From: a virus
Virus record (IMG/VR): IMGVR_UViG_3300048690_000048
Location: 1-37,914 of that record
Reading direction: 5' to 3' (one strand)
Length of the DNA: 37,914 bases
Shown: piece by piece, positions 1 to 37,914 of the stretch
Layout: each line of letters starts with the position of its first letter
Position numbering within the stretch: the first letter of the stretch is position 1
Made by a program: the position numbers and the translations under genes
Notes under the pieces: generated by a model
The model's input: the letters and a program-made list of their open reading frames with translations, nothing else
What the model was told of the DNA's origin: nothing
Databases searched by the model: none

Positions 1-106
1 GAATGTGCAGCATGGCCCATTGCAGCAATCCACCCAAGTCGGTTCCACGGTTAGCCAGTCCGTTCTTTTCCAGCTCTTGCACTAGCTGTGATGTGTTGGC
101 TAGCAT
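1..106 (-). CDS. partial gene running off the left edge
   Basis: An open frame starts with ATG at 106 and runs leftward off the window, giving 35 residues that begin MLANTSQLVQELEKNG. Its start overlaps the stop of the next upstream gene by 7 bases, the tight spacing typical of this phage. No family is recognised. The frame at the right edge (37647-37914) is on the same strand, lacks its start, and may be the rest of this protein. A direct circular join would be one base out of frame. Confidence 0.6.
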   Translation of the reverse strand, partial: MLANTSQLVQELEKNGLANRGTDLGGLLQWAMLHI

Positions 107-441
107 AAGTACCCCACGCTGCGTAGGTGCGAATGGTCAGAGTTTGGTCGCTGCGGTTGATTGAACGGGTCGCACATGCCTACCTTGTATGGTTCGTATG
201 CTTTTTTGGCTTCTTTGGTAGCGGCTATGCCGTCTTGGTCAAGATGGCTGCGGCCTAACTTTGTGATGTGGAAAGCGCCTTCAGCTTCAAACAATAGGCC
301 AGCTTCCACCAAGATGGCTAGGCGAGCAGGCATGTTTCCAATGCTGACGCTTACATCCTTACCATGCGTAAAGTAATCAGCACGCCGAGGGGCTTGGGCG
401 ATGATGGTTAGCAGCTTCTTTTGTGCGGGTGTGATTTTCAT
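100..441 (-). CDS. small phage protein, possible winged-helix fold
   Basis: 113 residues. The N-terminal 70 residues (MKITPAQKKLLTIIAQAP, then a short wing-like stretch and HITKLGRSHLD) have the spacing of a winged-helix DNA-binding domain, but no family is recognised. The start overlaps the upstream stop as ATGA (438-441), indicating translational coupling, and GGAAACAAA precedes the ATG. It is third in the leftward early operon that begins with the Cro-like gene. A regulatory role is inferred from fold and position only. Confidence 0.7.
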   Translation of the reverse strand: MKITPAQKKLLTIIAQAPRRADYFTHGKDVSVSIGNMPARLAILVEAGLLFEAEGAFHITKLGRSHLDQDGIAATKEAKKAYEPYKVGMCDPFNQPQRPNSDHSHLRSVGYLC

Positions 442-980
442 TTTGTTTCCTTGAGTCCATTTAATTCGGCTTGCAGTTTTTCAATCTTCTTTTGCTTCAA
501 GATACCATCAACAGAACCTTTGGTCGTTACATACCAATCGTTGATCTTATCTAGTCCAGCTTCTAGCTGCTCTGGTAAGAAGTAAAACGAGCTATTCAAA
601 TCATCGTAGTAATAGCATGCAATATCGGTAGCAAGTTTGTGGATAGATGTATTTGTCTCTGTATATACATCGTCATCAAACATATTGATGCAATTTATAT
701 AGACGTTTACCAATCCTTGAGGCATTGGAAGTTTCCTTGGGTGGTTACATGATTGATTTGTTTGCCAGTTAATACCCCAAGCAAAGTACGTTTCTTTGTA
801 CCGATCGGCTAGTCTGAAATAATCATCACCCTCAACTTTGTTCAAAAGAATTGATTCGCTGAACAACGGAATCAGTGCAGCAAAGTCAGTGCAGTTCTTG
901 TATTCCTTAGCTTTATTCATAAGTTCTGTTTGTAGTTCTGGGTGAATGCCGGTTACGTCGATTGTGTCGGTAGTTTTCAT
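438..980 (-). CDS. hypothetical early protein, 180 aa
   Basis: A well-placed frame with a strong Shine-Dalgarno (AAAGGAAACTC before the ATG at 980). The protein is acidic and rich in Tyr, Asn and Asp in its middle and ends in a short charged helix (about 160-180). No signal peptide, membrane segment or known motif is visible. By eye the DNA is more A+T-rich than its neighbours, which hints at a recently acquired gene. It lies between the Cro-like gene and the 113-aa gene in the leftward early operon. Function unknown. Confidence 0.75.
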   Translation of the reverse strand: MKTTDTIDVTGIHPELQTELMNKAKEYKNCTDFAALIPLFSESILLNKVEGDDYFRLADRYKETYFAWGINWQTNQSCNHPRKLPMPQGLVNVYINCINMFDDDVYTETNTSIHKLATDIACYYYDDLNSSFYFLPEQLEAGLDKINDWYVTTKGSVDGILKQKKIEKLQAELNGLKETK

Positions 981-1014
981 GAGTTTCCTTTGTTGCTATT
1001 AAATGTGTAGCTGA

Positions 1015-1218
1015 TTATGCTTGCTGGTCGGGCGCTGGGAGCTTTTTGGGCTTAAGTTTCAATCTAGCCGCTGCACCACGAACACGGTCTTCAAGTGCCT
1101 GGGGCAAGATTTCAGGCCACACGTACACAGATTGGGGTACGGAATAGCCTAGCGCCTTAGCGGCTAAATTTGGCGTACCTCCTAATAACTCTATCGCTTC
1201 ATTCTTGGTCATCGTCAT
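1015..1218 (-). CDS. Cro-like transcriptional repressor (P22 Cro-type HTH)
   Basis: 67 residues with the layout of the P22 Cro family: KNEAIELLGGTPNLAAKALG forms the first helices and the turn, followed by SVPQSVYVWPEILPQALEDRV. That is a helix-turn-helix in which position 2 of the turn is Ala and the recognition helix is followed by a Trp-Pro linker. AAAAGGACTTACAC precedes the ATG at 1218. It is the first gene of the leftward early operon and sits directly behind a promoter whose -10 box overlaps a 16-bp dyad (1253-1268), as expected of an autoregulating Cro. No CI-type repressor gene lies between it and the divergent operon. That it binds the dyads is inferred. Confidence 0.75.
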   Translation of the reverse strand: MTMTKNEAIELLGGTPNLAAKALGYSVPQSVYVWPEILPQALEDRVRGAAARLKLKPKKLPAPDQQA

Positions 1219-1250
1219 GTGTAAGTCCTTTTAAGTTGTTTGACCCATGT

Positions 1251-1281
1251 AATGTAACACAGTTTACATCGCCATTGCCAT
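1251..1281 (-). promoter_or_regulatory. leftward early promoter (for the Cro-like gene)
   Basis: On the minus strand a TACATT -10 box (1256-1251) lies about 33 bases upstream of the Cro-like ATG. A weak -35 candidate (TGGCAA, 1280-1275) sits 18 bases away. The -10 box overlaps the left arm of the dyad at 1253-1268, so a protein bound there would block this promoter. Confidence 0.5.
1253..1268. promoter_or_regulatory. operator-like dyad TGTAA-N6-TTACA
   Basis: A perfect 16-bp inverted repeat, TGTAACACAGTTTACA, in the divergent control region. The same dyad recurs perfectly at 31649-31664 and with one arm mismatch at 1333-1348, 4612-4627, 6262-6277 and 32877-32892, each time overlapping a -10 box. 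This makes it a strong operator candidate for a phage repressor, most simply the Cro-like protein. Confidence 0.65.
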
Positions 1282-1320
1282 GACCTTGTTAAAACTATTT
1301 TACTTTTTTTTCAAATTCTT

Positions 1321-1350
1321 TTGTATCTATGTTGAAAAGTAAGTTACACT
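1321..1350 (+). promoter_or_regulatory. rightward early promoter with overlapping operator
   Basis: TTGTAT (1321-1326), an 18-base spacer and TACACT (1345-1350) form a sigma70-like promoter for the rightward early operon. The dyad TGAAA-AGTAAG-TTACA (1333-1348, 9 of 10 arm bases) covers the spacer end and the -10 box, matching the arrangement at the other early promoters. AAAGGAAACT and the ATG at 1381 follow. Confidence 0.6.
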
Positions 1351-1380
1351 ACATGCACACCAACCAACCAAAAGGAAACT

Positions 1381-1794
1381 ATGAAAGCACAAACAATACT
1401 CAACCGTGCGGCACACGCAGCATCAAAGAACCCCGACGATCTATCGCGCATGGCCTTCCACATTGGAGCGCTTGAAGCTGAAGTGACCATGCTGTGCCAT
1501 GCTATCAACGAATACACGCCAATCGCCGAAGGTGTAGAAACCACATTCAAGCACGCAGGCTGTGACCTTGTAGTCTTTTACGAAGCCGACGATGAGGGAG
1601 ACATTGACATCACGGGAGTGTTTGCCAATGGTATGGATGTAACCGATCTGCTAATGGATACCTCAGCAATGGATGCGGTAATGGAGCATTGCACAGACCA
1701 TGCATACATCCAACGCAAGCAAGCTGCATATGACTTGGCGGAGCAGCAAATGGAAAACAGGCGCGATGCTGATTTGGAAAGCGGTGCAGCATGA
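1381..1794 (+). CDS. hypothetical early protein, 137 aa
   Basis: First gene of the rightward early operon, with a strong Shine-Dalgarno (AAAGGAAACT directly before ATG). The N-terminal third (about 1-45) looks helical, the middle (50-80) is acidic with alternating hydrophobic residues (DLVVFYEADDEGDIDITGVF) as in a small beta sheet, and the C-terminus is a charged helix. No family is recognised. It overlaps the next gene by 4 bases (ATGA). First genes in this position often encode host-takeover or regulatory proteins, but nothing in the sequence shows which. Confidence 0.8.
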   Translation: MKAQTILNRAAHAASKNPDDLSRMAFHIGALEAEVTMLCHAINEYTPIAEGVETTFKHAGCDLVVFYEADDEGDIDITGVFANGMDVTDLLMDTSAMDAVMEHCTDHAYIQRKQAAYDLAEQQMENRRDADLESGAA

Positions 1795-2009
1795 CAATCG
1801 CCGAATACTTCGCCAGCCTGCCTCGTGGCTCTATCAAAGGTGTAGCAGCTAAGTTGGGCTACTCAGTTAGCCACCTTTACAAAGTAGTCATTGGAAAAAA
1901 TAATCCGTCTTTTTTCATGGCTAACGCTTTTGTTCAATTCTCAAACGGAAAAATTGATATGCACACTATAAACATAGGCGAAAGGACGAAACATCATGCG
2001 AACAAGTAA
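1791..2009 (+). CDS. YdaS/Cro-type helix-turn-helix regulator
   Basis: 72 residues. MTIAEYFASLPRGSIKGVAA followed by KLGYSVSHLYKVVIGKNNPS resembles the YdaS_antitoxin/Cro-like family: a short helix, then a turn (LGYS) and a recognition helix with a YK..IGK ending. Start coupled to the upstream stop (ATGA, 1791-1794). It is the second small DNA-binding protein beside the control region. With no CI gene visible, it could be the second half of the early switch. That role is inferred; the fold call is moderately sure. Confidence 0.65.
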   Translation: MTIAEYFASLPRGSIKGVAAKLGYSVSHLYKVVIGKNNPSFFMANAFVQFSNGKIDMHTINIGERTKHHANK

Positions 2010-2175
2010 CACAAACAGCGACAGCGGATATTCTGGCGCATTCTCTTGGTGGCGACAAACTAGCCACCACGCACTTGGGTACACGGTATGCAATCACACT
2101 ACGTTTTTTGAGGGCACTGGTGTATTTGATGCCGTAACCGATGATTTTGGAAACTTAGTAAAGGCTGGAAAATGA
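1996..2175 (+). CDS. small hypothetical protein, 59 aa
   Basis: An ATG at 1996 opens a 59-codon frame ending TGA at 2173-2175, preceded by AAAGGACGAAACATC. It overlaps the previous gene by 14 bases and the next by 4 (ATGA). The protein starts MRTSNTNSDSGYSGAFSWWR and ends DDFGNLVKAGK. No family recognised. The even spacing and coupled ends support it as a real gene filling what would otherwise be a 160-base gap. Confidence 0.6.
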   Translation: MRTSNTNSDSGYSGAFSWWRQTSHHALGYTVCNHTTFFEGTGVFDAVTDDFGNLVKAGK

Positions 2176-2630
2176 AACTGACTAAATGCGACAAGTCACT
2201 AATACTGCGCGAAATTAAGTATGACTTACCCAAAATTGATGACACGGAGGCCATTCAAGTTGCACTTGAAAAATCGATGAGCCAGTTGTGTCGTAAGTTG
2301 TACAAGTTGGACCCAGTGGCGCTGCGCACAGAGTACGCAACATCATATGACTTCTTACAAGATGGCGGCCATGAGTATTACGTTGGTGATGCAGACTTTG
2401 CTGCTGTGACCAAACCTTTCAAGGACAAGAAGAAAGCAAGGGAGGCAACCCTCAACAAGGTGAGCGCCGCACTTGACTCCTGCACCACCCTGAAGCAGCT
2501 TCAAGAGCGTCTGCCAGAATTTGTAAAGTATTTTCATGCAGAAGTCACAAAAAGTACAAACTCACTGGTTGTGCAGAGCCCCGTAAATGAATTGAGGGCC
2601 ATTGGATGGCCAGTAGGATCAAAGAAATGA
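2172..2630 (+). CDS. phage protein, possibly Nmad5-like
   Basis: 152 residues. The start MKLTKCDKSLILREI, a charged central helix (KPFKDKKKAREATLNKV) and the tail TLKQLQERLPEFVKYF followed by VNELRAIGWP recall the Nmad5 family, a putative nucleotide-modification-associated domain of phages. The resemblance is to overall layout, not to a decisive motif. The position, two genes ahead of the transglycosylase/transporter pair, would suit a DNA-modification link. Coupled by ATGA at both ends. Function uncertain. Confidence 0.55.
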   Translation: MKLTKCDKSLILREIKYDLPKIDDTEAIQVALEKSMSQLCRKLYKLDPVALRTEYATSYDFLQDGGHEYYVGDADFAAVTKPFKDKKKAREATLNKVSAALDSCTTLKQLQERLPEFVKYFHAEVTKSTNSLVVQSPVNELRAIGWPVGSKK

Positions 2631-2827
2631 CACACACAAAAACTAACGGATGTGGCGGAAATTGCAACCAAGGCAGACAATGCGACTGCTGTCCAAACGC
2701 ATACCGCAAGAACTTCGATCACTTTGGTAATCCAATCGAACAAGAGCCGCCATTCTTGCTAACCGACTTGATCATCATTGCCATAGCTGTAATTGGTACG
2801 GCTGTATTGTTGGCGGGGGTAGTGTGA
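2627..2827 (+). CDS. small Cys-rich membrane protein
   Basis: 66 residues, starting at the ATG (2627) that overlaps the upstream stop as ATGA; an in-frame start at 2606 is possible but less likely. A cytoplasmic Cys cluster (NGCGGNCNQGRQCDCCPNA, residues 8-26) is followed by a hydrophilic linker and one hydrophobic segment (about 45-65, LLTDLIIIAIAVIGTAVLLAG). The layout matches the protein at 31399-31614, which also has a short Cys-rich head and one C-terminal membrane span. Cys spacing suggests metal binding. Role unknown. Confidence 0.7.
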   Translation: MTHTKTNGCGGNCNQGRQCDCCPNAYRKNFDHFGNPIEQEPPFLLTDLIIIAIAVIGTAVLLAGVV

Positions 2828-3561
2828 TTCACTATCACGGATCACCAATAACACCCGCGTCAGCTGCTGCCAAAGTTCTTGCAGGTCGCCATTCGTTCGT
2901 GTCATTTGCAAATCCCGAACAGTTGCCAATAGCGATTGAAGTGTGCCAGTCGTTTGCATTGGATAACGGCGCATTCTCTGCCTGGATGAGTGGAAACCCA
3001 GTAACGGATTGGACACCTTTTTATCAGTGGGTGGCTAAGTACATGAACACACCGAACTTTGATTTTTTCGTTATCCCTGACGTAATCGATGGTGACGAAA
3101 AAGCAAACGATTCACTTCTTAGGGACTGCCCACTTCCTAAACACATGGCTGCACCTGTTTGGCACATGCACGAAACGACTTCACGCCTTCAATGGATGGC
3201 TAGAAATTACCCACGGGTTTGCATTGGGTCGTCCGGTGAGTTTTCAATGGTCGGTACACCTAAGTGGTGGGAGAGAATCAATGTTGCATTGGCTTCTATC
3301 GTTGACGCAAATGGCCAGCCGATCTGCAAACTGCATGGGCTTCGTATGCTTAACCCCGAAGTATTCACACGCATTCCTTTCGCGTCAGCTGATAGCACGA
3401 TGGTAGGAAGAAACGTGGGGATGGATGGCGCATGGAAAGGAACATATATGCCGCCAGACAAGGACTGGAGGGCGCAAGTTCTTGCTGCCCGTATCGAATC
3501 ACACAACTCAGCAAATTGCTGGACAAATCAACCACAACAGGAGTCACTATGCCTTTTTTAA
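2824..3561 (+). CDS. DpdA-like tRNA/DNA-guanine transglycosylase family protein
   Basis: 245 residues from a GTG coupled to the upstream stop (GTGA). The order of motifs fits the TGT/DpdA TIM-barrel family, which exchanges guanine for a 7-deazaguanine base: LDNGAFSAW (46-54, first catalytic Asp47, compare DSGGFQ in TGT), VIPDVIDG (83-90), GSSGEFS (135-141), KLHGLRML (169-176) and SADSTMVGRN (188-197, candidate nucleophile Asp190, compare the FD...SGRNG segment of TGT). It is much shorter than bacterial TGT (about 380 aa), and the TGT zinc site (CxCxxC) is absent. The next gene encodes a preQ0-type transporter. A role in modifying phage DNA to resist restriction is inferred from that pairing; a tRNA-directed role is possible. 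Confidence 0.7.
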   Translation: MIHYHGSPITPASAAAKVLAGRHSFVSFANPEQLPIAIEVCQSFALDNGAFSAWMSGNPVTDWTPFYQWVAKYMNTPNFDFFVIPDVIDGDEKANDSLLRDCPLPKHMAAPVWHMHETTSRLQWMARNYPRVCIGSSGEFSMVGTPKWWERINVALASIVDANGQPICKLHGLRMLNPEVFTRIPFASADSTMVGRNVGMDGAWKGTYMPPDKDWRAQVLAARIESHNSANCWTNQPQQESLCLF

Positions 3562-4025
3562 TCGCCATCTACGCAGTTGCAATCATCTCTGCAAATTTGC
3601 TTGTATCCAAATTCGGCCCAAGCATTACACCTATCAATGCCTTCTTCTTGATTGGACTTGACCTAGCTCTACGAAATTATCTGGCGCTGAAGATGAGCAA
3701 GTTTCAGATGGCTGCAATGATCGTTGGAACTGGGGTAATAAGTTACGCAGTCAATCCAGCAACGGGGATGATTGCCATTGCATCCGGCGTTGCGTTCACT
3801 CTTGCAGCGCTTGCAGATTGGGCCACGTTTAACACCGTGTCAGGCCAATGGATGAAGCGAAACCTTGCAGGAAATAGTGCAGGGGCATTGGTTGATTCCA
3901 TTATCTTCCCAACTATTGCTTTTGGAAGTCTGATGCCTGTAATCGTGTTGGCTCAGTTTGTAGCAAAAGTTGCAGGTGGTACATTCTTTGGCTACATCAT
4001 TCAGAAACGGCTGGTGAAAGCATGA
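3549..4025 (+). CDS. VUT/YhhQ-family transporter (queuosine precursor, preQ0)
   Basis: 158 residues starting at 3549 (ACAGGAGTCACT before ATG), overlapping the transglycosylase gene by 13 bases; a longer in-frame start exists but has no better site. Five to six membrane spans are visible (about 3-20, 28-46, 52-68, 72-92, 117-138, 140-152). SANLLVSKFG, FFLIGLDLALRNYL, SGVAFTLAALADW and ALVDSIIFPTIAFG match the VUT (Vut_1) family, whose E. coli member YhhQ imports preQ0/preQ1. It is shorter than YhhQ (about 220 aa), lacking N-terminal residues. It would supply host cells with the base used by the upstream enzyme. Confidence 0.8.
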   Translation: MPFLIAIYAVAIISANLLVSKFGPSITPINAFFLIGLDLALRNYLALKMSKFQMAAMIVGTGVISYAVNPATGMIAIASGVAFTLAALADWATFNTVSGQWMKRNLAGNSAGALVDSIIFPTIAFGSLMPVIVLAQFVAKVAGGTFFGYIIQKRLVKA

Positions 4026-4369
4026 CCCACACAGTAGATTCACTTATGGCACTGGCTGATGCGTATGCCGCGCTCAAGCGCCACGACTACTTAACAGGCG
4101 AAGGATCGTCGTTGTGGTATCGAGAAAACTTGCGCGCAGCACTGACGGAAGCGCTTAAAAATAAGCAGGATTTATACACATCGCAAGAACGTGTACAAAA
4201 TTCGCCTGAAAGTGTGCATATCGCGCAGCCAGTATGGGGGCCTTTAAGTGATGAGCAGATTCAAGAAATCTATATCAGCGAATACAACAAAGGACACCAC
4301 GGGCGTGATTTTGAGACTGCCTTTGCCAGGGCAATCGAGCATGCCCACAATATCGGAGGTGACAAGTGA
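4022..4369 (+). CDS. hypothetical early protein, 115 aa
   Basis: Coupled to the transporter stop by ATGA. Helical N-terminus (DSLMALADAYAALKRHDYL, then WYRENLRAALTEALKN) and a separate C-terminal block (PLSDEQIQEIYISEYNKGHH, then FETAFARAIEHAHNI) that resembles the short repeat often found at the ends of phage accessory proteins. No catalytic motif. Transcribed with the modification genes, but nothing ties it to them in function. Confidence 0.75.
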   Translation: MTHTVDSLMALADAYAALKRHDYLTGEGSSLWYRENLRAALTEALKNKQDLYTSQERVQNSPESVHIAQPVWGPLSDEQIQEIYISEYNKGHHGRDFETAFARAIEHAHNIGGDK

Positions 4370-4467
4370 CTACGTTTTTCAGGCTGTGCGCCATGTATCA
4401 CCGATTCGGCCACACACCCTACCGCTCCATTGTGCGAGCATGGGAGACGATGCGGAGGATGACATGA
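4366..4467 (+). CDS. very small basic protein, 33 aa
   Basis: GTG at 4366 overlaps the upstream stop (GTGA), and its TGA (4465-4467) overlaps the next ATG (ATGA). The protein, which starts MTTFFRLCAMYHRFGHTPYR and continues SIVRAWETM, is arginine-rich and amphipathic. Similar short Arg/Tyr-rich frames are common between coupled phage genes. Coupling at both ends is the main support. Confidence 0.5.
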   Translation: MTTFFRLCAMYHRFGHTPYRSIVRAWETMRRMT

Positions 4468-4616
4468 ACCAATCCGACCTATTCGCTATTGGCATGGAAT
4501 CAGATACGGCCTACCGCCTGATGCAAGAGCTGTGCAAGCTGCTAGATGTTCAATACCCACCAGACCCAAACGATAGAACGCAAATAAATGTAAAAGAATT
4601 GAAAAAAGCAGAGTAA
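4464..4616 (+). CDS. small hypothetical protein, 50 aa
   Basis: Starts at the ATG (4464) that overlaps the upstream TGA; a longer in-frame version from 4248 would lie across two other genes and is rejected. Sequence starts MNQSDLFAIGMESDTAYRLM and ends NVKELKKAE; helical and acidic, unknown function. Last gene before the promoter at 4599-4629, whose -35 box lies within its final codons. Confidence 0.6.
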   Translation: MNQSDLFAIGMESDTAYRLMQELCKLLDVQYPPDPNDRTQINVKELKKAE

Positions 4617-4629
4617 AATCGATTACAAT
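4599..4629 (+). promoter_or_regulatory. internal early promoter with operator (for the Sak4/SSB genes)
   Basis: TTGAAA (4599-4604) and TACAAT (4624-4629) are 19 bases apart (18 if TGAAAA is used). The dyad AGTAA-AATCGA-TTACA (4612-4627, 9 of 10 arm bases) overlaps the -10 box exactly as at the other early promoters. AACAAGGAAACGAT and the ATG at 4656 follow. Confidence 0.6.
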
Positions 4630-4655
4630 AAAACTTCACTAAACAAGGAAACGAT

Positions 4656-5309
4656 ATGTCAATTGCAGCACTAATACTAGGTTCATCGGGTAGTGGAAAA
4701 TCTACCAGCCTTAGAAATTTAGACCCAACCAAGACACTGCTCATCCAGTGCATCAAAAAGCCTCTGCCATTCAAATCAGCTGGGTGGAAAAAGCGGGTAA
4801 GCATGCAAGACGATGGCAACGTCATCCAAACCAGCGACCCGGTGATGATTGAAAAAATCATGCGTAAGTCACCACACGACATTGTTGTGATTGATGATTA
4901 CCAGGCGGTCTTGATTAACGAGATTTTAGGACGTAGCAGCGAACACGGTTACACCAAATACACCGATGTGGCTAAAGGTGCATGGAACATCTTTAACGCT
5001 GCGGGTGACTTGGCAGACCATCGCCGTGTTTACATCATGGCCCACACTAGAACGGACGAATTCGGCAACATTCGCATGCAGACTGTTGGCAAGTTGGTTG
5101 ACTCGACCATCGTGCCAGAGGGTTACTTTACGATCGTACTGCGCACCGAAGTGACCAACGGAAATTACAAGTTTTTAACCCAGACCAATGGGCAAGATTG
5201 CTCGAAAAGTCCAATGGGTCTATTCAAAGACCTGCACATTGATAACGACTTAGCGCAAGTTGATCAAGACATTCAAGATTTTTATTCAATTCCCCAAACC
5301 ACTGCTTAA
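4656..5309 (+). CDS. Sak4-like RecA-fold ATPase (single-strand annealing recombination)
   Basis: 217 residues, a normal length for phage Sak4-type ATPases. Walker A GSSGSGKST (9-17) and Walker B IVVIDD (76-81) are clear, followed by the AHTRTDE segment (about 129-135) typical of the sensor strand of RecA-like phage ATPases. Such proteins help single-strand annealing and work with an SSB, and the SSB gene is directly downstream. Strong Shine-Dalgarno (AAGGAAAC). It has its own operator-bearing promoter. The alternative, a general phage AAA ATPase, cannot be excluded without alignment. Confidence 0.75.
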   Translation: MSIAALILGSSGSGKSTSLRNLDPTKTLLIQCIKKPLPFKSAGWKKRVSMQDDGNVIQTSDPVMIEKIMRKSPHDIVVIDDYQAVLINEILGRSSEHGYTKYTDVAKGAWNIFNAAGDLADHRRVYIMAHTRTDEFGNIRMQTVGKLVDSTIVPEGYFTIVLRTEVTNGNYKFLTQTNGQDCSKSPMGLFKDLHIDNDLAQVDQDIQDFYSIPQTTA

Positions 5310-5329
5310 CTAAAAAGGAAAAAGCAACC

Positions 5330-5950
5330 ATGTATAACCTCGACCCAAACGCAGCGCGAAAAGCTGACACGCAAGGCAACCAGATTAAAGAGCTTGGCAA
5401 ATACCTCGGAGCTATCACACAAGCCGAAGACATCACAGCAAAGACTGGCACAAAAGGGTTAAACCTGCACTTCACCAGCGACGCAGGCCAAAAAACGAAG
5501 GTTTCTATCTACGTTGAAAAAGCCGACGGAACAAAGCTCAGCGGCTTCTATCTGCTACAAGCCTTAATGACCTGCTTACAGCTTCGCAGCTTGTCGCCCA
5601 AACAAGGCACTGTGACTGTTTACGACTACGATCAAAAGAAAGACGTGCAGAAACAAGCAAGCATTTTCCCAGAGCTATGCAAGCCCATTGGCCTATTGCT
5701 TGGCACTGAGGACTATCAGAAACAAGATGGCAGCGTCAGCAGCCGCATGGTGTTGCGCGGCGTGTTTCAGGCTAGCACAGAGCTGACAGCGAGCGAGATT
5801 CTTGACCGAAAGACTGTGCCGGAAGCATTGCCCAAAATGGTGCAGGCTCTAAAACACAACCCTTTGAAGGCTGCACCAATGGCACAGCGTACGAATGCAT
5901 CTAACGCTGCCACTCAGCCCTTTGGCGAAGATGAAGATCTTCCATTCTGA
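5330..5950 (+). CDS. phage single-stranded DNA-binding protein with acidic tail
   Basis: 206 residues ending GEDEDLPF, the acidic, Phe-terminated tail by which SSBs recruit partner proteins. The middle (about 50-165) has the alternating hydrophobic pattern of an OB fold (LNLHFTSDAGQKTKVSIYVE, then VVYDYD-like strands). A proline/alanine/asparagine-rich linker (about 178-198) precedes the tail, as in SSBs. The gene follows the Sak4-like ATPase, a usual pairing. AAAGGAAAAAGCAACC precedes the ATG. The body is not close to E. coli SSB by eye, so the call rests on tail, linker and neighbour. Confidence 0.7.
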   Translation: MYNLDPNAARKADTQGNQIKELGKYLGAITQAEDITAKTGTKGLNLHFTSDAGQKTKVSIYVEKADGTKLSGFYLLQALMTCLQLRSLSPKQGTVTVYDYDQKKDVQKQASIFPELCKPIGLLLGTEDYQKQDGSVSSRMVLRGVFQASTELTASEILDRKTVPEALPKMVQALKHNPLKAAPMAQRTNASNAATQPFGEDEDLPF

Positions 5951-6096
5951 TGTTGGCCAAATGGACTGAAATTCTCCCGCTGTTTGTAGTGCGCTGGATT
6001 GCCTTGCGCCATTGCGAACGGTTGATTGTTTTTCGCGAAGAGCATGAGCGAATCATGGCCGTCGCTAGGCCTGACGTTTACATCAAGATTAAGTAA
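5950..6096 (+). CDS. small hypothetical protein, 48 aa
   Basis: ATG at 5950 shares its first base with the SSB stop (TGATG). Sequence starts MLAKWTEILPLFVVRWIALR and ends RPDVYIKIK; a hydrophobic/aromatic N-terminal half suggests membrane association or partner binding. Stop at 6094-6096, directly before a strong inverted repeat. Coupling to SSB and good codons support it. Confidence 0.55.
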   Translation: MLAKWTEILPLFVVRWIALRHCERLIVFREEHERIMAVARPDVYIKIK

Positions 6097-6100
6097 GTTT

Positions 6101-6152
6101 TTGGCACTGGTAGCCTCTGGGGATTCTCGGGGGAGCGCACTACCAGTGCCAA
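6101..6152 (+). ncRNA. long perfect hairpin, possible small RNA or processing site
   Basis: TTGGCACTGGTAG (6101-6113) and CTACCAGTGCCAA (6140-6152) form a perfect 13-bp stem around a 26-base G-rich loop. No U-tract follows on either strand, so it is not a standard terminator. It starts 4 bases after a stop codon, in a non-coding stretch (6097-6302) that also holds TTGGCA repeats and promoters. Transcription as an RNA element is inferred. Confidence 0.5.
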
Positions 6153-6155
6153 TCT

Positions 6156-6226
6156 AACTTGGCAAACAAGTTGGCAAATAGCCCAGTTTTTCCAATGTAG
6201 AAGCTGCAAAAATAAGTTGGCAATAG
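6156..6226. repeat. TTGGCA repeats in an A+T-rich non-coding region
   Basis: AACTTGGCAAACAAGTT (6156-6172, arms AACTTG/CAAGTT), AGTTGGCAAATAG (from 6169) and AGTTGGCAATAG (from 6215) repeat the core TTGGCAA, which also begins the arm of the hairpin at 6101. A+T-rich DNA (about 6226-6275) follows. The set could be protein-binding iterons, -35 elements, or a second origin-like site. No function is shown. Confidence 0.4.
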
Positions 6227-6279
6227 ACGCTAATTTATTTATAAATATTTTACAAAACGCTAGTAAAATAGATTACACT
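6217..6279 (+). promoter_or_regulatory. tandem early promoters, the second with operator
   Basis: First: TTGGCA (6217-6222), 17 bases, TATAAA (6240-6245). Second: TTACAA (6250-6255), 18 bases, TACACT (6274-6279), with the dyad AGTAA-AATAGA-TTACA (6262-6277) over its -10 box. The 16 bases of this dyad are identical to those of the leftward copy at 32877-32892. They serve the genes from 6303 onward. Confidence 0.6.
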
Positions 6280-6302
6280 ATACACAAACAAAAAGGAAAC
6301 CA

Positions 6303-6524
6303 ATGACCAAGCTACCAAAACCAGCTTGCCCAAAATCAGGGACAAGACAACCAAGTAATCTTTACACCGAAGAGCAAATGCTCCAGTTCCGGCGCGATGC
6401 GTTGGAAGATGCTGTGAGTATTTGCTTTGAGGCCGAAGACTCAGATGATGAATATGTATCAACACGGCACACTATTGCTCGCGCAATCAGCAAACTAAAG
6501 GAAACCAATGTCCTCACTTTTTAA
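6303..6524 (+). CDS. hypothetical protein, 73 aa
   Basis: Strong Shine-Dalgarno (AAAAGGAAACCA before ATG). Pro/Lys-rich N-terminus, then a helical acidic body (EEQMLQFRRDALEDAVSICF, EAEDSDDEYVS). Overlaps the Gp157 gene by 17 bases. No known motif; first gene after the tandem promoters. Confidence 0.7.
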   Translation: MTKLPKPACPKSGTRQPSNLYTEEQMLQFRRDALEDAVSICFEAEDSDDEYVSTRHTIARAISKLKETNVLTF

Positions 6525-7011
6525 TTTGTCAAATCAGTACCTAGAACTGGCGCACACACTCTCAGAGCTAGATTTAGATGCTACAACTGTAGCTGACACG
6601 CTAGAAGCAAGCAATTTGCCTGAAGATATCGCTACAAAGGCTGCAAACATCGAATACGTTGCCCGTAGTGCAGAGTCTAACCATGCAGCAATCGACGCAG
6701 AGATATCCCGTTTGCAGGCTCTCAAAGCGCATCGCACCAAGATTGCTGCAGGTTTGCGGGAATACATCCTAAGCAACATGCAACGAATGAACATTGAGCG
6801 CATTGAATGTCCGTTGTTCACAATGAAGATACAAAAGAACCCCGCAAGCGTAGATGTGTATGACCCACTAAGCATACCAGCCGAATACATGGTGACACCA
6901 GAGCCACCGCCTGCCCGTGTGGATAAGAAAGCACTGGCGACCGCTATGAAAGCAGGCACTGAGATACCAGGCGCACGTATGGTGCAAGGCGTGAGGCTCG
7001 CGATTAAATGA
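6508..7011 (+). CDS. Gp157-family phage protein
   Basis: 167 residues matching the layout of the Siphovirus Gp157 family: an acidic helical N-terminus, a long central coiled coil (about 50-100, AIDAEISRLQALKAHRTKIA) and the C-terminal block FTMKIQKNPASVDVYDP, then IPAEYMVTPEPPPARVDKKA and a MKAGTEIPGA-like end. Gp157 proteins have been linked to phage resistance in streptococci and commonly lie beside recombination genes, as here. Shine-Dalgarno AAAGGAAACCA lies within the end of the previous gene. Confidence 0.85.
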   Translation: MSSLFNLSNQYLELAHTLSELDLDATTVADTLEASNLPEDIATKAANIEYVARSAESNHAAIDAEISRLQALKAHRTKIAAGLREYILSNMQRMNIERIECPLFTMKIQKNPASVDVYDPLSIPAEYMVTPEPPPARVDKKALATAMKAGTEIPGARMVQGVRLAIK

Positions 7012-7307
7012 AAGTCACCAAATTCGACAAAATGCGCCAGCTACTTCGTGAAGCTGATTGGACGTATCAGGAACTGGCAGACGAGGTAGATTGTCAAAAA
7101 GCCAGCGCAATAAAGCTAGTACGCGAAGAAATTGCCGCAGGTAATGTGAAATTTGTTGGCTACAAGGCTGATAGCAACCTTTACACATGGGTAGGCGATG
7201 ATGATCTGATAACCATGGCAAAACGTGCTGCTGATTACTTGGAACAGCATGCAAAAGACCAATTAGGCCAGTCGATTGCCAAGCACCTGCGGAGGATGAC
7301 GACGTGA
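7008..7307 (+). CDS. small winged-helix-like DNA-binding protein
   Basis: 99 residues. FDKMRQLLREADWTYQELAD, then EVDCQKASAIKLVREEIAAG and VKFVGYKADSNLYTWVG form helix, helix-turn-helix and wing of a winged-helix domain (about 5-65), followed by a helical C-terminus. Coupled to the Gp157 stop by ATGA. Probably binds DNA; target unknown. Confidence 0.65.
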   Translation: MKVTKFDKMRQLLREADWTYQELADEVDCQKASAIKLVREEIAAGNVKFVGYKADSNLYTWVGDDDLITMAKRAADYLEQHAKDQLGQSIAKHLRRMTT

Positions 7308-7516
7308 AAAAAACTAGCACATACGCACGCAAGATGCGCCGAACCGACCAAACCTACAATGCCGCGGCTTGGTTGAACACCTTGACCAAGTGCCGCGCCT
7401 ATTCTGACGAACTGATACCTGGGGCGATTGCAAAAGTGCCAAGCTTTGAAGCTATCCGCGCAATGATTATCGAAACCCGCATTGGCAGAGATAGCGAACG
7501 GCCTCGACTTGTTTGA
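7304..7516 (+). CDS. hypothetical basic protein, 70 aa
   Basis: GTG start coupled to the upstream stop (GTGA). Arg/Lys-rich N-terminus (KKTSTYARKMRRTDQTYNAA) and a helical rest. No family recognised. Confidence 0.65.
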   Translation: MKKTSTYARKMRRTDQTYNAAAWLNTLTKCRAYSDELIPGAIAKVPSFEAIRAMIIETRIGRDSERPRLV

Positions 7517-7616
7517 GGAAGTGGCGACCAATAGCAGCCCTATGCAGATGAACAATGCCATGCTTGAGAGAAATAGGCTAGTGGAACAATTAAAAAGAAA
7601 TTACACTACAATGTAA
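7482..7616 (+). CDS. possible small protein, 44 aa
   Basis: A TTG at 7482 opens 44 codons to TAA at 7614-7616, overlapping the previous gene by 35 bases; an inner ATG (7542) would give 24 residues. The sequence (AEIANGLDLFEEVATNSSPM, then a charged helix) looks protein-like, but no clear Shine-Dalgarno is seen and its end lies inside a promoter region. Confidence 0.3.
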   Translation: MAEIANGLDLFEEVATNSSPMQMNNAMLERNRLVEQLKRNYTTM

Positions 7617-7631
7617 AATTTGTTGTATAAT
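7601..7631 (+). promoter_or_regulatory. early promoter with inverted-order dyad
   Basis: TATAAT (7626-7631) is a consensus -10 box; TTACAC (7601-7606) is 19 bases upstream. The 16-bp palindrome TTACACTACAATGTAA (7601-7616) has the same two arms as the phage operator but in opposite order (TTACA-N6-TGTAA). It may be a variant site or chance. AAAGGAAACAAAC and the ATG at 7659 follow. Confidence 0.5.
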
Positions 7632-7658
7632 CGCATTGCAAAAACAAAGGAAACAAAC

Positions 7659-8279
7659 ATGCACAAAGAATTGATAGCACGACTGCGCTCTGGTGCAGGC
7701 AATGCGCGTGAGCGAGTTGTGTACAGCGGATTAGCCCCTCTTGCCGATGAAGCCGCCGACGCTATCGAAGAGCTGCAAGCAGATCACGAGCTGATGCAGA
7801 CCCAACTGCAAAACTCGATTACACGCAGACAAGAGCAAATTGCATCAGCCGATTTTGCAGTGGCTTCATTGAAAGCAGAGCGTGACGAATACCAGCAAGC
7901 CGCCGACAAGATGGCAATGGAACACAAGGTAGAGCGCGACACCCTACGCCAGCAACTAGCTGAAGCGCAGGCGCTGATTGAAGCAAGCCAGAAGCAGACA
8001 CCGTGTGCATTCGCTATGCGGAGAGATGATGGTTTGGTGCTTGATGTTATCTGCCCTGATGAACACGAAAGCCATGAAGGTGAATACACCCTGCCTTTGT
8101 ACTCTACCCCAGTCATTGATGACTATGTGCAACGGGATGCTTGGCGTTATCGTGAACTGATCTTTGCAGTTGCGCGAAAGTTCCAAAACGAGAGCCGCCA
8201 TGAAACAGCACTACGGTATATCCAAAGAATGGAAGCACCAAGCACCACATCTAGCGCAGCTATGAAAGTCGCAGCATGA
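7659..8279 (+). CDS. coiled-coil early protein (DUF551-like layout)
   Basis: 206 residues from the ATG at 7659, chosen for its AAAGGAAACAAAC site; a longer frame from 7620 would start within the promoter. The N-terminal RLRSGAGNARERVVYSGLAP and ADEAADAIEELQADHE are followed by a coiled coil (about 45-115) and a globular tail. Phage proteins with this N-terminal A.DEAADAI motif plus coiled coil are very common and unassigned. Coupled to the next gene by ATGA. Confidence 0.75.
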   Translation: MHKELIARLRSGAGNARERVVYSGLAPLADEAADAIEELQADHELMQTQLQNSITRRQEQIASADFAVASLKAERDEYQQAADKMAMEHKVERDTLRQQLAEAQALIEASQKQTPCAFAMRRDDGLVLDVICPDEHESHEGEYTLPLYSTPVIDDYVQRDAWRYRELIFAVARKFQNESRHETALRYIQRMEAPSTTSSAAMKVAA

Positions 8280-8473
8280 GTTACACCGCAACACCAACAG
8301 TATTCGAGATACACGACGACGAAACACGAGAGTTTTCCGCTCGTGTGAGCATGTTTGACGAAGGTGGTGCAACGATTGAGCTAAAAAGCTGCTTTGATCG
8401 AACAACTTTTGATGCAATCGTACCAAGCTTGCAATATGCTTTATCGGCAATGAAATTGGATGGCGATCAGTGA
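8276..8473 (+). CDS. hypothetical protein, 65 aa
   Basis: Coupled to the upstream stop (ATGA) and to the next start (GTGA). Beta-rich by pattern (FEIHDDETREFSARVSMFDE, then ATIELKSCFDR) with a helical end. No known family. Confidence 0.7.
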   Translation: MSYTATPTVFEIHDDETREFSARVSMFDEGGATIELKSCFDRTTFDAIVPSLQYALSAMKLDGDQ

Positions 8474-8682
8474 GCACGCCAACCGCAAAACAATGGGAGC
8501 GCCGCGCACTTACAGCAGAGCAAGAGCTTGAAACAATCCGCGCCATTCGCAAACAGGACAGCGACCGTGAATTGACAATGGCGAGAGAAAATGCAGCACT
8601 TCGTGTGGCAATGCGCGAGATTCAAGAGGCTAGCAACTGGGCGTATGGCATGATTGCTGATACTTTGAAAGGTTCCAAATGA
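8470..8682 (+). CDS. small coiled-coil protein, 70 aa
   Basis: GTG start overlapping the upstream stop. Charged, heptad-patterned helix (about 8-55, KQWERRALTAEQELETIRAI onward). Unknown role. Confidence 0.65.
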   Translation: MSTPTAKQWERRALTAEQELETIRAIRKQDSDRELTMARENAALRVAMREIQEASNWAYGMIADTLKGSK

Positions 8683-8825
8683 CAAAAGAACAAATCCTAG
8701 AAGTGCTAAAACTTCTTTCGGCATTGGAGGCATGGAGCTTTGCAGAAAAGCACAACTTGCCGGACTATCTTTTTGACCGACTAGACAAGAGCATCCAAGT
8801 GCTAACTGCTAAGGTTCTTGAATAA
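8679..8825 (+). CDS. small hypothetical protein, 48 aa, end of the rightward operon
   Basis: ATG at 8679 overlaps the upstream stop (ATGA); stop at 8823-8825. Sequence starts MTKEQILEVLKLLSALEAWS and continues FAEKHNLPDYLFDRLDKSIQ; helical. Such short proteins with a LEAW...LPDYL pattern are common near the ends of phage early operons. The intrinsic terminator begins 9 bases downstream. Confidence 0.7.
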   Translation: MTKEQILEVLKLLSALEAWSFAEKHNLPDYLFDRLDKSIQVLTAKVLE

Positions 8826-8833
8826 TTCCACAG

Positions 8834-8875
8834 CCCCCATCAAAAGCACTTCGGTGCAATTGCTTGGGGGTTTTT
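8834..8875 (+). terminator. strong intrinsic terminator of the rightward early operon
   Basis: CCCCCA (8834-8839) pairs with TGGGGG (8865-8870), with an inner GCAC-TTCG-GTGC hairpin (8846-8857), followed by TTTTT (8871-8875). It works for the plus strand only, since no U-run follows on the other strand. It separates the convergent early and late transcripts. Confidence 0.9.
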
Positions 8876-8879
8876 CGTA

Positions 8880-9380
8880 TCACTTCAGCGATCTTGCAAT
8901 GGTATCGTCCTTGTTTCTTGACGAACTACTGGAACCAAACCAATAACTGACACAGGCCATCCACGCGGTGCCCAAGCTGCCCAACATGACCAATAGAGGT
9001 TCGCTACTCTTGTACGATTCAGACATCATGAAGGCTAATATCCCAAAGAACCCCACCGTGATCAAGTAAGTTAGTACAGCGGGGACTGTTGACCCCGTAG
9101 ACACATGCATTTCACGCGCGCTCTTCCTATCATCTAAGGCCAATTGTTCGCGCTTAATCTCGTTATCATCCATCCACTTTTTGAACTCGATCTCTGCCAA
9201 CTTTACTTGCGCTACTTGGTCTGGTGTGAGTTTGTCCGCAGTCATAGCCTCGCTAACGGCTTTAACCGTCTTTTCAGGAACGCCTAGCTTATCGGCAATG
9301 AAAGACGCTGCAATGCCACCGAATGGGCCTAAAAAAGCAGTTCCTAAGAGTGGTGCAAGTTTTGCCAGTAGTTCATTCAT
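8880..9380 (-). CDS. holin, GTA_holin_3TM type
   Basis: 166 residues. A hydrophobic N-terminal helix (about 7-30, LAPLLGTAFLGPFGGIAASF), a charged middle (50-85, AEIEFKKWMDDNEIKREQLA) and two membrane spans (about 98-118, PAVLTYLITVGFFGILAFMM; 127-148, LLVMLGSLGTAWMACVSYWF) ending FGSSSSSRNK fit the three-span holin family of gene-transfer agents and podoviruses. It would permeabilise the inner membrane to release the endolysin, which is encoded just upstream (ATGA overlap). Last gene of the late strand. Confidence 0.8.
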   Translation of the reverse strand: MNELLAKLAPLLGTAFLGPFGGIAASFIADKLGVPEKTVKAVSEAMTADKLTPDQVAQVKLAEIEFKKWMDDNEIKREQLALDDRKSAREMHVSTGSTVPAVLTYLITVGFFGILAFMMSESYKSSEPLLVMLGSLGTAWMACVSYWFGSSSSSRNKDDTIARSLK

Positions 9381-9817
9381 GCGTAAGCCCTCGCCCCATG
9401 TTCATCAATAACTAGAGCCTGCTTTTTGTTAGCATCGCTAAAAGAAATATGCACCCAGCCGCCGCCATTAGATGCAAACTCACTTATCAATTGGTCGTAG
9501 TCAATATCGCTATCAATGATGGCCTTGACAATCTGGTCAACACTTCCAAACGTAGGGCAAGTAAAGTCCACCGCCTCGGCTTTGACGTGTTGACTGGTGT
9601 TCTTAGAACCTACAGCAGCATTAAGAGACAAGCAGCGATAACCGCTACTAATATGGATTGGATTAGAACGAAGGCGCAGTCTAACCTGCTCAAGTCCGGC
9701 TGCTGTTCTTTTCGCAGTTTCATAAAGTTCTATCGGTAAGTCGTTGTTGATGCCAAGCCTCCCAGCCGTTTGAGACTGGGTGAACTCTGCGACGGTGAAG
9801 TGGGGTGAAAGGTTCAT
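9377..9817 (-). CDS. endolysin, peptidase M15A (D-Ala-D-Ala carboxypeptidase-like)
   Basis: 146 residues, the usual length. SGYR (58-61), SQHVKAEAVDF with zinc ligands His77 and Asp84, a candidate catalytic Glu113 (LISEF) and WVHISF with zinc ligand His123 are the M15 metallopeptidase pattern. These enzymes cut the peptide stems of murein. No signal peptide, so it needs the neighbouring holin. Coupled to both neighbours. Confidence 0.88.
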   Translation of the reverse strand: MNLSPHFTVAEFTQSQTAGRLGINNDLPIELYETAKRTAAGLEQVRLRLRSNPIHISSGYRCLSLNAAVGSKNTSQHVKAEAVDFTCPTFGSVDQIVKAIIDSDIDYDQLISEFASNGGGWVHISFSDANKKQALVIDEHGARAYA

Positions 9818-10095
9818 TTGAAGCCATGCGCTTTCAGGTAATCAATGAACATAAGCCCAAGTCCAACAAGAGCCGACCACACCAAACCAGCGAGCGACTT
9901 CTCAATGATGGCTTTGCGTATGGATGCACGGTCTGTCTGCTCTTTTATCGCAAGCCGTACCCATTGCTGTTCCTGCTCTGTCAGGCACGTGGGCTGATAG
10001 TGAACCTTGAGAGCCGTGATTATCGAATTGACTAAATGCTCATGTGTACCGCTGCGTCGCTCTGTGCCGCCGTAGGTTTGATGATCGTCTGTCAT
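9814..10095 (-). CDS. small membrane protein of the lysis cassette
   Basis: 93 residues: hydrophilic N-terminus (TDDHQTYGGTERRSGTHEHL), a charged helix (about 45-65) and one membrane span (about 68-86, LAGLVWSALVGLGLMFIDYL). Similar one-span proteins sit beside phage endolysins and may act as holin partner or antiholin. Coupled to the endolysin by ATGA. Exact role unproven. Confidence 0.65.
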   Translation of the reverse strand: MTDDHQTYGGTERRSGTHEHLVNSIITALKVHYQPTCLTEQEQQWVRLAIKEQTDRASIRKAIIEKSLAGLVWSALVGLGLMFIDYLKAHGFK

Positions 10096-10355
10096 TTTGG
10101 GTATTTCACCTTAATGGCAAGACAAGCATCTTTATACGCTTGTATCTGTGACTCATCGCCTTTCACAATACCGTCCAAAAAATCCGTAATTGGAGGGTAT
10201 TCCGCAGCACGTAGTTCTTTATACGTTGGAGGTGCTGGAACCGGGCGTAGTGCTTCCGCTTCTTCGGCTGTGATTTGCACAGAGCCAGCGGGGAGCAAGT
10301 GGGCGAACTCAGGCTCAATGAAGTGAAGGGAGTTGTCGGGGGATTTGTAGTTCAT
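10092..10355 (-). CDS. tail-fibre-associated protein, XkdW-like
   Basis: 87 residues. The C-terminal half, AAEYPPITDFLDGIVKGDES then YKDACLAIKVKYPK, is the YP.I.DFLD...KYPK pattern of short XkdW/fibre-assembly-type proteins that follow tail fibre genes. It follows the fibre gene here. It probably helps fibre folding or joining. Confidence 0.65.
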   Translation of the reverse strand: MNYKSPDNSLHFIEPEFAHLLPAGSVQITAEEAEALRPVPAPPTYKELRAAEYPPITDFLDGIVKGDESQIQAYKDACLAIKVKYPK

Positions 10356-10365
10356 GATTTATCCT

Positions 10366-11463
10366 TTAGCGGAGTTCTGTCCAGCCGTTCAAAGTAGCCC
10401 CAGTAATACTGTAACTTCCACCTACAGGAACAATACCAGTCACACAGGCTATTGAAGATGTTGCGGTATTAACTGCTGAGTTACAAACCTGCACCCCATT
10501 CACATTTAATATAAGCTGAGGTGCAGCCACTGAAATCGTTTGTGCAGTCACAAAAATAGGTTTTCCTGTCGTGTTGTAGTATGTGGTAGATAGGGAACGG
10601 GACGGTGTTGTAATGGTCTGCCCATACCCAAGCGACGACATTGCCGCGAGAGCCTGCCCTCCAACACCCTGCACCGTACTTGGTGCCGTAGCCCATGTGC
10701 CTGCTGTGGCTTGTGTGGATTCGATGTAACCCATCACACGGTAGGCCACTGAGGTTCGTGCTGTTGTGCTGTAGACTACGCTGGCAGAGGTTGCCGATGC
10801 GCTGATTGCTGTCGTGGAGATTAGCCCTGTCTCAGTCAGGTCGTTACCACCTGCGATGTTCACCACTGCCAGTTCAATCGTCCCTGCGTTATTCAGAGCA
10901 AGAACGACAATGCGAGATTGCTGCGCTGAGACTGTGCCAAGCGTTGCAGAGGACGGGACTACGATATCAGCCGGGGTTCCCGATACAGTCGTCGCTGTTC
11001 CAGTTCCTAATGTCGTGCTTCTAAAATCTAAAGCCAATGCAGAGGCGCTAATCGTAAGCGCATTAGCCGCAACTGATGCCGTGATTGATTGTATTTTGCT
11101 AGATACACCAGCCGTTGATCCTGTGCCACCTTGAGATTGTGATAAAGGTGTAGTTAGCCCTGAAAGCGAAGTAATATCGCTGTTAGCGCCCGAAGCCGCA
11201 GCTCCTAAACTAGCGAGCGTTGGCAATTGTTCAAACCTTAGAGCATCGCCATTCGATGTTGCCGCTGCCAATCCAGTCAATTTGAACCCACCCATAGGGA
11301 TATTGGCAGTTGGCACTGTTTGCCCATCTTTTGCAAGCGAACCAGTCAAAGCTGTGGCAATATCCGAAAGAGTATTATTTGCCCAATTTGAACTTATAGT
11401 CGAACCACTTACTACTGGATTACCAGCCGGAAGTGAATATGTGCCTGAACCGTTACGTGCCAT
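10366..11463 (-). CDS. tail fibre protein
   Basis: 365 residues. The N-terminal part (about 1-90, MARNGSGTYSLPAGNPVVSG and WANNTLSDIATALTGSLAKD) resembles the virion-attachment end common to phage fibres. It is followed by SLGAAASGANSDITSL and SQSQGGTGSTAG, hallmark fibre motifs, and then a beta-rich, Thr/Ser/Ala-rich C-terminal domain likely to bind the host surface. AAGGATTAAAAA precedes the ATG. Confidence 0.8.
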   Translation of the reverse strand: MARNGSGTYSLPAGNPVVSGSTISSNWANNTLSDIATALTGSLAKDGQTVPTANIPMGGFKLTGLAAATSNGDALRFEQLPTLASLGAAASGANSDITSLSGLTTPLSQSQGGTGSTAGVSSKIQSITASVAANALTISASALALDFRSTTLGTGTATTVSGTPADIVVPSSATLGTVSAQQSRIVVLALNNAGTIELAVVNIAGGNDLTETGLISTTAISASATSASVVYSTTARTSVAYRVMGYIESTQATAGTWATAPSTVQGVGGQALAAMSSLGYGQTITTPSRSLSTTYYNTTGKPIFVTAQTISVAAPQLILNVNGVQVCNSAVNTATSSIACVTGIVPVGGSYSITGATLNGWTELR

Positions 11464-11479
11464 TTTTTAATCCTTATCT

Positions 11480-11644
11480 ATGACAGAAAATACATCATTG
11501 ATGATTGCAATTCTAATCAAGCCATTGGCAATAGCTTTGATACTTGCGGTTTTAGTTTGCATTCGGTTTGCAGTCATTCGGTATTTTCCTAATGGACTTC
11601 TTAAGAATCTACTGTTGAGAAACGTAGGCAGCAGGCAGCGATAA
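11480..11644 (+). CDS. small membrane protein encoded opposite to the late operon
   Basis: 54 codons on the plus strand in the gap between the fibre and ejection-protein genes, overlapping the end of the latter by 36 bases. The protein has one hydrophobic span (about 8-30, MIAILIKPLAIALILAVLVC) followed by a basic, Leu-rich tail (RYFPNGLLKNLLLRN). This layout, including KPL.., a P.G.LK.LLLR end and a single span, resembles small phage inner-membrane proteins. No good Shine-Dalgarno is visible. The coding look is convincing, the expression unknown. Confidence 0.5.
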   Translation: MTENTSLMIAILIKPLAIALILAVLVCIRFAVIRYFPNGLLKNLLLRNVGSRQR

Positions 11645-13393
11645 CACTACGGACTGAGGCAATGCGCGGATAATTTGCTGTCTTTGCGATGGTTCTACCC
11701 GTGCAAGTTCTTTCTCAATTAACTTAGCTACCTGTTGCGGGTTATTTGCCAACATATCGTCAAGCTGGCCTAGCATTTGCGCTTTGACCTTATCGCCTAC
11801 CACTGACCCGGCCAAAGATACGCCTTTTCCAACAAAACCAACGCCTGGCAAATTACTAGCCAGTTCCAATATTTTGGATGTGAATGGGGCCTCTTGTGCG
11901 AAGTGTTGCGCCAGCATATCTCCCTGAGTGAATCTGCGATGCGTGGCGGAATTATTCCCGCTTCCACGCTTCAAAGCCTCTGCAATCCTGCTTGCGTCTG
12001 ATGTAACGCCTTGAACGGTTCCCATTTGTTCGGGTGACAAAATAGAACCCATCTTTGCACCAGAGAAACCCGTAGCACGTTGTGCTATTTGGTCAGGGTT
12101 TCGCATGGCAGTTGCCAAGCTGGAATAGTTCAAACTTGCGGGAACATCGCCAGCTGTTGCAGGTATCAGCTTATTGGCTAGGGATTGGCCGACTTCCATT
12201 TGATTGACCGGGCCGCTCATTGTCTTAAATGTTTCACGGGCTGTGTTGTATGCGGGGCTTATTTCCCCCATGCCTGCAATCAAATCATCCTGTAAACCTT
12301 GATATGCCCTAGATAGTTCTTTGTCACCCGAAGTTACCGCCTGGCCAATCTTGCTATCAATGGCCTTTTTCACCCAATGCATGCCTTGGATAGCGGATTC
12401 GTTATCCATATTAACGCCGCTGATTTTTGCCAGTTCTTTTGCCCGGTTCAAAATGTCCTCTGGTACGCGCTGTTGAAATGCTGCGATATTGGCTTGAGCC
12501 TCTGGTGCCAAAGATGCCATATCAACGCCTTGAGTACGCGCAAGGCCGTAGAGTTTTTCAGCAGTATCGCCACGGGCGGTTTTTGCAGCGCCCAATGCTT
12601 CAGGGCTTCCAGCGATACCCCTCAAAGCATCCGCAAGGGCTGTGCGGTTTGTTTGCCCCATACGCGCCAATTCACCAGAAGGCAAAGCGGATGTAATCGC
12701 GTCTTCAAGGGCTGATAATCCTTCACTCGTACCGACCTGCCCCGCCGACAATCTCACGCCGGGAGTCGCTGCGCCTTGGCTTCTAAGGGCTTTTGCAATC
12801 TCTGCCGCCTTATCACCCGCGCTGCGTTTCAATGCCCCGCCGATAATGCGCTCTTGCCCTGCTAACGGGTCGTATAGTGCTGCCTTTGCGGTTTTCAAGC
12901 CTCCTACAATCGCAGGCAATGCACCACCAGCCACTCCGCCTAGGGCCATGTTTTGCAGCCTGCTTTCATCTTTCAGCGTTGGTTGCAATGCTGCCATACC
13001 AGCGCCGATAGCCGCACCGCCTAAAACAGTGTTAACGCCTGGAATTGCCGCCGTAGGTAGTGCAGTGATTACATTTCCGGCAATGTTGCCAGCCATGCCA
13101 GCGCCCGTATTCATTAGGGCTTCGTCACGCTTACGAGATTCAGCAACGTCTTGATCTGAAACCAAACCAAGCATCTGACCCGCACCGCGCCCAATGTCAT
13201 ACACGGCCTTACCTGCTCCCGCCGCGAACTTGTCAAACCCGCTCATACCCTCGGTTGGGTCTGGGGTTTTTTCGGTGTGTGGAGCCTTCCACTGGCTTTG
13301 CGCGTAGGAAAGAACCTGCTCCTGCGTAGCGCCTTCGGGAGCGGTAATCTCGAAAGTCTTACCGTCAGGTGATGTGATGCGGTACTTTGGCAT
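11609..13393 (-). CDS. ejection (internal virion) protein with Ala/Gly-rich membrane-like region
   Basis: 594 residues. It begins with a short beta domain (about 1-35, YRITSPDGKTFEITAPEGAT) found at the start of many phage ejection proteins, then a Gly/Ala-rich stretch with glycine-zipper character (about 58-180), suited to inserting into the host envelope, and a long helical remainder. Position after the tail adaptors and beside two other internal proteins fits a P22 gp16/gp20-like DNA-ejection set. Confidence 0.7.
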   Translation of the reverse strand: MPKYRITSPDGKTFEITAPEGATQEQVLSYAQSQWKAPHTEKTPDPTEGMSGFDKFAAGAGKAVYDIGRGAGQMLGLVSDQDVAESRKRDEALMNTGAGMAGNIAGNVITALPTAAIPGVNTVLGGAAIGAGMAALQPTLKDESRLQNMALGGVAGGALPAIVGGLKTAKAALYDPLAGQERIIGGALKRSAGDKAAEIAKALRSQGAATPGVRLSAGQVGTSEGLSALEDAITSALPSGELARMGQTNRTALADALRGIAGSPEALGAAKTARGDTAEKLYGLARTQGVDMASLAPEAQANIAAFQQRVPEDILNRAKELAKISGVNMDNESAIQGMHWVKKAIDSKIGQAVTSGDKELSRAYQGLQDDLIAGMGEISPAYNTARETFKTMSGPVNQMEVGQSLANKLIPATAGDVPASLNYSSLATAMRNPDQIAQRATGFSGAKMGSILSPEQMGTVQGVTSDASRIAEALKRGSGNNSATHRRFTQGDMLAQHFAQEAPFTSKILELASNLPGVGFVGKGVSLAGSVVGDKVKAQMLGQLDDMLANNPQQVAKLIEKELARVEPSQRQQIIRALPQSVVLSLPAAYVSQQ

Positions 13394-14611
13394 TTATTGG
13401 CCTACAGGTGTAATAGACCACCCACCTTGCGGGGATGCTTTTCCAGCGAAGGGTAGTTCGGGGGATTGCATCCCTGCATATCTTGACTGAATCTCTGCAA
13501 TAGTCTTCATTGCCTCCTCTTTTAGCTTTGTCGGTATGCTTGGGTCGCCAATATTGCCGGCCATCTCTCGATAAAGTTGAACGTCTTTGTCGGACTGAGG
13601 TCCGGACATTTTTGGCATTTTCGCTATCAACATGCCAGATATTGCTTTTAGCTGTGCGATGTTTTGCGCACCCTTTGGAGCCGCGCCTACAGCGCCTGCC
13701 ATCCAATCCAATCCCGCACCGATAGTGCTACCTGTTGCACCGCGAACCAATGGCGCAGCTTGTTCCAACAGGGTTAGAGCGTCTTGTGCATCTTTCTGCT
13801 TTGCAACGTCAGCCACTGCCCCAGACTTAGCGCCCTGCACTGGCCTGCCATCAGGCCCGGTAATCGGCACAGCCTTACCGCCGATAAGCTGCATTGGCCC
13901 GTTTTCAGTTTGGATGATCTGTGCTTGCGCTGGTTGACGCAAAGACGAAACCAATCTAGCATTATCACGCTGCGCCTGAATTTGCATCTCGCGCGATTCC
14001 TTTTGAGCTGCCAATCGTTCTGTCTGGCTTGCGCGTGCATCTTGTAGACGCTGCCGCAATTCTTCGGCGCGTGCTGCGCGGGATGATTCTGACTCTTGTT
14101 GACGGAATGTGCGTGCGTCGATGCGCTCTTGTTTCTGCGCTTCGAGTTGTGGCATTTGCGCCATACCTTGCATACCAAACTGACGCAATGTTGGGTCTTC
14201 GGCTTGCAAGGCTCTTGCATAGGCCGCACTAATGTCGGGAGCCTGAGCGCCTACGTTGATATTAGGGTTTACATTCCCTTCGTCATCGTTCGGCGTAAGG
14301 GGTTGCAGGGTCTGAGCGGGTTTCCCGGCCAACATACCCGATACGCCCGCCCATTCCTCGCTATGTTTGTTGCGGATTCTGTCAGCTAGTGCCTGTTGGT
14401 CTTCGGTAGCTCCAGCGCTTTCCTCACGCCCCCACTTTGCGCGAAGGATGTCAGCAAGTCCGGCTAAAGGGTTGAATGGTACGTAATGATTGCCGACCAT
14501 TTGCCCACCTTGCGCCGTTGGTGATTTAAGCGACTCAGCAAACGCTAGGCGACGGCGGATAGCTTCCGATTCGGCATCGTAAGCACCAGGGGCCATGATT
14601 GGGGATGCCAT
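13394..14611 (-). CDS. internal virion / ejection protein, coiled-coil rich
   Basis: 405 residues. A helical N-terminus, a central Arg/Gln/Glu-rich coiled coil (about 155-225, QKQERIDARTFRQQESESSR onward) and an Ala/Gly-rich end. It directly abuts the genes on both sides in the ejection block. Length and composition fit a P22 gp20-like injection protein, but no specific motif is seen. Confidence 0.6.
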   Translation of the reverse strand: MASPIMAPGAYDAESEAIRRRLAFAESLKSPTAQGGQMVGNHYVPFNPLAGLADILRAKWGREESAGATEDQQALADRIRNKHSEEWAGVSGMLAGKPAQTLQPLTPNDDEGNVNPNINVGAQAPDISAAYARALQAEDPTLRQFGMQGMAQMPQLEAQKQERIDARTFRQQESESSRAARAEELRQRLQDARASQTERLAAQKESREMQIQAQRDNARLVSSLRQPAQAQIIQTENGPMQLIGGKAVPITGPDGRPVQGAKSGAVADVAKQKDAQDALTLLEQAAPLVRGATGSTIGAGLDWMAGAVGAAPKGAQNIAQLKAISGMLIAKMPKMSGPQSDKDVQLYREMAGNIGDPSIPTKLKEEAMKTIAEIQSRYAGMQSPELPFAGKASPQGGWSITPVGQ

Positions 14612-15430
14612 TTATTTCATCCCCATGTAAGAGCCACCAAGCCCAAAAAGCCCTTGCATTGCAGAGCTTCCGAATGCATTATTTGCGTTGGTCTGCCCAA
14701 GTTGCGCGTTGTACCCTGCCTGAGTCGCGCCCATCATGTCAGCCCCTCCAGTCGTTGCCTGTTGGTTGTAGCTGCTGAATGTTGGGTTTGTAACCTGTGA
14801 ACCAGTACGCAGCGCGTTCAAGTTATTCAAGTCGCGAGAATTGAAATATTGCTGCTCTTGAATGCCCTGTTGTCGCGCTTGTTGTCCTAGTCCGATACCT
14901 TGCAATGCAGCTTGAGACGTTGCATCGTTGCGAGCGTTGTTTAGGTCCGTCATGCCGTTAGTCCACGCCTCTGTACCGCGAGCGATGCCTTGGTTTGCAA
15001 GTTGCGTTTCAAGAGCGGACTGGCGACGGTCAAACTGAGGATTTAGGCGCGACATAATCGCATCTTGAGCAGTCTGGCCTGGGTTGATTGCACTGGGTGT
15101 CAGTGATGCGTCATCCCATCCACGCCCTTGTTGACCTGATACGCCTTGCATGGCGTTGCTTTGCAGTCCGGCTAAACCTAATGCAGATTGGTTGTCAGCG
15201 TTTAGAAGTTGTTGCCCTGTGGATGACAGGTTCATATTCTGATCCCAAGTACCATTCGGGTTTTCTTGGTATGTCAGTGAACCATAAGGCGTATATTGAT
15301 TGACTCGATTAGCGCGGGTTGCCTGTTGTGCCGCAGCTAGATTCCCCGATGCTGTGGCCTGAGCCGCTCCCGTGTAGTCTGGTGCAGCGGGTGCGCTTTG
15401 AATGCCAAATATGTCTTTAATCGCGTTCAT
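14612..15430 (-). CDS. internal virion / DNA-transfer protein, Gln/Asn-rich
   Basis: 272 residues, unusually rich in Gln, Asn, Ala and Gly, starting MNAIKDIFGIQSAPAAPDYT. Contains QYTPYGSLTYQENPNG and helical Gln-rich repeats (about 130-190), and ends in a Gly/Met-rich tail. This pattern is typical of small internal proteins encoded between the tail tube and the larger ejection proteins of podoviruses. Coupled to the upstream gene by ATGA. Confidence 0.65.
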   Translation of the reverse strand: MNAIKDIFGIQSAPAAPDYTGAAQATASGNLAAAQQATRANRVNQYTPYGSLTYQENPNGTWDQNMNLSSTGQQLLNADNQSALGLAGLQSNAMQGVSGQQGRGWDDASLTPSAINPGQTAQDAIMSRLNPQFDRRQSALETQLANQGIARGTEAWTNGMTDLNNARNDATSQAALQGIGLGQQARQQGIQEQQYFNSRDLNNLNALRTGSQVTNPTFSSYNQQATTGGADMMGATQAGYNAQLGQTNANNAFGSSAMQGLFGLGGSYMGMK

Positions 15431-15756
15431 AGATTCTTTACTCCAACAGTTGCAACTTCTTTATAGCCGTGTGATTTAATCCAGCCCTTCCTTCCACAGT
15501 AAGAAATAAGCTCAAATCCGTTATTGCGGCCATAGTCTTCTGCCTGTTGAGCCAGAACGTCTATTTGTGACATTATGCCAGCAGCAAGCCATATTTGGAT
15601 AGCTTTTTTTCCAAACATAAAACTACTATTAGCCACTAATACAGATTCGCCAAGCTCAAACAAAATATAGTTTTGCTGCTTTACTTGCTCCCATGGAATG
15701 GGGGCAATAGACTCATTTATTAGCGGCTCCAATAAAGAGCGCCATTTGTCAATCAC
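15427..15756 (-). CDS. degenerate GNAT-like small virion-region protein
   Basis: 109 residues. The second half (IDVLAQQAEDYGRNNGFELI then GRKGWIKSHGYKEVATVGV) recalls the last strands and helices of a GNAT acetyltransferase, as in similar small proteins at this locus of other podoviruses, but the acetyl-CoA-binding pyrophosphate loop is not evident. A catalytic role is doubtful. Coupled to both neighbours (ATGA). Confidence 0.55.
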   Translation of the reverse strand: MIDKWRSLLEPLINESIAPIPWEQVKQQNYILFELGESVLVANSSFMFGKKAIQIWLAAGIMSQIDVLAQQAEDYGRNNGFELISYCGRKGWIKSHGYKEVATVGVKNL

Positions 15757-17309
15757 AAAATGGCCCCAGATTCATAAACAACATCAGTAGAAACCCAGCG
15801 AACATCAATACCGCTAGAGGCTATCTTCATTTGAGGTGCGCCGTAATATCCAACACCTGATACGCCTTGCCATGCTTGGTAGATATTGAAGTCAGCGCCG
15901 AATACACCACTGTCCCATATAGACGAATCCCATGCCCCATAAACAACAGGAGAGAATGAAAGCGGCGAAGTATTGAACGTCATATCAAAATCGACACTCA
16001 TCGCGCCACTGACTACAGGACTGCCGCTTGCTCTCAATATTGGCCTAGTCATTGTCCAGCGTTTTAGATTGCCGGGGTTGCCATAGGTTGAAAATGCCTG
16101 TATGCACGTCCCGTTGATATTTGAAACATCATCAACGAACCCATTCCATGCGCGTCCTACAAACCCATTACCACCGAAGTATGGTTCGTCATTAAACAAG
16201 TCCCAACAGTTCGCATTCCATCCGGTGAATTTAGCCCATGACCTACTTATGGTGTTCATTGCATATTGCTCTTGCAAATTACCTTCAGCAGTAGGCACAT
16301 TGAGAATCAACATATTCTCTTTTGCATAATAAACAAGCGCCCAACCGAAGTTGCCAGAATAACTAGAAACTGAGCTTGATATTGCAAATTGAATTTTATC
16401 TGTTATAGCTACCCTAGGGTTTACACGGGATGATTGCAATGCCCCGCCCATAGGGACTAGCCCGTCCTGAGAGATATAAAAAAGGTCGCCTGAGAATTTA
16501 TACAAGCACCGCTCACCAACAGGTGCCCCCAATGCCCATACACCCTTAAGCGCCCAAGTTGTAGCGCTACTAGGGTCAGTCCCTTGATATACGATAACTT
16601 CGCCATTACTAGTAACGATGACGTAGTAATCATCCACGCCTGTTCCTGCGTCAATCGTCCAAGTCGAGTGTGCGACGATATATCCGCCCTTTTGAGCCAC
16701 CGATGAAACATCAATCGGGTTTGCAGCACCACCAACGGATGAAACTGGCAGATACCATGTTTTTAAGGTGTTCTTGCCAATAAACCAAGCACGATTCTTA
16801 AACACTATCGGGCTTGTAAGTGTGGTCGTTGTCACGCCTGTAATAGACGGGGTAGAAGCGCCATCGATTAGCGTCCACGTTGTCCCGTTATATAGCATGG
16901 GCTTGTCCACGCCATTGGCCGTATAGAGAAAATTACCGCCAGCCGTTGCTATATTTGTATATTGCCAGCGCGAATTAGTTTTTCCCGTAGCTACCGCCGC
17001 TCCCACTGCACCAGTATTTGAAGCATCGTAAAAGCTGCCACCAGCCACGGCAAATAGCTTTTCGCTAGTACCAGCAGAATACACCATTAGGCTTTCTACT
17101 TGCCCGCTTATTCCGGTTGCTTCTTTGGTATATCCCTTGCGCAGTTGACATTCTGTAGTAAGTGGAAACCAATTCTCCATCACCACAGCGTCTTCTGGCT
17201 TCATGTTTGTCATGGTGTCACGAGCGTTCCACCCACCTACTGGAGACGGCAAAGAAACGGAACGAGATACTGCTATTCTTCGCCCTTTTGTTCTTGCAGC
17301 TTGTCTCAT
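15753..17309 (-). CDS. tail hub/stabilisation protein, P22 gp10-like beta-propeller
   Basis: 518 residues. VSLPSPVGGWNARDTMTNMK followed by PEDAVVMENWFPLTTECQLR is the characteristic start of short-tail stabilisation proteins. Repeated blade-like strands follow (FAVAGGSFYD, FLYTANGVDK, YYVIVTSNGEVIVY, LFYISQDGLVPMGG). It would extend the gp4-like adaptor ring to form the tail hub. Coupled to the adaptor gene by a TAATG overlap. Confidence 0.8.
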   Translation of the reverse strand: MRQAARTKGRRIAVSRSVSLPSPVGGWNARDTMTNMKPEDAVVMENWFPLTTECQLRKGYTKEATGISGQVESLMVYSAGTSEKLFAVAGGSFYDASNTGAVGAAVATGKTNSRWQYTNIATAGGNFLYTANGVDKPMLYNGTTWTLIDGASTPSITGVTTTTLTSPIVFKNRAWFIGKNTLKTWYLPVSSVGGAANPIDVSSVAQKGGYIVAHSTWTIDAGTGVDDYYVIVTSNGEVIVYQGTDPSSATTWALKGVWALGAPVGERCLYKFSGDLFYISQDGLVPMGGALQSSRVNPRVAITDKIQFAISSSVSSYSGNFGWALVYYAKENMLILNVPTAEGNLQEQYAMNTISRSWAKFTGWNANCWDLFNDEPYFGGNGFVGRAWNGFVDDVSNINGTCIQAFSTYGNPGNLKRWTMTRPILRASGSPVVSGAMSVDFDMTFNTSPLSFSPVVYGAWDSSIWDSGVFGADFNIYQAWQGVSGVGYYGAPQMKIASSGIDVRWVSTDVVYESGAIL

Positions 17310-18019
17310 TAGATATTCCAGCTACCCGATGGGACAACTATGCCAGGGAAAATATCGTACTTGGTGTTGGACAGACTTAACCAATCCTTGGAGCCGTCTT
17401 TCCCCATAGCATCCATACACCGACGCTCGTAGGTGTTGAAGTCCTCAGCATATTCAAAGCCTTTTAGCTTTTTCCAGCGCCAGATAGCGCCTAGAACCAA
17501 AAGATTCCATTCTAGGCGTGGTATATCAGTATCAGCGCCCCATTCTTCGCGGCCAGTTACCCCAGTTGAATCGCTGCACCAATTACGGGTTGTATATTCA
17601 AATACGCATGTTTGTCCAGCCACGGGGGTCGGGTACATGAAAAGACTACCGGCCTTAATTCGGAAGTTTGACCAAGGGCCATTGATTGCGAAGGCTTTGT
17701 TTTGCTGCCAACCCTGCGCGGATTTAGGGCCATACACCGGCCTTCTAAGTGTCCTATTCCAGATTGTGTCATTGATAACATAACCAAGGCCAGGAGCAAT
17801 TGTCTCCATGGCTCCCTGATTCTCAGCGGCCAAGGTTGTGAATGTTGCCTCAGTTTGCAGGCCAGTCCATTCGTGGCGGGCTGCAAGTTCCTGCCCTTCT
17901 TCGTTACATAGCGCGAGAATAGTAGTTATTTGTGGGTCAGTATTTCCTACGGCTTGCGTAGGCACTGTCAGCGACAATCTACCAGTTATTGCTTGAACTA
18001 TCGAAAGGCAGGTCGCCAT
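17309..18019 (-). CDS. head-tail adaptor, P22 gp4-like
   Basis: 236 residues. CNEEGQELAARHEWTGL (about 38-54), an AFAINGPWSNFRI segment and IPRLEWNLLVLGAIWRWKKL are typical of tail accessory factors that bind below the portal ring. The gene order, immediately before the gp10-like tail gene, supports this. Confidence 0.75.
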   Translation of the reverse strand: MATCLSIVQAITGRLSLTVPTQAVGNTDPQITTILALCNEEGQELAARHEWTGLQTEATFTTLAAENQGAMETIAPGLGYVINDTIWNRTLRRPVYGPKSAQGWQQNKAFAINGPWSNFRIKAGSLFMYPTPVAGQTCVFEYTTRNWCSDSTGVTGREEWGADTDIPRLEWNLLVLGAIWRWKKLKGFEYAEDFNTYERRCMDAMGKDGSKDWLSLSNTKYDIFPGIVVPSGSWNI

Positions 18020-18022
18020 TTA

Positions 18023-18658
18023 TTACTCCACAGATTGACGCTCTGCCATATCTGGCAGCAATGATTTAGGCTTACGCCCACGCTTAACCTGTAGAGGTTC
18101 GTCTGTATTATCTGCGATTTGTTCCAATTGTGAAAGCCTTTGGGTTAGCTCCAACAATTGCTTTTTTAGAAACTCATTTTCAAGAGTTGCAGAATCTTTA
18201 CCTTTGCACCACTCTTGCGCCTTTTGCTTAAACTCGCGGCCACCCATGCCATAGGAACGCATAGCTTCCTCGGTCATAGCTGCGACATCTTCAATGGTCA
18301 ATATGCGCATTGAAATAAAGTTATCGGCTTGGGATGGTGACAATACGGGCCACTCTTTAACGGATGTGCCGTCTAATGGTGCATCTTGCCCATTTTTCCA
18401 AGAATCAAACTTGCGGTGAAATCCATCAATCCACTCTTGCGGGTAAGCGTCTGGCGAACCGTTCACAGACTTGATTTTCAACATGGCCAGCCAATCGACT
18501 GCAATGCGCTCGACTTGATCTTTCGAGCCTGGCTGCATGATAAATGCCATGTCCAAGTCTTTGGTAACCCGACGGCCTAGCTCTTCAGAGCGAAGTTTGT
18601 CGTGAATTGCGACACGTTTGAATTCAACAAAAGGTGGGCGTGCTTGATGTAATTCCAT
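18023..18658 (-). CDS. hypothetical virion-region protein, 211 aa
   Basis: Helical, charged protein with a C-terminal coiled coil (about 155-185, LENEFLKKQLLELTQRLSQL) and a basic end (VKRGRKPKSLLPD). The N-terminal part (ARPPFVEFKRVAIHDK) recurs in phage head-to-tail region proteins of unknown function. It lies between the head-protein terminator and the adaptor gene. No enzyme motif. Confidence 0.65.
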   Translation of the reverse strand: MELHQARPPFVEFKRVAIHDKLRSEELGRRVTKDLDMAFIMQPGSKDQVERIAVDWLAMLKIKSVNGSPDAYPQEWIDGFHRKFDSWKNGQDAPLDGTSVKEWPVLSPSQADNFISMRILTIEDVAAMTEEAMRSYGMGGREFKQKAQEWCKGKDSATLENEFLKKQLLELTQRLSQLEQIADNTDEPLQVKRGRKPKSLLPDMAERQSVE

Positions 18659-18713
18659 TTTCTCTTTCCTGTTTAGGATTTATTGCAGAATGCACTGAAT
18701 GATGCACTCTGGA

Positions 18714-18735
18714 ATAAAAGGGGCCGAAGCCCCTT
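18714..18735 (-). terminator. intrinsic terminator after the capsid and head genes
   Basis: On the minus strand AAGGGGC-TTCG-GCCCC is followed by TTTTATT: a UUCG tetraloop hairpin with a 5-7-bp GC stem (18720-18733) and a U-tract (18719-18713). It follows the stop of the 238-aa head protein and would reduce transcription into the tail genes. Confidence 0.85.
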
Positions 18736-18741
18736 CCAAGA

Positions 18742-19458
18742 TTAGAGAATCTGACCCTGAGCGCAGGGGTTGTTGATAATTGCAGCGCCGTAGCCCGTGT
18801 AAGTACCTGTGAGGGTAATAGAACCGGATGCGGTTGCATTCTTATCGCCAGTGGTGCCGATAGCAGAGCCAGTGTAGATAGTGCGGCCATCTGGGTCAAG
18901 AGCAGCTACCACGGTGCTGGCAGGGATACCAGTGCCGGACAGTGCCATGCCTAGGAAGAAGCCATCGTAACCGGATGCGCACACCACCTTGCCAGAACCC
19001 AACACAGTCGCAGCGGTGACGGTTTTGGTGCCAGTAGCAGCGATGCGGTTACGAGTGCCCAATAGTTGCTTGCCTGCGGCCAAAGTTCCAGCGATACCAG
19101 CCGCTGCCACTGCTACGGCTGTATCAGCCGCAACGGTTGCATTGGTCTTATACACGGCCAATCCTTCGGTTTGAACCCAGCCATAAGAGCCGGAGGCAGT
19201 AGGGGCCATGGCCACGCCAAAGGCGAAACCTTGACCAGCGGTTGAAGGCAACAAAGCGCCCTCATAGAGTTCAGACCACATAACCAGCGAACCCTTGAGA
19301 ATAGCAGCGGCTGATTTGATGTAGACAAACTTGCCAGTGCCCCAATAAGGGTCAACGGCGGTTACTGTCATACCCAAGGGTTGACGTTGCACGGTGTCAG
19401 GGGCGAACCAATCATTGAATGGTTGAGTGCCCAGAGTGGGGGAGATTGCAGAGAACAT
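18742..19458 (-). CDS. head protein, probably decoration/capsid-stabilising
   Basis: 238 residues, beta-rich, with many Ala, Gly, Thr and small hydrophobic residues. The early DPYWGTGKFVYIKSAAAILK, then GQGFAFGVAMAPTASGSYGW, matches the pattern of phage head proteins encoded next to the capsid gene. Located directly after the major capsid gene, with AAAGGAAAAAAA before the ATG. Confidence 0.65.
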   Translation of the reverse strand: MFSAISPTLGTQPFNDWFAPDTVQRQPLGMTVTAVDPYWGTGKFVYIKSAAAILKGSLVMWSELYEGALLPSTAGQGFAFGVAMAPTASGSYGWVQTEGLAVYKTNATVAADTAVAVAAAGIAGTLAAGKQLLGTRNRIAATGTKTVTAATVLGSGKVVCASGYDGFFLGMALSGTGIPASTVVAALDPDGRTIYTGSAIGTTGDKNATASGSITLTGTYTGYGAAIINNPCAQGQIL

Positions 19459-19503
19459 TTTTTTTCCTTTAAGTTATGGGCCAGGTTACCCCGGCCCTAT
19501 AAA

Positions 19504-20481
19504 TTACGCCTTACCAACGCCCTGGCGAGCGCGGTTAGAGCAGACCAAGTTACCTTGGAACAACACTGGGATAACCAATGCGTCTTGATTGACAGAACGC
19601 AGCTCAGGCATGATTTCCATGTTTGCATCTTGGTGAACAACCAACTCAAGGAAGTCGGAATTCAAGAAGTACATGTGGTTAGCAGGGATGCCGGATGCGC
19701 TGGAATCAAAGAACACGTCAGCGGTCTTGTATTTCATGCTGATCATGCCGCCCTTACCTTCGTCAGCGGGAGCGTAACGCTTCAAAGACGATTGAGAGGC
19801 TTCATAGAAGCTGAAGTAGTTCGAATCCATGACGATCAAGTCAGGCGTATCGTTACCACGGGTACATTGCAGCCACAAAGGCAGCATGATGCCGGCTTCG
19901 ATAGTTGCAGCGGAAACGGTGACGGACTGAGTGGCAGCGCTGATTACCTGGTTTTGCCAGAATGGGAAGTTAGTAGAGTTGATACCACCAACAGTTCCAG
20001 TGCCAAGGTCAGAAACCAACGCTTGAATACCGTTCATCTGGTTAGACGCTGTACCGTCAGAGTACAAATCACCAGACAAGCCGTTAGCCATAGAGCGCTG
20101 TGCATTTTTCAGTTTTGTTTTCACAAAGTTGATAATGCGATTGGAACCGCTGTTAGTGCGAATTTCCAAACCGGAGGCGGCCACGTTAACGGCAACTTGA
20201 CGCCATGCGTATTCAGCAGCAGAGATAACGTCAACCGCACCGACGTTCAAAACGTCAAAGCCGGAGTAACGTTGGTACGTGCTGTTAGCTGCGTAGTCCA
20301 AAGGTGTGACGATAGACAAGCCACCATCTTCCAAGCGGATACGGCCTTTTTCTGTAATACGGCGATACAGTGCATTGTGGTTGGAAACGTTATCGGCAAC
20401 TTCTTTTTTGTGGTTGCGATAAGTGGTGCTCACCAGTTCGGTGAAGGTATTGAAAAGGGTGCTTTGACCGGGAGAGGCCAT
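19504..20481 (-). CDS. major capsid protein (HK97-fold, SU10-like)
   Basis: 325 residues. Starts MASPGQSTLFNTFTELVSTT, then RNHKKEVADNVSNHNALYRR, with VAVNVAASGLEIRTNSG and LIVMDSNYFSFYEASQSSLK later; order and length fit the SU10-like group of HK97-fold capsid proteins, which form the E-loop and P/A domains without a fused scaffold. A separate scaffold-like gene is upstream. Very strong Shine-Dalgarno (TTAGGAGTTAATC before ATG) as expected of the most abundant virion protein. Confidence 0.85.
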   Translation of the reverse strand: MASPGQSTLFNTFTELVSTTYRNHKKEVADNVSNHNALYRRITEKGRIRLEDGGLSIVTPLDYAANSTYQRYSGFDVLNVGAVDVISAAEYAWRQVAVNVAASGLEIRTNSGSNRIINFVKTKLKNAQRSMANGLSGDLYSDGTASNQMNGIQALVSDLGTGTVGGINSTNFPFWQNQVISAATQSVTVSAATIEAGIMLPLWLQCTRGNDTPDLIVMDSNYFSFYEASQSSLKRYAPADEGKGGMISMKYKTADVFFDSSASGIPANHMYFLNSDFLELVVHQDANMEIMPELRSVNQDALVIPVLFQGNLVCSNRARQGVGKA

Positions 20482-20498
20482 GATTAACTCCTAAAAGA

Positions 20499-21533
20499 TT
20501 AAATTAAACCCAGCTCGCGAGCTGTGTCTCTGATTGTGTCGTCGATGCTACCAACGGCCCTTGCTGATGGCAACGTACCTTTGCGAGATACATTAACAGC
20601 CGCAGCCTGCTTGGCAGATTGCGCTTTCTGAGTAGCAATCGCTTTCCGCTCAGTCTCTGCTTTGACTTGCTGTTGGGCAAGCACTTGAGCGCGGACGGTT
20701 GGGTTAGCGTAGATTGCCTTTTCATAGGCGTCTCGGAGGTCGGTTGCCATGCCTGCCTGTAAGAGGCCTGCCATGTCATCCCTAACCGCCGCAAAGTGCA
20801 CGTTAGCGGGGTCGCCAGAGAATCGCTCAATTTCGCTGTTAAGCGTTGCGCTCTCTTGCTGCTCGCGTGCTTGGGTTTGTTGTGCAATCCAGCTTTCCAT
20901 TTGGGTAAGCTTTTGTTGGAGTGCGTATGAGTTGCTATCAAAGGGCGCGACTTGTGTTTGCGCCGCTTGGAGAATGTCGATTCCATAGTCCGCTGCAATT
21001 TTGTGCAGCATTTGTACTTTTTGCTCAGAGCTTCCAGTGCGCAGCATAGAGTCAGCTTGTAATAAGCCTTGTACCGCCACATCGGGTGACATGCCCGTAG
21101 CTTCAATGTTGCGCATGTATGGCGATAGCGCATTGCGCATCGTGTCACCGAATTGTGCTTTTTCACGGTACTGCTCTAAACCACGGTGCATTTCATCCGA
21201 GCGACGGATAAACTCTTGCATCACTACGGGGTCCTTTGCAATAGCGTTTGCCGCTTCTTTGCGCAAACCCAGACGCTGCAATTCAGTGGGTATGGTTACT
21301 TGCTCTGGCTCAGTAGCTGCAATCTCTGGCGCAACTTCTTCGCTTGCCTCAGGCTCTGCTGGTTTAGGCTCTGTTGGCTCTACTGGAGTTTCTTTTGATG
21401 TGAACCTGCCCTTATCGTCTCGCTCATCAGAACGGGATTCGATATTCTCCAAAGTTTGCCGAATGGTATCGTCCATCGACATTACTTCGGGTTTTTCAAT
21501 TTCCTCTGTTGAGAGGTCCGCATCATCTTGCAT
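20499..21533 (-). CDS. scaffolding-like protein
   Basis: 344 residues, acidic, helical and lacking enzyme motifs: N-terminal Glu/Pro-rich disordered stretch (about 30-75, with DDKGRFTSKETPVEP), central helices and Gln-rich coil (about 195-290), and a short basic-Ala end (KAQSAKQAAAVNVSRKG). Position immediately before the major capsid gene and composition are those of head scaffolds, which are removed during maturation. Confidence 0.75.
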   Translation of the reverse strand: MQDDADLSTEEIEKPEVMSMDDTIRQTLENIESRSDERDDKGRFTSKETPVEPTEPKPAEPEASEEVAPEIAATEPEQVTIPTELQRLGLRKEAANAIAKDPVVMQEFIRRSDEMHRGLEQYREKAQFGDTMRNALSPYMRNIEATGMSPDVAVQGLLQADSMLRTGSSEQKVQMLHKIAADYGIDILQAAQTQVAPFDSNSYALQQKLTQMESWIAQQTQAREQQESATLNSEIERFSGDPANVHFAAVRDDMAGLLQAGMATDLRDAYEKAIYANPTVRAQVLAQQQVKAETERKAIATQKAQSAKQAAAVNVSRKGTLPSARAVGSIDDTIRDTARELGLI

Positions 21534-21547
21534 TTTTACTCCAATTT

Positions 21548-21561
21548 CTGCTATATAGCAG
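21548..21561. promoter_or_regulatory. perfect palindrome before the scaffold gene
   Basis: CTGCTATATAGCAG is a perfect 14-bp palindrome in the 35-base gap upstream of the scaffold-like gene. It could be a protein site or a small RNA hairpin. It lacks a matching -35 box, so a promoter is not claimed. Confidence 0.3.
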
Positions 21562-21568
21562 GGTTATA

Positions 21569-21967
21569 TCACAAAGCACTAGATAATATTGCTTTCTTAT
21601 CATCGCTAAGTGAATGATAAGCTCCAACTACTGCGTTTTCAATGGCAGTATCTTTTTGCTTTTCCTCGATTTTAACGCGTTCGCTTGCAGCTTTGCGCTC
21701 TGATTCCATACCCTCCCAAGGGCGGGAGTTATTACGAGCCATATCGTCACGGCGCTGCGATGGTGTATCAATCCACTTACCGCTAATGGGAGATTGATAA
21801 GACGGCATAACATAAACTGAGGCTGTGCGCTTTGGGTAAGCATGCATCATTAGTTTGTCAACCCAGCCCTGCTCTGGGTCTTGGTAATACTTGCCGTTAT
21901 TTGCTATCCATGTGGATTTATCGGATTCTGAAAATCCCAATTTCTCTTGTAGCTTTGAATAGTCCAT
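21569..21967 (-). CDS. hypothetical virion-region protein, 132 aa
   Basis: Starts MDYSKLQEKLGFSESDKSTW; the C-terminal half is a charged coiled coil (about 85-120). Contains MMHAYPKRTASVYVMPSYQS. No recognised family. Sits between the repeat protein and the scaffold gene in the head operon, 2 bases from the former. Confidence 0.65.
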   Translation of the reverse strand: MDYSKLQEKLGFSESDKSTWIANNGKYYQDPEQGWVDKLMMHAYPKRTASVYVMPSYQSPISGKWIDTPSQRRDDMARNNSRPWEGMESERKAASERVKIEEKQKDTAIENAVVGAYHSLSDDKKAILSSAL

Positions 21968-21969
21968 AT

Positions 21970-22968
21970 TTACCCCATTAAAAGCATCATCGCTTCTTCG
22001 TCGTCATCTTCAATATCTGATTGAATATCTCTGATGGATTGTATTTCAGCCGATAACCAATCAATGAACTTGCGTTCTTGCGTGTAATCTATTCGATGTA
22101 TCTCGGCCTTTGCTTCGCGCTTAATCTCTGCCACCACGGCAGGCGCTGGCACAAACCCCATCAATTGCTGATAAGTAGCCTCGATTGTCGATTCAATAGC
22201 ATCTTCGCGAAGTTGCTTTTTCTGCCAAGTCTTTTTATTCCATCCAGTATGCTTATTGTGGTGAAACGCATCATCGCCTCCCAATTTGGTAGGAGTTACG
22301 ACCGACGATATACGAGTGGCTGTTGCTGATAATGAACCCAACTGCCCAACGATAGCGCCGCTAGATGTGTGCAGTGATTTATGAACCGCAACGCCTGCAA
22401 TTGAGCCTATTTGACCGCTCAGAGTTCCACTAGTTGCATGACTTACGACTGCACCGGAACGAGTGGCAGACCCAGCAAGCAAGGCGCTTGGGCCAATTAA
22501 CGCGCCCGAAGACGATATTGCTCTAGTCCTATTCGATGCACCAGAGATTGATGCGCCAGGCCCAACGATAGCGCCGGTTGCATCATGGCTCAAAACTGCA
22601 CCAGAGCGAGCCGCAGAGCCTGCCAGCAATGAAGACTGCCCCACCAATACGCCAGACGTTGCCAGCGAGCGTATTCTGTTCGCAGTGCCAGAAATAGAAC
22701 TTCCGGGGCCAATCAATGCACCAGTGGCAGAGAATGCGTGTATGCGTGTCGCGGTGCCTGATACAGCACCAATCTGGCCAGATAACGTACCCGAAGTGCT
22801 GAAAGCATGAAGCCGCGCCGCAGAGCCAGATACAGACCCAATAACGCCAACGATTGCCCCGCTTGTATCGTGCGTAACCGTAGTTGGAGGGGTAGAAGCT
22901 CCCGAGCTAAGTGCCGATATAGGCTGCGAGCCTAGTGTATTTATACCTAGCAAGGCAGTAACTCCCAC
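21970..22968 (-). CDS. repeat-containing virion protein with Ser/Gly/Ala repeats
   Basis: 332 residues. Residues about 33-223 hold eight tandem units of 23 or 26 residues with the core S/T-G-A/T-L/I-x-G-x-x-(S/G)-x-x-x-G-x-A-x-R (for example STSGTLSGQIGAVSGTATR). Such units suggest a beta-solenoid or fibre-like rod. The C-terminal part (about 228-332) is unrelated: His/Trp/Lys-rich, then acidic helices ending in EDDDEEAMMLLMG. Probably exposed on the capsid or tail, but no family is assigned. Confidence 0.7.
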   Translation of the reverse strand: MGVTALLGINTLGSQPISALSSGASTPPTTVTHDTSGAIVGVIGSVSGSAARLHAFSTSGTLSGQIGAVSGTATRIHAFSATGALIGPGSSISGTANRIRSLATSGVLVGQSSLLAGSAARSGAVLSHDATGAIVGPGASISGASNRTRAISSSGALIGPSALLAGSATRSGAVVSHATSGTLSGQIGSIAGVAVHKSLHTSSGAIVGQLGSLSATATRISSVVTPTKLGGDDAFHHNKHTGWNKKTWQKKQLREDAIESTIEATYQQLMGFVPAPAVVAEIKREAKAEIHRIDYTQERKFIDWLSAEIQSIRDIQSDIEDDDEEAMMLLMG

Positions 22969-23129
22969 TTACCAGCGGGACACTTAGCGGCTATTAGGAT
23001 TGACTTACCCGCTAATGGGCAGTTACACAGTCCACATACGTCACTACCAAAGCGCACAACTTTATCCGGACACTTGTTGCAGGTGTCCAGTCTTTTCTCG
23101 CGTTGCACTTTGGTAGTGATGATGTTCAT
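22947..23129 (-). CDS. small zinc-ribbon-like protein, 60 aa
   Basis: ATG at 23129 (an in-frame TTG at 23159 lies within the hairpin upstream). Cys pairs CNKC (16-19) and CGLCNC (31-36), followed by KCPAGKWELLPC, a zinc-ribbon pattern with the CP.GKW ending typical of a small phage protein found among structural genes. It begins 2 bases after a terminator-like hairpin and has no clear Shine-Dalgarno, so its translation may be weak or regulated. Overlaps the next gene by 22 bases. Confidence 0.65.
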   Translation of the reverse strand: MNIITTKVQREKRLDTCNKCPDKVVRFGSDVCGLCNCPLAGKSILIAAKCPAGKWELLPC

Positions 23130-23130
23130 A

Positions 23131-23157
23131 TAAAAGGGGAGGCGGTTAAACCTCCCC
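23131..23157 (-). terminator. intrinsic terminator between head genes
   Basis: On the minus strand GGGGAGG (23157-23151 complement), an 8-base loop and CCTCCCC (23142-23136 complement) are followed by TTTTA. It follows the coiled-coil gene stop and abuts the next ATG. The first arm also resembles a Shine-Dalgarno, so it may affect translation as well. Confidence 0.8.
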
Positions 23158-23163
23158 AATTGA

Positions 23164-24045
23164 TTAGCTCAGGTTCATTTTAGAACGCATAGCAGCACGG
23201 AAAGCGCTACCGATAGCGGCGCAATCAATGTCTTTGATCTCGTTCTTGTGAATGAAGCGACCGTGCTGCTCTTCGTTACGGTCGTCCAACTCGCGGATTG
23301 CAGCGGCGTTAGCAGCGGCAGCAGCTGTAGCAGCGTCGGCCTTGACAGCAGCAGCGTCAGCTTTGACGGATGCGGCGGCAGCGGCCAAAGATGCAGCAGC
23401 GGCGGCAGCGGATGCAGCAGTGATGTCACCAGCCTTGACTTCCAGCGTTTGGATGCGTGATGTCAGGTCAGCAATGGCGGTAGCTTGAGCGGCATCGCTA
23501 GACTTGAGTGCAGTTACATCGCTTACAACGGCTGCGATAGCGGTGTTGATTGCCGTGCAATCGCAAGAACCACCACCACCAGCGGCGACGGATGCCTCCA
23601 ATGTTGCAATGGTTGTTTGCAGAGTTGTAACGCTTGCGGCTACGGAAGCGATAGCAGCGGCATTGGCAGCATCAGCAGCAACACGGGCAGCGGCTTCAGC
23701 GGATACTGCGTCTTGAATCGCAGCAACGGCAGCGGTCAGGTCAGCTACAGCGGTGGATGCCTCGAGCGAAGTGATGCGGCTTGACAGTGCTGTCAGTTGG
23801 CTAACGATAGCTTGTGCAGTTGCAGCGTCAGACGCATTGTCAGACTGCATCAAGGCATTTAGGGTAGCGATCTGTGCCGTGACAGCAGCAATATCAACAC
23901 CTTCGAGTTGCAATACAGCATTGATCTTTTCGTTTACCGCCAAGCCAACTTCGTCACCGAAGGTAGTAGCCAAGCAAGTGACCAAAGAGGTCAAATTGTC
24001 GTTATAAGTACCCACTAATGGGTCGTGAAAATCATGAGATGACAT
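23164..24045 (-). CDS. Ala-rich coiled-coil virion protein, likely fibre-like trimer
   Basis: 293 residues. Residues about 55-265 are heptad-patterned and extremely rich in Ala with regularly spaced Ile/Leu/Val (SRITSLEAS, TTLQTTIATLEAS, SRIQTLEVK), as in trimeric coiled-coil stalks. A GGGGSCDC break (about 159-166) interrupts the coil. The C-terminal 35 residues (RNEEQHGRFIHKNEIKDID onward) form a capping region. Likely a head fibre or tail stalk. The protein resembles phage head-fibre stalks by composition only. Confidence 0.7.
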   Translation of the reverse strand: MSSHDFHDPLVGTYNDNLTSLVTCLATTFGDEVGLAVNEKINAVLQLEGVDIAAVTAQIATLNALMQSDNASDAATAQAIVSQLTALSSRITSLEASTAVADLTAAVAAIQDAVSAEAAARVAADAANAAAIASVAASVTTLQTTIATLEASVAAGGGGSCDCTAINTAIAAVVSDVTALKSSDAAQATAIADLTSRIQTLEVKAGDITAASAAAAAASLAAAAASVKADAAAVKADAATAAAAANAAAIRELDDRNEEQHGRFIHKNEIKDIDCAAIGSAFRAAMRSKMNLS

Positions 24046-24058
24046 TAAAAAAGCCCTT

Positions 24059-24085
24059 AAAAAAAACCGACGCTTACGTGGTCGG
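24059..24085 (-). terminator. intrinsic terminator overlapping a stop codon
   Basis: On the minus strand CCGAC, a 9-base loop holding the TAA stop of the upstream gene, and GTCGG are followed by eight T (24066-24059). The 5' arm is coding sequence, so ribosomes finishing that gene could weaken termination. Confidence 0.75.
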
Positions 24086-24250
24086 GGTTACGTCACCACA
24101 GCAGTCCGTACCGTTAAGCACAGCTTGCAATTGTTGAATTTTTGAGAGTTGCGCGTTTACTTCGGCTTCAATAATGCAGCGCAGTAACTCGCCAATCTTA
24201 GCGCCTGCGTCAATCATGACGCATTGCAACTTTTCCTCTAATTCGTTCAT
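24074..24250 (-). CDS. small helical protein, 58 aa
   Basis: Starts at the ATG (24250) overlapping the upstream stop (ATGA). Helical, with NELEEKLQCVMIDAGAKIGE and EVNAQLSKIQQLQAVLNG, and a C-terminal CC pair. Its 3' end carries the arm of a terminator. Unknown function. Confidence 0.65.
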   Translation of the reverse strand: MNELEEKLQCVMIDAGAKIGELLRCIIEAEVNAQLSKIQQLQAVLNGTDCCGDVTPTT

Positions 24251-24702
24251 AGCTGGGTTTCCTCCACCCATCGACCCCAGTTGTCGTAGTAGTAATGGCG
24301 CTCAAAACATATTCCAATAGGCGACACTTCGGTGATCTTACGCAAACGCCCAGCGTCATATTCAAGAATTTGATAAGTGCTTGAGCCGGGGTAATCTATG
24401 CGGACTAATTGGCCTTTGTCGTCATACGTCATAGTGCGCAGCGGTGCGCCAAGAATGTCGGTGTAATTAATTGGAGTCGCTACCACTTCGGGCGCAACTT
24501 CCACTGGTGCAACTACTTCAGGGATAACGATTGGGTCTGGTGGAATTGGAAACTCTGGAATTACCGTTCCCATGTTTTGCGATCCAAGCAATGGAGGCGT
24601 GACCGTATTTCCAAGTTCGTCGCAATAGCGGATTACTTGACCAGCAAAGACCTCTTGTAGAAGTAATGTGCCGTCTTCATAAAGGATGTTGAAATACTGC
24701 AT
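24247..24702 (-). CDS. virion protein with Pro/Val linker and YD-like repeats
   Basis: 151 residues. A beta-rich start, a Pro/Glu/Val linker (about 49-75, IPEFPIPPDPIVIPEVVAPV) and a C-terminal part (PLRTMTYDDKGQLVRIDYPG, then YQILEYDAGRLRKITEVS) that contains two or three strands of the YD/RHS-repeat kind (Y D..G.L..I). Such strands can form a small beta cap. Possibly part of a tail spike. Not a full RHS toxin. Confidence 0.6.
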   Translation of the reverse strand: MQYFNILYEDGTLLLQEVFAGQVIRYCDELGNTVTPPLLGSQNMGTVIPEFPIPPDPIVIPEVVAPVEVAPEVVATPINYTDILGAPLRTMTYDDKGQLVRIDYPGSSTYQILEYDAGRLRKITEVSPIGICFERHYYYDNWGRWVEETQL

Positions 24703-24705
24703 GGT

Positions 24706-25590
24706 TTACCATTGTGTGATGATGCAATTAGCAGTACCGCCAACGCCTCTGCCACCATCTAATTGACCAGTGATTCTACCGCCGGAACCACCACCACCAC
24801 ACCCGACGGAACCATGACCACCGCCACCGGATGCACCAGTAGTTCCGCCACCAGAAGACCCGCCACATCCCGGCGTTGGCAGGAAGATGTTGTTGTAATA
24901 CTCAACACCAGAACCGCCATTGGTTCCCGCGCTTGATGCTCCACCCGATGTAGCAGCCGCACGGGTCAGCCACACGCCAGTCGCTGTAAACGCCCCACCA
25001 GCCGTACCCACCGCAGCCGCAGCGGGTAAACCACCGCCACCCGTACCACCAGCTACGATCAATCCAGTAGTGGGAGCCGTCAAGGCAGCGGCGGCAACCG
25101 TAGTGCCGCCGATAATGCCAGCTTGACCTGCAAGTAAGTTGTAAAAGCCACCACCCGCCCGAGGCATAGTTGCAATGGTTGCGATTGCACCAGCAGCACC
25201 AGCCGCGCCAGCCGTAGCGCCCGTAGCATTACCGCCATTTCCACCAGCGTTAGCAATGGCAAGTACGCTTTGAGCCGTAGTTGTACGGTCAAACGAAACG
25301 TAAGACGCTACCGCAGCGCCGCCATAGGCCAAGCTGATGTATAGCACATCCGGTAGCATGTAAGCAGGGATAAGCACCGAGGTCTGGCCACCAGAGCCAC
25401 CACCACCGCCGCCAGCCGCTGTACTATTTGCACCCACCGCACCAGTGCCACCATTGCCACCAGCACCTAGCAACAAGATATGCACCATTGATGCGGTCTT
25501 GCGCTTAGTCCATGAGTGCCATGAAGCACCGGCAGTGATGCTGTTGCCGAAAAAGTCAGTTACTTCCGCGCCTTGGGGAGTGCCGAACAT
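24706..25590 (-). CDS. glycine-rich surface protein, adhesin-like
   Basis: 294 residues with long Gly/Ala-rich runs (GAGGNGGTGAVG, GGGGGGSGGQ, GGTGGGGLPAAAA, GSSGGGTTGASGGGGHGSVG). The beginning (FGNSITAGASWHSWTKRKTA) and the LLLGAGGNGG motif are those of the glycine-rich domain found in phage fibre-tip adhesins, where Gly-rich segments pack as polyglycine helices and the loops between bind the host. A receptor-binding role is inferred. Confidence 0.65.
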   Translation of the reverse strand: MFGTPQGAEVTDFFGNSITAGASWHSWTKRKTASMVHILLLGAGGNGGTGAVGANSTAAGGGGGGSGGQTSVLIPAYMLPDVLYISLAYGGAAVASYVSFDRTTTAQSVLAIANAGGNGGNATGATAGAAGAAGAIATIATMPRAGGGFYNLLAGQAGIIGGTTVAAAALTAPTTGLIVAGGTGGGGLPAAAAVGTAGGAFTATGVWLTRAAATSGGASSAGTNGGSGVEYYNNIFLPTPGCGGSSGGGTTGASGGGGHGSVGCGGGGSGGRITGQLDGGRGVGGTANCIITQW

Positions 25591-26039
25591 TAGTATTGCC
25601 CAGCGATTGGAGTGATCACCCAGCCAGCAGCCACAGCCGTGCCTAGGCCGACGTAAATTTTGAACCCAGCCGGGATAGCCAGCGCACCGCCTGACATAAC
25701 AAACTCAGGCGAAACAAGTGCAGCCGTTGCGCTTGCAGTCGTTGCGGGTAAGGTGATCTCACCAATAAAAGTATTGTTGGCGGCAGTCGTGTTGACTGCG
25801 CCGTTATTGATAAAGATTCGCGCAACGGTTTGCACGTTCGTACCCGCAGGTGTGAACTTCAAACGCTCGATACGCGCACCGTCAGCGCCAGCCGTAAACA
25901 CCAGCGAGTTATTCGCACTGATTCCGGTGTAATCAGCAGCGGCCAACGTAATGGCCTGATTCATGCCCGTCGTGCCGTCTTTTGTCAGGTCGCCTTTGGC
26001 TATCCAAATAGGCTGTACGTTGCCGGTAGTCGTGCTCAT
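25590..26039 (-). CDS. beta-rich virion protein, 149 aa
   Basis: Beta-sandwich-like pattern with many Thr, Ala and Gly (LVFTAGADGARIERLKFTPA, IPAGFKIYVGLGTAVAAGWV). Shares a boundary with the glycine-rich gene (TAATG). Proteins of this type are frequent in the head-decoration/fibre part of podovirus late operons. Function not assigned. Confidence 0.65.
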   Translation of the reverse strand: MSTTTGNVQPIWIAKGDLTKDGTTGMNQAITLAAADYTGISANNSLVFTAGADGARIERLKFTPAGTNVQTVARIFINNGAVNTTAANNTFIGEITLPATTASATAALVSPEFVMSGGALAIPAGFKIYVGLGTAVAAGWVITPIAGQY

Positions 26040-26042
26040 TTT

Positions 26043-26423
26043 TTACCCTTGATATTGCTTTAACGATATGGCCACTTGCCTGCCAATGCTCAGATTGTTG
26101 TCGCGTGTAAAGGCTGATGCGGTGTTGGGAGAGATAAATACCCGCTTAGTCCCCGCACTGAATGACACGGGAGTGGCTGCACTGCCTGCGTTTGGCCTTG
26201 ACCTGACAAGTGTGTTAGATGCTGACAAATAACCTCGCCCCGTCTCCCATTCGCCCGTAGGTACGTTGGAAGCGTCAACCGCCTCTATGACGTAATCGGT
26301 CATCACATTGAGCGACATAGCAGGGCTAAATGCACGGAAACCCGTCACAGCACCAGCGAGCGTTATATTGCCCGTACCTGTGCTAGTCGAGGTTTCTAGA
26401 ACGCGGTCTGCGTAGGTTGCCAT
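26043..26423 (-). CDS. beta-rich virion protein, 126 aa
   Basis: MATYADRVLETSTSTGTGNI followed by GAVTGFRAFSPAM is a common opening of phage head/tail region proteins, seen with RVFISPNTASAF later. All-beta by pattern. Lies 3 bases before the next gene. The role, perhaps decoration or fibre base, is uncertain. Confidence 0.7.
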   Translation of the reverse strand: MATYADRVLETSTSTGTGNITLAGAVTGFRAFSPAMSLNVMTDYVIEAVDASNVPTGEWETGRGYLSASNTLVRSRPNAGSAATPVSFSAGTKRVFISPNTASAFTRDNNLSIGRQVAISLKQYQG

Positions 26424-26426
26424 TGT

Positions 26427-26816
26427 TTAGGCTGAAAGTGCTGTGTATGTCAGGCTAGAACACGACACAGTATCGCCTGCGGTCACTGTTAAGCCGTTGG
26501 TCATGTTGATGTCAGAACCACTAGCAGCGACTGCGCAATGAATAACAACCGTACCAGCCGATGTTTGAAGCGTAGCCGTTGCAACAGGCGAAGCATTGCC
26601 CGCTGCATTGGTGTCGCTTGTAATAGCGTTAGCCGTCGCCGTTCCGGTCGCAGAAGCCCCAAACCCAGTAGCAGATAACGAAAGCGTGGCCACCGCAGTG
26701 CCTGGTGCTGCTACCGTGCCAGACAAACGAAAAACTAGCTTACCGCTTGCCCCGATTAGCGCAGTTACTGCGTCCGTTGCAGCATTACGCGCCGCTGTGC
26801 TGTGTGTCAGTGCCAT
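26427..26816 (-). CDS. beta-rich virion protein, 129 aa
   Basis: MALTHSTAARNAATDAVTAL then IGASGKLVFRLSGTVAA; Ala/Thr-rich strands to the end. A family member of small structural proteins found after podovirus portal genes. Its start lies inside the end of the 53-aa gene before it. Confidence 0.7.
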   Translation of the reverse strand: MALTHSTAARNAATDAVTALIGASGKLVFRLSGTVAAPGTAVATLSLSATGFGASATGTATANAITSDTNAAGNASPVATATLQTSAGTVVIHCAVAASGSDINMTNGLTVTAGDTVSCSSLTYTALSA

Positions 26817-26946
26817 TTAATGCCTCTTTCAATTTATCTTCGTCAATAAAACCAACTAGCTCGACGGTATCAGTATTGCCCGTTTCTTTTCTAACAATTT
26901 CAACCACTAAGCGCAATTCGCCAAGGTTGCCGCCAAGATTAGCCAT
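26785..26946 (-). CDS. small protein, 53 aa
   Basis: ATG at 26946 shares a base with the portal stop (TAATG). The frame runs 53 codons, 32 bases into the next gene, to TAA. MANLGGNLGELRLVVEIVRK and TVELVGFIDEDKLKEALNG are a plausible small alpha/beta protein. Coupling to the portal gene supports it. Confidence 0.55.
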   Translation of the reverse strand: MANLGGNLGELRLVVEIVRKETGNTDTVELVGFIDEDKLKEALNGTDTQHSGA

Positions 26947-29249
26947 TATTCGGATACCTCAATCATGCCAACTGCCTTGCCATCCGGCCCACGTTGCAGC
27001 ATACGTTTCTTGGGCTTGTTCATTTGTTCGATTGTGTGAACCAGAGCCTGTGCAATCTGCCCAAAGTTCTGCATCGCTTGCATCATGCTTGCGTCGCTCT
27101 TTTCAGAGTGTGATTTTACCTGCTCAGTCAGCGCCCCGGTGTCTATATTTACGGCGGTTTTCTCAGCCGCTTGAGCGTTCATTCCGGCAATCTGTAGCTT
27201 GGTTTCGCTGTCAATCTGAGCTTTCATTTGTGCGCGTTGCGTTTCTGCGTCTTGCTTCAATTGCTCCAACTGTAATGCGAATTGCTGTTTTACCTGCTCC
27301 AACTGCAATGCCTGCTCACCCTTGAATTGCTCAAGCTGTGCGGATTGTTGTAACTTAGCCTGTTCAAGTTGAGACTTGCCCTGCTCCACTTGCTGGCTGT
27401 GTTGCAGTTCCATTTGCTTGACTTGCAAGCTGTTGTCCTGCGGTTGCTGCTCTTGTGGAGGCGGTGGTGGCTGCTTAATCTTGTCGATGGCATCTTCTAC
27501 CGCATTGCCCATCTTTGCCCTGCGTGTCACCGTCAATAGCATCTCTTTCAATGCGTCAACAGGTAAAGCGCCCATTTGCACCGCAGGCATGAATCCTTGA
27601 ATGACTTGGTTTAGAGCGTTCATTGTGTCGCTCAGCCCCTTCATGTCAGACTCAACCGATGCGGCAACCGTCGAATCCGTCTCAACGTCAACCTTGAATG
27701 TGCGCAACTTATCATCGCGCATCACCTGGATGATTTCATCCCAGCTTGGTGGAAGGTCTGGCTGCGGTGGAGGTTGTTGGCCTTGCATCTGGGCTTGCTG
27801 TGCCTGCATTTGCCATTGCATCATGGCTTGCTGTTTTTCCTCACCAGTGGGGAACTTTAGCCCCGTCATACTTGCCAATGTCTCAGGCTGAAAACGCTCT
27901 CCAATGATCTCGGATTGCAAGCGCAGCAAGTCACGAATGAACAAAGCGCAGTCGGTTTGCATGCGCTTCAATCGTGCGCTACCCCATTGGGCTTTGATTT
28001 GCTGTGCGCCTAGTGTTTCATTGGCATTGGTTGAGCCGCGCAGAATGTCACTGATACCAGTAATCTCATAAATCACCTGCTTAGATGATTCGCGCTGAAC
28101 TTGCAATATCTGCAATACCTTAGCGGCCTGCTCGATTGGCATGAACCAGATAGCCTTTTCCAGTCCACCACGCTCTAACAATGCAGTGACGTTTGAAGCT
28201 GGAATCAGGTCGTTATCCTCACCGCGCATCAATTCGGACAACTCGGTCAGTGTGGAATCATAGATGCCGCGCATCTTCAATCCCTTGACCAATATATTGA
28301 TGCGACGTGTTACAGCGTCAAGCTCATCGGCCTGTTCGCGGTAATACTCAAATAGTGGTGTGGGTATGAGAGAGCTGCTATCTTCGCAAGCGTACAGGGG
28401 GCGCGGGTTTGGATAAAAGCCAGTCAAGCCAAGAGGGTCTGGCAACGTCTTTAGTGGGCTATCTTTGTAGGCAGGGGCGATAAATATGACTTCGCGCTCC
28501 TCCTTGTCCCATATCTCCCATACTTCGGCAGTCTTGAACGCTTCGGCAACGTCCATATCCTTTTCACCCTCTACGTCAGGGTCGTCGGTCTTATCCAATG
28601 GAACGGATGCACCAATCTCTCCAAACTGCTCTTCAAGTTCGTCGCGTGTCAATCGGTGGCGAAACGCCTCCCAGGTCACAGACTCCCAAGACTCACCTGC
28701 GGATATGCGGAAGTCTTTCCATTGAACGTGTTCAATAGGTGCCTGCTCCCAAGCAAGTTCCTCAAAGTCACCGTCCATCGCTTCCTGTTCTTGCGGCTCA
28801 GTGTCGCTTTCTTCCTGCACCGTGTTGATGGTGGGAACATAGCGAACGCGAGCTAATCCACGTCCAGGTAATAGCATGTCAATCACGCAGAACCGAATCT
28901 GAGAATCAAACTGGGTTGTATCCATGCCGTATTCAAGGCAACGGCCAATAACTTCGCTTACAGCCTTTCCGATTGGGTCTTCATCTTTGAACCTACGGCG
29001 TACATCAGGCTTTGGCAAGCTGTTGTAGATTGCCGGACGCATGGTCTCTGTGTTTGACCAGAGAATGTTAAAGCTGTGCTTTTTAATCTCTTTTTGCCGA
29101 TAGCGCTTAAGAACCTTGTCGCCCTTTTCGCGCCATTGTGATTCTCGCTTATCAGCGAGCTTTAGTTCCAATAGCCAACGGCGAACTATTCCCGCTTGGT
29201 CTACGCCAACATCTTCCGGCTTTTCCAGTGCGCCTGATTCGTAGTCCAT
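26946..29249 (-). CDS. portal protein (P22-like podovirus type)
   Basis: 767 residues, in the range of large P22-type portals. The N-terminal part (about 20-130, with WREKGDKVLKRYRQKEIKKH and NILWSNTETMRPAIYNSLPK) and the stretch GISDILRGSTNANETLGAQQ followed by IKAQWGSARLKRMQTD are diagnostic of portal proteins. The C-terminal 150 residues are a Gln/Glu-rich coiled coil (about 600-700), like the P22 portal barrel. It forms the dodecameric DNA channel and follows terminase as usual. Confidence 0.88.
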   Translation of the reverse strand: MDYESGALEKPEDVGVDQAGIVRRWLLELKLADKRESQWREKGDKVLKRYRQKEIKKHSFNILWSNTETMRPAIYNSLPKPDVRRRFKDEDPIGKAVSEVIGRCLEYGMDTTQFDSQIRFCVIDMLLPGRGLARVRYVPTINTVQEESDTEPQEQEAMDGDFEELAWEQAPIEHVQWKDFRISAGESWESVTWEAFRHRLTRDELEEQFGEIGASVPLDKTDDPDVEGEKDMDVAEAFKTAEVWEIWDKEEREVIFIAPAYKDSPLKTLPDPLGLTGFYPNPRPLYACEDSSSLIPTPLFEYYREQADELDAVTRRINILVKGLKMRGIYDSTLTELSELMRGEDNDLIPASNVTALLERGGLEKAIWFMPIEQAAKVLQILQVQRESSKQVIYEITGISDILRGSTNANETLGAQQIKAQWGSARLKRMQTDCALFIRDLLRLQSEIIGERFQPETLASMTGLKFPTGEEKQQAMMQWQMQAQQAQMQGQQPPPQPDLPPSWDEIIQVMRDDKLRTFKVDVETDSTVAASVESDMKGLSDTMNALNQVIQGFMPAVQMGALPVDALKEMLLTVTRRAKMGNAVEDAIDKIKQPPPPPQEQQPQDNSLQVKQMELQHSQQVEQGKSQLEQAKLQQSAQLEQFKGEQALQLEQVKQQFALQLEQLKQDAETQRAQMKAQIDSETKLQIAGMNAQAAEKTAVNIDTGALTEQVKSHSEKSDASMMQAMQNFGQIAQALVHTIEQMNKPKKRMLQRGPDGKAVGMIEVSE

Positions 29250-29252
29250 AAC

Positions 29253-29501
29253 TTAGGTGGGCTGGACGATAAAAGTAACGTTCAATGTTCCACCGATCAC
29301 AGCGGATAAAGTACCTTGAAACCCGATTGGGTAAAAGTGCCATCCAACTGCGGGGGTAATCGTGCCACCAATTGCACCATTTGAATCCGCGAGTGCGATA
29401 GTCCCGCCGGTTGTCGAGTTGACGTAAAAGCCTGATATTTTCCCTTGACGTGGGGAAATAGTGCCCGTAGAGGTCAGGGTTACTGGTTGGCCGTAAATCA
29501 T
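29253..29501 (-). CDS. small beta-rich protein between terminase and portal
   Basis: 82 residues, all beta by pattern (GKISGFYVNSTTGGTIALAD, GGTLNVTFIVQPT). Coupled to the terminase stop (ATGA). Similar short beta proteins occur near the terminase/portal genes of podoviruses, possibly decorating the head. No family recognised. Confidence 0.65.
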   Translation of the reverse strand: MIYGQPVTLTSTGTISPRQGKISGFYVNSTTGGTIALADSNGAIGGTITPAVGWHFYPIGFQGTLSAVIGGTLNVTFIVQPT

Positions 29502-30808
29502 TCGTAATCTCGCTTTCTCTTGGAATTCGCTCGTATTATCTCAGAAATTGTTTGTTGTTGGCCAAATTTAGGCGGTTCGGCAGGTTTCGGCTTCATTTCC
29601 TCGCGCCATACCAAACAAGCATATCTAAACGCATCACTGTAATGGCTTGTCCAATCATGCCTTGGTTTATCTCTAAACGCTCGTTTATCCTCGTCATATT
29701 CACGTTGATATTGTTTCAGAGCGTCAATTCCATCAGCACACTTAGTATCAATGAAACAATCTGATAATGTTAAGCGCGATGCCTGTATCCCGTCAATCAA
29801 TCCGAGCTGCGGAACGATGCGGGGCTTCCATCCAAGACCCCTAAACTGCTCCTCAATACTTCTACCTGTCTGCAAACTCTTGGCCCTTGCATCATGCGGC
29901 AACCATAGCCAATCACCATATGCGTAATGCTTGGCATTCAAAACTTCGTTGTAATGCGATATTGGCATGCCGTGAGTGCTGTAACAATCAATCAGGCGTA
30001 TTTCTTTGCCAACTTGAAACCACCAGATAGCCGTATCGTCTGACCAGCCCAAGTCAAGCACAGCGTGAACTTTAAGGCTCGGGTCGTATAAATCGGCCTT
30101 GATTCGCCCTTGTTGATCTGCAAGCCATATTTCCTTGCCATAGATAGCGCCCGGCAATGCAGCGTCAAAGTCGCACTCCATCTCTTGCCGCCACGCATCT
30201 TCGGTCAACTCAAGTCGCAGCGAATCAAGCTCTGACTCTGGTAATAACCCGGACTCACTTGCCCTGATGCAAAGTGCCAGCCATTCATTATTGACCTTAG
30301 CGTGCTCGTATGTCTCCCAGAACTGATTACGCCCCTTGGGTGTGCCAATGATTACCGCCCATCCTTGTCTATCAGCTAATGCAGGGCGAATAACGTAACC
30401 CCATACGCTTGGCTTCCAATCTCCATATTCATCGGCGACTACGCCATCAAAGTACAAACCACGCAGTGCATCAGCGTTATCAGCACCGAAAAGGCGGATA
30501 GAACACCCGTTAGGATAAGTGATTCGCAACTCTGATTCGTTGATGCTTATGCCTGGAATGGGTGCGCTGTATCGCTTGAGATAGTCCCATGCAACCGCCT
30601 TGGCTTGCGAATAGAACGGCGCAACATAGGCAAACCGCCCATCATTGCCTTTAAATGTAAGCGCTTCCTTGATTAGCTGATTGACGCATGCCACAGTCTT
30701 CCCAGCTCTTCGATGCGCAACAACAACTGCCCACCTTTGCCGACGTGTGTGCAAAGGCATGAAAGCCTTGCGAGGCGTGTACGGGATAGTTATTGATCTG
30801 ATTGCCAT
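29498..30808 (-). CDS. terminase large subunit
   Basis: 436 residues. ATPase: Walker A AHRRAGKT (31-38), Walker B VVADEY (123-128), coupling motif GTPKG (155-159). Nuclease: VLDLGWSDDTA (250-260, Asp252), a central acidic residue region, and SHYSDAFRYA near the C-terminus. It cuts concatemers and pumps DNA into the head. Overlaps the small-subunit gene by 19 bases. Packaging mode (headful or cohesive ends) is not fixed by eye. Confidence 0.95.
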   Translation of the reverse strand: MAIRSITIPYTPRKAFMPLHTRRQRWAVVVAHRRAGKTVACVNQLIKEALTFKGNDGRFAYVAPFYSQAKAVAWDYLKRYSAPIPGISINESELRITYPNGCSIRLFGADNADALRGLYFDGVVADEYGDWKPSVWGYVIRPALADRQGWAVIIGTPKGRNQFWETYEHAKVNNEWLALCIRASESGLLPESELDSLRLELTEDAWRQEMECDFDAALPGAIYGKEIWLADQQGRIKADLYDPSLKVHAVLDLGWSDDTAIWWFQVGKEIRLIDCYSTHGMPISHYNEVLNAKHYAYGDWLWLPHDARAKSLQTGRSIEEQFRGLGWKPRIVPQLGLIDGIQASRLTLSDCFIDTKCADGIDALKQYQREYDEDKRAFRDKPRHDWTSHYSDAFRYACLVWREEMKPKPAEPPKFGQQQTISEIIRANSKRKRDYE

Positions 30809-31107
30809 GAAATAACAATAGGCGCTTCTTTATCTCCTGCTAACTCAGTGCGTGCTAACTTAGGTGTGGCGTATTCGGCAAGCTTGCTCAATATGTCCAA
30901 TGCGCCTTTTGGGTCTGGCTTCAATTGGTCGCCATCACCATAAGCAACGGTATTTAGCCACTCTGAGACGTTTTCTGCGTTACCCTCAAGCAAAGCATTC
31001 ACCGTGTCTCTAAATGCGCGTGTGGCCTTGTTTACTGCCCCTTTAGGCCTGCCTCTGCCACGGTTGGTTAAGTTGGCAGAATTCCCACTCTCTACTTTAT
31101 TTTTCAT
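30790..31107 (-). CDS. terminase small subunit-like protein
   Basis: 105 residues. NRGRGRPKGAVNKATRAFRD (about 15-34) is the basic start found in many phage small terminases and in packaging-site-binding proteins. A helical middle with ALDILSKLAEYATPKLARTE follows. Position directly before the large subunit supports the role of recognising the packaging site. Confidence 0.75.
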   Translation of the reverse strand: MKNKVESGNSANLTNRGRGRPKGAVNKATRAFRDTVNALLEGNAENVSEWLNTVAYGDGDQLKPDPKGALDILSKLAEYATPKLARTELAGDKEAPIVISWQSDQ

Positions 31108-31124
31108 AACGATGACCTACGTGT

Positions 31125-31139
31125 TGACGTAAAGCGTCA
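31125..31139. repeat. small dyad TGACG-N5-CGTCA before the terminase genes
   Basis: TGACGTAAAGCGTCA has perfect 5-bp arms, followed on the plus strand by TTTTAT. Too short to be a sure terminator. It lies 18 bases upstream of the small terminase start on the minus strand and could be a protein site or a packaging-related element. Confidence 0.3.
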
Positions 31140-31147
31140 TTTTATAT

Positions 31148-31363
31148 CTAACGCAAAGTAAGGTTAGCGCGAATCAATGCTGCGGCTTGTGCGGCTGTGT
31201 TGGTCTGGGCAACTTGTGTCCAGCCTGCTTTTTCGCTTGTAGTGCTATTTAGGTTTTGCACGTAAACGTCAGTGCTTGTGCCTGCGTTTAGAAACTTCGT
31301 GATCTTTGCACCTGCGCCGTCATTAGCCAGCTCTGCCTGTAATTGTGTTTCAGTGAATGCCAT
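31148..31363 (-). CDS. small hypothetical protein, 71 aa
   Basis: MAFTETQLQAELANDGAGAK at the start and AAQAAALIRANLTLR at the end; a helix plus small beta part. Related small proteins accompany terminase genes in other phages, unassigned. AAAAGGATACATC before ATG. Confidence 0.65.
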   Translation of the reverse strand: MAFTETQLQAELANDGAGAKITKFLNAGTSTDVYVQNLNSTTSEKAGWTQVAQTNTAAQAAALIRANLTLR

Positions 31364-31398
31364 GATGTATCCTTTTCAATAGGTTTGATTATGCCGAA

Positions 31399-31614
31399 TT
31401 ATGGTTTCCAAGACAAATACACCACTGCGCCAATAATAGCCATCCCCAATATTGCGCTTACTGCGGTATGTATTGCATCCATAATCCAATCGTAAACAGT
31501 AATACGCTCGCTTTGGTCGATTGTTTCATATATTTCATTGCATGGCGTATTGGTTGCACGGGCTGGGCAGTTTTTGTTGCGTGTGCATTGTCCGTAGTCA
31601 TCGCAGCAGTTCAT
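31399..31614 (-). CDS. small Cys-rich membrane protein, first gene of the late-entry operon
   Basis: 71 residues. Cys-rich head (CCDDYGQCTRNKNC, residues 3-16, then C25) and one C-terminal membrane span (about 50-68, AVSAILGMAIIGAVVYLSW). The layout mirrors the 2627-2827 protein, though the sequences differ. It follows the promoter at 31647-31676. Confidence 0.65.
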   Translation of the reverse strand: MNCCDDYGQCTRNKNCPARATNTPCNEIYETIDQSERITVYDWIMDAIHTAVSAILGMAIIGAVVYLSWKP

Positions 31615-31646
31615 GGCTTCATATCCATAAAGTAAACGATGAATGA

Positions 31647-31676
31647 ATTGTAAACCAAATTACAGCACTATGCCAA
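31647..31676 (-). promoter_or_regulatory. promoter with perfect operator before the terminase block
   Basis: On the minus strand TTGGCA (31676-31671), 18 bases, TACAAT (31652-31647): a good sigma70-like promoter. The perfect dyad TGTAAACCAAATTACA (31649-31664) overlaps its -10 box. This is the second perfect copy of the operator and the only one directly upstream of the terminase end of the late genes. Confidence 0.7.
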
Positions 31677-31700
31677 CTATTTGCAAAATATTTTTACTTT

Positions 31701-31913
31701 TTATTTCCAGTCATCCCGAGCACTGTTCTTTGCGTCCATTTCTTGCATCAGTCGCTTGAGATAGATGGCCATGTCTAGCGCTTCCTCGTAGGCGTGTTGT
31801 ATCCATTGGCGCTCGGTTAGCGGGTTGCCTGCTACTGTGCGGCCGTACTTTTTAATGCCCAATTGCTGGCGATCTAAGATGTTTTTGCATACTTCGCTTT
31901 CGGTGTCTTTCAT
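31701..31913 (-). CDS. MazG-like phage protein, 70 aa
   Basis: ILDRQQLGIKKYGRTVAGNP followed by WIQHAYEEALDMAIYLKRLM is the layout of short phage proteins related to the all-alpha NTP pyrophosphatase (MazG/dUTPase-2) fold, with the EE..D pair (EEALD) of the metal site. At 70 residues it holds only part of that fold, so activity is uncertain. Coupled to NinG by ATGA. Confidence 0.65.
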   Translation of the reverse strand: MKDTESEVCKNILDRQQLGIKKYGRTVAGNPLTERQWIQHAYEEALDMAIYLKRLMQEMDAKNSARDDWK

Positions 31914-32440
31914 GCCTGTAGCTCCTTTAGCTTTTGTTTGTAGGTTTCTTTAATCTCGATTAGGTCGTCAGTGCTGTAATTATTTGCTGGGTGTGGACCT
32001 TCTAGCCATTCGACACGCTCTAGGCCTATCAACTTTACCAAGTTCACGCGATACATTGCCACATTACCCGATAAATGTGTGTTACATGGTGCGCACTGTT
32101 TGTGACAGTTATCAGGCTCATATGCAAGCTCAGGGCGTGCTCCACGGCTTAGGTAGTGCCCTGCGTGATATTGCCCTGTGTGGTGACGTTGGCAGCTTAT
32201 GCAAGGCTTGTCAGCGTCTCTAGCCCTTACCCATGCGTTAAATGCTGCCTGAGCTTCACGCGCCCAGTCTGCACGGCTTTTAATCGCAGCTTTACGCGCT
32301 TTTGTTCGCTCAGTTTCTTCCTTTTTTGCAGCCTTCACCATCCTAGATGCGCACATTACCGAGCATACGCGCTGCATTGGTCGCAGCGGGTAAAAGCTGA
32401 TGCCGCAGTGTTTGCAGTCCTTGGGTCGCGATACGGTCAT
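31910..32440 (-). CDS. ninG: NinG/Rap-like recombination protein
   Basis: 176 residues from the ATG (32440) that overlaps the NinB stop (ATGA). N-terminal zinc pair CKHCG..C..MC, a basic helix, then PCISCQRHHTGQYHAGHYLS, RGARPELAYEPDNCHKQCAP and CNTHLSGN. These are the HNH-like core (C..C, GHY, N.H.QC..CN) of NinG (Rap), a Holliday/D-loop endonuclease of lambdoid nin regions. The domain is full length. Confidence 0.92.
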   Translation of the reverse strand: MTVSRPKDCKHCGISFYPLRPMQRVCSVMCASRMVKAAKKEETERTKARKAAIKSRADWAREAQAAFNAWVRARDADKPCISCQRHHTGQYHAGHYLSRGARPELAYEPDNCHKQCAPCNTHLSGNVAMYRVNLVKLIGLERVEWLEGPHPANNYSTDDLIEIKETYKQKLKELQA

Positions 32441-32868
32441 TGGTCGCGCTCCCATGCAGGTAGTTTCACGCCTCTAGCCATAGCCGTGGCATACAGAAAT
32501 TCGATGAACTCGGAAAACTCAGCCTTGGTGAACTTGCTGGTTCTTTGCCCCAACATAACCACACCACCATCCAATCCCATAGCCAGGCGAACTGTCTCGC
32601 GCTTAAATGCCGCCGACAACACTGCTTTCCAGTCGTCAGCGTCCATCTTGACCATGTGACCATTGATAGGCCACTCAATCTGTCTTGAGAACTCTTGCAA
32701 AATAGGCCACATCAGAGAATTTTGTTCACTGCTTCGCGTTTGTGGCTTTACCGTCAGCGTGAACCGCTGATCAGCTTGCAATACAGCCGCAAGGAACGGG
32801 TATAGCTGGCCCTTCAATGCTGCTATTGCTTGTTGGCGATTTAGCAGTTGGATTGTTAGCGATTGCAT
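32437..32868 (-). CDS. ninB: NinB-like recombination mediator
   Basis: 143 residues from the ATG at 32868, chosen because the longer TTG version would start inside the promoter. TLTVKPQTRSSEQNSLMWPI then LQEFSRQIEWPINGHMVKMD and ATAMARGVKLPAW are the NinB (Orf) family motifs. NinB helps load RecA-type or annealing proteins on single strands. Promoter and operator overlap its 5' end; the transcript may start almost at the ATG. Confidence 0.92.
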   Translation of the reverse strand: MQSLTIQLLNRQQAIAALKGQLYPFLAAVLQADQRFTLTVKPQTRSSEQNSLMWPILQEFSRQIEWPINGHMVKMDADDWKAVLSAAFKRETVRLAMGLDGGVVMLGQRTSKFTKAEFSEFIEFLYATAMARGVKLPAWERDQ

Positions 32869-32874
32869 GGTTCC

Positions 32875-32904
32875 ATTGTAATCTATTTTACTAACATTTT
32901 GCAA
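32875..32904 (-). promoter_or_regulatory. promoter with operator before NinB
   Basis: On the minus strand TTGCAA (32904-32899), 18 bases, TACAAT (32880-32875). The dyad AGTAA-AATAGA-TTACA (32892-32877) overlaps the -10 box and is identical over its 16 bases to the plus-strand copy at 6262-6277. The ATG is 7 bases beyond the -10 box, so the mRNA could be leaderless. Confidence 0.6.
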
Positions 32905-33048
32905 TTATTTTTCAATCTTCCAGTTTATCCAATGCAGCGCCTCGCAGTATCGCTTGAAAGCGTATATTGCATACGCTCTGTCGTGCTTTGCCATGTACGC
33001 ACAGTGGGCCACTATGCGGGCTTTTAGGGCTTCGTCGGCTTCGGTCAC
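32905..33048 (-). CDS. small hypothetical protein, 47 aa
   Basis: GTG at 33048 overlaps the upstream stop (GTGA); stop at 32905. Sequence starts MTEADEALKARIVAHCAYMA, with helical YAIYAFKRYCEALHWINW. Its end lies within the NinB promoter. Coupling and coding look support it. Confidence 0.55.
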   Translation of the reverse strand: MTEADEALKARIVAHCAYMAKHDRAYAIYAFKRYCEALHWINWKIEK

Positions 33049-33212
33049 AGGCTATACCGCCCCCACCTTTGCCGCTTGATTGCTCCAATATCCACTAGCT
33101 CGGCTAACACCTTGTAAGTTGACTGGTACGGCCAGCCAGTGATTGCCACAAACTCTGCCAACATTAGCGGCCCATGCTCTAACAACTTCAATGCAGCGTA
33201 TTGTCTTGTCAT
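33045..33212 (-). CDS. small winged-helix protein, 55 aa
   Basis: ATG at 33212 overlaps the upstream stop (ATGA). QYAALKLLEHGPLMLAEFVA, ITGWPYQSTYKVLAELVDIG and AIKRQRWGRYSL form the helices and wing of a minimal winged-helix domain. Likely a DNA-binding regulator. Target unknown. Confidence 0.65.
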   Translation of the reverse strand: MTRQYAALKLLEHGPLMLAEFVAITGWPYQSTYKVLAELVDIGAIKRQRWGRYSL

Positions 33213-33547
33213 TTTGCTGCTTTCGTAAGTGCTGCTCGTGCCGCTTCTAAGGCTCTGCGCACAACCTCAGGGTTTGCCTTTGGTGCGTCCAAATAGCCAG
33301 CCATTGCGGGTTCTGGTGCGCGCTGGCAAATTGCGCGAAACTCCAAAACCGTAGGGGCTTTGTTTGGCAGGTTTTGGAGCGCGTATTTGATTGCGGCGGG
33401 GTTACCCTCATAGCCACTCAGTTCGTGCGCCCAATCGCCCTTTACGTCGCTTATATCGATACCCTCCCACCTTCCCAAGAAGTCGCGCCCGTAAACAAGT
33501 GATAGTTTTGTAAAAACAATGTCGATCAATTGGTGAATGTCAGCCAT
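33209..33547 (-). CDS. replication-associated protein, P-like position
   Basis: 112 residues. FLGRWEGIDISDVKGDWAHE, then YALQNLPNKAPTVLEFRAIC is a common phage protein pattern encoded right after O-like genes, where helicase loaders (lambda P) usually lie. Helical, no ATPase motif. Overlaps the O-like stop by 8 bases. A helicase-loader role is an inference from place and size. Confidence 0.65.
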   Translation of the reverse strand: MADIHQLIDIVFTKLSLVYGRDFLGRWEGIDISDVKGDWAHELSGYEGNPAAIKYALQNLPNKAPTVLEFRAICQRAPEPAMAGYLDAPKANPEVVRRALEAARAALTKAAK

Positions 33548-34427
33548 TAGCTATCCCTAGTTTTGCTGGCAATGAATCAAAAAACGTATTCGGGTCTATC
33601 CTGCTTGCGCCTGGATTGCTTGCTGCAATAGATGGTGCTGCAACTTGATATCTCTCGCGCATTGATCTCTGATATGGCGTTTCGCTTGGTTGTTGAACCT
33701 TTGATGATGGCTTTGCATTCCTGCACCAGTTACGCCATGTTGCCGGCCAATCTAGCTTTACGCCCTTTTGTCCAGGTTGTGAATTCCAGTAGTCCCGAAA
33801 CTTGCTTGCCTCTTCCAATGTGTTGGCTATTCCTTGATCAATAGCAAATTGAAAATCAGGTTCAAAGTCTTGAGGCAAGCGGGAACCGCGTGCTGTCTTT
33901 GTCTTCTCTATCTTTGGTAACGGTAACGGTAACGGTATTGGAGACGGAGACGGAGACGGAGACGGAGACGGGGCATCCGCCTCGCATCCGCCTCGCATGC
34001 GGTCCGTGTGCGGTTCGGATGCGCCTCGCATGCGGTCCGCATAATCTGGCATGCGGTTCGTAGCTTCATTGCGTCCATATCGCTTGCATAAAGCTGCAAA
34101 TCGTGACGCTTCGGACCTATCTTTTGCACCAGCCGCCCAGGGGTTATGCTCTGACCAATCGTGAATAGAAAGCTGGTTTTCCGCACCATCCAAAAAACCA
34201 ACGTCGACCATTGCAGAGACAAAAGCGCCATGTTCACCAGTCCAATCGACTGACAGTTCTATGTCTTCGTTTGATAGTCCAGACAAGTCACCGTCGCTTC
34301 GATTGGCAGCCGACCATATAAACAAGTATATGCATGCCAATGGACCAGCGTGCCCCAATCGCCTGAGTAGCTTCTTGGTCTTTGGGTGACCAGGTAGCCC
34401 GGTTGATATGCGAGCATCCTTTGTCAT
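33540..34427 (-). CDS. phage replication initiator, O-like, with repeat-rich linker
   Basis: 295 residues from the ATG (34427) overlapping the Rha stop (ATGA). The N-terminal half (MTKDARISTGLPGHPKTKKL, then LACIYLFIWSAANRSDGDLS) has the winged-helix pattern of O-like initiators that bind the origin. The middle (about 135-175) is repetitive: DRMRG twice, then a (Pro-Ser)5-ProIle-(Pro-Leu)3 run. The C-terminal part (about 190-250, with FRDYWNSQPGQKGVKLDWPA, WRNWCRN) is the DnaT-like domain of replication proteins. As in lambda, the origin may lie in the repeat part of the gene. Confidence 0.75.
   Translation of the reverse strand: MTKDARISTGLPGHPKTKKLLRRLGHAGPLACIYLFIWSAANRSDGDLSGLSNEDIELSVDWTGEHGAFVSAMVDVGFLDGAENQLSIHDWSEHNPWAAGAKDRSEASRFAALCKRYGRNEATNRMPDYADRMRGASEPHTDRMRGGCEADAPSPSPSPSPSPIPLPLPLPKIEKTKTARGSRLPQDFEPDFQFAIDQGIANTLEEASKFRDYWNSQPGQKGVKLDWPATWRNWCRNAKPSSKVQQPSETPYQRSMRERYQVAAPSIAASNPGASRIDPNTFFDSLPAKLGIANG
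33916..34060. repeat. hexamer and iteron-like repeats within the O-like gene (candidate origin)
   Basis: On the plus strand: GGTAAC three times (33916-33933), GGTATT, GGAGAC five times (33940-33969); then GCATCCGCCTC twice (33973-33994) and GCATGCGG(T/T)(C/T)CG three times (33995-34006, 34028-34039, 34049-34060). The second group is iteron-like. The hexamers keep the reading frame. Origin function is inferred from lambda, whose iterons are in gene O. Confidence 0.5.
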
Positions 34428-35074
34428 TTTGCAGTCCACAGCTTCGTGATTTCTAGCTGCCCGAGCGGTGTAATCAGACATTGATGGAACTCGTGCCCGT
34501 TTTTTACGTCAGAAACAACGTTAAACCACTCAGAATAGCCAGCTTTAGGCAAATCAGCATTGAGCCACTTCACGCCTCCTTCACGCAAAAACTGATTTAG
34601 TTTGATGGCGGTAGTGCCTAATTGTTTTGCAATCAGCGTCGTACTTACGTCTTGTTTGCGGTCTGCCAATATCTCGTATATTGCAACTTTAGGTGCTTGC
34701 TCAAGCAATAGCGCGTCTTTGGCTTCGATCTTCTCTGCTTGCTCTGCGGCAAGTCGCAAGGCTCCCGATAGCGTTGTGGGAACTTTGATTGCTTGTTTCG
34801 ACTCCAATTCCTGCCAACGCTTGATAATTGCAAATCGCATTGGAGCTGAGTATCCAGAAACTAACGTCAGTGTCAGGTCTTTATTTAGCACATATTCCGT
34901 TTGTAGTCGTCCTACTGAATCACGGTAGGTACATCCAAAAGTGGATACATCTTTTTCAAGCTGATCGAGCATGTTTTCAATGTCTCTCTTTACGTGCCCA
35001 TGCTCTTTTTGTGTGAATTCCGCTATCTCACGGCTCGACATCTTTTGCGAGTTGTCCATTGTTGCTATCTGCAT
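34424..35074 (-). CDS. Rha-family antirepressor with KilAC C-terminus
   Basis: 216 residues from the ATG at 35074 (GGAGTAACGAAA before it; a longer TTG version would lie in the leader RNA). N-terminal SSREIAEFTQKEHGHVKRDI, then TYRDSVGRLQTEYVLNKDLT, LTLVSGYSAPMRFAIIKRW is the Rha (Phage_pRha) domain. C-terminal VSTTLIAKQLGTTAIKLNQF, then LITPLGQLEITKLW is KilAC/ANT. Such proteins act as antirepressors or block host functions. A C4-like RNA lies directly upstream, as in P1/P7, and would keep it off. Confidence 0.88.
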   Translation of the reverse strand: MQIATMDNSQKMSSREIAEFTQKEHGHVKRDIENMLDQLEKDVSTFGCTYRDSVGRLQTEYVLNKDLTLTLVSGYSAPMRFAIIKRWQELESKQAIKVPTTLSGALRLAAEQAEKIEAKDALLLEQAPKVAIYEILADRKQDVSTTLIAKQLGTTAIKLNQFLREGGVKWLNADLPKAGYSEWFNVVSDVKNGHEFHQCLITPLGQLEITKLWTAK

Positions 35075-35086
35075 TTTCGTTACTCC

Positions 35087-35193
35087 AAAAAAAACCGCCT
35101 GCAACCCCGTGGAATCAGCACGGAACTACAGGCGGTAGGCCTTGAGAGCTTTGACTTTTTAACCCTCTGATTCAGGGAATGTCGAAACTCTCA
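35087..35193 (-). ncRNA. C4-like antisense RNA / leader with terminator before the antirepressor
   Basis: Read on the minus strand: outer stem GAGAGTTT/AAAGCTCTC (35192-35185 with 35152-35144, one bulge), enclosing CCCT-GAATCAG-AGGG (35177-35163); then ACCGCCTG/CAGGCGGT (35136-35129 with 35101-35094), enclosing CCGTG-CTGATTC-CACGG (35123-35107), then eight T. The two 7-base loops, GAATCAG and CTGATTC, are exact complements. The layout and the antirepressor downstream match the C4 RNA family of P1/P7-type phages. Confidence 0.75.
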
Positions 35194-35199
35194 GCGCAA

Positions 35200-35226
35200 A
35201 TTCTACCCCAAATTTCTTAGGGGTAG
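35200..35226 (-). promoter_or_regulatory. candidate C4 promoter overlapped by a dyad
   Basis: On the minus strand TAGAAT (35205-35200) is a -10 box that would start transcription about 35193, at the first base of the C4-like stem. A 7-bp inverted repeat, CTACCCC/GGGGTAG (35226-35220 with 35209-35203), overlaps it and could be an operator different from the TGTAA dyads. The -35 box is poor. Confidence 0.4.
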
Positions 35227-35235
35227 TGCTATTTT

Positions 35236-35889
35236 TTACAATAAAGGCGACTGCGTTCCTGTACTGCCAAAGCCTTTATCGCCTCGCTCGGTTTCCTTTA
35301 GCTCGCTAGTTTCCTCGATAGCCCATTGGTCAACAGGTATCAGCATGGCTTGGGCTATTCGGTCGCCTGGGCGTACAAAAAACGGAACGCGCCCCATGTC
35401 GTGATCAACCTCATCGCTTACCAATTGCACCATTACCTCGCCAACGTAGTCAGAATCCACCACGCCTACACAATTTGACAATCTGACCTGATGCTTGAAG
35501 CCATGCCCTGAACGGCTATAAACTAGCATTACGTAGCCTTCTGGCACTTCAAACGATAACCCAGTCCCGCAGGTAACAGGGAAGCCCTGCTCGACGTTTG
35601 AGCCTATTTGAGTCATGCCTGCTACCGTTGCAGCGTGCAAATCAAAGCAAGCTGCCCCTGCGGTTTGGTACTTTGGAAGAATGGCGTTGTCGTGAACGCG
35701 CTTTACTTTCAGTGTCTTTGTCATAGTGTCTCCATTGGTGAATAAATCTGTCTGTGGATTGAAAACGGCCTTAGATTGGCTGATAACTGCGGTTGGAAAC
35801 AATTTTTTGTGGCAGACCGGGCCTATTGGACGGCAAGCAACAAAATACATTGCTTTGTCCAATGGCCTGGAACACATTACGCATCGCAC
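35236..35889 (-). CDS. dUTPase with N-terminal zinc-ribbon extension
   Basis: 217 residues. Residues 60-217 are a trimeric dUTPase with all five motifs: AGAACFDLHA (77-86), SRSG (125-128), GVVDSDYVGEV (142-152), RPGDRIAQ (173-180) and RGDKGFGSTG (202-211). It removes dUTP to keep uracil out of DNA. Residues 1-35 form a Cys pair domain (CVMCSRPL, C19, GPVCHKK), usually a separate small phage gene. An internal ATG (Met56, at 35724) has GGAGACACT before it and would give a normal 162-residue dUTPase, so one gene may make two products. Overlaps the methyltransferase stop by 13 bases. Confidence 0.88.
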   Translation of the reverse strand: MRCVMCSRPLDKAMYFVACRPIGPVCHKKLFPTAVISQSKAVFNPQTDLFTNGDTMTKTLKVKRVHDNAILPKYQTAGAACFDLHAATVAGMTQIGSNVEQGFPVTCGTGLSFEVPEGYVMLVYSRSGHGFKHQVRLSNCVGVVDSDYVGEVMVQLVSDEVDHDMGRVPFFVRPGDRIAQAMLIPVDQWAIEETSELKETERGDKGFGSTGTQSPLL

Positions 35890-37487
35890 TTGGTCGCCTT
35901 AAGAATCACCACATTCACTCCAGTGCCTGCAAACTCGTTTTCGTAGATTGTTGACCATTCGCACTCCACGCCGTCAAAGTCCTTGCCCTTGTTGGACGCT
36001 GGCAGGATGGATACAACCACGCCACCTGGCTTTAATAGGCCTATGGCGTACTCAGTATGCAATCGTGCCCTGCCGCCTTCAAAAGGTGGGTTTAAGATGA
36101 TCCTGTCGTACCTACCCGCCGTAATAGCCCACGGCAAAAAGTCAGCGTTTACCACGTTAACCCCCTTGGCCTTCAAGATTGTGCAATGTAGTTCGGATAT
36201 TTCCACGCACGTAGTTCTGTCCTGTGGCATGAATTGAGCAATGCCGCCCTGCCCTGCACTGGGTTCTAAGCATTGATCATCGTCCCCAATGTATGCCCAC
36301 TCAACTGCAATACGTGCCAGTTTCTCAGGGGTCGCGTAATATTGGTGCGATTGTTTGTCAGGAATACACCCAGAGGCCACAATATCATCCAGCACTTCGG
36401 TGGGGTCGTAGTCAAATTGAAAGTATGGATTAGACCCGCGCTCCATCAATACCGCGCCGATGGATTCCAGTACCTTGGTTGCTTCCTCTACACCTCCAAC
36501 GTGCCTACCGCTGTCAAACTTCCGAGCGTTCTCAATATTGACGTACTTTGTAGGGTAGCCGTTTCCAACGATGCGTGTGGCGATTCTCATACCACCCAGC
36601 AGGGCCAGCACGTTAAACGGTAGCGGTCTTCCGATAAGTTCAAACTCTTTTATCTGCTTTTTAGGCTTTTGGCGAAACTCTGCCGGGATAGCTCGCGGGT
36701 ACATACTGGCAAGAATCGCATTCAATCTCCACGACATATCCGGGTGAACCTCCATGTGGGCGGTTCCTTTGCGGTGCAACTTGATCTTCATAGACCCGCC
36801 GTCCAACGTCACCCACTGGCCCCACCTACGCCTAAGAATCGGGATTAGGTCAGACGTTGCATGCCAGCCTGGCTCTTTTCGCCCCATGAATTTAGCCACC
36901 ACACACCGCAGGTCATTGATCAATCCGCAGGTGCTAGTGTCCGCAGAGTCATAAGCATTTAGAACACGGGCAATAATCATCCGCTTGCCGAAACCTTCGG
37001 GGGCGTTGGTAACGTGGTCGCCCGACAATCCCCTGAATATTCCGTCTACCCGCTCAGCCAAAAACTGGGCGCGCATGTTCATCATTTCCGTGATAGTCGG
37101 GCGCACCGTTTCCTCTACAAAGTCGGGCGCTGTCATTTCTCGGATTGTCTTATGCCATTCGTCCCGTCGCTTTTGCGGCATCATGTCCAGCACGTCAGTA
37201 AGTGCTAGGGTCTTTGACCAATAGGCAGAATTAAGGCTCGCTACTGCTCCCGATACCTCAAACAGCTTTTTTACTGAAGGCCGAAAGTGTCCGCTATCGT
37301 CACTGTTTCCAGATAGAAAATATTCAAGCGCGGACTCATTCTCCACGTCGATCATGTTGCCAATAGCTTCAATCCGTTTTCGCATGGATTGGTATTGACC
37401 CAATAGCTCGGTGAAGATGTCCGCACTTACTGGCGCAAAGAAGTGAGCGGTTTCGTCTACTAGCTCGGTGTGGGCTATTTCGCTCAC
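35877..37487 (-). CDS. DUF4942 / N6-adenine DNA methyltransferase fusion
   Basis: 536 residues from a GTG coupled to the upstream stop (GTGA). Residues about 120-280 (FLAERVDGIFRGLSGDHVTN, PEGFGKRMIIARVL) are DUF4942, which often accompanies phage methyltransferases. Residues about 380-536 hold an adenine methyltransferase core: ATPEKLARIAVEW (385-397), motif I LEPSAGQG (407-414, binds SAM) and motif IV NPPF (466-469, catalytic). It probably methylates adenines to protect phage DNA from restriction. No partner restriction enzyme gene is nearby. Confidence 0.88.
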   Translation of the reverse strand: MSEIAHTELVDETAHFFAPVSADIFTELLGQYQSMRKRIEAIGNMIDVENESALEYFLSGNSDDSGHFRPSVKKLFEVSGAVASLNSAYWSKTLALTDVLDMMPQKRRDEWHKTIREMTAPDFVEETVRPTITEMMNMRAQFLAERVDGIFRGLSGDHVTNAPEGFGKRMIIARVLNAYDSADTSTCGLINDLRCVVAKFMGRKEPGWHATSDLIPILRRRWGQWVTLDGGSMKIKLHRKGTAHMEVHPDMSWRLNAILASMYPRAIPAEFRQKPKKQIKEFELIGRPLPFNVLALLGGMRIATRIVGNGYPTKYVNIENARKFDSGRHVGGVEEATKVLESIGAVLMERGSNPYFQFDYDPTEVLDDIVASGCIPDKQSHQYYATPEKLARIAVEWAYIGDDDQCLEPSAGQGGIAQFMPQDRTTCVEISELHCTILKAKGVNVVNADFLPWAITAGRYDRIILNPPFEGGRARLHTEYAIGLLKPGGVVVSILPASNKGKDFDGVECEWSTIYENEFAGTGVNVVILKATKCDA

Positions 37488-37660
37488 CTTGGTGCCACCT
37501 TCGATTTAGTCTGATTTGGTGTGCATGAATGCTGCTCTGGGTTTACCCTATTTGCATCTAGCAACATCTGGCGCGTGCTTTTGATTCGGCCAAACTTGTC
37601 GGCAATGATCGATGGCTGGCCTTTCCAATCGAATGGGCTTTTTGGTTTACTTGGTTTCAT
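37484..37660 (-). CDS. small basic protein, 58 aa
   Basis: ATG at 37660 opens 58 codons to TGA at 37486-37484, overlapping the previous gene by 14 bases and the methyltransferase start by 4 (GTGA). Starts MKPSKPKSPFDWKGQPSIIA; DKFGRIKSTRQMLLDANRVN suggests a short helix-turn-helix-like stretch. Basic, possibly DNA-binding. Fills an otherwise empty 160-base gap. Confidence 0.6.
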   Translation of the reverse strand: MKPSKPKSPFDWKGQPSIIADKFGRIKSTRQMLLDANRVNPEQHSCTPNQTKSKVAPR

Positions 37661-37914
37661 TTTTCTTTTTCCGTGTAGTTTTACGCAAGTCCACGTGCCT
37701 GCAAGACAACGCGCCTTTTAAGTAATCAGGGTCTCCATATGCGCCCATGATGTTGATATGCTGAACCATATCTTTGCCAAATTGCTCGGTGTCAAACTTG
37801 AATGCCTTATCCCGGCAAAATCCTCCAACGGTTTCTAGCAAGGCTTTCACGGCACACAATGCCTCGCGCAGCTCCTCAACTTCGCGCTCGCGTGCGGATT
37901 CATCATCAGAAAGC
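37647..37914 (-). CDS. partial gene running off the right edge (3' part)
   Basis: The frame is open from the right edge to TAA at 37649-37647, giving at least 89 residues. LSDDESAREREVEELREALC is a charged helix; then ALLETVGGFCRDKAFKFDTE, FGKDMVQHINIMGAYGDPDY and a Lys/Arg-rich tail. No family recognised. It lacks a start, and the frame at the left edge (1-106) lacks an end; both are on the same strand. Confidence 0.65.
   Translation of the reverse strand, partial: LSDDESAREREVEELREALCAVKALLETVGGFCRDKAFKFDTEQFGKDMVQHINIMGAYGDPDYLKGALSCRHVDLRKTTRKKKNETK

Follow-up and report, generated by a model that had tools for sequence, protein, structure and literature searches.

A conserved small gene for a predicted membrane protein, antisense to the late operon at the ejection/fibre junction of a viral genome and its relatives

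In phage P22, the sieA gene is found antisense between gene 16, from which 22 nt separate it, and the tailspike gene 9, and has its own annotated promoter. Its product, SieA, is an inner-membrane protein for superinfection exclusion, which prevents DNA injection by rival phages. It is 164 aa long, spans the membrane several times and bears the conserved motif FxRYPxEAxxFNK; it has been described from P22-like phages and from prophages of enteric bacteria (PMC10883804). The product of the HK97 moron gene 15 (gp15) is likewise a predicted inner-membrane superinfection-exclusion protein of a tailed phage, which is likened here by description alone, as HK97 is a long-tailed phage and gp15 is specific for long-tailed phages (PMC10883804). 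The olg1/gene 10 pair of Pseudomonas phage Fc02 comprises a small exclusion protein (7.9 kDa) and a gene that overlaps it on the opposite strand, one of the two being expressed in the lysogen and the other in the lytic cycle (PMC9936078). This pair, also likened by description alone, is situated in the repressor region, unlike the gene described below. A small gene inverted between a gene in the injection position and the fibre region is found in Sulfitobacter phage phiGT1 (gene 20, QLB38232.1), and genes likewise inverted at this junction are present in Rhizobium phage RHph_N2 (EVC05_015), Sulfitobacter phage NYA-2014a (SUFP_017), EBPR podovirus 2 (gp30) and Mx8 (p58-p60). In GenBank, phiGT1 gene 20 carries a remark on 'small inverted frames at this position in closely related phages', so that the geometry had already been noticed in this more distant group. 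A word search of the available text of two phiGT1 papers gave no discussion of inverted frames (PMC10386132, PMC7427195).

The window analysed here is the whole 37,914-nt stretch of the IMG/VR record IMGVR_UViG_3300048690_000048, which comes from a short-tailed phage. According to the first-pass annotation it contains a plus-strand frame of 54 codons in a 145-base gap flanked by minus-strand fibre and ejection genes, which is exact (gap 11464-11608; Table 1), as is its claim that the frame overlaps the end of the ejection gene. At the other side, the start of the small gene and the ATG of the fibre-like gene stand head to head, 16 nt apart. In the window and in its relatives the small gene thus has the position of sieA, antisense between ejection and fibre genes, although sieA follows gene 16 after a gap and the small gene overlaps the ejection gene instead.

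Table 1. Coordinates of the small gene, its parts and its neighbours in the window
Feature	Position	Strand	Remarks
Small membrane-protein gene (predicted)	11480..11644	+	54 aa, stop included; ATG at 11480, stop 11642-11644
Predicted membrane span, codons 10-28	11507..11563	+	hydropathy 2.85; within AlphaFold2 helix 3-35
Basic tail, codons 29-54	11564..11641	+	conserved P-x-G-x-x-K-x-x-L-L pattern
Tail-to-tail overlap of small gene and ejection gene	11609..11644		36 nt
Fibre-like gene, 365 aa, divergent neighbour	10366..11463	-	weak PHROG matches: virion structural and tail fibre families
Ejection (DNA transfer) protein gene, 594 aa, convergent neighbour	11609..13393	-	named from annotated relative and position
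Weak candidate -10 box TAATCC	11468..11473	+	6 nt before ATG; position of the TANNNT peak of the relatives
36-aa sense ORF opposite the small gene	11467..11577	-	shadow, not gene: register broken in 27/53; codon-position pattern

The name 'ejection' for the 594-aa protein rests on annotation and position, because a profile of ten ejection-protein relatives did not match P22 gp16 (probability 0.5%). A relative in phage DSL-LC05 (30% identical) is annotated 'putative DNA transfer protein'; another is encoded by Rhodoferax phage P26218 (30% identity over 97%) and a further one by a Manatee Spring podovirus. Elsewhere the window encodes NinB and NinG, an antirepressor with Rha and KilAC (ANT) domains (34424-35104, minus strand) and a 245-aa protein (2824-3561, plus strand) that matches the PHROG queuine tRNA-ribosyltransferase (E 1.7e-67) and might take part in base modification.

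The length of 54 codons is not above chance, since 218 ORFs of at least 50 aa were counted in the six frames of the window. If this count were all there was, the small frame could be taken for a chance open frame. That explanation is nevertheless extremely improbable, as the frame is conserved over 53 distinct sequences and the small protein by itself finds matches in bacterial genomes; it is the conservation in relatives that lifts the frame above chance. With the small protein as a query, three viral contigs were found, of which one equals the window over 6.1 kb and two encode a small protein that is 91% identical. Relatives were fetched through the ejection protein and their six-frame translations were scanned with a profile of 12 members. 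This yielded 84 hit records, from which 53 distinct loci were chosen by the sequence near the stop. Among the 82 records fetched via ejection-protein relatives, 60 contained a homologue and 22 did not. Eight of these 22 stop short of the ejection stop, which leaves 74 usable records. The antisense placement at the ejection/fibre junction is kept by homologues in 60 of the 74 and missing in 14, a count of records and not of independent lineages, some of the contigs being near-identical. In 51 of the 53 distinct relatives the small gene runs 7-114 nt into the ejection gene. Stops breaking the frame of the small gene itself were found in none of the 53 loci, partly by construction because hits were sought in open segments. 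The small gene thus survived the search for missing homologues and stop codons in related phages that had been proposed at the outset. In the remainder of the loci, the profile turned up no convincing further copy.

In the alignment, read by eye and with exceptions, the members share a hydrophobic span that has [KR]P and, after it, the pattern P-[DEN]-[GS]-x-[LIV]-K-x-x-L-[LF]. Four loci (L093, L096, L103 and L110) form a divergent subfamily with an ejection-gene overlap of 63-114 nt and a common C-terminal stretch like TDTETGRLAYKP. Loci L041 and L043 are examples of relatives from which the small gene is missing; there a 120-aa sense gene (MKSDAQQF...) occupies the junction, 1-364 nt past the ejection stop. 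In L013 and L040 this 120-aa gene and the small gene coexist, with start codons that overlap on opposite strands.

A tblastn of the 54 residues against phage genomes had been advised as a check. Run with these residues and six other members against a phage collection, this search found little, and the homologues came via the ejection-protein relatives instead. Only the matches in P26218 and in two Manatee Spring records were taken as real (E 0.02-0.6); the Arthrobacter and Enterobacter matches and some single ones were weak. Nipunavirus matches, located within a hypothetical gene next to one for a helicase, were taken as chance. A nucleotide search with 5 kb gave no match.

Bacterial genomes were searched with the small-protein alignment only. 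Matches were obtained in five of 395 genomes of one family and in two of 369 of its class, one genome being shared, which makes six distinct ones. In four of these (L118, L122, L123 and L124) the small gene is antisense and adjoins a match to the ejection profile. The geometry of L126 is similar: here the gene lies between a 498-aa ORF in the ejection position, which does not match the ejection profile, and a fibre-like ORF. Five of the six distinct matches were therefore antisense at an ejection/fibre-type junction; at the sixth, L121, no adjoining ejection gene was recognised. One of the six, L118, is the genome of L112, which had been met earlier via the ejection protein but was absent from the query alignment. 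In 67 genomes of the family of G002, a set that contained no positive control, the small protein found no match.

Coding was tested in 11 pairs, each locus being used once and only the region outside the ejection gene being considered. The pooled pN/pS of the antisense frame was 0.31, compared with 0.85 (sd 0.12) for random placement, and none of 300 placements was as low. Of the differences, 68 fell on codon position 1, 28 on position 2 and 113 on position 3. The closest pair, window/L001 and L002, has 6 counted differences (2 synonymous, 4 not) and is uninformative alone. The small frame is under purifying selection, which bears out the frame conservation for which a check had been advised, and it is almost certainly a real gene. 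It could be argued that the real gene is instead the 36-aa sense ORF of Table 1, with the antisense frame as its shadow. This ORF has an AGGA Shine-Dalgarno sequence before its ATG and a stop 3 nt ahead of the fibre ATG, the annotations of MW202557 and MW202655 include a sense ORF in the gap, and pN/pS in the sense register is also below random (0.46 versus 0.88). The last is expected, because the third positions are shared with the antisense frame, in which pN/pS is lower. In addition, stops interrupt the sense register in 27 of the 53 loci, and its position 1 is less variable than its position 2 (27 versus 66), which is the reverse of what a coding register should show. These data make the sense ORF a very improbable candidate for the real gene.

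In the two records just mentioned, MW202557 and MW202655, the antisense gene is not annotated; in MW202557 the deposited sense CDS of 135 bases (L031:2985-3119, minus strand) lies opposite it. The GenBank records of P26218 also leave the small gene unannotated. For this phage, only those ORFs on which two out of three gene finders agreed were kept, and the published text, as far as available, reports no transmembrane protein (PMC4657236). No description of the family was met in the literature searched, most subscription papers being outside this search. It appears, therefore, that a conserved and mostly unannotated gene family has been missed so far, probably because gene finders avoid frames opposite larger genes.

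The claim of the first-pass annotation that the protein has a membrane span followed by a basic tail agrees with the properties of the whole family. The most hydrophobic 19-mer of the 54-aa protein comprises residues 10-28 (mean Kyte-Doolittle hydropathy 2.85), and a value of at least 1.6 was reached in 52 of the 53 distinct members. In all 53, the charge after the span is more positive than before it. The positive side of a span is as a rule cytoplasmic (positive-inside rule), which suggests that the C-terminus of the small protein is in the cytoplasm. AlphaFold2 predicted one long helix from the single sequence, and from 39 aligned rows a helix of residues 3-35 plus a short helix 41-45 (mean pLDDT 77). 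Judged by hydropathy and charge, the small protein is very likely inserted in the membrane. In one 78-aa member (L061:6886-7119, minus strand), a further hydrophobic stretch is present at the C-terminus. Comparison of 44 members with PHROGs gave no family at E 0.01; Pfam and NCBIfam each gave one family matched by a single member (E 0.002 and 0.027), which were stray and weak, and with PADLOC one of 39 members weakly matched one family (2TM effector, E 0.016). By these profile searches, the members are not assignable to a Pfam, NCBIfam, PHROGs or PADLOC family.

Expression signals were counted in 50 loci, namely 45 of the 53 (eight near-identical ones being dropped) and five from the genome searches, with start codons set by the profile and not by the TANNNT box. 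TANNNT was present exactly 6 nt before the start codon in 11 of the 50, while offsets outside 5-7 had a mean of 0.46 and a maximum of 3. A spacing of 6 nt is that expected for transcription starting at the A of the ATG. This suggests that the mRNA is leaderless and made from the gene's own promoter; co-occurrence of TANNNT boxes and leaderless genes is described for other bacteria in the literature. The peak does not include the clade of the window, where the TAATCC at this position is unconvincing because it is also the complement of the Shine-Dalgarno sequence of the fibre gene. A consensus scan of the window gave no convincing plus-strand promoter at the small gene, and its promoter and terminator counts were no higher than in shuffles; one short inverted repeat near the gene has no evident use. 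The absence of the small gene from 14 of the 74 usable records is a trait of a moron. For the other trait of a moron, an own promoter, the TANNNT box in 11 of 50 loci is a candidate, with none convincing in the window.

On the sense strand, a terminator-like hairpin occurs no more than 80 nt upstream of the small gene in 14 of the 50 loci (shuffled mean 0.14), the window being without a clear one. Such a hairpin would end the late unit past the small gene, so that the 3' part of the late RNA would be complementary to the whole small mRNA. These features could also mean that the antisense pairing with the late mRNA is itself the function, as an RNA or as part of a type-I-toxin-like pair, and that the peptide is secondary: the late transcript covers the whole coding region on the opposite strand, and in the 14 loci the hairpin directly follows on the sense strand. 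However, conservation is at the protein level, with codon position 2 the most conserved and pN/pS low, and this makes a primary RNA role quite unlikely. We consider it fairly probable that the small gene is expressed independently of the late operon. In many relatives this would probably be from a leaderless mRNA initiated at an own -10 element that abuts the start codon. In the window, the weak box would perhaps drive expression, or else plus-strand transcription that arrives from the converging early genes. Late transcription across the junction would then produce RNA complementary to the whole small mRNA, which should shut the small gene off.

As to its function, the small gene would define a new family of about 45-80 aa, mostly single-span inner-membrane proteins encoded opposite the late operon. 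The protein of the window has one span in 54 aa, in contrast to the larger SieA with its several spans. An hhalign comparison of the family with P22 SieA, which is of type A, detected no similarity (probability 0.3%), and when the P22 region was scanned with the family profile, a stray match (E 0.008) outside sieA was all that appeared. The small protein is accordingly not classed as SieA, because only place and membrane character are common to the two and no sequence similarity is detectable. By analogy in place, size and membrane nature, exclusion is the most likely function, though held tentatively: in the inner membrane of the infected or lysogenic cell, the small protein would interfere with the conduit through which related phages eject their DNA on arrival. 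Taken as a whole, an independently expressed small inner-membrane protein that hinders the DNA entry of related phages is our best reading, to which we give nearly even chances.

The small gene is not simply a lysogen gene, because a tyrosine integrase (PF00589) was found in only 11 of the 28 records searched, the window and 16 of the 27 others being without a match. P26218 too has no PF00589 match and is reported as lytic (PMC4657236). Presence in phages without a detected integrase could also point to a small membrane protein that serves to take over the host early or to adjust the envelope, and not to exclude phages. The small gene is on the same strand as the early genes of the window, which occupy the plus strand as far as about 8.7 kb, in convergent orientation to the late operon. 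On the other hand, it lies outside the early cluster and stays attached to the ejection gene. In a comparison of 40 loci, the similarity of the small protein tracked that of the ejection protein, both in its first 250 aa (rho 0.51) and in its last 200 aa (0.26), more than that of the fibre N-terminus (0.17). A take-over role is therefore considered unlikely, if less so than the RNA role. Given the N-terminus, the partial correlation with the ejection C-terminus was nil (0.011). This pattern of similarity fits a small gene that travels with the ejection gene and does not favour a C-terminal target. As the SieA-escape changes of P22 are C-terminal (PMC10883804), the N-terminal tracking also counts against a SieA-like target.

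A small, hydrophobic protein with a basic tail might also be an accessory lysis protein made late, i.e. a holin, antiholin or pinholin-like protein. Yet the small gene is antisense to late transcription, an endolysin-like gene (9377-9817) and its neighbours are already present on the late strand downstream of the fibre gene, and no lysis family was matched in PHROGs, Pfam or NCBIfam. This makes a lysis function improbable.

The exclusion reading can be extended to the inverted junction genes of the more distant phages. None of six annotated ones (from phiGT1, Rhizobium, EBPR, NYA-2014a and Mx8 without p59) matches the family profile, and the 71-aa product of phiGT1 gene 20 has two hydrophobic stretches, whereas the protein of the window has one span. 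The junction genes of EBPR podovirus 2 (L132:15823-16152), NYA-2014a (L134:15591-15905) and Mx8 (L135:15457-16753), all on the minus strand, are unrelated small antisense genes, and several of them appear lipoprotein-like by eye. The antisense position between ejection and fibre genes could be a slot for a small membrane exclusion gene in many short-tailed phages, with the present family as an old occupant, but both parts taken together are rather doubtful. The occupant would be unrelated in sequence to SieA and would be started from a leaderless promoter situated where the late unit ends. Late transcription would silence it, and its action would be aimed at the conduit formed by the product of the neighbouring ejection gene.

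If the small protein is SieA-like in action, the hindrance of DNA entry by a membrane protein whose gene adjoins that of its target would be widespread practice among short-tailed phages and not a speciality of P22. With about 50 residues, the protein would then be small enough for a direct study of its contact with the ejection conduit.
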